NCBI GenBank assembly: GCA_022925895.1
Contig: JAKSYS010000314.1
Span: 1-64,000, forward strand
Reading direction: 5' to 3'
From: Fragilaria crotonensis
Lineage: Eukaryota > Bacillariophyta > Fragilariophyceae > Fragilariales > Fragilariaceae
DNA: 64,000 nt
Under the pieces are notes generated by a model that worked only from the letters and a program-made list of their open reading frames with translations, searched no databases and was not told the DNA's origin. Shown piece by piece: positions 1 through 64,000 of the stretch. Each line of letters starts with the position of its first letter. Position 1 is the stretch's first letter. The position numbers and the translations under genes are program-made.

Positions 1-1
1 C

Positions 2-456
2 TGTCGAGGATAAGCGTTTACTAACCAACGACAGTACCGGTGAGGATGTACTGGCTGTGCAAACAGACAGACATCCAGCACCGGAATCCCTTCCGTCGTG
101 TGTACGCGGGAACTACGAACGGCATTCCGTTGGCAACGCGCACGATCCAGAATCTACAGTATCCGAACGACAGTAAATCGCCCGACAAGAAACTACAATT
201 GTTTGATGATGTAGATGGCGATTGGACGACTGTAAGTAAGAGAGAAAGGAGAGTTAAAAGGGTTAAGATCATCTCCAACCAAGACAAGAGATCCCTGTCT
301 GGGAAGGTTGGCAGGACTGATCTGAGACAAGGAAGTAACTAAAGTAGTTACAATATTTGGAACCGGAATTTAGAGTCGGTAGTATTGTCAGTTTATCTAC
401 AGTAAGGTAGAGTTAGTACGTGCGTACGAGGCAGGAGATATCTGGGATTCTCAACA
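2..456 (+). repeat. 5' LTR of copia element A
   Basis: Direct repeat of 5899..6357, starting TG and ending CA. By eye it is almost identical to the 3' copy over its whole length. Confidence 0.92.
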
Positions 457-492
457 CGTTTTTAAAAACGGTTAGTTCGAAAGTGAATCAAG

Positions 493-1480
493 ATGAGCGG
501 CGAAGGTAAGAAGGCACTGGAGACTATCAAGGTCATTCCATTTTATGGAACGGATACTTCGAAGGGCGGACTTGAACCGAGGGAGTTCTTTACGAAGGCG
601 GAGGTCTTTGCGGCTACAAGAGGTTTCAAGAAGGCAATGTTGGAAGAGAAGATCAAGGAAGAGTTTGCTTTCAAGGAAGACTTGACGGAAGAAGAACAGT
701 TGTTGGTCAAGCAAGATGAAGACGCAAAACATTTTCTGATCATGTCCTGTCGTGGCGATGCGTTTGCGATTATTGAGTCTCAGGAAACCGCATTCAAGAT
801 GTATCAAGCTTTGAAGAATAGGTATGATTCAAAGAAGACAAAGGATTTGGTCAAGGCGACGACAAAATTGGAGAAATGCTTCATGAAACATGACTTTGAT
901 GACCCTTACATATGGATTTTGGAAATGGAACGTTTGAATCGCGATGTCGAGAAGTGCGAGAACGGAATCAAGAGGAGCGATGAGCAAATGCAGGCGACTA
1001 TTTTGTCGAGACTTCCAAAAAGACGCTATGAATCAGTCATCACATCTCTAAATGGAAAGATCGGATCGAACGACTTCACGTATGATGATTTTGTGTCGGA
1101 AATTTATGTTCACTATGAAATGTTCATTGAACCCTACAAAAACAGGTTTGCAGAACAGACAAAGGGTAAGCATTTAGCGCTCAACACTGTTTCTGGCAAG
1201 GGTGGATGGAAGGCATTCAAAGGAAAGTGTAATAAATGTGGCAAACAAGGCCACAAAGCTCGAGACTGCAACAGTACAGGTGAGAATAAAAACGCAAATT
1301 TAGGCAAAAAGTTCACAGGAAAATGTTTCAAGTGCGGAGACATGGGACACATGGCAAGAGATTGCAAGAAGGTCGGATCTACTGCGGAAAATGGTATGTT
1401 TGTCGGAATGTCCATTGCAGGTCGTGGTAAGACGGTATATGAAGACAGTTTGAAAAAGGACCAAGCAACGGTTGATATGA
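493..1480 (+). CDS. gag region of copia element A
   Basis: Gag-like protein of the copia family (UBN2-type N-terminal region) that would form the nucleocapsid and bind element RNA. It begins MSGEGKKALETIKVIPFYG. It carries two CCHC knuckles, CNKCGKQGHKARDC and CFKCGDMGHMARDC, encoded near 1228-1370. An acidic, Lys/Glu-rich stretch follows before the protease. Boundaries are approximate; this belongs to a broken element. Confidence 0.85.
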
Positions 1481-2319
1481 ACAAGGTCGCGATGAAAACT
1501 TGGGAGACATTGCAGAGGCAAATAAGACCAAGGTCAGTACAGAAGAGAGTAAGAAAAACAGTGAAACGGACATTGAGGGAAGCCCTAAGAAAAGCATTGA
1601 AGAAGTTGATGTTGAAGATAACTCGTTTGCGAAGAGACGCAAAATCGACGAAATTAAGGAGAAGGAGCAGAGAATGTCCTGGTATGATATGTGCGCGACA
1701 AGTAACGAAGAAGAAGAAGAAGAAGATGATGATGATCCGGAATTAGAAGAAAAGAATGAAGACTCGGAGGTTGAAGTGTTTGAAGTAATTGACTTAACTG
1801 CAAGTGAGGTTGACTTAACGGAAAGTGATGACGAAGAGGTCGAAGAGATTGTTAAGAAACCCGAGAAGAAGAATGACCCCGATTTGTTTAATGAGAATGA
1901 GAAGACAGAGCAGACACGAATGAAGAGAGGCTTGTTTTATGAAACCGACGAAGAGGAAGACACAGACCAAACTGAGTACTCAGAGGAGCACGGACAGTAT
2001 GGTAATGTCGTAAATGGCGAATTTTATATTTACTCTGGGAGTACATGCAGCACAAGCGTAGAAAGAGGTACAGAAATTATTGTCAATGAGACCAATGAAA
2101 AAGAAAGGAATGACACTAAAGACATGGAGAAAGACGCTGAAGACATAAAAGAAAAAGATATGGAAAGTACTGGAAAGATGGGTGCACTGGATATTTCGGA
2201 CAAAGATATGGAACAAAACCACGATATGAAAAAAGAAGAACAAGTGTACATGGTTTTCAGAGCTCAGCGTGAAACTAAACTTGAATTTCCCAAGTGGAGA
2301 AGTAAGGAAAGAGACAAGA

Positions 2320-5300
2320 AAGAGAGTTGGTTGATGGATTCCGGTGCAACAACTCATGTGGCTACTAACTCCAAGATGATGACGAACGTAAGGACCGCAA
2401 TGAATGGTCAATTTGTGCGTGTCGGCAACAATGCTACCATGCAAGCAACTGCAATTGGTGACCTCACTTTGATGCAGGGAGGAACCAACAAGAAAATGTT
2501 TCTTAAAGATGTAATGGTTGTTCGAACTTTGCAAAGAATCTGATCAGTGTGGGACGATTGACAGATCATGGAAACGCTTATGCGACGGATAAGACAGGTG
2601 CAAGGTTGACAAACGAGAACGAAGACGTATTGAATTTTGAGAAAGGAACTGATGGAATGTTTTATTTCTTTGCAACACGCGTTAAAGAAGGAAAAGAGGT
2701 AAACAATGTTGAAGGAAGTAATGAGAAAGGTTCAGAAACAAAGAAGAAAATGAGAAAAGAGATGGACATCAATGAAGCCCACCGCAAATTTGGGCATGCA
2801 ACTGAGAAAGTGGTTCGAGAAATGTTGAAAACGTTGGACATTGAACCTGTGGGACAAATCAAGACATGTGACGGATGCTCGCGTGCAAAGGCTACTCAAA
2901 AGCGGACTAAAAAGGTCACAACTGTTACTGCAGACAAACCCGCGGAACGTTTATTCATGGATACGAGCGGACCGTACAGTGAAACAGCCGCAGGAAATCG
3001 ATATTGGTTTAAGCTGGTTGATGACAAAACCCGCAAGTCATGGGACTTTTATGGTGCTAGGAAGAGTCAATTGAAGAATGTCTTAAAGACTTATTGGACA
3101 AATTACGCGCAGCGGACTATACGGTTAAGTTCATACGGTGCGACAACGCCGGTGAACACATTGCTGATCTGAAGAAAATGTGCGAAGGGAGTATGGTATC
3201 GTATTGGAGTATACTGCCCACATACTCCCCAGCACAACGGAGTCGTGGAACGAATGTTTGCTCGAGATGCCAAACGAGCTTTGGCAATGATGTTGTCTGC
3301 CGGTTGGACAAAGACGATGCAGTCCAAACTTTGGGCAGAGGCAACCAAGACTGCTGCACTTATTGGCAACTCCATCTCAAACACAAGGAGTTCTATCCCT
3401 CCTGACGAGTTATTCTACGGAAAACCAGTAAACATTTATCCAAATTTGATTGAGTTCGGTCGCGTTGGATATGTGACGAATCGACAAGGTATGATCGGGA
3501 AGTTTAAGGAAAGGAGCACGAAGATGGTTATGATTGGCTATGCCGAAAACCATTCGCGGGACGTTTATCGGATGTATAACCCCCTAACTAACAAAGTTGT
3601 GGAGACGCGTGATGTGTACGCTTGGGCGGATTTTACTCACGATGCGAACGACATACGCATGACAATGGCACAAATGTTCGATCCCGAACTTGTCCAAGGA
3701 CAGGAAAGTAACACTCCTGAAGCGCATTCAAATGAGGACGTTCCAGCAGCTGCAGACAAGCGGAAAACAACGTCCATTTGATCCCCGAATACGACGATGA
3801 AACGCCGTCCCTACTTGAACGGGACAACCTCCTAGATGCTTCTGGAGCAGGGAGGATGAATGACGATTACATTCCAACATATGACACCGAACGGGAGTAC
3901 TCGGATATGATTAATGATGAGGATACGAACCAAAGAGTGACGAAGTCGAAAATTCACCAAATCGACAAAACTCTACAATTCAAAACAACGAAGATGATTC
4001 GAGCAGCGACGATGAAAGCGAAGCCAAAGGAGTATCAGATTCATCTGATGACGAAGAAAGCATTGTATTTGGCGAAGAAACTGAGATGAGAGACGACAAT
4101 GAAATCGTCAATGCTCCAAAAGCAAAAGAACCAAAAACTACGAAACTTGACAAAGAAATGAAGAGACTGGGAGCAACTCCCGCAGTCATTGAAGACGACA
4201 CTGGGACACGAACAAGAAGTCGGGCACGGATTGATCAAGCAGCATTCAATACCATGCTTACGTCTGACCCAGGAGAACCTAAGACATTTAAGCAAGCCGT
4301 GGAAGGCCGTGAAAAGGACAAATGGGTACCATCGGCAAAAGCCGAGATCAATAATTTCTTGTCGCGAGATGCGTGGCAGAAATTCCCAAGGAAAAATCTT
4401 GACAACAGGAAACCGATACCAGTGAAGTGGATATTCAAAGTCAAAGAAGAACAAGATGGGAGCAAACGGTACAAAAGTCGGATTGTGCTTAAAGGATATG
4501 TCATGGTGCCGGGAGTGGACTACACAGAGTCATTTTCCCCAGTTGCAACAGATACAACAGTACGTACAGCGATTGCTATGGCACTGTACAGACAAGATGA
4601 AAAATGGACTGTTGAAATGATCGACATTGAAGCGGCATTCTTGAACGCAGAACTGGAAAGTGACAAACCAGTATATGCAGAATGGCCAGAAGGAATGGTG
4701 GATCTGGGATTCATCACAGAAGGAGAACGACAAAAGTATTGTATCAGACTCACCAGGGCAATGTATGGAGGTGTGGATGTTCCAAGGCTATTCATGAAGA
4801 CGTTATACAAATACCTGACTGGAGAAATGAAAATGTCACAGAGTGAAGTTGATCCATGTCTGTACTACTGGAAGGACAAAGCAGGAAATGCTACTTTACT
4901 TGCAGTTGTACATGTTGATGACGTGGCACTTATTGGTGATAAGACAAACATTGAAAATTCAAGACAGAATTGAAGAAGAGATTCAACATCTCAGATCTTG
5001 GACAGTTGAAGAAACACTTAGGAGTCTGGTACGAGTGGAAGAAGGATGACAACGGAGAAATTTATGTGGTGGCTAGCATGAACAAACTGGAAGAAGAAAT
5101 TGTAAGTGCATATCAGGAGACAGCAGGAAAACCGGCAAAGGATGCGATTACTCCGGGATTTCCGGGACAGCATTTAACAAAGAACAAAGGCGATACAGTG
5201 AAGATGACCGAATACAGGTCATTGGTCGGTAAGATTATGTACCTGATGACAAAATTGGCACCAGACATTGCCAATCCAGCAAGAGAACTGGCACAACATT

Positions 5301-5890
5301 TATCTAATCCAGGACACGAGCATTGGAAAGCGCTAGAACGATTGGTCGGACATATAAAGATGAAGCCATATGAAGGATTGGTGTACAGGAGACCAAAAGA
5401 GCTGAGACCGATATCTATTGTTGACTCAGACTATGCCAAGAACATAGACGACAGAAAGAGCATATCGTCCGGTCTACATACACTGGGTGGAACACTAGTA
5501 CATTGGGAATCGAAAACCCAACATGTTGTGACTCTATCAAGTACAGAAGCGGAATATATTAGTTTGGCGAAAGGCGCATGTGAAAACAAGTTCATGATGA
5601 TGATGCTTGACGAGGTCATGCGAAACCCATCAGAAGAAAGACTTATTGGAAAAATCTATGAAGACAATCTGGGAGCGATTTATTTGGTTAAGAACCAACA
5701 TGTCGGAGCAAGAACAAAACACATTGATGTGAGGGCACATTTCATTCGAGAGCTAGAGGACACTGGATATTTGAAAGTGCAATTTGTTCGTTCAGAAGAA
5801 AATGCCGCAGACATTCTGAACAAGAACTGCCCTGACAAGTTACATACCAAACACGCCCAGAACATGAGAAACGGAACTCTAGATTGCTGG
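2320..5890 (+). CDS. pol region of copia element A (PR-IN-RT-RH), broken
   Basis: Copia-order polyprotein region. Protease motif WLMDSGATTH lies near 2330. The integrase zinc-binding segment with HRKFGHAT and CDGCSRAKAT lies near 2780-2900, with the integrase core after it. Reverse transcriptase spans about 4380-5260, from VKWIFKVKEEQDG through the active-site segment VHVDDVALIG. RNase H spans about 5380-5860 and includes SSTEAEYISLAKGACE. It would have made and integrated the cDNA copy. The region is interrupted in several places and is given as approximate domain positions only. Confidence 0.88.
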
Positions 5891-5898
5891 AGGGAGGA

Positions 5899-6357
5899 TG
5901 TCGAGGATAAGCGTTTACTAACCAACGACAGTACCGGTGAGGATGTACTGGCTGTGCAAACAGACAGACATCCAGCACCGGAATCCCGCTTCCGTCGTGT
6001 GTACGCGGAACTACGAACGGCATTCCGTTGGCAACGCGCACGATCCAGAATCTACAGTATCCGAACGACAGTAAATCGCCCGACAAGAAACTACAATTGT
6101 TTGATGATGTAGATGGCGATTGGACGACTGTAAGTAAGAGAGAAAGGAGAGTTAAAAGAGGAGTTAAGATCATCTCCAACCAAGACAAGAGATCCCTGTC
6201 TGGGAAGGTTGGCAGGACTGATCTGAGACAAGGAAGTAACTAAAGTAGTTACAATATTTGGAACCGGAATTTAGAGTCGGTAGTATTGTCAGTTTATCTA
6301 CAGTAAGGTAGAGTTAGTACGTGCGTACGAGGCAGGAGATATCTGGGATTCTCAACA
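5899..6357 (+). repeat. 3' LTR of copia element A
   Basis: Direct repeat of 2..456, preceded by a polypurine tract at about 5889-5898. It ends in TCTCAACA followed by unrelated sequence. Confidence 0.92.
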
Positions 6358-6597
6358 AACTGCAGGGCTCGAACAAGAAATCAATTTCCAGGTACGAGTG
6401 CGCTAAACCAAATCCTTAAAAGCGTTACAATTAGATTTACGACAGCAATCGGAACTCGGGGTTAACCTCCGATCATACAGGGGGTTGGCCTCTTATCACC
6501 GCGTTATTCCTCGCGTGCGTCAAAGTTGGCGAAATAAGACCTCATTAGGGTTGTTCCTACAAGCGATAAGCCCAGAAACGTAAAAAGATGCGCGTCC

Positions 6598-7834
6598 TCA
6601 GTTCTTTTTTTCGTAGTATCTTGTTAGTACTTCGAAACAGCTTTCGCCATTAGCGACCTCTGTTTTCGAGTAGTGTGTCACGTTGTTCGACTGCAACCGG
6701 TCTACCTTGTTGTCAACGGCAAACTCTTTTACAATGGAGTTAGATGTAGCTCTGCTTCCATCTCTCCGCAGAGTGTGTCCGCCCATGCCACGGAATGTAA
6801 ACTCGTCGCCACGAATCTGAGCGAATTGTTTCTTCCTTGGATCATGGCCCCGAATAAATGCTCTAATAGCCTTCTTCACAGCAAACGGACCTGGATTTAC
6901 GACGAAGTGAGAGAACAGAATAAAATCACAACACAACGCATTTTATAAGTGCATTGCTTTCTTACCAGTTTTCTCCGCCGGGTTGTAGTTGCCTGTATCT
7001 GGATTGAATATCAGATCATTAAGAGCACGTTGCAGTGTGATAAATGTCAGAGGGTGTCATGGCATGGACGCCATAAAGTGAAACGCTGGCAAACCCAACA
7101 GATCAGGAACAGTGTACATTTCATCCTCCGGTCGAAGGGTAGTGTTTGGTTGGAATGACTCTGGTTTTGTATCGAGATCCGCGTAGATTCCTCCATATTC
7201 ATAAAGTAACAAAAGGCGCCACAAATCGGTCTTGACGACGGGTTTGGTTATGCAATGATTCCATACCAACATCAATTGTGGAAACTCTTCGTACCATGAA
7301 CTGACCAGCCGGTCAATCGCTGCATCGTCATGGAAATAGTATGGAACGCCAAGGGATTTCCATGCAAGTGTAAGCTGATAGAAGTCGTTGGTCGCGCAGC
7401 GAGTCTTGAAGGTCTGGTGAACGACAAAGGGAATCTTGTAGTTTGATGAAAAATTGGTACTTGGTATCGTGTTGTTGAAAATCGGTTTTGTGTTGGCAGG
7501 GCACGACACTTTGTCCCTGCTCGTCGTCTGTAAGTATATGGAGTGGGATCTTTTTCCGGCTTTCTTTGCCTTGAGTCCAAAACACCCGATCTGTGCTGTT
7601 GCTCTTGCTACTGGCCACAACTGTGTTCTCCACGGGCGACAACCCTACCAAACTCGATCCGTCGATATTCGAAGTTTGAAGAGATACAATCCAAAGTCGC
7701 GATGCGAACAGCAACCCTGCAATTAATACAATCGCCTTCGTTCCTCGCATGACGTTCCCGTCTCGTTGGACAGATGCGGGATGGTGACTTCGTCGATTGA
7801 TCGACGAAGCGCAATGAAAATCGTCTGTAACCAT
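6598..7834 (-). CDS. GT32 (OCH1-like) glycosyltransferase with in-frame TGA
   Basis: A type II membrane glycosyltransferase of family GT32, which transfers sugars such as mannose from nucleotide sugars, usually in the Golgi. The signal anchor (MRGTKAIVLIAGLLFASRLW) comes early. The catalytic DXD lies in YGGIYADLDT near 7171-7200, after IPFVVHQTF, a typical GT32 start. Two introns are inferred: 7528..7585 (58 nt, phase 0) and 6891..6965 (75 nt, GTAAG donor, AAATCCAG acceptor). The joined reading is 368 codons. One internal TGA (7059-7057) falls where GT32 proteins usually have Gly in an SMPGHP-like motif; the frame continues intact to YYEKKN. It may be a nonsense allele, a sequence error or a young pseudogene. 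ATG at 7750 is an alternative start. Confidence 0.8.
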
Positions 7835-8673
7835 GAGATAAGCATCTCGCGACCTTGCGACTCGCGACTCATTTTGTTCGTCTTCACAATTTACATTTAA
7901 TAGAAAGTTTTAAGTAGAAAACTTTGAAACTCCGTCGTCGAGTACGACATCGGACATCGGCATTTCGCGAATCATAACAGCTGATCGTGGAATTGCGCAT
8001 CCCCAAAGGGTGATATTCCCAGATTCGACGGTACCAGGTAGTAGTATTCTACAGCTTAATCTTCCTGCGTCCCTATTTAAAATCTTTTAACCAGATTCAG
8101 GGTACAGTGAGCAATGACATCACGTACTGTATATACTGTATTCATCAATAAAAAAGTCGATCAAGTCGGACCAGACATGTATCAGTTCTTATATTTATCG
8201 CAGAGGATTGTATGCCGTATGACGTATGACGTCTGCAGGATGCCCGTAATGCAGAGCGAGACCGTAGAATGCGATCTATACTGCCAAAAATTATTCTTTC
8301 ATTCGGTTAGACTTTCCAACTACGGGCGGAAGAGTGAAAGCCGACGAACTAAGCTCGAATCGGCGGGCATATTATTGGTTAACTATCTCCCTATAACTTT
8401 TTGATCAAGTCTCACTATTGACATAACACGCCAGGGTTGAAAGAAGTTCAGGATGCAGCTGAGAAATGCCGCCATAAGGAATGCATTTAGGAACGATGGG
8501 CCGATGAGATTCCAAACCACATTCGGCCTGTCGAGAGCATTGGACGAGTTTAAAGCAGGTACAACAATAGCGAACATGTAACTTTAATTACTGGGTTCCA
8601 GATCGCGTCATGGACAAATAACCATGATCCACCATCAATAGCAAAAGTGTGTGACCACACCATGACGTGCCCT
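7835..8673. other. Intergenic, no gene recognised
   Basis: Contains the presumed promoter of the GT32 gene (minus strand) at its left. A 64-codon minus-strand reading at 8383-8577 has a hydrophobic core. It could be a stray exon of the neighbouring membrane gene but has no support beyond that. Confidence 0.4.
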
Positions 8674-9477
8674 TCATGCTCCCTTCCAGTTTAGCTGTGA
8701 TTCCTGTCGCCGTTTCCGTATGTTCAGTGCCGCAAGCGTCAGAAGCGTAATCGCTTCTGCGACGTATCCCACAGTCCATATAGAGTCCGAGTCAGGTGGG
8801 ATCCAATAGACATCGTAGCCGTAGTAGAAGAGACCAAATTTCTGAAAATGGAAACAGCAACGAGAGATAGAGTACACACGCGACAATAGGTAAGCTCCAC
8901 CCAGGATGGGCCATGAGGCAATCTGGTTCATGGAGTATCCGTAAGATTTACAGCAACGCAGAAAGTAGTACATGGGCAAGAGGTGTATTGACACGTCTAC
9001 CACGTGGCACAGCGCCAAGAGGGTATTGGTCCATGGCATATCCGTCAGTTGTAAGTCTTGATCGCCCCAGCTTCCTTCGACGAGTGTGTAGGTACGAAAA
9101 CCTGGTGAATTCCTATAGAGGATGTTTCCAAATACTCCGCCATTGAAGATGTAGTCGTAGGCTGCAACCGAGTACCACCCCATATTGATAAGCAAGCCTT
9201 GAACGACGAGAAACTTGCACAGCATATGGTTTCTAGTCAAGAGAAATGCGACAGAGAGGCGAACATACCACCTCGTGTAGCCTCCAATAAGCAAATCTTG
9301 AGGCGGACAGCACACAATCAAGAGCCCCAAGGCGATTGGAAGTGGCAAAATCTGAATAAACACGTTGGAGAACGACAGTGCCCTGCTTTTGTCGGGCGAT
9401 GATAGAGGTCGGCACATGGTTTCAAGGCGATAGGGTATAAGGGGCGAAAGGTGTGAGGAGGAAAAGTGCTTTAGCAC
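8674..9477 (-). CDS. Multi-pass membrane protein, unknown function
   Basis: An uninterrupted 267-residue protein with about five or six hydrophobic segments. Clear ones are near residues 37-56 (FIQILPLPIALGLLIVCC), 85-108, 150-170 and 180-200. The C-terminus is basic and cytosol-like (NIRKRRQESQLNWKGA). No catalytic motif was recognised and no family can be named from the sequence alone. The upstream Met at 9477 is used; Met21 (MCRPLSSPDK) is equally possible. It lies on the same strand as the GT32 gene about 840 bp away, but nothing shows that they are linked in function. Confidence 0.65.
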   Translation of the reverse strand: MLKHFSSSHLSPLIPYRLETMCRPLSSPDKSRALSFSNVFIQILPLPIALGLLIVCCPPQDLLIGGYTRWYVRLSVAFLLTRNHMLCKFLVVQGLLINMGWYSVAAYDYIFNGGVFGNILYRNSPGFRTYTLVEGSWGDQDLQLTDMPWTNTLLALCHVVDVSIHLLPMYYFLRCCKSYGYSMNQIASWPILGGAYLLSRVYSISRCCFHFQKFGLFYYGYDVYWIPPDSDSIWTVGYVAEAITLLTLAALNIRKRRQESQLNWKGA

Positions 9478-10169
9478 CTTGGTGTAGAGTGAGGTGTGAG
9501 GTCATATTCCGATCGCATGGCATTCCAACTTCAGAACAGCTGCGTCGTGACGTCGTGACTCGTGACGAGCGATATTAGTCGAGAAAAGGTGGACCGGCAG
9601 GTGCACAAGCACTATGAGCTATGAGTAAACAATGATAGTCGTACAGTATCATACCAGCGGGAAGATCCCGCGAACCATGTACTCTATAAATTTAGCCTTC
9701 CTCATTGTAGTTTGAAACCGTCATTTTCCCTACATGTCGCATCGTGATCGAATTGTATTAAACAATTGTAATTGAAATGGAGGAGGTATTATACTGTATT
9801 TTACTGTATTATACCATATTGTAGTAAACAGCACTCCAGTACAGTAACGAGTAGACTATAACCTATAACCGTGCTAAGCACACTGAGGTTAGGGGTTATT
9901 CCGCTACATGCGGAAAACCACCCTGTAATGCTCGGATTTTACCAGGTTTGCGTGGTTTGATCCATAATGCCGGGAAACCTTTCCGGAAACACGAAATCTT
10001 TGCAAGACCATATACGATTGCACACGGAAAAGTTGGTATTTTGATGTTGTGGCGAAAGCATTTGAAGTTTGAAGCTCAGAAAACATCAAATCATCTCTAA
10101 ACCTTAACCCTAACAAGTATTATAAAATACATTTTAAATTTTAAAGTACAATTCCAAAATTGGGTGGTA
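9478..10169. other. Intergenic, AT-rich near the right end
   Basis: No gene or RNA recognised. It holds repeats of TACTGTATT type around 9790-9830 and ends in the TAA target duplication of the Harbinger element. Confidence 0.4.
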
Positions 10170-10172
10170 TAA

Positions 10173-10199
10173 GGCCGGTGCTTTCAGCCAACAAAACGT
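10173..10199 (+). repeat. Left TIR of Harbinger element, with TAA duplication
   Basis: Perfect inverted match over 27 bp to 14347..14373. The preceding TAA is the target-site duplication. Confidence 0.93.
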
Positions 10200-10469
10200 T
10201 TTCCCAAAACGAGCATGCACGTTTTGTCTTTGCGGAAACTCGAAAAATGGTCCTTGCAGTCATACTCCCTAGAATTAATTACAAAGCAGACGACTTGGAC
10301 TGCTATTTATGTTTTACATATTGGCATGTATAAGAGTATTAGAAATTTGGCGTTGAATCGATTTGAGTACAAAAGATACTACAGTTATCATGTGGTTCAG
10401 TCGAGCTTTATTGGCAGAATCTTCCAAACATCATGCAAGTATCATACGTCGAAGAACAAAATTTCCGCC

Positions 10470-12213
10470 ATGAGCAAATCCACAAAAAACCGGTCGAAAC
10501 GGTCGACCAACATATCGGGCGGACTCCAAAAAGAGATACAGGCACTCATTGCGTATGCCTGCTATGATTCGCCTTCTCTGATCCGGCGAGGAGGGTCTCT
10601 GGGGGAGAGCGCGATCGAAAACAAGATGACTTCCATCTTCTACGGAGAAGGTACGAATGGCGCCGATCCAAACAAGATCACCTACGACGATCAGTTTTGG
10701 CTGGGCTTGAATAAATTCAAGGGGCTGTACACGCAGTCGGTACAGACGGCCGGAGGAGGGCCAACGTCATCAACTGGAGAAGTGATTCTTTCGATTCCAG
10801 CTTTTTTGCACCGCCACAAGAAGCTCTTTATCTACGTTGGTGAAGGTTCGATTGATAAGGCGATACTGTCGCAAAAGTCGCTGCTTTCGGTTGGAGAGAA
10901 GATTTCGGGCCGCACGCTTCATCGCAATGCCAAGACGGTCTTGTGCAATTGCAAGAAGATGATGGCGATTGTAACGAGAAAAGGTTCGCCGTATAGAGAT
11001 GGTAAGTTTCCATCCGGAACGAACTGGGAGGACTACATATTGTGGTGCCTCATCGAAATGGGCAAGGAATGCAATCGTGCGGAAGCGGAGAAGATAGATT
11101 CTGTTGTCGTCGTCGCCACCAATAGTAACGTCGTCGAAGGGGAGAAGGCAAACGGACGAGCACGAGGAGGAGATGTTGGATTCTTGGGCGAGGACGACAA
11201 CGAGCAGAATGATACACCAAGTATACTTGCCAACTCGAGCGAAGATTCAGACGAGGCGGACCGGTACCCAGATAAGACGTTCTTTCGGTGTGGTGTCGGC
11301 TTTCTTGCGTGGGCCCTATGGGGACACATACCAATCCACAATAGTGCTTGCATGCAATCAGATTCGTTTGGCGACCTCAAAAAAATGCGTCGGTCGGCAG
11401 AAACGTAGCGTCTCGTGCGCAGATGCGCAAGTTGATGATTGCAGAATGTGCGGCGAGTGTCGATAACCGTCGAGGAAGGAAGCGTCGCGTCACTGAGGAT
11501 GAAGTGCTGCCTGTGCCTGCACCGTTAGTCGATTCGTCCAGCAAGTTGATTCTTGCCAAGACGTTGCAATATTTGAACGCCGATTCCTTGGAAAAGGAAA
11601 GGCAGAAGAATGCACAGTTCATGATTAGAAACGTTCGTGACAAGTTGACTGCGCGTCGTCGGAACGAGGATTCGATTCTGCGAGAGCTCGATCGATTTGC
11701 GAAACATAAAAGAAGCCTGGTCAGGCTTTGCTTGACAAACGTGATGCGCTTGAAATAGAAATCGCGTCTCTCGAAAAAAAGCTCGACGCGTTGCAAACTG
11801 ACGAATATCGTCGACACAGCGACATGATCAAGGAACGAAGCCGCTTAGAGATTCTGGCAACGTCGTCTTCATCGGATGCGGCGACAACAATTGCTAGTAG
11901 AATCGATCACAACAATCAATCCTCCTCTGCGGATTCGGCCGATGATGAGGATGACGTTGTCGATGTAACTCCGGCGGCGGCCGCGGCGATGCAAACGATC
12001 GTCAACGAAGGATGGTGTATTGAATGCAGTACACCATCAAATCACTCTTGCCGCAAGTGCAAGAAGTGTGTCTGCTCGTTGTGTTGTGGTCAGCGCGAGC
12101 TTGAAAATGTTTGGTGGTGCAACGCGTGTTTTAGCACGCAAACTGTTGCAAATCAACAATTGATTCGCGATGGCAACTACGAGGATTCTGATGACGATGA
12201 GGAGGACAATTGA
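10470..12213 (+). CDS. Harbinger accessory protein (ORF2) with Cys-rich C-terminus
   Basis: Second gene of the Harbinger element, which in known elements encodes a DNA-binding partner that carries the transposase to the ends. The likely start is MSKSTKNRSKRS; the frame is open further upstream into the TIR, so an earlier start is possible. The N-terminal third is basic, then come an acidic stretch, a coiled-coil segment (LEKKLDALQTDEYRR) and a C-terminal cluster of eight Cys plus one His in CIECSTPSNHSCRKCKKC and CSLCCGQ with a later WWCNAC, suggesting a zinc-binding module. The typical Myb/SANT repeat was not recognised. The frame changes near 11270-11350 (where a GTACCC..CAG intron is possible) and near 11710-11730 (more like a small indel). 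Confidence 0.7.
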
Positions 12214-12465
12214 CGATAGTACTACTAGTACTACTAGATAGCAATGAACTTAGTAAAGCAGCAAATATATATTACGTAGTAATTGATTAGATGTACTACC
12301 CAGGAAGGATAGGAACTGGCTCTGTATTTTTTGCGAAACGCTTCGGCCACTTCAACTTGTTCTCATGAAAGGCGATGTTGAAATTCTCAATCAACATCGC
12401 CCTGAATCGATTAAATTCAATTGACTTCACGCTTGTTCCCGATCGAATCAAGCGAGCATCATTAT

Positions 12466-14122
12466 CTAGTATGTCGCCGTCGCCGTCATCGTCGTCGTTG
12501 CATCATCCTCGTGATTCGTCTGAAATCCGAATCGCGAACTATCAAACGTTCGCAACCTATGACCTTCGTTTCCAATAGGATCCACTAGACGTCGAATCGC
12601 AGCAGGGATATCCTCGTCTTGGAATTCTCCATCGTCGTTCTCATAGCTCGATGGGACACCATCGTCCCATTTGTGTGACAATCCGTCGACATCCAACAAG
12701 TGGTTGTGCAAAGCACAGCAAGTCATCCATATGTTGTCGCTTGCTTCAGTATTGTGGACGCGGATGCCCGTCTTTAGTATCCTCCAACGACCTTTAAGGA
12801 TGCCAAACGTGCACTCTACGTCCTTTCTAAGTGCTTCGAGCCACTGGGAGAAGCGTAGTTCCGATCGATTGCACGTGTCTTTCATTGGAGGAATTGTCGT
12901 CGGCCATCGGAGGTACCCATTGTCGACGATGACGTATGCGCCCTTGATCGTCACGTCCTCTACTTCGTTGCCAGTTGTCACAGTACCAGTATTGTCCTTT
13001 CTTCCCCTTTTCAACAAAATCAACCATCTCATCGAAAGCACCATCACGTAGATCGGACATGAACGAATCGAAACGAATGAGAGCCTTGTCGTTCCACCTT
13101 CCTGGGTGGCCTGTGGTAGTATGTAGTATCTGACGGCGATGATTGACCGTCAGATTATACGTCCTTGTTGTTGCATCTGACCCCATTTTGTAGCCAATGT
13201 GCGCTTGTCGAAACGCAGCAGTGACCTTGTCCAACGGAATGTGCGTCGCGTCGGTACTCCCAATACATCCTGGAAATCCTGCCAACGCATACTCCGATTC
13301 ACAACTTCGCAAGTCGGCCGTACTCTGAGGCATTTGCACGAAGCGAGGGTACAAAAATTTCGCGCCATACGTCGTGAAAGCGTGAAAGAAACAGCGATGG
13401 ACATCGCGACTTACTTTGGTGGCCTCTTCGATGTCATCAAAAGTCCACCCCCTGCCCAAGTACCGAAGTGAGCCTAAAAGGAGAAGTTCAAGGGGCAAAA
13501 CTTTCTTGTTGTTTTGCCTTCCAGTGAAGCCATGATCGACTTCTGTCCGCCATCGGTCAAACAAACCATCGCAATCGTCACCACAGACCCATTCCAACAC
13601 CTGTATGTATGACACATACGGCAACCTGAACCTCTGTCGAAAAACCTTATTCCAAAAGGGGCAGTCCGGTTCAGGATTCTCAACGTAGTCAATCCACCAG
13701 CTACTCATTTGGGGGCACACTCTACTCATTTTTCCAGTGGTTGGGTCGCAATACCACTGCCTCTTCATCTTTCGTCATTTTTTCCTGCGACCGCGAAATC
13801 TCTCACGGTGACGCCTGAGGTCTATCGCGTCAAATTCTTTCTGTTCCTCATCCTCCAGCTCAACCATACCCATCATCGTTAGCAGAACGTTTCTTTTCCT
13901 CTCATCCGCTGCCGCCTGCTGTGCCATGTATTCTTCAAGCTTGTCGTCGTCGACCGCGCCATCATCATCTATACAATCGTCCTCATTGCCGATATATCCA
14001 TCTTCATCCAAAAAACCTTCATAGAACGCGTTCAGAGCATCATTAGTGTCCATCCTTCCATGTGGGTTGTTGCTATGTCTAGTGATGCGATATGATGAAA
14101 TCGCCGCCAATGCCGTTGTCAT
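12466..14122 (-). CDS. PIF/Harbinger DDE transposase (HARBI1/Plant_tran type)
   Basis: Transposase of the Harbinger element. The three catalytic acids are in recognisable settings: D in GCIGSTDATHIPLDK, D in HPGRWNDKAL and E in KDVECTFGILKGRWRIL. The middle part contains the family-like RFRLPYVSYIQVLEWVCG. The 115-residue N-terminal acidic part (from 14122) is in the same frame as the catalytic part and separated from it by one TGA at 13777-13775, after a run of A. The frame shifts by one base at about 12960-13040, between the second D and the E. The protein therefore looks recently disabled, or the sequence has errors there. A short intron fits neither place well. Confidence 0.85.
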
Positions 14123-14346
14123 TGGAAGGTTGCAATTCTACAAAACATCATCCGATGCATCTCTAAAACCCTATTAAGGAATACTTTAGTGATGGGGTTT
14201 GTAAAAAATCCGGCTGTTCACAAACGCTCGAAAACGGTTTGTTAAAAACCCGGATTCACAAAGCGAGCATGCCCGTTTGCGTGGACTTTTTGTGGCTGCA
14301 AGGACCATATTTTCTCAGAAAATACTACTACGGTTTGTTTTGCGAG

Positions 14347-14373
14347 ACGTTTTGTTGGCTGAAAGCACCGGCC
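14347..14373 (-). repeat. Right TIR of Harbinger element, with TAA duplication
   Basis: Perfect inverted match to 10173..10199, followed by the second TAA copy at 14374-14376. Confidence 0.93.
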
Positions 14374-14376
14374 TAA

Positions 14377-14892
14377 TACCAGTTTCAAACATACAATTCC
14401 ATTCGTGACAGGCGTTCATTGCCGAGCTTCCTTTGCATTGGAGATACAGTACGTTGTGACTCCGCTCTCCTATGAAGGATGGTACTGTAGTACCAGGTAC
14501 AAATGGTACCAGGTACCAGGTAACAGGTACTGGAGTACTCAGAGTACTAGTACCTCCTACTGCTAGTTGTAGTACTACCGGTAGTACCATGGGCCATGGG
14601 AACTACCGGTAGTAAAAATACCACGTACATCTGAATCAATCACACGCCACATTCCAAACTTCAGACGTCACGGTGTCGACCGTCGAGAGCGTGTGGCCAG
14701 TACTTGTATATACCGTGAACCGTGAACCTTGGACAAGTACCGTAGGAGGAATTTACGTGAGCCCGTGCTATGTGTCTCCCATACTAACCGCTACTGTAGC
14801 CGGCCAGCAACTGCTGCAGGGTACGGGAGTACAGACTTCAACTGAATACTGGTACGGTGTGGGGTATTTCTATTCACAGAGGAGCAGCCGAG
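14377..14892. other. GTAC-rich palindromic intergenic DNA
   Basis: No gene recognised. From 14470 to 14620 there are overlapping palindromes such as GGTACCAGGTACC, ACTACCGGTAGT and CCATGGGCCATGG. Confidence 0.5.
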
Positions 14893-14897
14893 CAGCC
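14893..14897. repeat. CAGCC target duplication, left copy
   Basis: Lies directly before the left LTR of copia element B. The same five bases recur at 21432-21436 and 28725-28729. Confidence 0.75.
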
Positions 14898-16562
14898 TGT
14901 TGGAGATATTGAAAAGCGAGCGACCGGCCGCGGGACTGACGGGCCAGACAACGAGATTACCGACGTACTAAGGCCGTAAGGGCGTGTTATACAAAAAAAA
15001 CTTCGATCCAAGTATCCAAGTTTTCAAAGGGCTCATCACCCAATAATTCTAGGTTCGATTTTGTCCCGATGAAGCCGTGTTTATACAAAATGTGAAATCG
15101 AACTTCGGAACTCCCAAGTTTACTTTGTCAGGACAAACGTGAGTACCAAAACCACTTTGTTGGAGTAATTCGAAGTATCGAGTATTGTACAAGGTACTTT
15201 GTTGTCCCAAACACCATGCTGAACAGTGAGTAGTTTGATGACATCGCTCTGTCGTAGTTAATGCAATATAAAATACAACAACAGCCAATCTTCGCTCTCA
15301 TGGTAGTTAATACTATATAAAACACTGTTCTCTCTGCCTCCATCACCTTGTCTGCTCATCTCCCAGTTAGAATAATTAGTAGGAGGTCTATGCGCGTCGA
15401 GGTAAAACATCATGCGTGGATCCTCTGCGGTGTCGCGGGGGCTAGATGGATGACTGACTATCGAAATCATGAACAAGTCTTCATGGAGTGCTGGTGGGGG
15501 AGCTAGAGGATGGAAGGGAGAGGAGCTGTTCCGCAGCTCCGCAATACGTTCGAAAACATTTTGTTGTCTAAAGAGCCAGAAAGAAAAGCATAATTGTGTT
15601 AGAATGTACGTTTAAAAAACAACAGAGAGATAAACAAGGACAACATGATGCACGCCAGTCACGATGCCGCACGCACTGTACGCACTTACCTACTACTGTA
15701 GTAATAGACTTACAAGCGTCCAATTCCGCAAGCGAAAGAGTGTTTGCTCAATCATGAGTGTCAAAGGCTTCATCATGTAAGGTGAAGCAAGGCGTCGTGT
15801 TCATTACAAGCAAATAGATGCTTATGAATAATCCCGTCTCCCTTCTCCCATCACAGTTGATTGTATTGTTGCTCAATGCATCAATGGACTATGAAAGCAG
15901 AAAAGAAACGGAACTGATCAAATGTCAAGAGACAGAGCTGTCGACAACAGATCTTCAAACATTGCGAATGTGTCGTGAACTCAACAACACATGATGCCGA
16001 AACAAAGATTTTGCGGAGGCTGCCGTAGTTGCGAAACCTATTTCTACGGGACCTGGTGGTAGTGCTGGTAACGTCAGGAAATACCGTGCACAGATGATTA
16101 GGTACCTCCGCAAAAGACGAGCGGCTCTGAAAAGAACAGTGCTGCAAGAAACCTGGATTTACAAACTTGAATAAAAAATCTCGGAAACTTCGATTGCCAA
16201 GTTGGACGAGAAGTAGTCCCGCAACCTCCCATATCGAAGTTGAATCACGAATTATTGGGTGATGAGCCCTTGGAAAACTTGGATACTTGAATAGAATATT
16301 TCTTGTATAAACACGCCCTAAAAGGAAGTACAGGAGGAAAGTTGGCTGACGTAGTAAGGAAAGGTATGGACGAGGGCGGAGAACGAATTCGTAGAGCAAA
16401 TAAGAATGTTGTTTCTAGAGATCATTCTCTTGAAACAATTCCGTTAGCGAAGGGAAGTTTAATCAACGTTCTCTTTGTATCACTATTATCGTTAGAATCC
16501 GACTAGCATCCACGTACCAGGTTCAAGCCTTCCGTACAGTCGGATACTACGGTATTACAACA
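14898..16562 (+). repeat. Left LTR of copia B, interrupted by a DNA element
   Basis: 14898-14971 and 16319-16562 together correspond to the right LTR at 21093..21431. The stretch between is an insertion. Confidence 0.85.
14980..16318. mobile_element. Non-autonomous DNA element inside the copia B LTR
   Basis: About 1.34 kb with imperfect terminal inverted repeats of about 70 bp. Left begins GGGCGTGTTATAC, right (inverted) begins GGGCGTGTTTATAC, and both share AAGTATCCAAGTTTTC and GGGCTCATCACCCAATAATT. TAA stands at both ends (14977-14979 and 16319-16321). The intact right LTR of the host element gives the unoccupied site, GACGTACTAAAAGGAAGT. An extra 8 bp (GGCCGTAA) lies between the left TAA of the target and the element. 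No coding potential was recognised. The TAA duplication suits PIF/Harbinger, but the family is inferred only. Confidence 0.82.
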
Positions 16563-16599
16563 TTGTTTCGAGAGAAAGTAATTTTTATTACGAGCATCT

Positions 16600-17284
16600 A
16601 ACGAACATAAATGGTAGAAGACCGAAACATCGATAGTCTGATTGACGAGCTGAGGTCCCTGAAACTCAGAGTCAGCCCAGTGGAAAACCAACTGCGAGAA
16701 AGGCGAGAGCAGGAGGAAGTTGCTGTCGCGACACCAGTGACATCTCACAACGTACTAACGAGAGGAGATCGGGTGAGAATTATCAACAAGATCACACGAC
16801 CAGCAAACTGGCTTGCACGGTGGGACGAACAGGACATTGAAAACGAACGAAGAGCCACCATCACTCAACTGGTACGCGACCAAGTGTGGATAGTAACGGA
16901 CATCGGAACGAAAACGTGGCAAGCTCCCCAAAAATCTAGAAAGAATTGCGTAGATCTGCAGCAGTCATGAGCACCACGGATTCCACTTCCAGCGCCACCG
17001 GACAGCGAGGATTTGGAGGCAGCCAAGGACGAGGAGGGCGTGGAAATCAAGCAACACCCACCGGTCGAGGACAACAGGCAACCAGGCAACGCGCGCCAAA
17101 CTTCAAAGGAAGCACAAGTGAGATGAACGGACATGTATTCCAGTGCTCGGAGGAACAAACCGACCGGCTACAGTACAGAACAACACTTGAAGCGCTACTG
17201 TCAGACGTGAAGAAGTCCCTCAAGTACCCAGAAGACCCAGTGGTTTCATGCTCGCACAATCCGACGATAGCGGCATTGACCTGA
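16600..17284 (+). CDS. gag-like region of copia B (fossil)
   Basis: Gag-position region of element B. It includes a coiled-coil-like start (MVEDRNIDSLIDELRSLK) and, further on, a Gly/Arg-rich segment (GFGGSQGRGGRGNQATPTGR). A clear CCHC knuckle was not seen. Broken; limits approximate. Confidence 0.55.
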
Positions 17285-17289
17285 GTTGG

Positions 17290-20200
17290 ATCTTCTGGAC
17301 TCACAGTCCACAATCTCTGTGTTCAAAAACCCGACCATGCTAACTAACATCTGCTACAGCAAGCGTACGTTGCGGGCACTCACAAATGGGGGCCACCAGC
17401 AGGATTCAAACATGATTGGTGATTTCCCGAACCTCGGTGAAGTATGGTACAACAGCAAGTCGATCGCCAACATTCTGTCGCTCGCGGACGTACACAAAGT
17501 TTGCTGTGTCACTATGGACTCACCACACGACAAACCTGCTCTCCTTGTTCACTGTCTCGATGGTTCGGTGATGAAGTTTGCAGAGCGCGAATCCGGCTTT
17601 TATGTGTACAATGATCCTAACGTTACTAACAATACTGTTACCGGTTACTCTATCCTGTCCACAGTAGCTAAGCAAAAGAAATTGTTCTCGAGGAGCCGCG
17701 AAGTAAAGGCAGCAGATGCAGCTAGAGAACTCTACCGCAAAATAGGAAGACCAGACGAGAACGAGTTTGACTCCATCTAGCGAAGGAGCCTGATCAGAAA
17801 CTGCCCAGTGACGACGAACGACGCGAAGCGCGCTCTCACCATGTACGGACCAGACGTAGCGGTCCTTAAGGGAAAGACCACACAAAGTACGGCTGCTCCT
17901 CGAGTACCCACGTTTGAGGCCGTACTGATACCTACAACATCACCGTCAGGTGACGCTTTGTATGGATTTCTTTTTCGTACAGGTACCGGTTTCCGTACAG
18001 TTCGACAAGTGCCAGATAGAAGCAAGGCCGTTATACTTCAAGCCACACGCCATGTTGTAAACTTATACAATTCTCGAGGTTTCAACGTGTGTGACATTCA
18101 TGCCGACAACGAGTTTGAGTGCATACGCGAAGACGTGCGCCCAGTCGAGGTGAACGCTGTGACTATGGACAGTCACGTGGGCGAAGTTGAACGTTCCGTA
18201 CGAACAATAAAGGAGCGACTACGCACATGCGTTCACGGGTTGCCATTCGAACGTCTCCCAAAGTTAATGATACGCCATATGGTTATTGAAGCCGTACGGT
18301 GTTTAAATCAATTTCCTTGGAAGCATGGCATTTCTGATGACATGAGCCCAGCTGCTCTCGTCACAGGACACCCACCGCCCGATTTCCAGAAAATGCGCCT
18401 GGAGTTTGGTACCTACGTACAGGTTTTTGAAGACAACGACCCCACGAACTCCACGCGCACACGATCGATGGGCGCCATTGCGCTAGGCCCCACGGGAAAT
18501 GCCCAAGGGGACTACAATTTTATGTCGCTCGCGACCGGTGCAAAGATATCAAGACACCAATGGACGGCGTTCTTACCAATGACTGACACAGCCATTGCCC
18601 GCGTCCACGCCCTCGGCATTCAGGACGAACAGCCGTTACTTCAGGAGCGCGGACTTGTGGTTGAATGGCGACCGGATCAACCGATTGACGAGTCTGAGTA
18701 CGATCGGGATTACGCTTTACCGCGACGCGAACCAGCCGACGCATTTGCTCCCGGTGATTTTGACCCCGTCGACCCAAACGAAGCTGCCGATTTACTTGCC
18801 GATGCCGCAGCCCACGACCTTTTCATTGAGCCTGAGAACGACCCTGTCGTTTTTGCTCAAGGAGGGGATGAGGACGTGAACCCAGCACAGCATCCCGAGA
18901 ACCTTTGGTTGTTTGACAACCCACAACCGGCGATCGTTGCACCACAAGACGACGACAACGACGTGGAACACGATGACGACGTTGCATACCATGACAACGA
19001 TGCACATGACGCCGACGCAGTACACGAAGCCGACGCTCTCGACGACGACGAGGCCGACGCACACGAAGACGACACTACCGACGAAGGAGTGTACGAAGAC
19101 GAAGCTCTCATCGAAGGCGCTGCCAACGGAGGGGCGCACGAAATCGACGCTACCAATGAAGGAGCGCACAGAGACGAAGACGACGAGGCGGGCAACGACA
19201 CAACGAACAAAGGAGCGCACGGAGACGACGACAACGAGGCAGGCAACGAAGCAGCGAACGCGGGCAACGATGCCCGGCCATACAATCTATGACACCGAGG
19301 CCCAACACCGACGACTCGATTCAAAGAAGCGATGGACAACCCATATGACGGCAAGTCCTACTACCCTCCTGCGCAATTGACACAACACGCTGTCATCGTT
19401 GCCGCCATTCAGCGAGTGTACGGTTTCGTTATGACGCAAATGACAGCGAAGGCTGGGATCAAAAACACGGGAGGGCGGCCGAAGAGGCACTCATGCAGGA
19501 GTTTGCACAATTTGAGACTTTACACGTGTGCGAGGCGGTCAACTTGAAGTTACTTACGGCAGAACAACAAAAGGATGCACTCAGAGTAAGCAATCTCATC
19601 AAAGAGAAACAAAACGGCATCCTCAGAGGGTGCACAGCAGCTGACAGAAGCGTGCAAAGGTCCCTCTACAAAAAGTCAGAAACCGCATCTCCAAGAACGG
19701 TGGCATCGGACGCGCTTCTCTTATCAATCATAATCGATGCGTACGAGAAACGAGACGTAGCAGCCAACCGTGGACGAAGTCGGAGCGTATCTCAAAGCAT
19801 GCATGGACGATTTTGTTATCATGAAGTTCACCGGCGAGTCGGTAGACATTTTATGCAAGCTGAACCCAAGTCACATCAAGTTTGTGGTACTCGAGAAAGG
19901 AATCAAGGTACTGTACGTGCGTTTGATCAAGGCAATCTATGGATGTGTGAAGTCCGCCCTTCTGTGGTACAAGATGCTTTCCTTGTCACCACAGGGAATG
20001 GGGTTCGTGCTGAATCCATACGACTCTTGCGTCGCAAATTGTGTAATCAAGGGAAAACAATGCACGGTCGCATGGTATGTGGACGACACCAAGATATCTC
20101 ATGAGGACCCCGAAGTGGTAACGATGATCATTAACAAGCCAGAAGAGCAGTTCGGAAAGATGACGGTGACCCGGGGAAGAGAACACGTTTTCCTGGGCAT

Positions 20201-21075
20201 GCATGAACATAAGGTACACCGATGCGGGCACAGCAGTACTCACCATGACGAGATACCTACAGGAAGCGATTGACGAGTGCGGCCTAGACCTACGACACAA
20301 GGCAAACACACCAGCAAGAAGAACTCTATTCGAGGTGGATCAAATGTCAACACCTTTGGACAAAGGAGCGGCCGAAATGTTTCACAGAATCGTAGCGAAA
20401 CTGTGGTACGTGTCAATCCGCGCACGAATGGACATGCTACCCGCCATCGGTTTCCTATGCACAAGAGTATCGCAGAGCACGGAACAGGACCAAAGCAAAC
20501 TATGACTGGTATTGGAGTATTTGAAAGGTACAATGGATCTTGAGTATACGCTTGGGGCAGATAGCATGGCCAAGTTGCGAACATGGGTGGACGGCGCGTC
20601 CTCGTATGCGGTCCACCCCGACATGAAAAGCCACACAGGCGGGATAATGTCCCTAGGCACCGTCGGTTTTATACCTAAATCGAGGAAGCAGAAGCTCAAC
20701 ACTAAAAGCTCGACCGAAGCGGAACTCGTAGGAGCCAGCGATTACCCACCGAATACCATGTGGGCGAAGAATTTTTTGGAGGCGCAAGGCTATGATATCG
20801 TTGAAAACTACTTGGAGCAAGACAACGAGAGCGCCATCAAAATGGAAAAGAACGGGCGATCCTTGGCTGGACCAAGATCAAGGCATATCGACATCAGGTA
20901 CTTCTGGATTAAGGATCGGACGCAGTCGAGCCGAATACAAATTCGACACTGCCCTAGTACGTTACAGATGCTGGCGGATTTTTTTACTAAACCGCTGCAA
21001 GGAAGTTTGTTCACCAAGTTTCGCGACGTCCTTCTAGGTTACGAACATATCACCTCTCTGGCCCTGGACTCGACG
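17290..21075 (+). CDS. pol region of copia B (fossil)
   Basis: Protease-like start LDLLDSQSTISVFKNP near 17290. Integrase core traces follow around 17880-18430, including the glutamate-bearing GEVERSVRTIKERLRT. An Asp/Glu-rich linker lies at about 18700-19280. Reverse transcriptase traces with WYVDDTKISH lie near 20080, and RNase H with TKSSTEAELVGASD near 20700-20990. Degenerate, with many breaks and missing material between integrase and reverse transcriptase. Confidence 0.8.
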
Positions 21076-21092
21076 TAGACTCTCGAGGAGCG

Positions 21093-21431
21093 TGTTGGAG
21101 ATTCTGTAAAGCGAGCGACCGGCCGCGGGACTGACGGGCCAGACAACGAGATTACCGACGTACTAAAAGGAAGTACAGGAGGAACGTGGGCTGACGTAGT
21201 AAGGAAAGGTATGGACGAGGGCGGAGAACAAATTCGTAGAGCAAATAAGAACGTTGTTTCTAGAGATCATTCTCTCGAAACAATTCCGTTAGCGAAGTGA
21301 AGTTTAATCGACGTTCTCTTTGTAATCACTAGTATTATCGTTCGAATCCGACTAGCATCCACGTACCTGGTACCATGTTCAAGTCATCTGTATGCATACA
21401 GTCGGATACTACGGTATTACAACTTACAACA
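21093..21431 (+). repeat. Right LTR of copia B
   Basis: Starts TGTTGGAGATT after a purine-rich stretch (CTCGAGGAGCG) and ends TTACAACA, followed by CAGCC. Confidence 0.87.
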
Positions 21432-21436
21432 CAGCC
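21432..21436. repeat. CAGCC shared by copia B and copia C
   Basis: These five bases are at once the right-hand duplication of element B and the left-hand duplication of element C. Confidence 0.75.
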
Positions 21437-21842
21437 ACTTGAGAGTCGCTGCCGGAGGCTGTACTCTAAACGTAGCTACTGGTATTCGGTACCGTACCGT
21501 AGGACGATGAATTCGTGAGAGTTTCTCTACACTAACAGTAAGTGCTTGGGAGAGCCTTTCACAAATAGTAGGTCCTAAGATTATAAACTAAAATGTAGCA
21601 AATAAAGTGAGCTTTGAAATGGCTCAAGAGATATGTCAGGTAGATCATATCAAATTGAATTCACCTCATTGGATGAGGTGAGATGAGCACCATTTCATAT
21701 CTTGTCGGTCTTGACAAGTAGCTAATTATACCGTCCACATTTAGAATCGTGCTTTGTTCTGTTTCACATGTATGACCTTACAGTACGATGGCGTACGCTG
21801 CGGAGCAGCACAGTACGGTCGTTACAGTCGTCAGTTTTAACT
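21437..21842 (-). repeat. 3' LTR of copia C
   Basis: 406 bp, identical by eye to 28319..28724. In element orientation it starts AGTTAAAACTG and ends CTCTCAAGT, not the usual TG..CA. Confidence 0.88.
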
Positions 21843-21944
21843 CTCCCTTTCATTCATGGAAGCAGACAATGATTAATATGCAATAGATACGAGTTGAACA
21901 ACGGATGCAGTCCAAACAAGAGCACAGAGTTAAAGGGGTAAGTT

Positions 21945-24900
21945 ACCATCCTTGAACGAGTCGGCGAACTCGTTCGAAGCTTTCGCGATTCAGGCCTTTG
22001 GTGAGCATGTCAGCCCACTGTTCCTGAGTATCGACTTTGATGATTGCAATGGTGCCGTCGCGAACGTGTGCCCAAAAGAAATGCCATTTGACTTGAAAGT
22101 ACTTCGTTCGATTGGTAATTCGTTGGTTGGTTGCCAAAAGAAGTGCACCATTGTTGTCCTCAAACACACGGCACTTGACAGTAGACGTGAGAGTATCAGG
22201 AAGTTGCAAGCCATTAATGAGTTCGATGAGCATGGTCCGCAATGGAAGGAGCGTTCGCATGGCGGAGCTGAGCGCGGAGTACTCAGCTTCGAGCGTCGAC
22301 AGAGATATTTCAGACTGGAGATGCGATTTCCAAAGGATCGGGCACCCTCCGAGAGTGATGATATAACCTGTCCTCGACTTTGCGGAGCTTGGCGAGGAGT
22401 CGGGGTCGCGACGATGCAATCCTGCGAAGTCTGCGTCCACATAGCAGTCCAAAGTGAGATCGCCGGTTGGCTTGACGATCATGCCCTTGTCGTACGTCCT
22501 TTGGAGATAACGAACGATCGTCTTAATTGCGGAGGCGTGACTCTTCTTCGGGTTGTGAGAGAATCGAGCAACCTGACTGACTGCGAACGCGATATCGGGG
22601 CGAGTGTTCGTCGAAAGGTAAAGGAGCATCCCAACCACAGAGCGATAGCTCCAAGACTCCTGCATCGGAGGACCATCGGGTCGATTCCCAAAGCGGCTTG
22701 TCCAGCGGGAGTCCAATTGCTGTTACTCATCTTCATCCCTGTCGCCTCTTGAATCTTCTGAATTAGGCCTTTCTGTGTTAGCGTCAGGGTGCCGTTCTTG
22801 GGATCCTTCACGAAGTTGATGCCCAAGAAATCAGTGAAGGTTCCTTCCTTCGTGAAACTGAAACCTTTGGCGTCGAGATTCGCAAATAATTCGTCGAGAT
22901 CGCGTTGATTTGAAAAAGCGATGCCCAAATCGTCAACGTAGATAACCACCATGATAGTGTCCTTGTAAAGAAGGCAAGGGTCATTTGCACAGCTCTTGAA
23001 CCCTTCATCGCGTAGTGCATCGGACAGATGTTCATACCAGAGTCGCGGTGCGACACTCAAACCGTAGAGACTTTTCAAGAGTTGCAGACACGTAGATGAC
23101 CCACGTTCGGAACGAAAGCCTCGAGGCAAGTGAATCCATACTGGATCGCTGAGTGGGGCCTGTACGAATGCACTGCTGAAATCGATAGTGCAAGTTTGCC
23201 AAGCAAGTGTGAGTGACAGTACCAGAAACAACCGTACCGTACTCCAAGCCACGACTGGGGCAAACGTTTCTTGCTCAGTTTCCTGCAAGTCACCTCGTAC
23301 GCAGTACCGTGCCTTGTACTTGCTTATGGCACCGTCAGGCGTGCGTTTACGCCGAAAGACCCAAGTACCTGGCAGGATTCGTGACTTCGCATCGGCAGTT
23401 GGTACTTCTTTCCAAGTCCCATTTTTCTCCAACGACTTGATTTCGGCTTCTGCAGCCCTCAACCAATTTTGGATGTTCTCGACGTCCGACATGGCTTCTT
23501 CGAAGGTCAAAGTGTCGGGGTCGCTCACGCTTGCCTTGTTCGCTTGTGACATGGCGCTGCTGTCTTCAATGGCTTCGGTGAGGAGCCAATCGAAGATGAT
23601 GTCATCCATTGTAAACAAGTAACCTCTCCCTTGTTGGCCGTCGTATCCGAGACGATCGGGAGCCTTGCGAGTGCGAGTTGAACGACGAGGTGAGTGCCTT
23701 TGCTGTTCGTTGGGTGCCTGCCTTGTGACGGCTTCGATCTCATCGTGCGTTTCGATTGAAGCAGCTGGGGATGGAATGTCATGAGATGCAGGACGAAGTG
23801 GAGACTGGAACAGTTGCGTCGGTGTCGGAGGCTGAGGATCCTGAATTAAGTGAGGCGGAGGCGCCACCGTTGGAGTTGATGGAGGGGACTCTCCTTGGAG
23901 TTAACAATGGTGTCGAGGAACTGGAGGTTGCGTCGTCGTCTCGTTGACTGGAAGCTGTCGTTGCGTTGCGTCAACAGGAGTTCTTGTCGGAGGAGGTTCG
24001 ACGGGTAGCGCTGACGGTGGAGTTGCTGCGTCGATGGCGGTCGCGATGCGTTGCTGTTGTGAGAGTACATCTTGCTCTCTCGAAATTTTCAGTCTCAACA
24101 ATCAACCGCTCTTGGTCCTCGTCATCCAGAATGTACTGGTAGGTCGAGTCGCGGAACATACGTTTCCAGCTGTCTGCGTTGAAGTTCGGAAGGTCGTCGG
24201 CGGAGGCCGGAACAGTGGCAAACCAATCGTCGAAGACGACGTGGAATTGTGGCGTTATGTAACCCGTTTGAGGGTTGAGGACAATTGGGACTGTGATGGC
24301 GTGCTTCGGTGAGAAGCCCATGTTGATCGTTCGAGTTGATCGCGGAGTCCAACGAGGCAACTTTTTGCCATCGGATATCATCTTGTCCAAGACGTAGACA
24401 GGGCAACCCCAAACGTGGAGATTGTTCAGCTTTCGCTGCTCCCATCGTGTTTTGGTGAACAGGTCGGCAGGACATAAGCCAGTTCTTGGATCAGGAACAT
24501 GGTTGACCAAAAAGACTGCGTGATTGACTGCCAAGGGCCAAAGTGTTGCGTCCGCGATCGATGGCCAATGAATCGCTGCGTGAAGCATCATCGTGCGAGC
24601 GATCGCCATGATTGTTCGGATGTTTCGCTCAGCGATGCCATTGTGGTGGTGTGCACCAACGCCAGCGAACCTCATGATTTGTGCGAATGTCGAAAGGTTG
24701 CGAGTGAATTCGGCGGATGTGAAAATCTTGGAGTTGTCGGCCAAATACTCTTGCGGCACAACTCCATACTGGCGGCAGGTAAGTTCGAACTTTTCCTTTG
24801 CTTTCAACGTCTCGTGTGTGTTGAGGTTGACTTGGAGTTCGACATGGACGAAACCGGAGGCGTGGTCCACGAAGATGCAACCTCCCGTATACATCTCGTC

Positions 24901-25750
24901 GGCTTTGGTTTTTCCAGCGGAGGTAAGAAGTCGTCCTCGCGTGCTGCAGATGAAGTGATCGACAGAGATTCGATGCCCGGGGATAACGTTGTCGGCCTTG
25001 AGGATGTTCGTTCGGTCGCGAATGATGGTTGACGGCGTTGAACCAGGGATAGGACGTCGATGCTGCTTGCCGTACTGGCAAGCTGCACACTTTGGAAGGT
25101 TCGTCAGCTTGCAGGCTGCGGAATGAAGTCGGCGACTTGCTTCCGTTTGACTCAAGACTCCAGTTCTCAACAAGAACTGGATCTTCTTGAATCCAATGTG
25201 TCCGAGGCGATAATGCCATCGCAGAAGTTCCTTTTCGGCTTCGCTGAGGTTGTGATTCGTCTCATGGACCTCAGTGATCGTTGCGACGAGTGCGTCGGCC
25301 GCTTTGAAAGGATCCTGACCGTTGAAGGCGTCGGACGTTGGCAAGTTGTTCTGCGGGTTCACGAGTACCATAACTGCTCCTCGACTTGAGTCTCCAGGAA
25401 CGCCGCTCAAGGTAAGTCGATTCGATTCGACTTTGATCGTCTCGCCTTGGTAAGTCTGCAAGAGACTTGTGGTTGAGAGGAGTCGAACCTTAATGCCGGG
25501 TACGTAGAAAGCGGGAACCTTGATCATTCGCAGGTTGCCGTTCGTGTCGTGAACCGCCCAAGTGACTTCGCCTTGACCCTTGATTTGAAGTCCGCGGGCT
25601 ATTCCCTTGAGTTGGGTGATAGTGCCGGGGCTTCGCATCGTGCCCTGAAAGTCTTCAGGGTCGGGCGAAATGGAGATGCTCGCGCCAGAATCCCAAATGA
25701 TGGGAGCACTGTTCGTCGCACTTCCAAGAGCGTTTCGCATGCGTGCTGGC
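21945..25750 (-). CDS. pol region of copia C (PR-IN-RT-RH)
   Basis: Protease near 25690 (IIWDSGASISISPD). The integrase HHCC segment (WHYRLGHIGFKKIQ; CAACQYGKQHRRP) lies near 25050-25250, with the core through about 24350. Reverse transcriptase (WVFRRKRTPDGAISKYKAR; YVDDLGIAFS) lies at about 22800-23440, and RNase H (STLEAEYSALSSAMRT) at about 21945-22450. Domain order is standard copia. Limits are approximate because the coding region is broken in a few places. Confidence 0.88.
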
Positions 25751-26549
25751 GCTTGCAATGCCATTCGAAGCGTGGCGGTGCAAGCGAGATTGACGTGGGA
25801 GATGATCTTGTGAGCAGCGTTGCGTTGCTGTGTTGTCCATGGTGCAGGGACGAATGCATCAGGGGCGCCGTCGGCAGGAACGGGATGGTATTTCGGTCGA
25901 CGTGCTGGCTTTTTGCGTTGAGTTTGCGAGCGACGACTCGAAGTTCCGAACTCTCCCTTGTTGAGCGCATTCGTTGCGTACGGAGAGCGACGCGTGCGAA
26001 GGCGTTGCGTCTGACGTTGGAGCAACAACGTTCGCGTCTTCAATTCGTCAAGGTCGCGAAGACTTGTCTGCCTTTCGAGGGTCGGTGCGTTGAATGCGTT
26101 CTGATGACGTCGTTTGCGAAGACGATAGGGAAGAGGAGCCACAGCCTTGCGATGTTGAACTTCGCGTTGAGGCTTGAGTGAAGTCTTCAAGAGCTTAGCG
26201 AAGCGTCGGCGTTGCTTGCGAGTGAACGAAGTGCTTGTGGTTGCGTTCGTTTCTTGTTGGCAGGCTTCTGGCTTCCAAAAGGAGGTGGCCAGGAGTGCGA
26301 GCCAAAGGGCAGGAGCAAGGAACAGCGTTGGTTGCTCGAGGAGCACTTGACGAAGCGTGTCAACAATCGACGTCAGCAACAATGTCCATGGAATCGAACG
26401 TAGAGCATGGACTGCCAAGTTTGAACACTTCGGGATGACAAGACAAACGCCACAGAGTAGACGAGTAGAACCATAGCCTTCGAAAATAAAAACGTATAGA
26501 TTGATTCGAGCGCCGTAGACTGTAGTTTCTTGGCTGGGTTGTCGAAATC

Positions 26550-28035
26550 AATCATCCACACGACGGGTCGGCAACAGAGAATGCGGAAAGGTTGGCTTGA
26601 GCTGCCTGCGCGGGGCTGTCGTGTTGTTACGGCGTTGTCCTGTGTGGGTTGCGGTCGTGTGCGTAGTTGTCCAACGACGACATTTCTCACACCAATTGAA
26701 CGCCTTGTCCTTCACCTTTTTGGACGTCGCAGTTCCAGGAGGTGGGGGTACCGTGCGCCAAGACTGAGTTTTGTGAGCTCCAATTGCGTTGGTTGGAGTT
26801 CCGTTTCCAGGGACATTCTTGCGACCATTTTTATTCCTTTCCGGACACTTGTTGGACCAATGACCCGGTTTGCCACAGTTGTGACAATTGCCCTTCTTCG
26901 GCGTGTCCTGGCGAGGCGTCTGAGATTGGATCAGATTTAGGATTTCAGCTCGCGTGATCGCAGAACCTTCTGGCAGAGCGACATTTCCAAACGTCGCTGA
27001 CGGAACACGAGTGTCAGTGGCATGACTGGCTGGTGGCCATTCCTTCCTGTCGTACTGGAGGCGATATGCGTCTTCAGCTTGTCGACAAATATCTTGGTAA
27101 GTCAACTTTTCGGTCACCATGTGTGTTTGCGCCGCTGACTTCTCCTTGTACCCGATATCGAGCAAAGCCTGATCAAGCTTTTGCTTCGTCGCACGCAGCT
27201 GAAAGCGAAAGTCTTCATTGCCTGATCCGCCGGCGAGGAGGAATGTCTTCAACATCGTAAGTGTCAAGTTGTGGTCGTATTGACCAGCCGTTGTCAACTC
27301 ACGAGCGTCCTTGCGGAAGTCAGATGCAAGCAGTTCGAGATTCTCTCGGCATACTGCGATGGATGGCGGGCCTTGATCGCAGCCTTCAGGTCTTCAAAAC
27401 GTTCGATGGATGTGGATTGGATGGTTTTGATAAGCTGCAACCATACGATGTGGAATGAATCGGAGTCCTCTGTCTTTTCTTGGATTTTGCTCATGAGAGC
27501 AGGAGAGAGCGACGAGCACAAACTTGACGGCGGCGCGATCATTGCTCTTGTCGTACTTGTCGTACAACATGAGTTGCTCAGCGCTGAGGGTCTTGGCGGT
27601 TTGGATCGTGCGAGAATGGCTTTTGACGACGTTCGTCATCAGCAGTTCATTTTCGGGGTCGGGAAGGTACGCGATGCTGTCCATTCCGCAATCAGTGAGA
27701 TGATCCCAAACGGCGTTTTGGAAATCAATGAGGCTGCTGGTCGGGGAAAAGGGTGTTGGTAAGCCAGTGCGGCGGTAGTTGTAACCTTTCTGCGAAGCAC
27801 CAGCGTGGACGGGTCGGAGTTGATTCGGGGAAGTGAGCTCGTCGCTGGCACTTGGATCAAGGCCGATCCAGCCAGCGAGCGGTTTCCCTCCGGTCCAGGC
27901 GGACCAGTCATCTTTAGAGAGTGAGATGACGTTACCCATAATGGGCTTTACAGGTCTGTCGGAGGTGACGGGGTCACTGACAGGTGTCGGAGACGTGGTG
28001 GTGACGGGATCACCAGTAGGAGTCGGAGACGCCAT
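26550..28035 (-). CDS. gag region of copia C
   Basis: Starts MASPTPTGDPVTTTSPTPVS and runs through a copia gag-like region (WIGLDPSASDEL; QNAVWDHLTDCGMD). It continues to a single CCHC zinc knuckle, CHNCGKPGHWSNKCP, encoded near 26850-26900. It would form the particle core. It is part of a nearly whole element; limits are approximate. Confidence 0.8.
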
Positions 28036-28318
28036 CTTAGACTAACGCGGTGCGTGTCTTGGGGTGCTGGGAGCAATGAACACGGAGTGTTGACGTTGGA
28101 GAACGTGCGTCGCTAGGTCGACGGTAGTAGAGTAGTCGGAGACTTAGATCGACAGTCGAACGGAGTTGACTGGGCTGCAGCGGAGAGCGACGAGTACTGT
28201 CGAGTACTTCGTTAGATCGGAGATCGGTGGGGAGCTTTGGTAAAGCTCTGGTAGTCCTTGGGAAGGAGTTGGCTTGAAGAAGCGTTAGGTGTTAGCCTAT
28301 AACTTGGGCAAAATAACC

Positions 28319-28724
28319 ACTTGAGAGTCGCTGCCGGAGGCTGTACTCTAAACGTAGCTACTGGTATTCGGTACCGTACCGTAGGACGATGAATTCGTGA
28401 GAGTTTCTCTACACTAACAGTAAGTGCTTGGGAGAGCCTTTCACAAATAGTAGGTCCTAAGATTATAAACTAAAATGTAGCAAATAAAGTGAGCTTTGAA
28501 ATGGCTCAAGAGATATGTCAGGTAGATCATATCAAATTGAATTCACCTCATTGGATGAGGTGAGATGAGCACCATTTCATATCTTGTCGGTCTTGACAAG
28601 TAGCTAATTATACCGTCCACATTTAGAATCGTGCTTTGTTCTGTTTCACATGTATGACCTTACAGTACGATGGCGTACGCTGCGGAGCAGCACAGTACGG
28701 TCGTTACAGTCGTCAGTTTTAACT
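28319..28724 (-). repeat. 5' LTR of copia C
   Basis: 406 bp, identical by eye to 21437..21842, and followed on the plus strand by CAGCC (28725-28729). Confidence 0.88.
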
Positions 28725-28729
28725 CAGCC
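28725..28729. repeat. CAGCC target duplication, right copy
   Basis: Directly follows the 5' LTR of copia C. It is the third copy of the same 5 bp in this region. Confidence 0.75.
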
Positions 28730-28912
28730 TAATCCGACTTGGGATTTTGAAGTACTCGGAGTGACTGGAGACTGGAGTATTCCGTACTGTCGATGTTAGT
28801 CGAGTAATGAAGATCGTAAGACAGTACTTGTACTCCACTACAACGTACTCCGAGACTCCGAGTACCGAGTAGTAGTACTCTATTGACTGTTGACCTCCCA
28901 AGGATTCCCACC

Positions 28913-29619
28913 ATGACGGTATGCAATCGTACGCGAGCTCTTCTGCTCCTGGTTCTTGCCTCCTTCTTGGCGCGACTATCGGAATCACTGCTAATTGGGC
29001 CGAATGAAAGAACACGACGAGCCTGGATGAAGAATGTTGTAGCAGCGTGTTCGATTGCTGCCGCGACAAACACTGGTGCAGTTCGGCCGGCCTTTGCAGT
29101 CACGCAAGAAGAGAAGGACAAGGCAAACATTCTCAAGGGGTATCAGAGACTCAACTATTTGCTTGATAATTGGGAAAAAGAAACCACTGTGTGCAATACC
29201 TCAAACGACAATCCATACCTAGGTTGCGATCGAAGTCCGCTCAAGGTGATGGCTTATTTGGGGTACAAGAACACCGAAGACCCCCTTTTTAAGGCAGATA
29301 AAGCGATGCTACGACTACAACAATTCGTCCCTGCCCAATTTGAAGATGAATACTTGGAGGCGATGGATAAATGGGTCGGTAAGTTATCGTGTGTTCGTGC
29401 CGCAATCGAGTCATTACTGGTGTGCTCAAGGTTACTCCCCCTCACACATCAGAGAAGAGTGAAGAGGGAAGTGGCATGGCGTACATATCAAGCTGGGGTG
29501 AATCAAACCCTGGGGGAGGCAAGGATCGAGTTGCCCTGTTTATTGAACGGTCCAAAATGGATGTCGTTGCCTGTCGTGATAGTCTAGGCACTGTCATACG
29601 CATTCTCGAACTTAAGTAG
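28913..29619 (+). CDS. Predicted thylakoid-lumen protein, function unknown
   Basis: A 210-residue protein from two exons (28913..29378 and 29453..29619). The 74-nt intron has donor GTAAGT and acceptor CACATCAG, and phase 1 is preserved. The N-terminus has a signal peptide (RALLLLVLASFLARLSES), then a twin-arginine stretch and hydrophobic segment (RRAWMKNVVAACSIAAATN) ending RPAFA. That is the bipartite form expected for transport into complex plastids and then across the thylakoid. The mature part has paired Cys (TTVC, LGCD) and ends VACRDSLGTVIRILELK. I could not assign it to a named photosystem or lumen family. The ATG follows a short GTAC-rich leader only about 180 bp from copia C, which may affect its promoter. 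Confidence 0.75.
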
Positions 29620-29688
29620 ACAGAAACGGCTATGATAGGTGGTTTGATTTAAGAATAAAAAAGACATTTCCCCTTTGAGCAAGTATTT

Positions 29689-30390
29689 TTAGGCCGCAGG
29701 TGCGGCAGGTTGGTGAATCGCATTACCAAAGTTGAACTTGAAAAATGCGACTCTGGCTAGGTTCTCGAGTTGCTGCATGTGTGCATTGGCGTCATCATGC
29801 TTGCCAAGTTCGACTTCAATCTGAGATACCACGTTCAAAACTTTGATAAGGAGATAAAGGCGTACCTCAGTCATGTGCTCCGCATCCGTGTGAGCAATGC
29901 AAGTTCGACCAGCTAGCACTGATAATGACATTGTGAGGAGTTTAACTGCGCTCTCTTTCAGCGTTACTGATGCGTCGCCCTTGTGTTGGGTTCCAGCCCA
30001 TCGGTTGAGTAATCCGAAATTAAAAAGAAGAATGGCCGTGGTCATTTCAGGACTTTGCTTCAATGGAGCTCCAGTTCGGGTATGAATTGCCTTCATTCGT
30101 AGGGGCATACCAAGCCCATGCAGCTCTCCTAAATTGAATGGAGGCAAGTTCTTCGCTTCCAGCAGCCGCTTGGTGCATGCAAAAACTGCTTCATTGCTTC
30201 GTGATAAGGTTTGTTCATAGCATGGATTGTCTTGAACTGGTCTGATGACGTCTTTGACAACGTGGATGGCTTCCCGAAGCGCTGCTGCTGCTGATTGAAA
30301 AGAATTGGCTTCCATGAGATCAACACCAAGGTTATTGAGCTGCAAAACATTCGGATACTGATCATGGTGCATGTTGACGGAGACGAGCAT
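29689..30390 (-). CDS. TPR-like helical repeat protein
   Basis: An uninterrupted 233-residue protein. The N-terminal part reads like a tetratricopeptide repeat (LQLNNLGVDLMEANSFQSAA followed by LREAIHVV), and two further helical pairs lie near residues 115-160 (ILLFNFGLLNRWAG) and 175-215. Proteins of this layout are common in diatoms and presumably mediate protein contacts, but the partner is unknown. It ends 69 bp from the convergent lumen-protein gene. The Met at 30390 is the first in frame; nothing like a targeting peptide is seen. Confidence 0.65.
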   Translation of the reverse strand: MLVSVNMHHDQYPNVLQLNNLGVDLMEANSFQSAAAALREAIHVVKDVIRPVQDNPCYEQTLSRSNEAVFACTKRLLEAKNLPPFNLGELHGLGMPLRMKAIHTRTGAPLKQSPEMTTAILLFNFGLLNRWAGTQHKGDASVTLKESAVKLLTMSLSVLAGRTCIAHTDAEHMTEVRLYLLIKVLNVVSQIEVELGKHDDANAHMQQLENLARVAFFKFNFGNAIHQPAAPAA

Positions 30391-31744
30391 GTTATCCTGC
30401 GTTGTTGCAGCTGCCTGGACAAAATAAATGGGAAAAATCCAAAGCGAAGACTACTACTCTAGTACGTTTGATTATTGTGCGTTGATGCGATTATGTTCGG
30501 TTGAGAGAACACGACCCATCATTTATCAACTGGGCATATGAAATATGAACTATGAATAGTGACCGAAGCTTGGGTCTATTGTACTCCAGCCATTACAGGA
30601 ACCCAGTGTACTCCGAAGAAGTATCATACAGGAATTCCATTCGGTCGTACGAACCACATAGGTTCGAGGACACTCCAGTACTACTTGCACTGTCCGACAT
30701 AGCTTGTGCAGGCAGTTCAATCTTGCGCGATTCGAGGTCGCTGTGAACGGTCATCAATCACCATAAAAGTTCGGCGGACGTCGTTGGCTTCATGCGAGTG
30801 AAATTGTTATGCTTTGTACATAGAAAATGGCCTAGATACTACGACCAGGATGGAGTAGTCCGGTGCTTCTGCCTCTTGAACTTCAGAATAAGTAGGATAT
30901 CAGTCATTGTCGTTCAGCTCTGGTTATTGCATTCTGTCGTGCTCAGACATTATTTGGTATCAGTATTACGTGCAGGAGTCATTTCGGAATCGGGAATGCG
31001 TGTCGAGCTCAGGAGCTAATAAGTCTTTCGTTTGACGGCGATCACAATAAAGTCATGGTCAAGAGTCAGGACGACTACTTGTACTGCAGGAGCGGTACTG
31101 TCCAGGTAGCATATGTACTATGTACACTCATGTACATCCCGAATCTTTGCGTACACACAACCCATTAATGAATGATACTGAACGAACGAATGATACTGGA
31201 GTACAATAGTGTGTACTCCGAGTAGCTTGTAACCAGGGCTTCCCAGTACATGTACATGGCCTTGTTTGTATTATGTCGTACTAACACGTACTAACTGCGT
31301 TAGTATGACATACTAAGTACCAGGTACGCCAACTTTCCAGGTGTGTACTAGTAGTACGTTGTTAGTACATCACAGTACACCAGTACACAGTGCAGATTCT
31401 ACGTGTTTTTCTACGCAATGCACCAGTATGCATTACATGTAGCATGAAGCATGATGCATGATGATCTGCACTCATGTAAACAACAAATGAGACAGACCAT
31501 GGAATCAAGCAATTCAAGTCTCAGCTTGACATGGTTCTGGCTTTCGAAGGGTTATGACTAGTTGAGTAGATGTCATCCACTTCTGCTGCACCTGTTGCTA
31601 CACGACTCCTGACAGTGACAAGGCCACTGATTGACGAACATGTCTGCATAACATTTCCAATTGCAACAAACACAACCATATGATGAGCTCTGAGAAACAA
31701 GCAAACATTTTTCCTGATAATACTGTAGTTAAGCTTTAAGTCCC
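30391..31744. other. Intergenic, no gene recognised
   Basis: Only short, unconvincing open frames. Around 31080-31440 it is rich in GTAC-containing short repeats (TACTCCGAGTA, ACATGTACATG). Confidence 0.45.
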
Positions 31745-31747
31745 TTA

Positions 31748-32513
31748 GAGCAAGTCTTATCATGGGTATAAGTCAATCGTGTTTCGGAAAAATTTCAAAA
31801 CGCAATTCTTATGGGGGTACAAGGATTTTGGGGGTCAAATTTTAGACTTTTTTTTATACCTAGGTATAAATTCTCGAAATTTATACCTAGGTATAAACTT
31901 TTGCACCCCTCGGGGTATAGTACTGTATCATTGCTCCAGTGGTAAAATGTACAGTTTCTACATGAATTTTCACACCATCATTATACCAGCTTGCTTGTTG
32001 TCACCATTTCATTCCGAGTGATGCATCACATTCACAACGAATGCACAACCAAGATGGCAACTCCACAAGGAACTCCTCACCAAAGACACCACTCCCATTA
32101 TCATCCATTGTGAATGATGATTTATGATGAATGAAGGGATTTTGATTGATGAAGAACTAGTTGTGATGACACAGTGCACTTTGTTCGTGGTGAAGTCATC
32201 AGGGTGATTTTCATGTTTCATTGACACGTAGACACGTAGACTACTATACTGGTAGTCGTACTCATCAACAACCAGAAGAATGAAGTATTCTGCTCTATGA
32301 CATAGGCGTAGTACCGGTAGATGCATAAAAAACTGACAGTACCATATGACAACGGTACCCATACGACTACTTCGATTCTTTATTTCGCTCAAGGGTATAC
32401 GGCGTTTACCATAAGAATTGCGTTTTTTAATTTTTTTACGAGGGTCTAAATTTTATACCCGGGGTATAAAATTCTACTTTTACACTTTACACCCCCCACG
32501 ATAAGACATGCTC
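31748..32513. mobile_element. MITE with TTA duplication
   Basis: A 766-bp non-coding element. Terminal inverted repeats start GAGCAAGTCTTATCATGGG on the left and GAGCATGTCTTATCGTGGG on the right (inverted). TTA stands on both sides (31745-31747, 32514-32516). A second shared inverted block, AACGCAATTCTTATGG, lies about 55-120 bp inside each end. Inside is a pair of perfect palindromes, TTTATACCTAGGTATAAA. The 3-bp TWA duplication suggests mobilisation by a PIF/Harbinger transposase, but the end sequence differs from the Harbinger copy in this window. Confidence 0.8.
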
Positions 32514-33260
32514 TTATGAAGTCACCCTCTTTCCTGAACACTACACAGTCGTGCGCCACGATGTCACCTGGTACTTCTTCTCCATATTTTTGTGAATTTT
32601 ATGTAATGTCTTCAGATAAAGTCCATCCCTCTGGCAGGAACCACAAAGCATTGAGAGGTGAGGAAAAAGGAGCAGCATGCGTGCAAGCAGAGATAGGTGA
32701 CCCAGGAGACCAAGCACGACAGGACTGGGCACATGAAGGATGGCTGGAGTGGGAATGACCAATGGTTTCACAGCAAATAAGCATCCTTTTGATATGTTAA
32801 GGTGAGGGCTGCAAAAGTGACAGCCAGAAGAGTGCACAGGAACCAATGCAGAGGCTGAGATCCTGTCGGGGGCAATTGTCACAGCTTGTTACTAGGAGTT
32901 AGGAGTACCAACATGTTCCCTGGGAGATGAATGACATGGCTGTGAGGGCCACGGGGTTGGGGCCTAAGCAGGTCAAAGCATGCTTGATGGCCACATGGAG
33001 GAGCGACAGCAGAAGAGGAAGGGGATGAATGTGAGTGGGGGTTGTCTGCCTTTTTCCATGCTTGGAAATGAGATGCTGGCATGCAGAACAAATGCACATT
33101 GCCAAAGACATTCAGTGGAGAGTTGCGGGCCCCAAAGCGGGTGAATGCCGGGCAAACATTGCTCACGGCATCCTTGTTCCATTTGAAATCGCGCAATGCG
33201 ACCAATGGGGGAGAGTGTGGCACATCAATATCAGTGGGCAAAAAGCTCGAGTAGATGCTG

Positions 33261-33277
33261 ATATGATGCTAATTGTT
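33261..33277. repeat. 17-bp target duplication of the LINE (left copy)
   Basis: ATATGATGCTAATTGTT at 33261-33277 is repeated exactly at 33718-33734 and encloses the LINE fragment. Confidence 0.85.
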
Positions 33278-33717
33278 ACGGGTCTCCGGTGGCAAGTCGC
33301 CATCATTGGAATCCTATGGGATCAATGGTGGGCTATATGGGTGAGTCGGAACAAAGACTTACATGGGGCTGACAACCTGTCGAGGGCACAGGCCGAGACA
33401 CGAGAGGTACATCGGAAATTGAGGGAACTGTATGACCTTCGGTCACGTCTAAGCAACGAAGTACAAGCGCTAGCTAATGTACGAAGATGTAACGGAGCAC
33501 TACTATGATCGACCAATCAGCAGGGTAAACAAAAATTGGATAGCAATCCATGAGCCGCTCATTAAGGCGGATGAGGGACACGATCTATTCGAGAATATTT
33601 GATATCATCGTTATCAAAAACATAAGCGTAAGGTATGGATGCGGGGGCTTGCTTGTCTGCGCAAGAAGGCAAGGTTTCGACGTGTGGGTTACGTTAAACT
33701 AGAGTTCGGTTTTTTTT
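33278..33717 (+). mobile_element. 5'-truncated LINE (non-LTR) fragment
   Basis: A 440-bp insertion with a perfect 17-bp duplication on each side, typical of target-primed reverse transcription. The plus strand encodes what looks like the C-terminal tail of a LINE ORF2 (LWDQWWAIWVSRNKDLHGAD, then REVHRKLRELYDLRSRL). Further on is WIAIHEPLIKADEGH, a pattern seen downstream of the reverse transcriptase in algal Ambal-like elements. The 5' end is cut off, so no polymerase domain is present. The right end is T-rich (CGGTTTTTTTT) rather than a poly-A tail. Confidence 0.75.
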
Positions 33718-35598
33718 ATATGATGCTAATTGTTGGCTGGACTATCTGAAAGTCAGGGTAAGATGCCAAGATTGGCATAAATGGGCAGTGGCATCTGCAA
33801 TATGACAACATTGTAGAGAGACAATGCCATGCATCATTGCTTGAAGATCATGCCAGTCAGTGCAGATGCCATCAGGCATGATGTGGCAAAGATGCCAATA
33901 GGTGCTGTGCGTGGGGGTAGTGAGAGTTGAAGTGAGTGCAAAGGATAGTGTCACAAAAATGCCACAGGCCACTGGTATTATCAGCCTCAGAATTAACAGG
34001 CCCAGCCAGCAATAGAGCGGAGGTGGCAGACCACACGATGGTACATCCTGCTGGTGGAGGGAGCAAGCTCAGGCATATTTTGTACTTTCCCAAGCCAAGA
34101 CAGAAGTTAATGCACATTTGGCAGATCAGCCAATCCAGATGGTGTGCTCGTGGACATAGCTACCTCACCAACAGCAAAACAACTTGTATAGGCAGGATGC
34201 CCATGGTTGGCTCTAGGTCCTACGGTAGATGAAGACTCTGCCCAAGTTGTTGGTGCCCAAGATCAGGGCATCTTGCTGGACTTGTTGGGGGGAACAGATG
34301 GTACCACCAGAGGAGTACTTCGGCAGGGTCGAGGGTATCAAGACAGATACTGCCCTTGTTGAGGTGGCAGGCATTGATTGCAGGCGCCAATATCGGACAG
34401 GGAAACCGGGACCAGTGCTCCCTTCTTAATAGGAGGGCAATGGCTCCTGTAGTCTGCCATCCATAATATAGCATCGTTCCAAGCAAAGATGTGGCAGTTC
34501 AGGCATGTTTGAGGATACCTGCCACCATGTCTGTGTTCATGCTACTAGCTAAAGCAATCAAGCCAAGAGACGAGACCACAGCCAAAGTGAGGGAGCCAAG
34601 ATAGTATGGAGCAGAGCTCTCATAGCAATTGGTACCACTTTTTGAGGGGTAGGCACTTCAAAGGATGCTTGATCTTATCCAACAGGATCTACAAGTATAC
34701 CAAGTGGTGATGAGGCAGCTCTACCAACCGTCTCCGAGCTCCGCCCGAGCATTTTTGTGTGTGCTTCTAAAAAGCTGCTGGTTCTTAGCTAGCACATTGC
34801 CAATGTGGAATCCCTTTTCTGTTATGCGGCGGGCATTGGACAACATTGATCTCCAAAAAGGTGATGCAGAGCATTTGCTGCTGCTGCCAATTTGATTGAC
34901 CACCAACAAAAGACATCCACACTAATAGATGTCTAGGGTGGCCAGCGGATTCCACAAGCGTCCTCAAAGGCTGTGTTGTCAGCTGCTCATGTGGTTGCTG
35001 GCCATCGACAAGGCTGGGCATTGCTGAGTGGCAGTGTGGAAGCTGTAATTTCTTCTCAGCAATGCAGCGTTCCATTCGCCCCGCCTTTGCCACATTGATG
35101 CATTCTTGGCCAGCGTGCATCATGCAGTTTCAGCGAACAAGGGGTAAAGATGGGAAAATAATATCCAACCTACAAGCAGTGCCAGAGAGAATGCCACAAG
35201 TATTCTCCTTGCTGGGGATGTATAAAGGCACATAGCCAGCACAACTCGGAGAAGCTATCCACAAAATCGACTTTTGCCAGTTTAGGCCGCCCAAACTTGG
35301 GGTCCGCATGCACAATGCACGAGAGCGCAACCGAAGTGCATGCCTTCTAGCCGTGTGAGGTGAACTGTTCCCCTCCTCCTGTTGACCTTAGAGAAAGGGG
35401 TACTGGCCACTGGGCCACCGCCAACAGGGGGAAGAATCGTCCAGTGAAGTAGTGCACAAGAATTGAGAAGCTCTTCATAAACGAACTCGTCGGTGTATTC
35501 CACGTCCAACTTGTGTGGTTCCTCGGTGGGTGGCATGGTGAGCCAGTCTAATCATGTCACCAGCTAAAGATCAGTGTGAATGTTTGACGATCTAGTTT

Positions 35599-35726
35599 CC
35601 CACAACCCACAACCCACAACCCACAACCCACAACCCACAACCCACAACCCACAACCCACAACCCACAACCCACAACCCACAACCCACAACCCACAACCCA
35701 CAACCCACAACCCACAACCCACAACC
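35599..35726. repeat. (CCCACAA)n tandem repeat, about 18 units
   Basis: A perfect 7-bp tandem repeat of 128 bp, TTGTGGG on the other strand. It is G-rich and 7 bp like some telomere repeats but is not a known telomere sequence. Confidence 0.95.
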
Positions 35727-36273
35727 ATTAAAGCCCGATTAGGTCGAGTGGACTGACAATGCACACCCATGCTAGGATCTACGATACACAGTACGACAGT
35801 GTGCAGTGACGGTAATATGAAAAACGGACAAAGCACTACTCGGTGTGCAAGTACTGGTACCGGTACGCAATTTTTTCGATCCGTTCAATGCTCATCGCTC
35901 CTATTACTATGATACGTACTGAGCACGGAGTACTAGAGTAGGAGTACTATCATATACAATACTTCAAATTTACCGTTCCACTACGTCCGCGGTCGTAGAA
36001 TTATCTGACTAACAGTACTCCGTCCAGCAGGGAAAACTCAACAGCAAAGATCGCGTCCGTTTTCTCTGGTATGCCGGGAGTCTTGGTTCAACATCAACTT
36101 CAAACAACAGGGAAACGACTGAAATCTGGAGTCTGGATCTGGATTCTCTCTAGAGCAGAGTCTATGTATGATATGCGTATACAATTCGAACAGTGCTATT
36201 GTCGAGCGCACCCTTAGTCAAGTAGAGTAGACACAGTGGCCCATCCATACATCACTAACACAACGTTCATTTC
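35727..36273. other. Intergenic upstream of nitrile hydratase gene
   Basis: No gene recognised. It should hold the nitrile hydratase promoter; no clear TATA box or named motif was seen. Confidence 0.4.
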
Positions 36274-37746
36274 ATGAGTGCTGCATCGGATCTTAAACGC
36301 TTTCCTCATGATTTAGGAGGTGATGCAAAGCATTTTGCTCCAATAGACACATCCAATAAACCACTGTTGCACTGGGAGCAACAGTGTCATTCGTTATTTG
36401 CAGTGTTGGCAACCAAAGGGATTCTCACGACAGATGAATTACGTTTCACTGTCGAAGGCTTAACACCGTCCCAATATGCTGACTGGTCATACTACGAAAG
36501 GTGGAGCGCGGCCACTGCAACTCTCTTGCTCGATAAGGGACTGATCACGCATGATGAGTTGCGATTGGCTCTCTTTGGACCAACGAGCAAGAATGATGCT
36601 GCTGTCCCAGCATCGCGTTTTCAGCCCGGGGATGCGGTACGTGTGCTCCAATATCATGAGAGCGTCCAATGGCGTCGACCGCACATTCGAACCCCGGGAT
36701 ATATTTATGGTGTGGCTGGCGTCGTCCAAGATGTATGCGGTACTTTTGGAGATCCTTCGTTTCTAAGTCTTGGCCTGGAAGCACCACTGGTGTACCTCTA
36801 TCGAGTTTCGTTTCAAATGAAGGACATTTGGCCAGAACATGAATCCACGTCTAATGATGTGGTCAGTGTGGAGGTGTATGGACAGTGGTTGGAGTCCAGC
36901 ACTGAGACGACTGGACATGCCTTTGAAGATGCCTTGTTGTTCGATCATACTGATGTTGGACGTGACTGTGCTCCGACGGTGGACGATCATCATCATCAGG
37001 ACAGTCACGATCATCACCACGATCACGATCACGATCATGATCATGATCATGCCGATCATTCGCACGATCCGAGACCTTTCGTGGAAGAGCGCGCTGTCCG
37101 ACTTGAAGGCCCTCCTCGACCTGGCAAGGAACTGCACCAGGCTCTCATGCGCATCCTTTTGGATCGACAAATTGTTTCAGAGGATGATGTGCGAATCATG
37201 ATGGAACGCCTTGACACGGCTGGAGAACAATTGCTAGGAGCGTCCTTGGTAGTGCAGGCCTGGCTGGTTCCTGACTTTCGACAGAGATTGCTCGACAACG
37301 CGAACGAGGCGGCTAAAGAACTCGGGATCAATGCCTCCAATCCAAATGCCCCAACAGTCCTATCAGTTGTTGAGAATACTCCCCATGTTCATAATTTGGT
37401 TGTGTGTTCGCTCTGTAGCTGTTACCCGAGCAGCTTGTTGGGGATCGCACCGTCATGGTACAGAGCGTCCGAATACCGAGCACGAGCGGTCCGAGAACCT
37501 CGTAAGGTATTGCAAGAATTTGGTACTCCTCTCAAAACGTCCACTCTCCTTCGTGTTCATGATTCGACTGCCGATCATCGCTACCTCGTTTTACCGGAAC
37601 GGCCATCTGGCACGGATGGGTGGTCGAGTGAGGAACTCCGTGCACTGGTTACACGAGACTGCATGATTGGTGTGACGGTACCACAGATTGCATCGATGCC
37701 GAAGTCACCACTTGTCGAGGATACGACTGCCGGTACTCTTTTGTGA
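36274..37746 (+). CDS. Fused beta-alpha nitrile hydratase with His-rich linker
   Basis: Hydrates nitriles to amides. Intact, single exon, 490 residues. Residues 1-215 match the beta subunit: HDLGG near the start, WSYYERWSAATATLLLDKG, then FQPGDAVRV and HIRTPGYIYGVAG with YLYRVSF, as in the beta C-terminal barrel. Residues 239-266 are a His/Asp linker (HHHQDSH and repeated HD). The rest matches the alpha subunit, with the metal claw CSLCSC at 378-383 in VVCSLCSCYPSS, then APSWYRASEYRARAVREPR and a terminal TRDCMIGVTVP. In bacteria alpha and beta are separate; a beta-alpha fusion with a His-rich linker is known from the choanoflagellate Monosiga brevicollis. Ser in the claw is usual for Fe-type enzymes, but Tyr after it is usual for Co-type, so the metal is open. 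No activator gene lies nearby. Confidence 0.93.
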   Translation: MSAASDLKRFPHDLGGDAKHFAPIDTSNKPLLHWEQQCHSLFAVLATKGILTTDELRFTVEGLTPSQYADWSYYERWSAATATLLLDKGLITHDELRLALFGPTSKNDAAVPASRFQPGDAVRVLQYHESVQWRRPHIRTPGYIYGVAGVVQDVCGTFGDPSFLSLGLEAPLVYLYRVSFQMKDIWPEHESTSNDVVSVEVYGQWLESSTETTGHAFEDALLFDHTDVGRDCAPTVDDHHHQDSHDHHHDHDHDHDHDHADHSHDPRPFVEERAVRLEGPPRPGKELHQALMRILLDRQIVSEDDVRIMMERLDTAGEQLLGASLVVQAWLVPDFRQRLLDNANEAAKELGINASNPNAPTVLSVVENTPHVHNLVVCSLCSCYPSSLLGIAPSWYRASEYRARAVREPRKVLQEFGTPLKTSTLLRVHDSTADHRYLVLPERPSGTDGWSSEELRALVTRDCMIGVTVPQIASMPKSPLVEDTTAGTLL

Positions 37747-38141
37747 TGTGTGGCTTATTATGATGAAAAGCACAGTTCGCGTCGACATGATCTGGCATTA
37801 TTAGCCTACAGATTTGTGAGTTGGGATTGTCGAGTCGTTGCATTTTACTGCTACATACGTACGGAGTATTCTCCTCTCTATGACCCACTCCAGTATTTTG
37901 GCAAACTCAGTGTAGCTATGCATATGTATGATGCTACCGGTACGAGTATGCATACAGTAGTACTTGTAGCCGTTCATGATAAGCACAGCACCCAACTACT
38001 CCTTGAGGCTACTTTATAACGACTTTTAACCGCCAAGGACGATTGAAACAACATGGATCTTTTTCATTTTTCGAGAAGAACAAACCTTTCCAGCCTTGGT
38101 AACTCGGATTGTAAATCGGCTGACATCAGGTTTGCTCGACG
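37747..38141. other. Intergenic between nitrile hydratase and dipeptidase genes
   Basis: No gene recognised. Confidence 0.4.
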
Positions 38142-40010
38142 ATGACGATGACAACGATCGCGATACTCCGGCTCCTGCTTACGCTTCTCATTACCTCTAC
38201 ATGGGCTTGCACAGATGTGTTGGTCACACCTGAAGCATCGGAGGATGGATCTGCCATGATTGCCTACAATGCCGATTCAGGGGCGATGATGGGCTTGTTG
38301 TATCATTACCCTCCTACATCCGGTAAGGGAGGAGAGGAGCGACGAATCTATGAATGGGACACGGGGGTGCGTGTTATCGTGTTTCTGTGATATCGCAGCT
38401 TCTTTGGATTTGACCTTACCGACTAATGCTTTTGTACTCTGTATACTTGATGTTCAATGCCACAGAAATATCTTGGAACGATCCCCGAGGCGAACACGAC
38501 ATACAACGTTGTGGGCAACATCAATGAGCACGGCCTGTGCATCGGAGAATCTACCTTTGGAGGAGTAGAAGTGCTCTCGAGCCAGGAAGGAGCAATCATG
38601 GATTATGGTTCGCTAATCTATATCACGCTGCAACGATCGAAAACGGCTCGCAAGGCGATTCACACGATGGTCGCATTGCTAGATGAGTACGGCTATGCCT
38701 CCGAGGGTGAGTCCTTTTCGATTGCCGATCGATCTGGAGAGGTTTGGATAATGGAAGTGATTGGCAGAGGATCTTCCTTTGGAAAGTTGGGGGCTGTATG
38801 GGTGGCTCGCCGTGTTCCTCCAGGCTACGTGACTGCGCATGCCAACCAAGCACGAATTCAAACCTTTCCTCGAGACGATCCCGACAATTGTATGTACTCT
38901 GACGATGTGGTAGATGTTGCCGTTCATTACGGCCTCTTTCCACCGGATGCGGATCCCTTAACTTTTTCCTTTTCGGATGTGTACTGCCCAGTGTCTGCTC
39001 AAGCGGCTCGAATGTCAGAAGCTCGAGTCTGGTCAGCATTCAGCGAGATCGCTGACAATACAGGAGAATTTCGAAAGCAGCATTTGGAATATGCTACTGG
39101 CCGAGACATCTCCAAGCGAATGCCCCTGTGGATTCGACCCTATAAGAAAATGTCTCTCAAGGACCTCATGGCTGTAATGAATAGTCATTACGAAGGTACT
39201 GAGTTGGATTCCTCGCTGGATGTCGGTGCTGGACTACACAATGCCCCCTATCGTCCCCGTCCACTTGCGTGGTCCTATGAAGGCAAACACTATCACAATG
39301 AGAGAACCATTGGAGTTCAGCAGACTGGTTGGAACTTTGTGGCTCAGATTCGATCGCACATGCCGCCACAGTTGTCAGCGATTACATGGTTTGCTGTCGA
39401 CGACAGTTCGACGGCTCCTCGTGTCCCCATTTATGGGTCAAGCCGCCAGATTAGTGCCGCGTATTATGGTAAAGGAGCCCAAGATGGCGTAAAGGAACCC
39501 CTGCTCACATTTGATATCACAAAGGCCTTTTGGGTTCAAAACATGGTTTCTAACTTTGCCTACAGTCGATGGTCTGACATATACCCGATTTTAAGAGCCA
39601 AGATTGATGGCATTCACGATGCCTTCATCGATGCTATCGCTCAGACTGACAAGGACGCACTTGAGATTTACAATACCCAAGGTGTCCAGGAAAGCATAGA
39701 CTACGTGACGAATTATGGTGTGGCAGCAGCCAACCAGTTGCACGGCGATTGGTTCCAATTCTATGGGGAGCTCTTTGCACGATTCCGCGATTTTTTTGAG
39801 ATTGTTCCGAGCGATTCCACCAAAAGTGGGTGCAGCGTGAAGGAGAGCGGAATGAGTGATGAGTGGAAGAAACGGATCGTCGATGAGACGGGTGATCACT
39901 ATAGCATTGCTAGCGACCACCAACAGCCCTCTTCGGAACACTTGCATGATGACAAACAGCATAGTCATGGGAAACAAGGAGGATTACGAGTGGGTGTACA
40001 ATTAAAGTGA
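38142..40010 (+). CDS. Secreted C69-family dipeptidase
   Basis: Peptidase of family C69 (PepD/secernin type), an N-terminal-nucleophile hydrolase that cleaves dipeptides. Two exons, 38142..38366 and 38466..40010, are joined by a 99-nt phase-0 intron with donor GTGCGT and acceptor TGCCACAG. The join reads WDTGKYLGTIPEANTTYNVV, as the family predicts. The product is 589 residues. A signal peptide (IAILRLLLTLLITSTWA) ends right before Cys23, so cleavage exposes the catalytic Cys in CTDVLVTPEASEDGS. NINEHGLCIGESTFGG and the SFSIADRSGEVWIMEVIGRG core are typical. The C-terminus is His/Lys-rich (HLHDDKQHSHGKQGG). Likely secreted or in an endomembrane or vacuolar compartment. Confidence 0.9.
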
Positions 40011-40195
40011 TTATAAGATTTTTGTCACTCGCAATTCGACGTGTAACTTTGTAATGCACCTCGACCAATATCATTGCAAGCTTAAGAGGGTGGAGGATCG
40101 CGCGAAATGGAGTAGATATGAGAAATAATGTGCGATGTGAGACCCCGCTCTTCAGATCCCTCGAAAACAATTATGACCATAACGAGGAATCAGTC

Positions 40196-41263
40196 TCAGG
40201 AGAGCTTATTACGCTCCTGGTCTATTTCCTGTTGCCTTTGCAAATTCATGGAGCGAGTCGCTGACCCTTGGAGGCTCTCGGGAACAATGGTACCAACCCA
40301 ATCCAAAAAGGCATGTGGTGGATAGGGCAGCACATCGTGGACTCCGATTCCCAACATTCCAAGCGCACGTCGTGCAAAGTCATTGGCATCTGCCACAATA
40401 CCGCCCGGTTTCACGTCCTGACCAAGCATTCGGGATGCCGTCAGGCCTGGTCGGACGCACAGAACGTCAATGGGGTCCGGCCCGAGCTCGGCCGACAACG
40501 AACGGCTCCAGTGGGCGAGAAAGGACTTTGTGGCCGCATACGTCGCTTGGAGGGCAAACGGTGAGGAAGAGGTGAGACTTCCCACGTTCACAATCGCAGC
40601 GCGACATTTGTGTTGAGACGCATGAAGTTTCAAGAGAGGGATTAAACGAGACGTGAGGAGGACTGTGAAGCAACAGTTGACGAGAACGATACTCCGAGCT
40701 AGGGAGAATTCCATTTCGTCAACGAAAGCAGGGCGCTCGTTTATAATTCCGACAGCATTGACCAATATTGCCACCGACTTGGTGTCTAGCTGTCTGATAA
40801 AATCATCCACTTGAGTCTCACTACACTCGGCTGCATCCATGGAGAAAATCATGGTTTTGACATCGTAATCCGTTTGCAATTCTTGAGCAAGCTCTTCGAG
40901 ATCTTTGGTAGTTCTTGCGATCAGAATCACATGAAAGCCCTGTTGGGCCAAGACAAGAGCACACCCACGTCCAATCCCCGACGTTGCCCCAGTGACGACG
41001 GCCCACGAAGAAAGCCTTCCTTGCTGGGGATCCGAATAACGCTTGGAAAGGTTCGTGTGAGGCCGCACATAATGGCGCCAGACGAACCTGGCAAGCTTGA
41101 AAGTCACTGCTGAGGCATACGCGGCACCAAGGTAGGTCAGGGCAGAGGTTATGTGTGAACGAGAATGATGTTGCATCGTTGCTGACTTTCGCAGTACCTT
41201 TGCCACTATGGACTGAATCTCAATTCGCGTGAAAGATAACTTTCCAGCGAAGAAATCCGACAC
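40196..41263 (-). CDS. Short-chain dehydrogenase, 3-ketoacyl-CoA reductase/HSD17B12-like
   Basis: NAD(P)H-dependent oxidoreductase of the classical SDR fold, 355 residues, intact. The cofactor motif TGATSGIG is at 91-98, NAVG at about 169-172 and the catalytic pair Y242-K246 in YAATK, with a Ser at 229-234. A hydrophobic N-terminal segment (about 40-62) precedes the fold, as in ER-bound very-long-chain 3-ketoacyl-CoA reductases and 17-beta-HSD type 12. That is the most likely role (reduction step of fatty acid elongation), but substrate cannot be read from sequence. Met30 (MQHHSRSH) is an alternative start. Its end lies about 185 bp from the convergent dipeptidase gene. Confidence 0.88.
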   Translation of the reverse strand: MSDFFAGKLSFTRIEIQSIVAKVLRKSATMQHHSRSHITSALTYLGAAYASAVTFKLARFVWRHYVRPHTNLSKRYSDPQQGRLSSWAVVTGATSGIGRGCALVLAQQGFHVILIARTTKDLEELAQELQTDYDVKTMIFSMDAAECSETQVDDFIRQLDTKSVAILVNAVGIINERPAFVDEMEFSLARSIVLVNCCFTVLLTSRLIPLLKLHASQHKCRAAIVNVGSLTSSSPFALQATYAATKSFLAHWSRSLSAELGPDPIDVLCVRPGLTASRMLGQDVKPGGIVADANDFARRALGMLGIGVHDVLPYPPHAFLDWVGTIVPESLQGSATRSMNLQRQQEIDQERNKLS

Positions 41264-41445
41264 GTACGGTGTACTGTACTGTACAGTACTGTACTTGACG
41301 GAGCACCTTCGAACTCTGTCACCCTTTTTTCGTCATCGTGGCATGGTGACATCGCAGGAATCCAGAAAAAAGGGGAAATTCCAATAACACACAAATTTTA
41401 CTATTTCACGTTCTCTTCATATACATGTACTAGTGGGTACTAGTA

Positions 41446-41493
41446 CCTCACATTTGATCGGAGTGTCTACTACAGGAAACTGGACGTACAGTA
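41446..41493 (+). repeat. Left half of a repeat split by the pogo element
   Basis: CCTCACATTTGATCGGAGTG onward matches 56614-56661. The other half resumes at 45469-45505. The TA at the join is duplicated (41492-41493, 45469-45470). Confidence 0.88.
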
Positions 41494-41830
41494 GAAGCAA
41501 CCTGACTCGATTGGACACCTGACAACTTGGACAAAATTCCTGTGGTACATGCTGTGTAGAAACCCCCGTAGGATTAGAATAATTTTTTACTCACTCAATA
41601 TCCAATTGACAAGAAAGATAGAGGTGGCTCTGGAATCCCCTCATCGAGAGCTATCCATTTATGCAATAAAAATCGACATACGACGCACCTCCTGTATGCG
41701 TACTCCGTCTTCCGTGTTGCACCCACACCTCAGTGCACCAAGTGCCTACAGTTACCCGTTACTGTAGGTACACAGTGGAATGTACATGTCTTGTAGAGAG
41801 AGCTGTGTTGGACATTGCGCACAGTATATA

Positions 41831-42284
41831 TCAGAGTCCTGCACCGGGTATGACGCCTGTGCCCATGGGTACCCAAGGCTACCGGTAGGCAGGCTTGGAC
41901 CACCCATGACCCACCCACGCTTCGCGCGGTCACGCTTGGACCACCCGTACCCACCCACGCCCGCTAGGCCGTACCCATACCCACCCAGTACCCATTTTCC
42001 CTGCAAAAATTTAGCCCGCCGCAGGCTATTTTTCTAAAAGTTGCTCTCACCGTGTACTATACTCTACTACTCCTTACTAGCTACTGTATACTCAGAGTAC
42101 ACACTGGTCGATTCGTGTGGGCAGGTTAGACCACCCATTACCCACCCACGGTTTGCTCAGTGGAGTTTGGACCACCCATACCCACCCACCCACTGGTTGG
42201 GCATGCCCATACCCACCCATTAACCATGGGTATGGGTGGGTAGTGGGTGGGTACTGGGTATGGGTACCCAGTGCAGGACTCTGG
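41831..42284. mobile_element. MITE nested in the pogo leader
   Basis: A 454-bp element. Left end TCAGAGTCCTGCACCGGGTA and right end (inverted) CCAGAGTCCTGCACTGGGTA are flanked by TATATA on both sides (41825-41830, 42285-42290). The interior is built of repeated ACCCACCCA and GGACCACCC blocks in both orientations, so it can fold on itself. The family is not known to me. Confidence 0.72.
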
Positions 42285-42324
42285 TATATATAAATTGTAA
42301 ATTGCCTCCAACATCTGCACGAAT

Positions 42325-44997
42325 ATGCCACCACGCAGCTGTGTCAGGAACAATGGCGTGAAGAAGGCTTCTGATTCTGCAAGAATGCCTGTCACAACAC
42401 GAAAGCAGAAAGATGAAGCAAGAGAGAGAGGTGACATACGTGGATGGATAGGCTTGCAGTCTGCAAAGCAGGCTGTAGGTCGTCCCAAGAAAGCTCTACC
42501 ACTATCCGGTGCTGATGATGACAACAACGCTAAACAGCAGGAAGCAGAAAAGAAGCGAAGTGCAGAGGTTTATGAATCTGTCATAACAACATCCAAGAAA
42601 GCGCGAGGGCAGTATGATCAATGGAGGAATCCTGACATGTTTCTTCTATTGAAAGCAGCGGTAATCGACGCTTGTACTGCCAATGCATGCAGCAAGGATC
42701 TACTGCTCTCGACAAGAATTCCAAGAACAACAGTAGGGCGACACACGGCTGCATTTATAAGCGCGGGCAAAGAACACAATATTCCACTAAGTGATGTCAC
42801 CCTTGATATGATCTTCCCAGTAAAAGAAGTTGGCGGCTGGGCGCCGCTGTTGACTGACGAAGATTGTAAATTCCTGGAAGAGATAGCCATATCTCGCGAT
42901 CTTCGGAACAATGGCATGACACGAGCAGAGATAATCACAATGGTGATGGAGTTGTCGCAATGCTGTGGTTCAAGGAAACAAGCTGAAAACCACTTTGACT
43001 ACCTCATACGCAACGGCAGGTTTTCGGGATTGAAACGAGGAGGTAGAGTTGTTGTTGCGCAGAAAACGACAATGAAGCGATCCCAGATAACCATTGAACA
43101 ACTACTACGTTGGCACACAGCCGTGGATTTTGCGTTAGCTGAGCAACGAAGACTCAACCTTCCAGCAGAGGATTTCAATGATATCAAGGAGCACTTTTTT
43201 CTCAATATGGATGAGTCGTCGTTGCTGGCTAGCGATGGAACAGTAAGAGTCGTTGGAAGCGCAACTAAATCAAAGACGGAGAAGATTATGGATGATTGCC
43301 GTGCATCCATTACTGTTTTAAGAACTGGTGCAGCTGGTGGGTTCTCAGGACCGTGGATTTTCCTTGCTGCTGGAAAGAAATATGGGTGTCATCCTTCGCT
43401 GAAGAAAATTGATAACAAGCCCGGTGTTCCACCATATTCGAAGGTCTTCATGACTCCAACAGCATATATGACCGATTCGGTATACGCGGAAATTGCTCCA
43501 GAGCTTGCTGCCGGCATACGAAAAATGCCTCACATTTGTGAACATCCGGATTGGTGGGTTGTTGTCTCATTGGATGGCTTTGGCAGCCACGTTAATGTTC
43601 ACGAGGCTCAGCAAGCATTTTATGACAAGAAGATCATGATCCTAAAGGAGGAAGGCGACACTTCTCACTTAAATCAGGCGTATGACCAGTCTGTGGCCAA
43701 GAACGACAAGGCAGGGATGCGAATGTATCTTGATTTGATTCGCCCTCACATTGGTGTACGTCTCGACCAATGGTTTCTGATCGGTGTTGCAATTGAGGCC
43801 TTAAAGAAGATCAAAGCATCAGCTTGGATTGAATCTTTCAAGAAGGTCAACCTTCATCCAGTACACCGAGTACCGTTTGATGTCTGGTTGAAGAAGATTG
43901 ACAGTACACTGAGTGGTGGTGAGTTTTTTGCGTCACGAACAAGTCTGTTTGATGCGATGCCCGTCATGTGGAAGAGCATGTCAGTTGAGGATCGCCATGC
44001 TGTTGTATCAATCATTGACAGCTTTTACAATGATACGGCGTTGGAAGGACAACTAGTGTGGACAACACAAAATGTCTTACGTCTCGTGAAGTACGTCCCG
44101 CTTGCAGATGTGGGAAAGCTGCGATGTTGCTACCTTGCTGCCAAGCGAGACCCGAGTGTGTTTGTTATCGACAATGGCGGTGCTCTTGTGTGCTCTCCTC
44201 CTCTTGTTGATTCTTCACGCAACACCAATCAGACCAGCAACGATGAAGATCAGTCCTCCCTTGATACAATCTTTTCTTGGAAACCCGTTGCAATTATCAA
44301 GAAATATAAAGAAGCGCGGACTGATAGGACAAATCAAGTGACCTTCTTCCACCATATCACAAACTTTGTTGCTAGACAAGAGTCTGGAAAGAGCAGGATT
44401 CTGGTTCCGTCAGCGTACTTGAATGTGGAAATAACTGATGAGCAAGTTGAGCTATTGAAACCGAGTGTAAAACATGTGCTGATGGGAGCCATTCTTGCGG
44501 AAGCCGCGGGAAAGGGTGCACGAAAGTTGATTGCGAAACGTCGAATTGACATGATTGATGGAAACATTGGAAGCTACAGTCGTCTTCTTATCTCCGATGC
44601 ACGAATGGAGATGATACGTGACGTGAATGCACTAGCGGCTGCAGTGGCCGAGATAAGCAAGGAAAAGCTTGACGCGAGAGATCGTTTGAAGGAAACTGCT
44701 GATCAGAAAGCATTGAAGAAGGCTGAAAAACAAAAAGCTGCAGAACTGACAGACGAAGCACATCGAAGCGAAGTGATGCCCATTCTTACGGAATTGATGG
44801 GGCGCTTTGAGACCGCCGATAATGACAACAACCTTGAGGATGGAATCAAAGCACTGTCTGCAAACGTGCTCAAGGACATTCTCAAGTACTATTACACTGT
44901 CAAAATTAAGGGCATGTCAACAATGAAGAAGCCAGACCTTGTCATGGCAGTCATCACTCAATTCATTGCTTTGAGAGATGGACCGACAGTTGTCTAG
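42325..44997 (+). CDS. pogo-like DDE transposase, 890 residues
   Basis: Cut-and-paste transposase of the DDE_1 (pogo/CENP-B/jerky) group. Single uninterrupted frame. Catalytic acids fit: D296 in FLNMDESSLL, D417 in VVVSLDGFGSH and D454 in LNQAYDQSVAKNDK, giving a 36-residue gap between the second and third as in pogo. The N-terminal 120 residues are basic with a GRPKK motif (AT-hook-like), followed by a likely helix-turn-helix region (about 125-250). The C-terminal third contains a coiled coil rich in Lys/Glu (about 775-815) and ends with a SAP-like helical segment (LKDILKYYYTVKIKGMSTMK). A TATATATAAA stretch about 35 bp upstream may act as TATA box and derives from the flank of the nested MITE. 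Confidence 0.92.
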   Translation: MPPRSCVRNNGVKKASDSARMPVTTRKQKDEARERGDIRGWIGLQSAKQAVGRPKKALPLSGADDDNNAKQQEAEKKRSAEVYESVITTSKKARGQYDQWRNPDMFLLLKAAVIDACTANACSKDLLLSTRIPRTTVGRHTAAFISAGKEHNIPLSDVTLDMIFPVKEVGGWAPLLTDEDCKFLEEIAISRDLRNNGMTRAEIITMVMELSQCCGSRKQAENHFDYLIRNGRFSGLKRGGRVVVAQKTTMKRSQITIEQLLRWHTAVDFALAEQRRLNLPAEDFNDIKEHFFLNMDESSLLASDGTVRVVGSATKSKTEKIMDDCRASITVLRTGAAGGFSGPWIFLAAGKKYGCHPSLKKIDNKPGVPPYSKVFMTPTAYMTDSVYAEIAPELAAGIRKMPHICEHPDWWVVVSLDGFGSHVNVHEAQQAFYDKKIMILKEEGDTSHLNQAYDQSVAKNDKAGMRMYLDLIRPHIGVRLDQWFLIGVAIEALKKIKASAWIESFKKVNLHPVHRVPFDVWLKKIDSTLSGGEFFASRTSLFDAMPVMWKSMSVEDRHAVVSIIDSFYNDTALEGQLVWTTQNVLRLVKYVPLADVGKLRCCYLAAKRDPSVFVIDNGGALVCSPPLVDSSRNTNQTSNDEDQSSLDTIFSWKPVAIIKKYKEARTDRTNQVTFFHHITNFVARQESGKSRILVPSAYLNVEITDEQVELLKPSVKHVLMGAILAEAAGKGARKLIAKRRIDMIDGNIGSYSRLLISDARMEMIRDVNALAAAVAEISKEKLDARDRLKETADQKALKKAEKQKAAELTDEAHRSEVMPILTELMGRFETADNDNNLEDGIKALSANVLKDILKYYYTVKIKGMSTMKKPDLVMAVITQFIALRDGPTVV

Positions 44998-45468
44998 TAT
45001 GCTAATAAGTATGCTGACTTAACGTACTAGACTCTACTCAGCGCCTTGATTACTTCGTCAATACTAGGCGAGGATACTTGGCTAGTTATCACTAAATTTC
45101 ACCATGAAGAACTACTTATTTTTTATTTTGTTCACTGGCAATGTTTAACGATATGATCTGGTCTCTCCAAATCTGCAATAATATCATTAACTTGTGTGAC
45201 CAGTGACCACCGGCTGGTGTCGATAATTTAACACGGCAAATCACCGCGTGTCCAATCGAGTCAGGCTTCCTGAATTCAGTCCGTAATTCCAGGGAAAACA
45301 CGACTGGAAATTCTGAGATAACTGTCGATACAAAATGAGAAGTGAATCGGCCACTCGATAGAGCTTGGCAAGATCTGTTGAATGGCCTACTCAGATCTGT
45401 AAATTTCTGCCAACGCAGACCGTTATAATTTTTAGAAACGTTTCGTGTCCAATATGTCAGGTTGCTTC

Positions 45469-45505
45469 TACCCCCAACCTGGTCGTACTCCGTACCACTA
45501 CTTTT
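45469..45505 (+). repeat. Right half of the repeat split by the pogo element
   Basis: Starts TACCCCCAACCTGGTCGTAC and matches 56660-56697. Confidence 0.88.
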
Positions 45506-46032
45506 ACTGTTACTGTTTACTTTCAGTACTCAACCCTGGCGAAGCTCCGTAGTTACTGTTTGTACAGTTCAGTACTATACGCAAGTAGTGCAGTACCCCA
45601 GAGTGATCATACTCCGTAACCGACGCACGCACTGACGCAACTACATCAGAAGGTGCGTATTGTTTAGTTTTTTTAGATGTTTAGTTCCAAACATTAAATT
45701 ATGACCGATCAGTACCTTTTCACTATTTTTGGTTATGAATAAAACAAATATTGCGCAACAGCTTCATAAAGTTGATTTGCAATTTATTTGTCTCAAACAA
45801 AACAAGCACAAAACATATTTGTTGAGATTAAAACGTTTATGTTACGTACTCAGCAATTACATCAATTTATAAGAGTCGGTTCATAATCATATTATGTTTA
45901 ATTCAAACTATAATTGGTACATCACCGTCATCCATATATGTTCTGAACGCAACATCCCTTGCACATAGATACCGTGTATTACTATCTTATCGATTCTTTA
46001 CTTTCTTTTGTCGTTCAGCAAAACAGTCGTTC
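45506..46032. other. AT-rich intergenic DNA
   Basis: No gene recognised. It holds one copy (about 45591-45630) of a dispersed repeat, CAGTACCCCAGAGTGATCAT, that also occurs at 56531 and 56998. Confidence 0.5.
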
Positions 46033-47591
46033 TCAATCATCTAAATCCCATGCCGCCTCAACAAAGGTTGCAGTCATTGCTGCTGGCACTGCAGTGTCAT
46101 TGTCTTGTTCTCCTCCTCGTGCATCTCGTCCATGCACTAGACCTGCCTGACTCATGCAAAACGCCAGTAATTGCTTCTCCATTGCCTCTGCTTGGGTGCA
46201 TTGCCTGTCTTCCTGCACAAGGCTGTAAAGTTCATTGAATCGTGCGATTCCCTCATGACTCCACCCACCGTATTTGCAGTGCCCACTTTTGTTCGTGTGT
46301 ATGCTCCTCGCTGTCTAGGTTTCGCTTTCTTCTTTCGTTGTCCTTGCTCTGAATCAGAATCTTCGGCCTCATCAGCAACAGGAGGCATGGATTTCCACTT
46401 ATCAATATAATTTTCAAACATTAGTAACGCAAATGCCTCGTCACTTTTTGTGACAATTCTGCCACGACCACCGGGCTCTCTTGCTTCCGAAATCAACTGC
46501 CTTGTCTTGTGCTTTCCCAATACCTCCTTCCGCACACGCATTCCAAGTATGTTCCAAAAACCAATAGAAAGCTTGCAACTCGCGTTCCGTTGTGGCTCTT
46601 CTCAGCTTACAGAGCTCGTCCATTGTGAACAATTCCTCTCCAGTCAATTTAAACTTGGCGATGGTTTCTCGAACAATCTTTCCACCCGATTGCTCACAAG
46701 AACTTCGTTTGGTGTTCAAGGCTTCATTAAACACGCCTCGTATAGCATCTGGAAATGACCACGCTGCTGTTCCGGCACATTCTCATGATCCATCACCAAC
46801 CTGATTGCCTGTTGAAAACTCGCATCACTGTTTATAAACTTGATCTTCCTGAAGATATCGGATTTGACAAATACTCGTACACGGTCAGTGACATGTTTTT
46901 GCCGATTTTTAATTGACTGCGATCGCGACATCCCGCGTATGTGGAGCGTTTCACCATCAAGTCCCAGAGTTGATGCGGCAGCACTTGTTGGTGCTTTGGC
47001 AACAACCGCAACCGTTGGGATTTTACTGGCTGTATGACCCGTAGTATACTCGTTGTCCCTACGCCCCCTTGGCCTTTCGTACTCCTCGTCGCTTGAAGTT
47101 GACAAATCCTCCTGATCACAATCCACCACTGCTTCTTCATTTTCATTGTCCACAAGAATGTCATCGTCATCATCTGATGATGAATGGTCAGCAGTATGGT
47201 AGCTAGTTTCATATTCCTCGTCATCATCAACATCGTCCCTATTGACATAGCGTGGTGGATCTGGTGAATGATTAGCAGCGGAGTTTTGCTCTTCTTCTTC
47301 CTCTTCCTTTACACGTGGTTTTGGATTATGTTTCGTACCCACTGTACGTACCAAAACAATTTCTGCCACCGATGATTTATCGTCATCCGATGTTTGCTCT
47401 TCCTCTTCTTCAGGTGGTGCCGGGTTACGCCTTGTCACCACCCTACGTGCCACCGTCTTCTTCACAAGTTTTGCCACTTTTGCTGCGCCCTTACTCGATT
47501 TGTTGGTAGTATTCGTGCTTACCTGCGGGTTCTTGTTCTTCCTCTTCTTGTCGTCGGTATTATGAATCAGCAGCAGCGGTTCGCTCATCAA
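46033..47591 (-). pseudogene. Decayed gene of unknown, probably transposon-linked family
   Basis: The reading starts at 47591 and has a basic, then strongly acidic (Asp/Glu/Ser) N-terminal half of about 200 residues. A predicted helical half follows (DRVRVFVKSDIFRKIKFI; TMDELCKLRRATTERELQAF; VTKSDEAFALLMFENYIDKW). The sense continues through at least four frames with about three or four single-base-type shifts, near 46725, 46520 and 46260. Splicing fits poorly, so this is a pseudogene. The acidic tract plus an EAFALLMFENY-like end resembles proteins repeated in stramenopile genomes, but I cannot name the family. It faces away from the gene at 49014 and may belong to the same mobile element. 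Confidence 0.5.
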
Positions 47592-48880
47592 TTGGAGCCG
47601 CAGCAGTGGTTCCTCATCATTCTGGTTGGTACTAGTACTTACAACATTCTTCTTACTTTTTTCATTCGTCTTGTTCGTACTTTTTCATTCGTCTTGTTCG
47701 CACCTTTTCATTCGCCTTGTTCGTACCTTTTCATTCGTCTTGTTCTTTGATTCTGGTTCAGTTGCCTCCTTGCAGTCTTCTGGAACTCCTCCTCAATCGC
47801 CGCCACTCTTGTCGCCTTCGCTTCTTTTTACGGGTGCGAGGGGACTTGCGACGAGGAGGAATCATCATCTCCTCCGGTGGACCCTCGTCTTCCGAAGCTG
47901 TCTCCTCCGGTGGACCGTTGTCTTTCGTAGCTGGCAATGGACCCATGATGGATGTACACAAGAAGGAGAGTGGGAAGTGGTAGTCTTATCAAACTATTAA
48001 ACTATTGATGAACAGCAAATTTATGCGATATGTTGCAAGGCTACTATTGCGTGCTTAGTATGTTTTTGCCTTGTTTGAATGAAGTCGTGCATTGTTGAAC
48101 AATCTTGTGAACATATCTTTTTGAAATCGCATATATTGACCCTTGTATAGTGATTATGTAATTAATCCACCTTAAACTTCAATCTGTATTGTAATATAGT
48201 TTGTTTATTGTCAGTTGATGTTTCATAATGTTTCGCGTGACAAGTTACTTCGACTAATTTGGGTACTAATCATACTATTCAAGTAACATGTGTTTTGGCA
48301 TTGTTTCTGTAAATATGGTGCGTCCGTTACATTTTATATCATATTAATCATTATAATGTTACATACGTTCTTCCATACGCCACAAATTTTTTCGCGATAC
48401 AAAATAATATCACATTAGTACATATTAAATTTTTCTATCTACAATACTTTGGTATACTACTCTGTAGTATACATCTGCATTGTTGTTTATCACATATCGG
48501 TCATGTGATAAACACACTCATTTTTTACGGCGTAGCTATTTGGTATGCACCGACCATGTGCTCGCCACCCTTGCCGTGTGTATTGAGAGTACTTAGAGTG
48601 ATTTCTGTGCTCCTGAACTTTTTTGGGTCAAGTCACATGGTATACATTACCTATAAAATGTATGCATTAAAAAAAATGTACTTAGAGTAAAGTACTCAGA
48701 GTAATTTTTAAGTCTTCAGTATGTGTCGTACACGCTGTACTACGTCGTTGCCATTCGCAAGTGTATGGCTTTCTATCACTCACAGTTTGTACACAACCTT
48801 TCAAATTGTGTTCTTTGAAGCACTTTGCAAGAAGTAGCTTATCACTGTCGGATCGTTCTCTTGTGTTGTTGTCGCATCCT
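47592..48880. other. Coding-like fringe, then AT-rich spacer
   Basis: 47600-47960 is rich in short repeats (CTTGTTCGTACTTTTTCATT and variants) and may be the remains of the 5' part of the preceding gene. 47990-48700 is AT-rich with no gene seen. Confidence 0.4.
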
Positions 48881-48886
48881 TTCCTC

Positions 48887-49000
48887 CTGCCATACAGCGG
48901 AGAGTGGAGGTTGTTTCATCCATCACGCGCTCGTTGCACTGCCATACAGCAGTGAGAGGTTCTGAACAAGACATTTTTTCCTTTTCCTGCCATACAGCGG
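48887..49000 (+). promoter_or_regulatory. Three CTGCCATACAGC direct repeats upstream of a gene
   Basis: CTGCCATACAGCGG at 48887-48900 and 48987-49000, and CTGCCATACAGCAG at 48939-48952, spaced 52 and 48 bp. The last ends 14 bp before the ATG at 49014. Each is followed by a purine-rich GAGAG-type stretch. They could be transcription-factor sites or transposase-binding subterminal repeats; this is inference. Confidence 0.55.
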
Positions 49001-49013
49001 GAAGAGGAATACC

Positions 49014-49534
49014 ATGTCGTCCAATCGACGTGATAGTGATCTGATTGCGAAGTCGAAGAGAACATCGCCTTGCCAGGCATCAGTTTTGAGCATGGGATCA
49101 TCGCCGCGGCTCTCGAACGACGAACAAGACGCCGCTGGAGATGGGGATACTTCGGTTCCAGAGGGACGTAGTCCACGTGAATATCTGCCGTCCCAAAATC
49201 AGGCGATGGCACTCTTGTCTAGGGCTCTGATCCCATCAAAGCGAGAGGCATTTACTTTGCGCTTTCAGCAGAGTGTGACGAAGGAAGACAATCGGATTCT
49301 TGGTGAGCCCACAATATGCAACACTCCCACCAGATGGATTGCTGATGCTTTTGGATGCGACGAGCCTTTCCGTCTCCGTGAGATGGGTGACATGTTCCTA
49401 GTCATGGAACTATGTCTGATTATCTCGAAGAATTTTACGTCATGGACGTCATTCTTAACCGGCACCTTCGCCCCAAAAGGAAAACCAGCAAGGAGTTTTC
49501 CCCGAATGGGAAGTCTGACAAGGATGACAACAAC

Positions 49535-49617
<83 letters not shown>

Positions 49618-51240
49618 CGTTAACATGAACGATGTCACTGACGATCCATATGGAGGCGACGACAATGATTGCTTGTTTGCGGGTAAGGGCGGGGATAAGA
49701 ATAATAGTAAACTTCCCGTTGATCCGGACAAAGTTGTAACGGTCTGGTGTTACAAACCTGAGGACCTCAACGATGCATTCGATTACAAGTTCAGGACAAT
49801 GATTCTGTTTATGCCTCAGTGTGGCGTGTTTTACTGTGCACGGGAGCGCCGCAAAGGTGATGCGGGGGGTTGCAAAGTCACTCATTCCTCTCGACATGAG
49901 CTGGCTGCGCATGAAGAGAACGGTGACGCCGCTATCCAGCAGTGGTGTTACAGGAGTTGCCGAAGTCACGTACACATTTGGCAAGGATGGCTACGTGAAA
50001 AGGTTTTCGGATACCCGATGGTCTGCAAAGTACTATCGCGACTTCAACCGTGTGTCGGCTTGGAGGATTTCACTCCACAAAACAATTGCACGACGACAGA
50101 ATCGCATAATCTATAGGGCAGTACAGTGTCATGACAGTGATGGTCCCATGCTGCCACCGGACATTTTCAACGGCCAGGATATTGGCTGTTGGCCGCAAGG
50201 TGTTTTGAAGGCTGAGTATAACCGCCGTCTGGCGAGGTCCAACAGTGCGAGGATGAATGGCCGCCACTATGCCATGGGTTGCCACCACTTTAGGCTCCCT
50301 GAACAGTGTTGGATCATCGATCCAGCACTCGATCACTACGTGGATGTTTGGATTGATGTTGACACTGTGGGTCATTGTGCTGATCGGCAGTCGGTGGTTA
50401 TGATCAGGAACCTGATGGTCGTTGATGGCGAAGCCGACCGACAATCTGCTATGTATCGTGACGAATGGGACCACCACACGCACCTACTTGGGGCATTGAA
50501 CCACATCACATTCCACAACACTGTGTTGAACCGTCGACTGGGAAAGGGTGGGAGTGTGAGGTCTAAAGGTGGTGATGTTGGCACAATGCACGCCATTGGT
50601 ACTGGCTTTGACTTTAATGGTGCGATGCGTCCCTATGCTTCGAATCTGATGGTTCCCGAGCGCCTTCTGCGAAATATGGTCCTTTGTTTGGCACGATGTG
50701 GGGGAAGTTTTCTTCCCTCAGGTGCTGGCTGTGATGAGGGACACGGAATCCGATACTGGTCTCCAGCCTATCTCACCAATGGAAGGTGACCCCCATAAAA
50801 AACGTAGCGCAGGATTTACTATTGACATGAGTGTCAACCTTGGTAATTCGTCGCACTTCGACGTGCACGACGCTTCACAAGGCTACAGTGTTTGGACGGA
50901 AGAGATTCCCGGCTGTGGTGCCAACTGGTATTTTGTTCTGCCGAACGTCCACGGCAAACGGGCACCCCGGCGGGGGGCACATGGAGAGCAATTGGAGGGG
51001 AAACCTTTCGCTGGCCTGGCTATTAAACTTGGACATGGTGTGGCAATCAGTTGGGATGGTCGTGTAATCAGACACTGTACGTCGATCTCCCAGCCTGACG
51101 GACTCAGCGGTGGAAAAGTTGGTTTCGATCGCAAGAAGTTTGGTAACAAGCTGTATGGAACGTTCACCGCCGCGAAGGAAAAGGTAGTGAAGGCAGGGGA
51201 GAGCGCAGTGTCAGGCAAGCAACAAGTTGGGTGTTGTTGA
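49014..51240 (+). pseudogene. Decayed transposon gene with 2OG-Fe(II)-oxygenase-like end
   Basis: The sense runs through about four frames: start MSSNRRDSDLIAKSKR at 49014, then frame changes near 49420, 49930 and 50700. A perfect GAT microsatellite encodes a run of Asp. The last 130 residues read GNSSHFDVHDASQGYSVWTE, then NWYFVLPNVHG and HGVAISWDGRVIRHCTS. An H-x-D followed by a distal His in a beta-rich setting looks like the metal site of a 2-oxoglutarate/Fe(II) dioxygenase such as TET/JBP-type enzymes found in some DNA transposons. The assignment is my inference from motif layout. It converges on the transposase-like gene at 51521-55116. Confidence 0.55.
49535..49615 (+). repeat. (GAT)n microsatellite coding poly-Asp
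   Basis: About 27 perfect GAT units in the Asp-coding frame of the preceding pseudogene. Such runs change length easily and may explain some loss of frame. Confidence 0.95.
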
Positions 51241-51520
51241 TTCTTGCGAGAAAGAAGTTGGCGATCATCAGAATGGAGACAGTAGCGTTCGTGGTGGCCA
51301 TGACGAGGATGGTGCCGACAATGCGCATGAGCAGCATGATCCACAAGCGCATGCACCAGAGGCCAAGGAGGCGGGGCCCTTGTCACAACAAGAGAACATT
51401 GATAACTACAGGATTCCAAAGAAGAGGCGTACATGACGAAGTCCGCCACTTACTACTACAGGATGATCGCAGGCTTCGAAATGTCATTCATGAATAAATG
51501 CTTGTCTATTGTTGGATTCT

Positions 51521-54500
51521 TTAGTACCTCCTACGCTTCTTCTTGTTCGCGTAAGGTTGCACCACTACCCCATCAGAATCTTCTTTGTTGTGGACGCTGT
51601 CATATTCATCATTGGCACCATCCTCCTCCTCGTTGTCGCCATCACCTTCGTCATCAACATCACCTTCTTTGTCATCAACATCATCTTCGTCGTCATCAAC
51701 ATCATCTTCGTCGTCAACATCATCTTCATCATCAACATCATCTTCGTCGTCACCATCATCTTTGTCATCAACATCATCTTCATCATCAACATCATCTTCG
51801 TTGTCAACATCATCTTCGTCGTCAACATCCTCTTCATCATCAACATTGTCTTCATCGTCAACCTCTTCCTCCTCGTAGTCACTTTCTAACGAAGGTGAAT
51901 CTCGCGATTCATGACACTTGTTGATCATCGAGTCCCATGACGTTACCCATTCGTCTTTCCTCCGGAAAAGGAAAAGGTAATACTCCTCCGCTCCGACATC
52001 GCGAATGCCTATGGTTGGTGCGACAAGGTTGTTGACGTTAACCATGAACAATGTTGGCTTTGATTTCGCATCCTTGCGATTTAGTTTGTAACGACCTATC
52101 ATTGTGTTGAGAATTCCTCACTTCCTCGTCGATTGCATCAAAGGAGTGTATGAGAGCGTACACTCCTGCTTCTTTATTGATGGCTGTCCCGATTCTTGAA
52201 GGGCAATCCGTGCACCTCGGGGCAAGTGACGAAGGTCAACAAAGGTGTGGATAAATGCCGGTAGTGGATATTGGAAGCCGTGCCACTCAACCATTGCATG
52301 GTCATTCCAAGGTTTGCCATCGTATATGCTTGGATGTGCACGATACTTATGCCCATTGACGCAAATGAACTCTGTGAAGCATGGAAGCTTCCCATCGGTC
52401 AAAAAGGCAGCAAACAATGTTGCCCAAGGAAATGCATTGCACTGCGAGACAAGGAGTCGCCACCAGGATTGTCTGTGGATACGTCCGATTCCAGCGGAAG
52501 CTAGGCTTGATCCCCAACCCTCCGTGAGATTGTGAATTGTCGGCCAGACATTGTTGGAAGTGCATCGTCTTCACCGGACTTTCCAGCAGCAGTCGCAAAA
52601 GAACTACCGCCCTTGTGAATGATATCCTGCTGCATGTCTTGCCATGCGGAGGCAATAGCAAGGTTTTCGATGTACCTGTGTGCCGCCTGCCTTGTGAATG
52701 TCTTCGCACGTTTTTGGGTGTTCCTTGCCGTGATCTTTGATAGAGGTATGTGTGCTGATTCGGCATAGGCACTATTAACGTTCTCAGGAACCCCATGATC
52801 GAGGATGTCTTCGCTGAGGTGTAGGACCAAGTGGGTCTTGATAGTGTTATTGCCCATTCCACTCGCCTCGGTGAGACACTTGCCATTTGACGCATCAGCC
52901 ACTGCACTGCACAATGTGATTTTGTGACTTGCGCTTTTGAAATGGTGGATTGCTTCATCCATTGGTGCCACTGGAGGAGGGATGATACAACGAGTATCCA
53001 ATCCGCAAGATGTGCCTCGTTGCTCAGCCTTTGTAGTTCTGGGTCCTTAACTTTCAACTTCTTTGGGTCCTTGACTTTCGACTTGTTCTTCGACTTCTTT
53101 GCACCGTTTTTGGGTGGCAGGGGCGGTGTGAATATTTGTCTGAATCTGGTTGTGTGCATTGCAAACAACTTCACCAACAGGCATCCTGTTATCTCGTGCC
53201 CCATCAAATTGGTGCCGGAAGAAAATCCTTTGGGAAGTTCATTCTTGGGAGATCGCGGTCGCTGTGTCGTGACAATCGCCCACCAATGGAAGCACACAGT
53301 CGATCATAATATTTCAGGGACAAGGAGTCGCGACCGCCTGCTTGAGCTGCGAACGCTTCGAGACAGTATTTAAACCAGCCCAAGGAAATGAGGTGCAACA
53401 TCTCACCAGGACACGCCCCAAATATTCCCTCTTATTATGGAGACCAAAACGAACCTTGTCAAAGCCGTTGACCAGATAGTTCTGCGACATTGCTTTCAGC
53501 CCTTCCAAATCACCCGATCTGACCAGCTTGTTGATAGCAGCTGGATTCCTGTGGCGATACTTCGCCTTTGAGTATCCAGATTCAAGGGTGGGACATTCGC
53601 ACACGCGACAAAGTTGCTTAACGGAGCTGAAGCGAGCTGTATAATGCCCACATAGACGATCATGGCCCTCAGTATCGCCAATTATGAATGGGATGTAAGG
53701 ATGCAGTACAATGGGATAAACCTTCCCATCGTAATGTAACATCCATTGAATCCCTTGCGTTGCAAGTCAAGGAAGCCGGATTCTTCGAGGATGAACTTGA
53801 TCTGCATGTGCATCTCGTTAAGGATGTAAGTGGACCAGCTCACATTGGGAATAGACTTCAGTGCAACTTGACCAATAACAGTGCCGTCAGGAACATCGGC
53901 AGCCATGGTGGGAGCAAACCCAGACTTTCTACCTTTTTTGCTTGTCGGCTTGTGTGCTGGAAATTGGCATATATAGCCAAGGATTCGCATTGCGCTATGC
54001 TGCGATCGAACACCATGCTTGAGAAGGCCATGAGATATAGTCATGGGTTCCATCTGCATCCGACCATATGTGTCTACTTGTGTCTTGTCCATTGCTACGA
54101 CTGTTGGTAAAATCATGTCGACACCCTTTTTCTTGACAAGTTCTTTGTACGTCCTGCGGTAACAACGACCTGTATTGATGTCTCCAATGTCACCAGACTT
54201 TGAGGGTTCAACAAAAGGATCCTTATGTTCATGAAACAAATAGTTTTCGTCGCGATTCAGAAGAGGGCACGAGAGGAGAGATGCGAAGACTTGAGAGGCA
54301 TCAAAATACACCATGGATACGATCCTCTTTGAATAAGGCAGATAGAGCTGCTTCTCCTTTGGTATTAATCCCTTCATGTTGTACCTGCAATACAACTTTT
54401 GTACAACCTTCTCTCGGGATGGTTGGCAGTCCACCTGGAATATATGTCCATTACTGTTGGCTTGAGCTGACCAATTAAGAATACGAGTAAATGCATTGAG

Positions 54501-55116
54501 AGGTGCATTTAGCTCCTTGAGAAGGTGTAGCAATTCAATATGGACCTTTTCCTCTCGAGAGAATCGGTCGAGGCCAAGTGGATTTGAACGCAACTCAAGC
54601 AGTTCCTCATACAGTTTCAGCACACATCGATCGGGTGCCCTTCTCCGTCAACGTGAGGATCTTCTCCTCATTGTTCCAAGGAAGTGCATCATCTAATGAT
54701 GGGAATCCATCCTCGCGATCATCTTCAATCTTACCATCCTCGAAACAACGCTCTTTGCTAGTCCTGGCTATACCTGATGATGCGTCCACTTTTGACGATT
54801 GCACGTTCGTCTTTCGAGTCAATGCTGGACCATTTGCCGGCTTCCTTGTCGAAGAAAGATTCCCAGAAAGTGGATGAGTCACAGATGACAAATCATTTGA
54901 TGAAAGCCGTCCGCTTCTCCTTAGTGGTGAGGATTGTGTTGCCGCATCATTGTTACGAAGAACACTACCAGAAATGAACTCGTGGCATGTTGTGTAGAGC
55001 TGCTCGCAAATGGGACTCTGAGCAATGTGAGTTGAAAGCCTCTTGAACAATCGATGACAACCAGCACATCGCGAAGAAGAGGTAATACCACTAGTTGAGC
55101 CCGATGCCATTTTCAA
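51521..55116 (-). pseudogene. Plavaka/CMC-like transposase, decayed
   Basis: A long transposase-like reading split over about six frame changes or stops. The N-terminal zinc motif CAGCHRLFKRLSTHIAQSPIC lies near 55060. Then come LPTVVAMDKTQVDTYGR (about 54090), IIGDTEGHDRLCGHYTARF followed by CRVCECPT (about 53600-53670), MLHLISLGWFKYC (about 53380), IKTHLVLHLSEDI and NTQKRAKTFTRQAAHRY (about 52700-52850), and a C-terminal EEYYLFLFRRKDEW (about 52000) before a long Asp/Glu tail. This order resembles fungal Plavaka-type (CMC/CACTA group) transposases. Family naming is by remembered motif layout, so moderate confidence. No terminal repeats were found by eye. Confidence 0.62.
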
Positions 55117-55720
55117 GAAACAATTTTAGAAACAAGCTGTGAGATTTTGCATGTGCACAAAAAATGCTGTAAAATGAAACAAATGCCTTGAAGATATAAA
55201 ATAAGAATTGCGACGAGTAAAGAAACCACTTGGCAGGAATTCACAATTCTATTTCAATAGCCTCGAGGAAAATGGTAAGAAAACGAAAGATGTTTTCGAA
55301 GATGCGGGAAAATGTTGAGGCTTTGAATCGACAATTGAGTAATCGAAAATCAAACAATTTTATGAAAGAACTCAATGTTGTTAAGAAATCATCCACTGTT
55401 GTTTTGATCATCATAATTGTGATATACTGAACAAAATTTTCTTCTATTTGTTATCATTACAACACGAATGCTATACATCCAATAGATGTTCGTTAAGACA
55501 AACATTAAAGTGTCGGAGACTTACAAAAGACGCCGTATTAATGTATGAAACCGCCATAAAATAATACATATCAAACAAATATTGTGAATATGCAACAAAT
55601 TTCTCAATAAAAAATGACAACCTAAACAAAACGTACCTTCTGATGTACGTATATGCAAATCTTACCGACATCGCTTACGGAGTACAAGTACTCCAGTATG
55701 CATGTATGACATATACCAGG
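55117..55720. other. AT-rich intergenic DNA
   Basis: No gene recognised. A 66-codon basic reading at 55230-55430 is not convincing. Confidence 0.45.
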
Positions 55721-55722
55721 TA

Positions 55723-56459
55723 CCAGTTAAAAATGGCTTTGAGCCCTTAAAAAAAATTGAGCCACTAAATGGTGTAATTTTCACGACCTCTACAAAAAAG
55801 GTGCTCAATATCATTCTAATTACCGCTTCACATACGGCAATGACGTTCCTTGCCATGTGCACCTACTTTCCTTTGCAGTGCAAAACAGGCATTTTGGAAG
55901 CCGCGGTTTTGCTGAACGCACTGGATGTTGGTACCTCGGAGATTTTGCACATCTCAAATTTTCCACCATTGAGCCGGGCCACCAATTTTATGTAGACATT
56001 CCATGCAGTATTTTTTTTAATCATTGCGAGAAATATAGATAGCTGCTTAACTGTAGTTCCCACGCCATGTACTTCACGTGATGAATTATATTAGGTTTTG
56101 GCGTGTTACCAAATTGCGACGTAGAATCAGCGTAGCAGTACAAAGAAATTGGATGACGACGATGATGAGATTATGTTGAATGGGGTAAAAAAACTCAACG
56201 GACAAATATTGAAAAATATTCAGGTATATATATAAACGAGTAAATTGCTTGGAGCCATTAAACCGAGAATGACGCTTCTAAAAGCATCAATATCTTCATG
56301 AATTCTTTGTCCAGTATAGAAATGATTCAACCATGATGAAGCATAAAGCATGATCGACATGTGTGGCACTTGAAGTTGATTGCATTGCGTCAGATTTTCA
56401 TTGAGAACTTTTTAGTCCAACATGGTGTTTTTTAATGACTCAAAGCCATTTTTAACTGG
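55723..56459. mobile_element. MITE with TA duplication
   Basis: A 737-bp element with at least 21 bp of perfect terminal inverted repeat starting CCAGTTAAAAATGGCTTTGA, flanked by TA (55721-55722, 56460-56461). This suits Tc1/mariner-type movement. The ends differ from the pogo element in this window, so that transposase is not its obvious driver. Only short open readings occur inside. Confidence 0.82.
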
Positions 56460-56522
56460 TACTCAGAGTATGAGACCACTGTACTGCGTATTGCTCACAG
56501 TGAAAAAATTCAGACAGTATTC

Positions 56523-57081
56523 ATTTGATCCAGTACCCCAGAGTGGTCATACTCCGTAACAGACGCACGCACGCACACAATTAATTTATAATATAGTAGG
56601 ACTAGAGTGGGTGCCTCACATTTGATCGGAGTGTCTACTACAGGAAACTGGACGTACAGTACCCCCAACCTGGTCGTACTCCGTACCACTACTTTTTTCC
56701 CCTACAGTATGCAGTACCATGATACCAACGTAGGAAACTTCATGAAGTACAGTACCAGGTACCTGGTGCTTATCATGCCCCAGTATTGCAGTTCATCGCA
56801 CGGTATATTTTACAGTAGCATTTGTCAAGCAACCTGTTCACAGCAAATTCAATGAGTATTCCATCCAGTAACTTTGAATTCGTACAGTATTGTAGTTCAG
56901 TAACGTAACACACTGTCGTTTCAACATAAATTACCGTCCGTTTATGTACTGTAGACCTGTAGTACATGTAATCCACGTAACAGTGCAACATTTGATCCAG
57001 TACCCCAGAGTGGTCATACTCCGTAACAGACGCACGCACGCACACACGCACGCACACAATTAATTTATAATATAGTAGGAT
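56523..57081. repeat. Two copies of an 80-90 bp dispersed repeat
   Basis: TTTGATCCAGTACCCCAGAG through to TAATATAGTAGGA occurs at about 56524-56602 and 56990-57081. The second has an extra ACGCACGCACAC. A shorter third copy lies at 45591-45632. Confidence 0.85.
56614..56697 (+). repeat. Unoccupied copy of the pogo target repeat
   Basis: Continuous sequence CCTCACATTTGATCGGAGTG through TACCCCCAACCTGGTCGTAC. The same sequence at 41446-45505 is interrupted by the pogo element exactly at TA. Confidence 0.9.
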
Positions 57082-57553
57082 ATGCATAAGTATTGTACTC
57101 TACCGGTAGTAGAGAGTGCTACTGGAGTATGAATAGTCATTTCAGAACACACAATATCGCCTATGGTTACGGCTTTGTATGTTATATTGTAAATTGCAGT
57201 ATGAATATGTATGCTGATAGCCCAGACCTCCACAATACCTGCCTACTCCATTTTTGCTAACACTTAAAAAAATATGCATATACCTATACGACGTTTATAG
57301 GCTTCATAAATCTGTCCCTCTTTATACTACTGCTTCTTCTAAGACGGTGGAGATACGTTGACTGTATTTCGTGAGATTCCGAACCAGTAGATTACCGACA
57401 TCTAAATACCGTATACCGTACCTCATACACATGTTTACGCTACCAACGTCTACTTGAACTCCACATCGCTGATCAGTTCGCGCTTGCCTAGCTGAGGACA
57501 GAAAACGAACTACTGGAGTACTCCGTTAGGTCACTTTTCGCAACAGCAGGAGT
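57082..57553. other. Intergenic upstream of GT61 gene
   Basis: No gene recognised. Presumed promoter region of the following gene. Confidence 0.4.
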
Positions 57554-58769
57554 ATGTCAGGTTGGAAAGGGATTGCCAATAAGCTGTTCTTGCTCGTTGT
57601 TGCCCTTGCTGGAATCCTACATTTTCTTGATAGCCATCCAAGAAAATTCCCCGCTAGTGAGAACCATCACAAGAACAGCCCTGCAAGCAAGTCGCTGTCG
57701 AATGAAGTCACCATCAACCGTCAGACCGATGACCTTGCATACAACAACAGTTCTGGACTTGCACCAATGCACAAGCCAGCAGAACTGTGGTTGTGGTGCC
57801 AGCTCGACAAACAAAATGTTCGGGATTTCCAGCACTTTCCACACACATCTCAAGCGTTACTGCCATGCTGGAGCTGGTTTCAGGAAATCATTCGATCAAG
57901 GAGTCATCACGTGAGAATAATGGCGGCAAGAGCACATACGTATTGCGGGTTTTACCTCAAAGATGGCCTCGGTAGCAAAGTACGACCAGAGCAATGGGTA
58001 GGTCAACTCATCCAGTTCATGGGATGCAGCATCACTGAAACCGCACCTAAGGGGAGCAGCAGCTCCGGCAAATGCAACGGCGCAGAAGGAGCAGAGACAG
58101 TGACTTGCGGTGCAAGAAATGAGATTCTGCAGATTGCCTCCTAACGATTTTTACAGTCTCAAGTACTTCCAGCGGCCTGACGACGCGGCAGCTCTTCGGG
58201 CCAAGATTCTCCGGTCTCTAAATTTTAACGAAAATCGTACAACCTCTCGTACGGCTGCGCGCATCGCCATTGTCAACCGCAAACATACCAGGCGAATTCT
58301 CAACCTAAAAAGTTTGCGTGCTACAATTCAAGCAACGTTTCCGAATGCAATTGTGGAAACAGCATACATGGAGGCCATGACACCAGCAGAACAATTACTG
58401 TATTGGTGTCAACACGATATCATTGTAACAGGGCATGGTGCGGCAATCACGAATGCGTTGATGCTGCCTCCTGGCAATACCTCAGCCGTGGTTGAAATTT
58501 TCCCCCCACACTACTATCCTACGTCCTTTTTCGGTCGGCTTCTTGAGTCCGCTGGCATTCGTAGGTACTGTTACCTCAATAGTGTGTCAGATTACGTCGC
58601 CGACTTCCAGCTTCACAGCAAGACTCTTGCCGATCGCACCTTCTACAGGGGCCAAAAGTTAGAACCTCCGCTGGATGATATCTTGGGCCTGGTTAATCTG
58701 TCAATGTTGGAGGGAGGTTTTTTGCCTGATGGTAGGACTTTATCGTTTGACAAAGCAAGTAGTACCTAG
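57554..58769 (+). CDS. GT61-family glycosyltransferase
   Basis: Type II Golgi membrane protein with an anchor at about residues 9-25 (LFLLVVALAGILHFL) and a stem. The catalytic part has RPEQWVGQLIQFMGCSIT, then RIAIVNRKHTRRILN and, near the end, QHDIIVTGHGAAITNALMLP followed by VVEIFPPHYYPTSFFGRLLE. This is the signature of GT61 (DUF563) enzymes, which add xylose, arabinose or GlcNAc to glycans. The reading changes frame near 58100-58125, between GARNEILQ and CRLPPNDFYSL. CCTAACGATTTTTACAG just after looks like a branch point and acceptor, but I found no donor that keeps phase. A one-base shift or an unseen intron are both possible. About 400 residues in all. Confidence 0.8.
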
Positions 58770-59358
58770 TCATAAGTTGTAGTAGACGTTCAAATCCCGA
58801 ATTGACAGCAAAGGGCAAAGTGGTCCAAAACTAATTATATGGGATTAAGATAACGTGGTTGTACAAGGAGTAGATCGGCAGTATGCAATCCTGACCCTCG
58901 GAACTAGACATTTAAGCAAACCGAAGACTTCGTTTTTCCGTTGAGCATTGTAGTTTACGGATCCCTATAGCGATTCATGGCGATCGGCGAAACGAAATTG
59001 TTGATCACAGCATAGGCGACCATGCCCAAGGCTGTATGGCGCATTATCGGTGTAGCGTTGAAGCAACAATTTAGCACAAATACCAATCTTGAAGAGGCGT
59101 ATACGCTCTGTCCTATAAAAGCTTACCGACGACTTTATGGGTTCTCAACGTCCCGAGACGCAATCAAAACTCATTTCTTGTCCAACAATTGCGAGACTGG
59201 TGATGGGAATATCAATTGTCCACGGGTTCTGTCGATGGGAACAATCCGCAGCTCCTACTTGTCAGGAGGATGTTGAATGACTAGTAACGGGAGTTGAGAT
59301 AAGAGGCAACGCATTTGATTCTTTAACGATGTCTGGGAGAGGATGTCTACTTTAAACT
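58770..59358. other. Intergenic between convergent GT61 and ZPR1 genes
   Basis: No gene recognised. An 84-codon plus-strand frame at 59022 has no recognisable feature. Confidence 0.45.
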
Positions 59359-61377
59359 TCACTTGAGGTGTTGGAAGTAGTCAGCCAAATTCTTCATTCC
59401 GATGTCTGAGTAGTAGCCGATTCCTTGCGCTCCAAACTTAAAAACCATCCCTTCAATGCTGCCCCCAAACGTCTCACTCATTCGGAAGTTGTCATCATGT
59501 TTCTCAAATTTAAAAAGCAGGTCGGAAACGGAAAGGCTGGGACCTGGAGCAGCTTGCTCAACTGGCTTCATCTTTCCACGCTGTGCCATGGCTGGAACAG
59601 CATGATTCACACTTCCTGGCCCCATAATTGTGTCGTCACCCTCCACAGGTGCCTTACCGACGTTGTGGGGGTGATCCGGACCACGAATATCAAGGCGGCG
59701 AATGCGATCTGGCAATTCTTCCTGCGCATCCGTTCCAAAATTGATCCTATCCTCCACTTGGGATTGGTAGTTTTCCGTGCGCATATCATTGAGGCCTAGA
59801 ATTTCATTCTGATCATGGGAGCGTTCATACTCTTGCACGTCCATTCCTTGATCCACATAGTTATTGTAACAATCATTGCTGCCTTCGCGCTCTGCTTGAA
59901 GTGCCAGCTGGATGGCATCCCTTGGGACTGGTCCGACGAATGAATTTGAAAGGGGATCTGAAATCACAATGGTGAATGGAAAGGTTTGACCTTCCAGAAG
60001 TGCCTTGAGACGATCTAGAAACTCCATGTAACGCACATACGTGGCACTTGGTTTCGAGAACTCTCCACCATCATTAGTGAGATGCTGTTTCTTAGCGGAG
60101 TCACCAGTACCGAATGGGTTGGCCTCTTTGAGTCGCTCATAGACCTTCTTCAAAAGTCCTTCCACCGTTGTGTAGAGACCATCAAGACCGCCTTCGTCAA
60201 GTTCCATATCGATCTCTGGAATCGTGAGTCCTGCAGTATCACTCTTGAGTACCTCACGTTGCAAGTCGTCAACGCACTGCACTCGGAGCATAATCTTGGT
60301 CCCGAACTTGGGAATCGCACCGCCGCCCTTAATTTCGTTCGATCTGTATCCACAATACTCACATACCAGGCTCATAATGATGATTTCCTTAAAATGTGGA
60401 ATATCCGTCAAGCACATGTCGGTTTCTGCCTGCCGATAGCAATGTGGGCAATCTGTCGAAAATTTCATGACTTCTTGCTTGACAGAGTCTGGATCGTCTG
60501 CCGCTCTGTGAATTTCGATACGATGAGTCGGAGCCGCGTTTGCAACATTCTTGTGCCGTGGATTGGCATCATCAATGATCCCCTCCTCCCGTGCCTCCTT
60601 GGATGGCTGTAATCCGAGTGCCATGTCTTGGTTGGGCGTCCTTGTATACTTCCGAGACGTGAGGTTAGGGTCAACTGCAGGAGCGTGAGGATTTTCAATG
60701 TATGAATTTCCGGCAATATCATCGAGAATGACTTCAAAGGGAAACTGCACAATGCGATCCTCTTCATCATCGTCTTCGTCCTGCTCTTCTCCAGCGTACA
60801 CCAGCAAAGCCTTTATAACTTTGCGACAGCGATGAAAGTTGTCGACATCTCCCAATCGCAACCGTTCCGGCTGCAAGAGCTCCAAATTCTCGGCAGCTCG
60901 TTTCAAGACTCCCTCCAGAGTGCTAATCGTCCCTCGTTGTGTCCCCGGAGGAATTTCGAAATCAAGCTGTGGAATGGCAAGAGTTGCACTGTCAGATTTG
61001 ATCACCTGCCGATTCAAATCTTCGGGACACGACACATGTAACGTTAACGTTTCTCCCCTCTCTTGCAATTCACCACCAAAGTTGACTTCGGTGTTTCGAA
61101 AGCTGCAATTCTCACAATAGAAGCTCATGACGATGATTTCGCGAAAGAGAGGTACCTTGGTCGGGAGCATGACTGTAACACCGTCAGACGACTGGCAATT
61201 CATACAGAGACATCCCCGAATTTCGGACATGTCGCTCTCATCGCCCTTCTTCCAATCATCTCCCTGGGGTAATAATGCTGCCATGTTAGTATTCACACAA
61301 GTAGAGGTAGTCGAGACCTTTTCGGTCGGTGGTGAGTTGGAGCGTGCGCTTTTGTTGTGATTTGTTGGTGAGTGCAA
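59359..61377 (-). CDS. ZPR1: ZPR1 zinc-finger protein with long C-terminal extension
   Basis: ZPR1 is a eukaryotic and archaeal two-module protein linked to translation elongation factor eEF1A (now viewed as its folding chaperone). Intact, 672 residues. The first C4 finger is C58-C61...C88-C91 (CMNC ... CENC) followed by a beta domain. The second is CPHC ... CEYCGYRSNEIKGGG at about residues 312-347 with its own beta domain, including TIPEIDMELDEGGL. The family normally ends just after EYERSHDQNEILGLNDMRTEN, which is present. Here about 150 residues follow, ending in a compact-looking segment with FRMSETFGGSIEGMVFKFGA and GIGYYSD. Met32 (MAALLPQGDDW) is an alternative start. Confidence 0.93.
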   Translation of the reverse strand: MHSPTNHNKSARSNSPPTEKVSTTSTCVNTNMAALLPQGDDWKKGDESDMSEIRGCLCMNCQSSDGVTVMLPTKVPLFREIIVMSFYCENCSFRNTEVNFGGELQERGETLTLHVSCPEDLNRQVIKSDSATLAIPQLDFEIPPGTQRGTISTLEGVLKRAAENLELLQPERLRLGDVDNFHRCRKVIKALLVYAGEEQDEDDDEEDRIVQFPFEVILDDIAGNSYIENPHAPAVDPNLTSRKYTRTPNQDMALGLQPSKEAREEGIIDDANPRHKNVANAAPTHRIEIHRAADDPDSVKQEVMKFSTDCPHCYRQAETDMCLTDIPHFKEIIIMSLVCEYCGYRSNEIKGGGAIPKFGTKIMLRVQCVDDLQREVLKSDTAGLTIPEIDMELDEGGLDGLYTTVEGLLKKVYERLKEANPFGTGDSAKKQHLTNDGGEFSKPSATYVRYMEFLDRLKALLEGQTFPFTIVISDPLSNSFVGPVPRDAIQLALQAEREGSNDCYNNYVDQGMDVQEYERSHDQNEILGLNDMRTENYQSQVEDRINFGTDAQEELPDRIRRLDIRGPDHPHNVGKAPVEGDDTIMGPGSVNHAVPAMAQRGKMKPVEQAAPGPSLSVSDLLFKFEKHDDNFRMSETFGGSIEGMVFKFGAQGIGYYSDIGMKNLADYFQHLK

Positions 61378-61854
61378 TGATTTTTATGGAGTGGGTGTCA
61401 ATTGGGTGCTCGTCAACGTGCCATCGAAAAGAATCTTAGTCGGTCCAATTCTCCACACGTCTCAGTCACGACCGTCACCCCACCACCCACGCCCACCATT
61501 CATCCAGATTCAGCGACAGCTCAACGAATTTGCATACTCCGATTTACACCATATATGCATAACTACGAGATGCTCGTACAGAGATTCGAGGTAAAGTTAC
61601 AGTATAGGGATTTGGGACTCCGGACCATGGAATAATATCAAATACCAGTAATGCATGTTGTAGTAGTAAGAGGCACGTTACTGTTACATGTTGGAGTGCT
61701 ATAATGAGCTAGTAGCTACGGTAGAAGCTACTTCTAGGCTGAGGGCTGAGTAATAGTCTCAAGTCTCAAGTATCCAGCATCAAAGTAATATCCCTGTTAT
61801 ACCGAAAAGCGCATCAAGGACAACGCCGACCACGTCGCCGAACACATAGTTCTC
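61378..61854. other. Intergenic between ZPR1 and aminotransferase genes
   Basis: Holds the ZPR1 promoter side and the 3' flank of the aminotransferase. No gene or RNA recognised. Confidence 0.45.
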
Positions 61855-63260
61855 CTAGTCCTCAACTGCTGCTTCCGCCTGTTGTACTCGTTCCAACCAC
61901 GTGGGCCAGAATCGTCGGAAACGTTCCATGCCCAATTGAATTCGATCGAGTCCGCCGGCATAACTGATCCGAAATCGCCGATCTCCCAAATTGGTCGTCG
62001 GATCCTCAAAATCATTGCCGGGAGTGAACGCCACATACTCTTCTTCCAACAGAGCACGGCACATTTCGACCGATCCGTATCCAAGAGCGACGTTGGCGTC
62101 TCCCAAATCTATATAGATGTAAAAACCGCCGTCGGCAGGGGCAATGGTCAAGGACGAGAAGCCAGGTTCCAACAATGCCAATTGTTCCAAGACGACCTTC
62201 CGATTGCTCTTGTATTTCGTCACGTGTTGTTCTAGTTCGGCAATCGTTGCGTCCTCCCAACAGTGTAACGCTGCCGTCTGGGATATGGTCGGGGCGTTGA
62301 TAAACATGTTTTGTTGCAACGCGTTCATAGGTGGTATCAACGATTCTGGAATAATCATCCAACCCAATCTCCAACCAGACACTTGCAAGAATGGGAGAAT
62401 GGGAAACGAGACAATGGGGGTCAGAAACATAGACGTGTAATTACATAACGATAATCAATTGCATCCATTCCCATCCGCCGCTATCAAGCCTTCAACTTAC
62501 TTGAGTAGTACTTGGAGAAACTATTGAGGACTATAGCCTTTTCCGAATACATCAATGCAGTTGCCTCCTGCTTTCCATATGATATTCCATGATAAATTTC
62601 ATCTGATAGGAATTGAATTCCCTCCTCATCACAGAGATTACACAAGTCCTTCAATTCATCTGGATCCAGCATGGCCCCAGTGGGATTGGACGGCGAGGAC
62701 AAGATCAATCCCTTGAGTGGCACAAGTCCCGCCTCCCGTCGTCGATGAATTTCTGCCTGCAATTCCTTGGCCGTTAGCTTGAAGTTCACAGGATGAATTG
62801 GAACATTGGCCAAGGTGCATCCCAACGCCGAGAGGATGTTGCGGTAGCAAGGATATCCGGATGACGCAATGGCGACAACATCGCCGGCATCAAAACATCC
62901 CGTGAATGCCAACAGGAAACCTCCCGATGATCCCGTCGTAACGACAATCCTTGACGTGGAAATGGGATCACTAAGTTGATATTTCGCAGCATAATGCTCC
63001 GCAATTTTTTGACGAAGTGACAACAATCCAAAGGAATCCGTGTATCCCAACACTTGTCGTCGTCTTTGTTGTTGTCCTTCTGGTCCAGACTGGGGGGACA
63101 GTGCAGCAATGGCTGCGTCTGCCACAACGACCGGTGCTCCCGTTTCTGGTTGTCCCACTTCGCAATGAATCACATCGCACCCAGACGCTTGCAATTCATT
63201 GGCCCGTTGCAAGACATCCATGACCTTGAAGGATTCGACGGATAAGGCGCGTTGAGACAT
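61855..63260 (-). CDS. Class I/II PLP-dependent aminotransferase
   Basis: Fold-type I aminotransferase; moves amino groups between amino and keto acids using pyridoxal phosphate. Two exons on the minus strand, 63260..62501 and 62381..61855, with a 119-nt intron (donor GTAAGT, acceptor TTGCAAG, phase 1). The junction rebuilds SFSKYYSMSGWRLGW, with the PLP-binding Lys in SFSK. Other marks: GQPETGAP near the N-terminus, VVTTGSSGGFLLAF, LSSPSNPTG, the cofactor-binding DEIYHG, and RFRISYAGGLDRI with the substrate-carboxylate Arg. 428 residues. No targeting peptide is obvious, so it is probably cytosolic. The exact substrate (aspartate, alanine or other) cannot be told. Confidence 0.92.
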
Positions 63261-63768
63261 TTTGGTATGGAAGAAAGAGGTAGTTCTGGAGTGCAGTTGC
63301 TATGATTTGGTTGTTGGAACTGTTGAGAACTGTTGGTTGTTGCAGATGATGGTGGGTTCGATGCTGGATGTAAAGTAAAGTGAAAATGTGTTGAATTTAG
63401 TGGTGTCAGTTTCGTTGGTGTAATGTGAAATCTGAATGCCTTGGCGAAACAAAACGTCATCATCGGGCGAAAGTTGCAAGTACCCGGAAATTTTTAGATG
63501 ACGTCACGATTACGTGGGCAGCCTGGTAATGGGTTCAGGAAGTCGTTCGGGATTCTGACCCAATCTGCAGTGTCGTTCATCGCAGACGACGAAATGCGAG
63601 CATTTGAATGTTTCACAACGCCAACAACCAATTCCGATTGTGCTCTACATGAAAGTTTGCAACGACGTTTAGCACTCTTCTGTCTCCTCGCATAAGCACT
63701 GTCATTTTCCTGCACTTCGGCACATTGCCTGCTGTCGTGGATACCGGACACTGACTAAGCAAGATATA
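63261..63768. promoter_or_regulatory. Shared upstream region of two divergent genes
   Basis: About 508 bp between the starts of the aminotransferase (minus) and the lipoyl-synthase-like gene (plus). It must hold both promoters. CAAGATATAATGATG directly precedes the plus-strand start. No named motif is assigned. Confidence 0.5.
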
Positions 63769-64000
63769 ATGATGCTCCGCCACCTCCGTAGTGCCAGTCG
63801 ACGACATTTCTCGTCCGTCTCAAGTCCTAGTAGCAGTGTTAGAGTTACGAAGACAACGACGCCGTCTCGTCTGGAGGCATTGCGATCACAGTTGCAACAA
63901 AATCCCGACGCAACGCTGCACAATTTTGCAATCCAAGATAATGTTCTGGTGGCAATGGATACTACTGCACCTGTTGCAACGCCTCGACGCAAGGCAGTTC
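63769..64000 (+). CDS. Probable mitochondrial lipoyl synthase, 5' end only
   Basis: An open frame from ATG at 63769 (a second ATG follows at 63772) runs off the window after 77 codons. The start, MMLRHLRSASRRHFSSVSS, is rich in Arg/Ser with no acids, as in a mitochondrial presequence. The following TPSRLEALRSQLQQNPDATL and HNFA resemble the segment before the catalytic core of lipoyl synthase (LIAS/LipA), the radical-SAM enzyme that adds sulfur to octanoyl groups. The iron-sulfur Cys motifs would lie beyond the window, so the identity is provisional. Confidence 0.55.
   Translation, partial: MMLRHLRSASRRHFSSVSSPSSSVRVTKTTTPSRLEALRSQLQQNPDATLHNFAIQDNVLVAMDTTAPVATPRRKAV

Follow-up and report, generated by a model that had tools for sequence, protein, structure and literature searches.

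A fused betaN-betaC-alpha nitrile hydratase in the diatom Fragilaria crotonensis, probably derived from a three-gene bacterial operon

The genome of the diatom Fragilaria crotonensis (assembly GCA_022925895.1) encodes a nitrile hydratase (NHase) in which the two parts of the beta subunit (betaN and betaC) and the alpha subunit form a single chain. The gene lies in the window analysed here, a stretch of 64,000 nucleotides (contig JAKSYS010000314.1, positions 1 to 64,000 of the forward strand), and it is real, intact and of an already known kind. We conclude that the gene is probably nuclear, encodes a cobalt-type NHase of the diatom and arose by fusion, in the existing order, of a three-gene operon without an activator gene. 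The points that deserve attention are this likely operon origin, a lack of activator that may have been inherited with it, and a Ser in the metal claw.

Fused NHases of eukaryotes have been described before. The Monosiga brevicollis enzyme with its His-rich stretch was reported in 2008 (Foerstner; PMC2603476), and Marron et al. (2012; PMC3323583) described fusions in at least nine species from several supergroups, including stramenopiles and one diatom, with VCT claws throughout. The novelty that the sequence-only reading attached to a stramenopile copy was therefore overstated.

Gene structure and domains

The gene is a single open frame of 490 codons (36274..37746, + strand; 490 aa), annotated as a single-exon betaN-betaC-linker-alpha NHase from the open frame, the Pfam matches and codon usage. 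An in-frame TAA lies six codons 5' of the ATG. The longest open frame in 20 mononucleotide shuffles of the window has 203 codons, so we judge the frame to be long beyond chance. Three domains follow in order: the NHase beta N-terminal domain (residues 11-98; 36304..36567, +; PF21006, 72.2 bits against a cut-off of 21.5, E 4.8e-20), the beta C-terminal domain (residues 111-207; 36604..36894, +; PF02211, 54.1 bits against a cut-off of 27.7, E 2.2e-14) and the alpha domain (residues 287-468; 37132..37677, +; PF02979, 238.5 bits, E 4.5e-71), which also matches NHase alpha chains in fold. Beta and alpha share one frame in a eukaryotic genome, with beta first, as the sequence-only reading had it when it proposed an intact eukaryotic NHase with the beta-linker-alpha plan of Monosiga.

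Two beta arginines have counterparts here. Arg57 (36442..36444, +) aligns with the conserved Arg of the solved beta chains 4fm4_B and 3qxe_B and is presumably the counterpart of the catalytic beta Arg52/56. Arg139 (36688..36690, +) aligns with the Arg of the H-x-R motif in the same two chains, and we take it to correspond to the second beta Arg that binds the claw (141/157). A catalytic role of beta Arg52/56 is described in a review (PMC7193024). All three Pfam domains score above their curated cut-offs, and the three claw cysteines and both claw-binding beta arginines are kept in alignments to solved chains. From these features, we conclude that the gene is a member of the NHase superfamily and predict that its product is an enzyme.

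The more specific NCBIfam models place the protein below their cut-offs, both those for NHase (TIGR01323 and TIGR03888; alpha 222 against 249.85 bits, beta 113.4 against 152.2 bits) and that for thiocyanate hydrolase gamma (TIGR03887; 190.9 against 291.45 bits). Two three-gene relatives, from A. pusense (L013) and A. rubi (L015), are likewise under the NHase alpha cut-off. The protein starts near the conserved HDLGG at residue 12 which, with the upstream in-frame stop, leaves no room for a long targeting peptide. Thus, we infer that the protein resides in the cytosol.

An AlphaFold model (mean pLDDT 75.2, pTM 0.64, 19 alignment rows) is confident for alpha, which matches NHase and thiocyanate hydrolase chains with TM scores by target of 0.77-0.90. 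The beta part fits whole solved beta chains poorly (TM 0.35-0.39, rmsd 13-17), and it is the less trustworthy part of the model because the underlying alignment (A3), anchored on three bacterial betaN-alpha fusions, misplaces the last helix of the betaN rows and the end of the betaC rows. Two MAFFT alignments (A2 and A4) placed bacterial beta pieces on the alpha domain and were rejected. Residues 212-278 (36907..37107, +) have pLDDT under 50 and are predicted to be disordered.

Genomic context

The NHase gene is present as a single copy in the 62-Mb genome; no second copy was seen there, although introns or divergence could hide one. Its codon usage agrees with that of the four other long open frames of the window (three of them with a Pfam match), with a pooled RSCU r of 0.73, whereas the other two forward frames of the gene gave 0.23 and 0.34 in the same comparison. 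Other parts of the window encode a C69 peptidase, ZPR1 and copia-type reverse transcriptases. We identified 19 matches to silicic-acid transporters in the genome, three of them within one open frame, which points to a diatom, very probably a pennate one. These three units form a multi-SIT gene of 1456 codons (G000:C97:29749-33762, +); such genes are known from diatoms, some of them pennate (PMC6114903).

The C69 peptidase is the next gene downstream (38142-40010, +), with an apparent single intron near 38370-38480 and a His-rich tail at its end. A perfect CCCACAA tandem array of 18.3 copies (35599-35726) precedes the NHase start by about 550 bases. In the subset of frames scanned, frames for gag and reverse transcriptase of copia-type retrotransposons were found at 493-6112 (+) and 22479-26418 (-), both upstream of the NHase gene.

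An origin from a phage or virus was also considered and rejected. A tblastn search against phages gave no match at E<=0.01, and in IMG/VR seven stretches fit a pattern, none of which was confirmed.

Metal claw and pocket

The metal claw, CSLCSC (residues 378-383), is preceded by V377 and followed by Tyr384 (37405..37425, +), as read from the sequence and aligned to solved chains. Two claw motifs are distinguished in the literature, CSLCSCT for Fe-type and CTLCSCY for Co-type enzymes (PMC2770081 and PMC2667541). The diatom claw, CSLCSCY, matches neither: it has Tyr384 where the Fe-type motif has Thr, and it keeps the Tyr of the Co-type motif with Ser in place of Thr. The earlier description of a claw that mixes the Ser of the Fe type with the Tyr of the Co type is thus accurate. 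The codon for Ser379 is TCG, so that a single base accounts for the difference between Thr and Ser. The VCT claw, reported to be uniform in eukaryotes but not a defining feature, is VCS here.

Among the 202 bacterial alpha rows collected (see below), 184 have CTLCSCY, ten CSLCSCT, four CTLCSCF, three CALCSCY and one CSLCSCY; the last is one of 113 among rows from outside the plasmids and a Thr-biased scan. The CSLCSCY row (L209) and the three with CALCSCY are alpha frames of thiocyanate-hydrolase-like loci of the mycobacterial family (L205, L206, L207 and L209). Such variation among related rows suggests that the second claw position drifts in the class with Arg or Lys after Tyr-Pro (YPR/K).

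Ser379 corresponds to the change made in T109S, a crystallised mutant of the Co-type NHase from Pseudonocardia (PDB 1ugr). In work by Miyanaga in 2004 on the mutants 1ugr and 1ugs, the change of Thr to Ser reportedly left the enzyme near wild type, with cobalt and activity kept, and the change of Tyr to Thr (Y114T) is said to have lost both. Since Tyr384 is kept in the diatom protein, cobalt appears to be a likelier metal than iron.

The next selectivity position also differs from that of relatives. Ser386 (37429..37431, +) aligns with Trp in YPW-type NHases and with Arg in thiocyanate hydrolase (Arg136) and three-gene relatives; the PDB mutants 3vyh (W116R) and 3vyg (R136W) are altered at this same position. 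Tyr-Pro is followed by Arg or Lys in 94/98 three-gene rows and by Trp in 71/97 two-gene rows; the remaining two-gene rows, all but six, are Fe-type, FPW or YPF/YPH. The diatom protein thus carries neither the YPR/K signature nor the Arg of thiocyanate hydrolase. The substrate range may be altered as well, and the claw Ser and Ser386 probably represent lineage-specific changes. No other eukaryotic NHase with a Ser claw was found in the literature on diatom NHases, eukaryotic fusions and claw motifs that is available without subscription. Relative to that literature, a Ser claw in a eukaryote, joined to a Ser that is neither Trp nor Arg at the next selectivity position, appears to be new.

Bacterial relatives

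The comparison set is bacterial only and holds no other eukaryotic NHase. It draws on a prokaryotic genome scan (80 of 592 confirmed loci taken in), whose patterns, CTLCSCYP plus a second motif, bias the sample to Thr claws, and on family searches of 398 genomes of the phylum Pseudomonadota (61 matched) and 201 genomes from the family to which locus L078 belongs (73 matched), with chosen regions added. The resulting 202 alpha rows comprise 98 three-gene loci, 97 two-gene loci, three betaN-alpha fusions and four unresolved cases. The full betaN-betaC-alpha fusion occurs in none of them, and 80 of the 98 three-gene loci have the gene order betaN-betaC-alpha. A tblastn search against plasmids gave 178 records, none at 60% identity or above; among the best plasmid matches are loci with beta split into two genes. 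Three plasmid three-gene NHase operons (L011, L013 and L014) adjoin an aquaporin gene; genes predicted to serve cobalt uptake (HoxN/NixA or CbtA/CbtB) lie within these clusters or next to them.

The diatom alpha is 42-52% identical to seven three-gene alphas (47-52% for four of them) and 40 and 43% identical to two two-gene alphas; the best match among the collected rows is L024 (55.5% over 182 aa). The sequence-only reading had suggested a homology search and tree with eukaryotic and bacterial enzymes. Run against the bacterial NHases, a concatenated tree of 45 rows has a 100/100 branch with 16 mostly two-gene rows on one side and 29 rows on the other; the diatom is among the 29, as sister to L190 (98/87) and next to L024. 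The midpoint root of the tree is no guide to which class is older. At 15 diagnostic columns the diatom has the state of class III (YPR/K) in eight, that of class II (YPW-type) in none and another state in seven; in a held-out check, class III rows had at least 0.40 of the class III state and class II rows at most 0.19. Against this placement, one AU test of two does not reject the diatom row at the base of the two-gene clade (p 0.112 for the full 45 rows; p 0.0354 once six long rows are dropped). Its own branch is also long (1.16-1.49), and in an alpha-only quick tree none of the starred sets comprising at most half the rows contains it. A tree joining it to two Fe-type rows was rejected (AU p 0.000468). 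The spacing between betaN and betaC is 64 in the diatom, against a three-gene sum with a median of 62 (range 43-88, n=62), 67 in nine two-gene rows of Fe type and 80-98 in 31 other two-gene rows; we regard this as a weak argument because 81 rows gave no result in the motif search and the Fe-type rows come close.

Placement of the diatom protein in the three-gene class is likely on these comparisons, not proven. The betaN, betaC and alpha parts are separate genes in that class and fused in the diatom, so we count the gene as a relative or descendant of three-gene class III and not as a member.

The link has a precedent. The three-subunit NHase of Streptomyces canus (Guo et al., 2020; PMC7329996), with the order AnhD-AnhE-AnhA and no activator gene found, takes up cobalt without an activator, with AnhD (betaN) as the chaperone, and its authors called it similar to eukaryotic NHase. 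The tree of Marron et al. (2012; PMC3323583) sets eukaryotic against prokaryotic types, and the words thiocyanate, SCNase and "three subunit" are absent from its text.

His/Asp linker

The 28 residues between beta and alpha (residues 237-264; 36982..37065, +) comprise 14 His and 10 Asp, which agrees with the earlier estimate of a His/Asp linker of about 28 residues. The codons are mixed (8 CAT, 6 CAC, 8 GAT and 2 GAC) and hence do not form a single uniform repeat of recent origin, and the pattern (GAYCAY)4 occurs at only three places in the genome.

Similar tracts are widespread in bacteria. By a measure of at least four His in the 15 residues upstream of the alpha core, which dropped 47 of the 202 rows as too short, an N-terminal alpha tail rich in His was found in 72/92 class III rows, 32/60 YPW-type rows and 0/3 Fe-type rows, and a control stretch inside alpha gave 0/202. 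The tail is therefore common to both bacterial classes and not unique to class III. In the sister row L190 the genes stand in the order betaN-betaC-alpha and the tail of alpha is rich in both His and Asp, and the gamma subunit of thiocyanate hydrolase (PDB 2dd4) has a DHDHDHDH tail ahead of its alpha-like domain. Given these bacterial tails, the linker is best read as the retained N-terminal tail of a bacterial alpha subunit. An invention of the linker in eukaryotes, as proposed from the sequence alone, is rejected because bacterial alpha tails already have the tract.

In three bacterial loci a beta part is joined to alpha across a His/Asp tract, which is short in L051. These betaN-alpha fusion frames (L094:3629-4969, L082:3944-4957 and L051:3902-4933, all +) have no betaC in the fetched locus, and a betaC homologue above the cut-off was identified elsewhere in each genome. 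Marron et al. (2012; PMC3323583) saw no prokaryotic fusion.

The same source treats the His stretch as a character of opisthokonts and reports no His-rich stretch in the linkers of Fragilariopsis cylindrus, E. huxleyi and Aureococcus; that of the diatom F. cylindrus is short and without bias. Taken as the related diatom that the sequence-only reading had named as a check, F. cylindrus refutes conservation of the linker and leaves conservation of the fusion standing. A His/Asp linker in a diatom appears to be new relative to the literature searched.

Activator

As noted previously, no bacterial-style activator gene is adjacent to the diatom gene. No homologue of P14K-type activators was seen in the genome, where the homologous beta-N family matches the NHase gene alone at E<=1; introns or divergence could hide one. 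In bacteria, a profile built from six activator-like genes (five two-gene YPW-type and one YPR-type, L038; the counts are partly circular for those six) detected such a gene beside alpha in 78/80 two-gene YPW-type loci, 7/7 two-frame YPR/K loci, 0/10 Fe-type loci and 9/94 three-gene YPR/K loci (2/66 with full flanks and 7/28 with short flanks). Known activators of Fe-type enzymes belong to another family than that of the profile. Since 64 of the 66 full-flank three-gene YPR/K loci lack an activator-like gene, its absence appears to be usual for the bacterial kin of the diatom gene, except in actinobacterial thiocyanate-hydrolase-like loci, and can no longer be taken as special to eukaryotes.

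Two COG0523 proteins with a CXCC motif are encoded in the diatom genome (L004 and L006). One of them, a CobW-type protein (L006:1096-3237), has a long insertion rich in Ser, His and Asp.

Origin, maturation and alternative explanations

We predict that the enzyme converts nitriles to amides (R-CN + H2O -> R-CONH2) as a cobalt-type NHase. The genes of an activator-free three-gene bacterial operon were probably fused without a change of order, and the former N-terminal tail of alpha would have become a flexible tether. Metal insertion would need no dedicated activator, which is what has been reported for S. canus with its three subunits, and the betaN domain may serve as a chaperone within the same chain. 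Such an in-order collapse would account for the linker as well as for the lack of an activator. A role in nitrogen salvage or nitrile detoxification in the cytosol is our guess. A bolder and distinctly tentative proposal is that the protein is a self-maturing eukaryotic NHase, in which betaN acts in-chain in the manner of AnhD subunit swapping, the His/Asp tether allows alpha to move from a loading to a catalytic position and back, and the Ser claw and Ser386 mark a changed choice of metal or substrate.

Several other explanations bear on the linker and the metal. The linker could be a working metal store that passes cobalt or iron to the claw in place of the bacterial activator, a function that the sequence-only reading had hinted at in suggesting that it may load or buffer the metal. 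Its content of His and Asp, the mixed codons, the rarity of (GAYCAY)4 in the genome and the His-rich bacterial tails at the same place are in keeping with this idea. We nevertheless consider it unlikely, and the suggestion fares poorly, in that the His17 tract of Monosiga is described in a review as dispensable for metal incorporation (PMC7193024), an engineered beta-alpha fusion with a two-residue linker kept activity (PMC4709657), the linkers of F. cylindrus, E. huxleyi and Aureococcus do without a His-rich stretch (Marron et al., PMC3323583), and many bacterial enzymes carry the tail and an activator together. A real switch to iron, making this a Fe-type eukaryotic NHase, would fit Ser379 (Ser is found in all 10 of the CSLCSCT rows among the 202), the Fe-like spacing of 64, the best PDB match of beta (Fe-type 4fm4_B) and the two CXCC proteins of COG0523, the superfamily of Fe-type activators. 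We think it improbable: Tyr384 is the Co-type residue, the tree with two Fe-type rows is rejected (p 0.0005), the residue drifts in the YPR class (L209 and three related rows), and the Thr-to-Ser mutant reportedly kept cobalt and activity. COG0523 proteins, moreover, are widespread in organisms that have no NHase.

The identity of the gene can be doubted in two other ways. It may no longer encode an NHase, being either a fused descendant with another activity (e.g., thiocyanate hydrolysis) or a decaying enzyme. The scores below the NCBIfam cut-offs for NHase alpha, NHase beta and thiocyanate hydrolase gamma, the Ser at 386 in place of Trp or Arg, and Tyr146 where Arg is common in relatives point that way; the kept claw cysteines and beta arginines, the intact frame and the equally low alpha scores of the three-gene L013 and L015 make it an unlikely explanation. 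A recent bacterial transfer, or bacterial contamination, is very improbable. The gene lacks an intron, and its closest relatives are bacterial in a comparison set that is bacterial only, but the full fusion is absent from all 202 bacterial rows, the nearest bacterial alpha is just 55.5% identical, codon usage follows the neighbours, and ZPR1 and copia elements in the window, with silicic-acid transporters in the genome, speak for a diatom.

Descent from activator-free three-gene operons, the origin that we favour, bears on two long-standing questions about eukaryotic NHases: why the fused parts come in their order, for which an inversion after transfer was once invoked, and why the activator is missing. 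If this descent is correct, neither needs a special event, and the S. canus maturation model would become directly testable in eukaryotes. The His-rich stretch would become a question about bacteria rather than eukaryotes, the bacterial tail being widespread and apparently without an explanation, and the Ser claw would be a natural counterpart of the engineered mutant of a cobalt enzyme.

Comparison with known systems

The diatom protein shares with the eukaryotic fusions of Monosiga and others the single chain, beta before alpha, an intact CxLCSC claw and the lack of a known activator. Like Monosiga and other opisthokonts, it has a His-rich stretch between beta and alpha, unlike the diatom F. 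cylindrus with its short, unbiased linker. Earlier eukaryotic fusions have VCT claws, whereas Ser replaces Thr here. The S. canus NHase, known here by description (the Streptomyces locus compared was L011), has beta divided into an N and a C part that precede alpha in the same order, and no activator gene was found for it; it differs in consisting of three separate proteins, with no beta fused to alpha. The thiocyanate hydrolase of Thiobacillus thioparus (2dd4) is a class III relative whose gamma subunit starts with the DHDHDHDH tail, but its subunits are separate, it has Arg136 where the diatom has Ser386, and the diatom protein scores under the TIGR03887 cut-off. Two-subunit Co-type NHases (Pseudonocardia thermophila 1ire and Pseudomonas putida 3qxe) have the same fold, the Tyr after the claw and the same beta arginines, but differ in their two genes, usual activator, Thr claw and Trp at the position of Ser386, and lie across the 100/100 branch. 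Fe-type NHases (Rhodococcus N771 and Comamonas Ni1) share the Ser in the claw, but have Thr rather than Tyr after it, and a clade that joins them with the diatom row is rejected.
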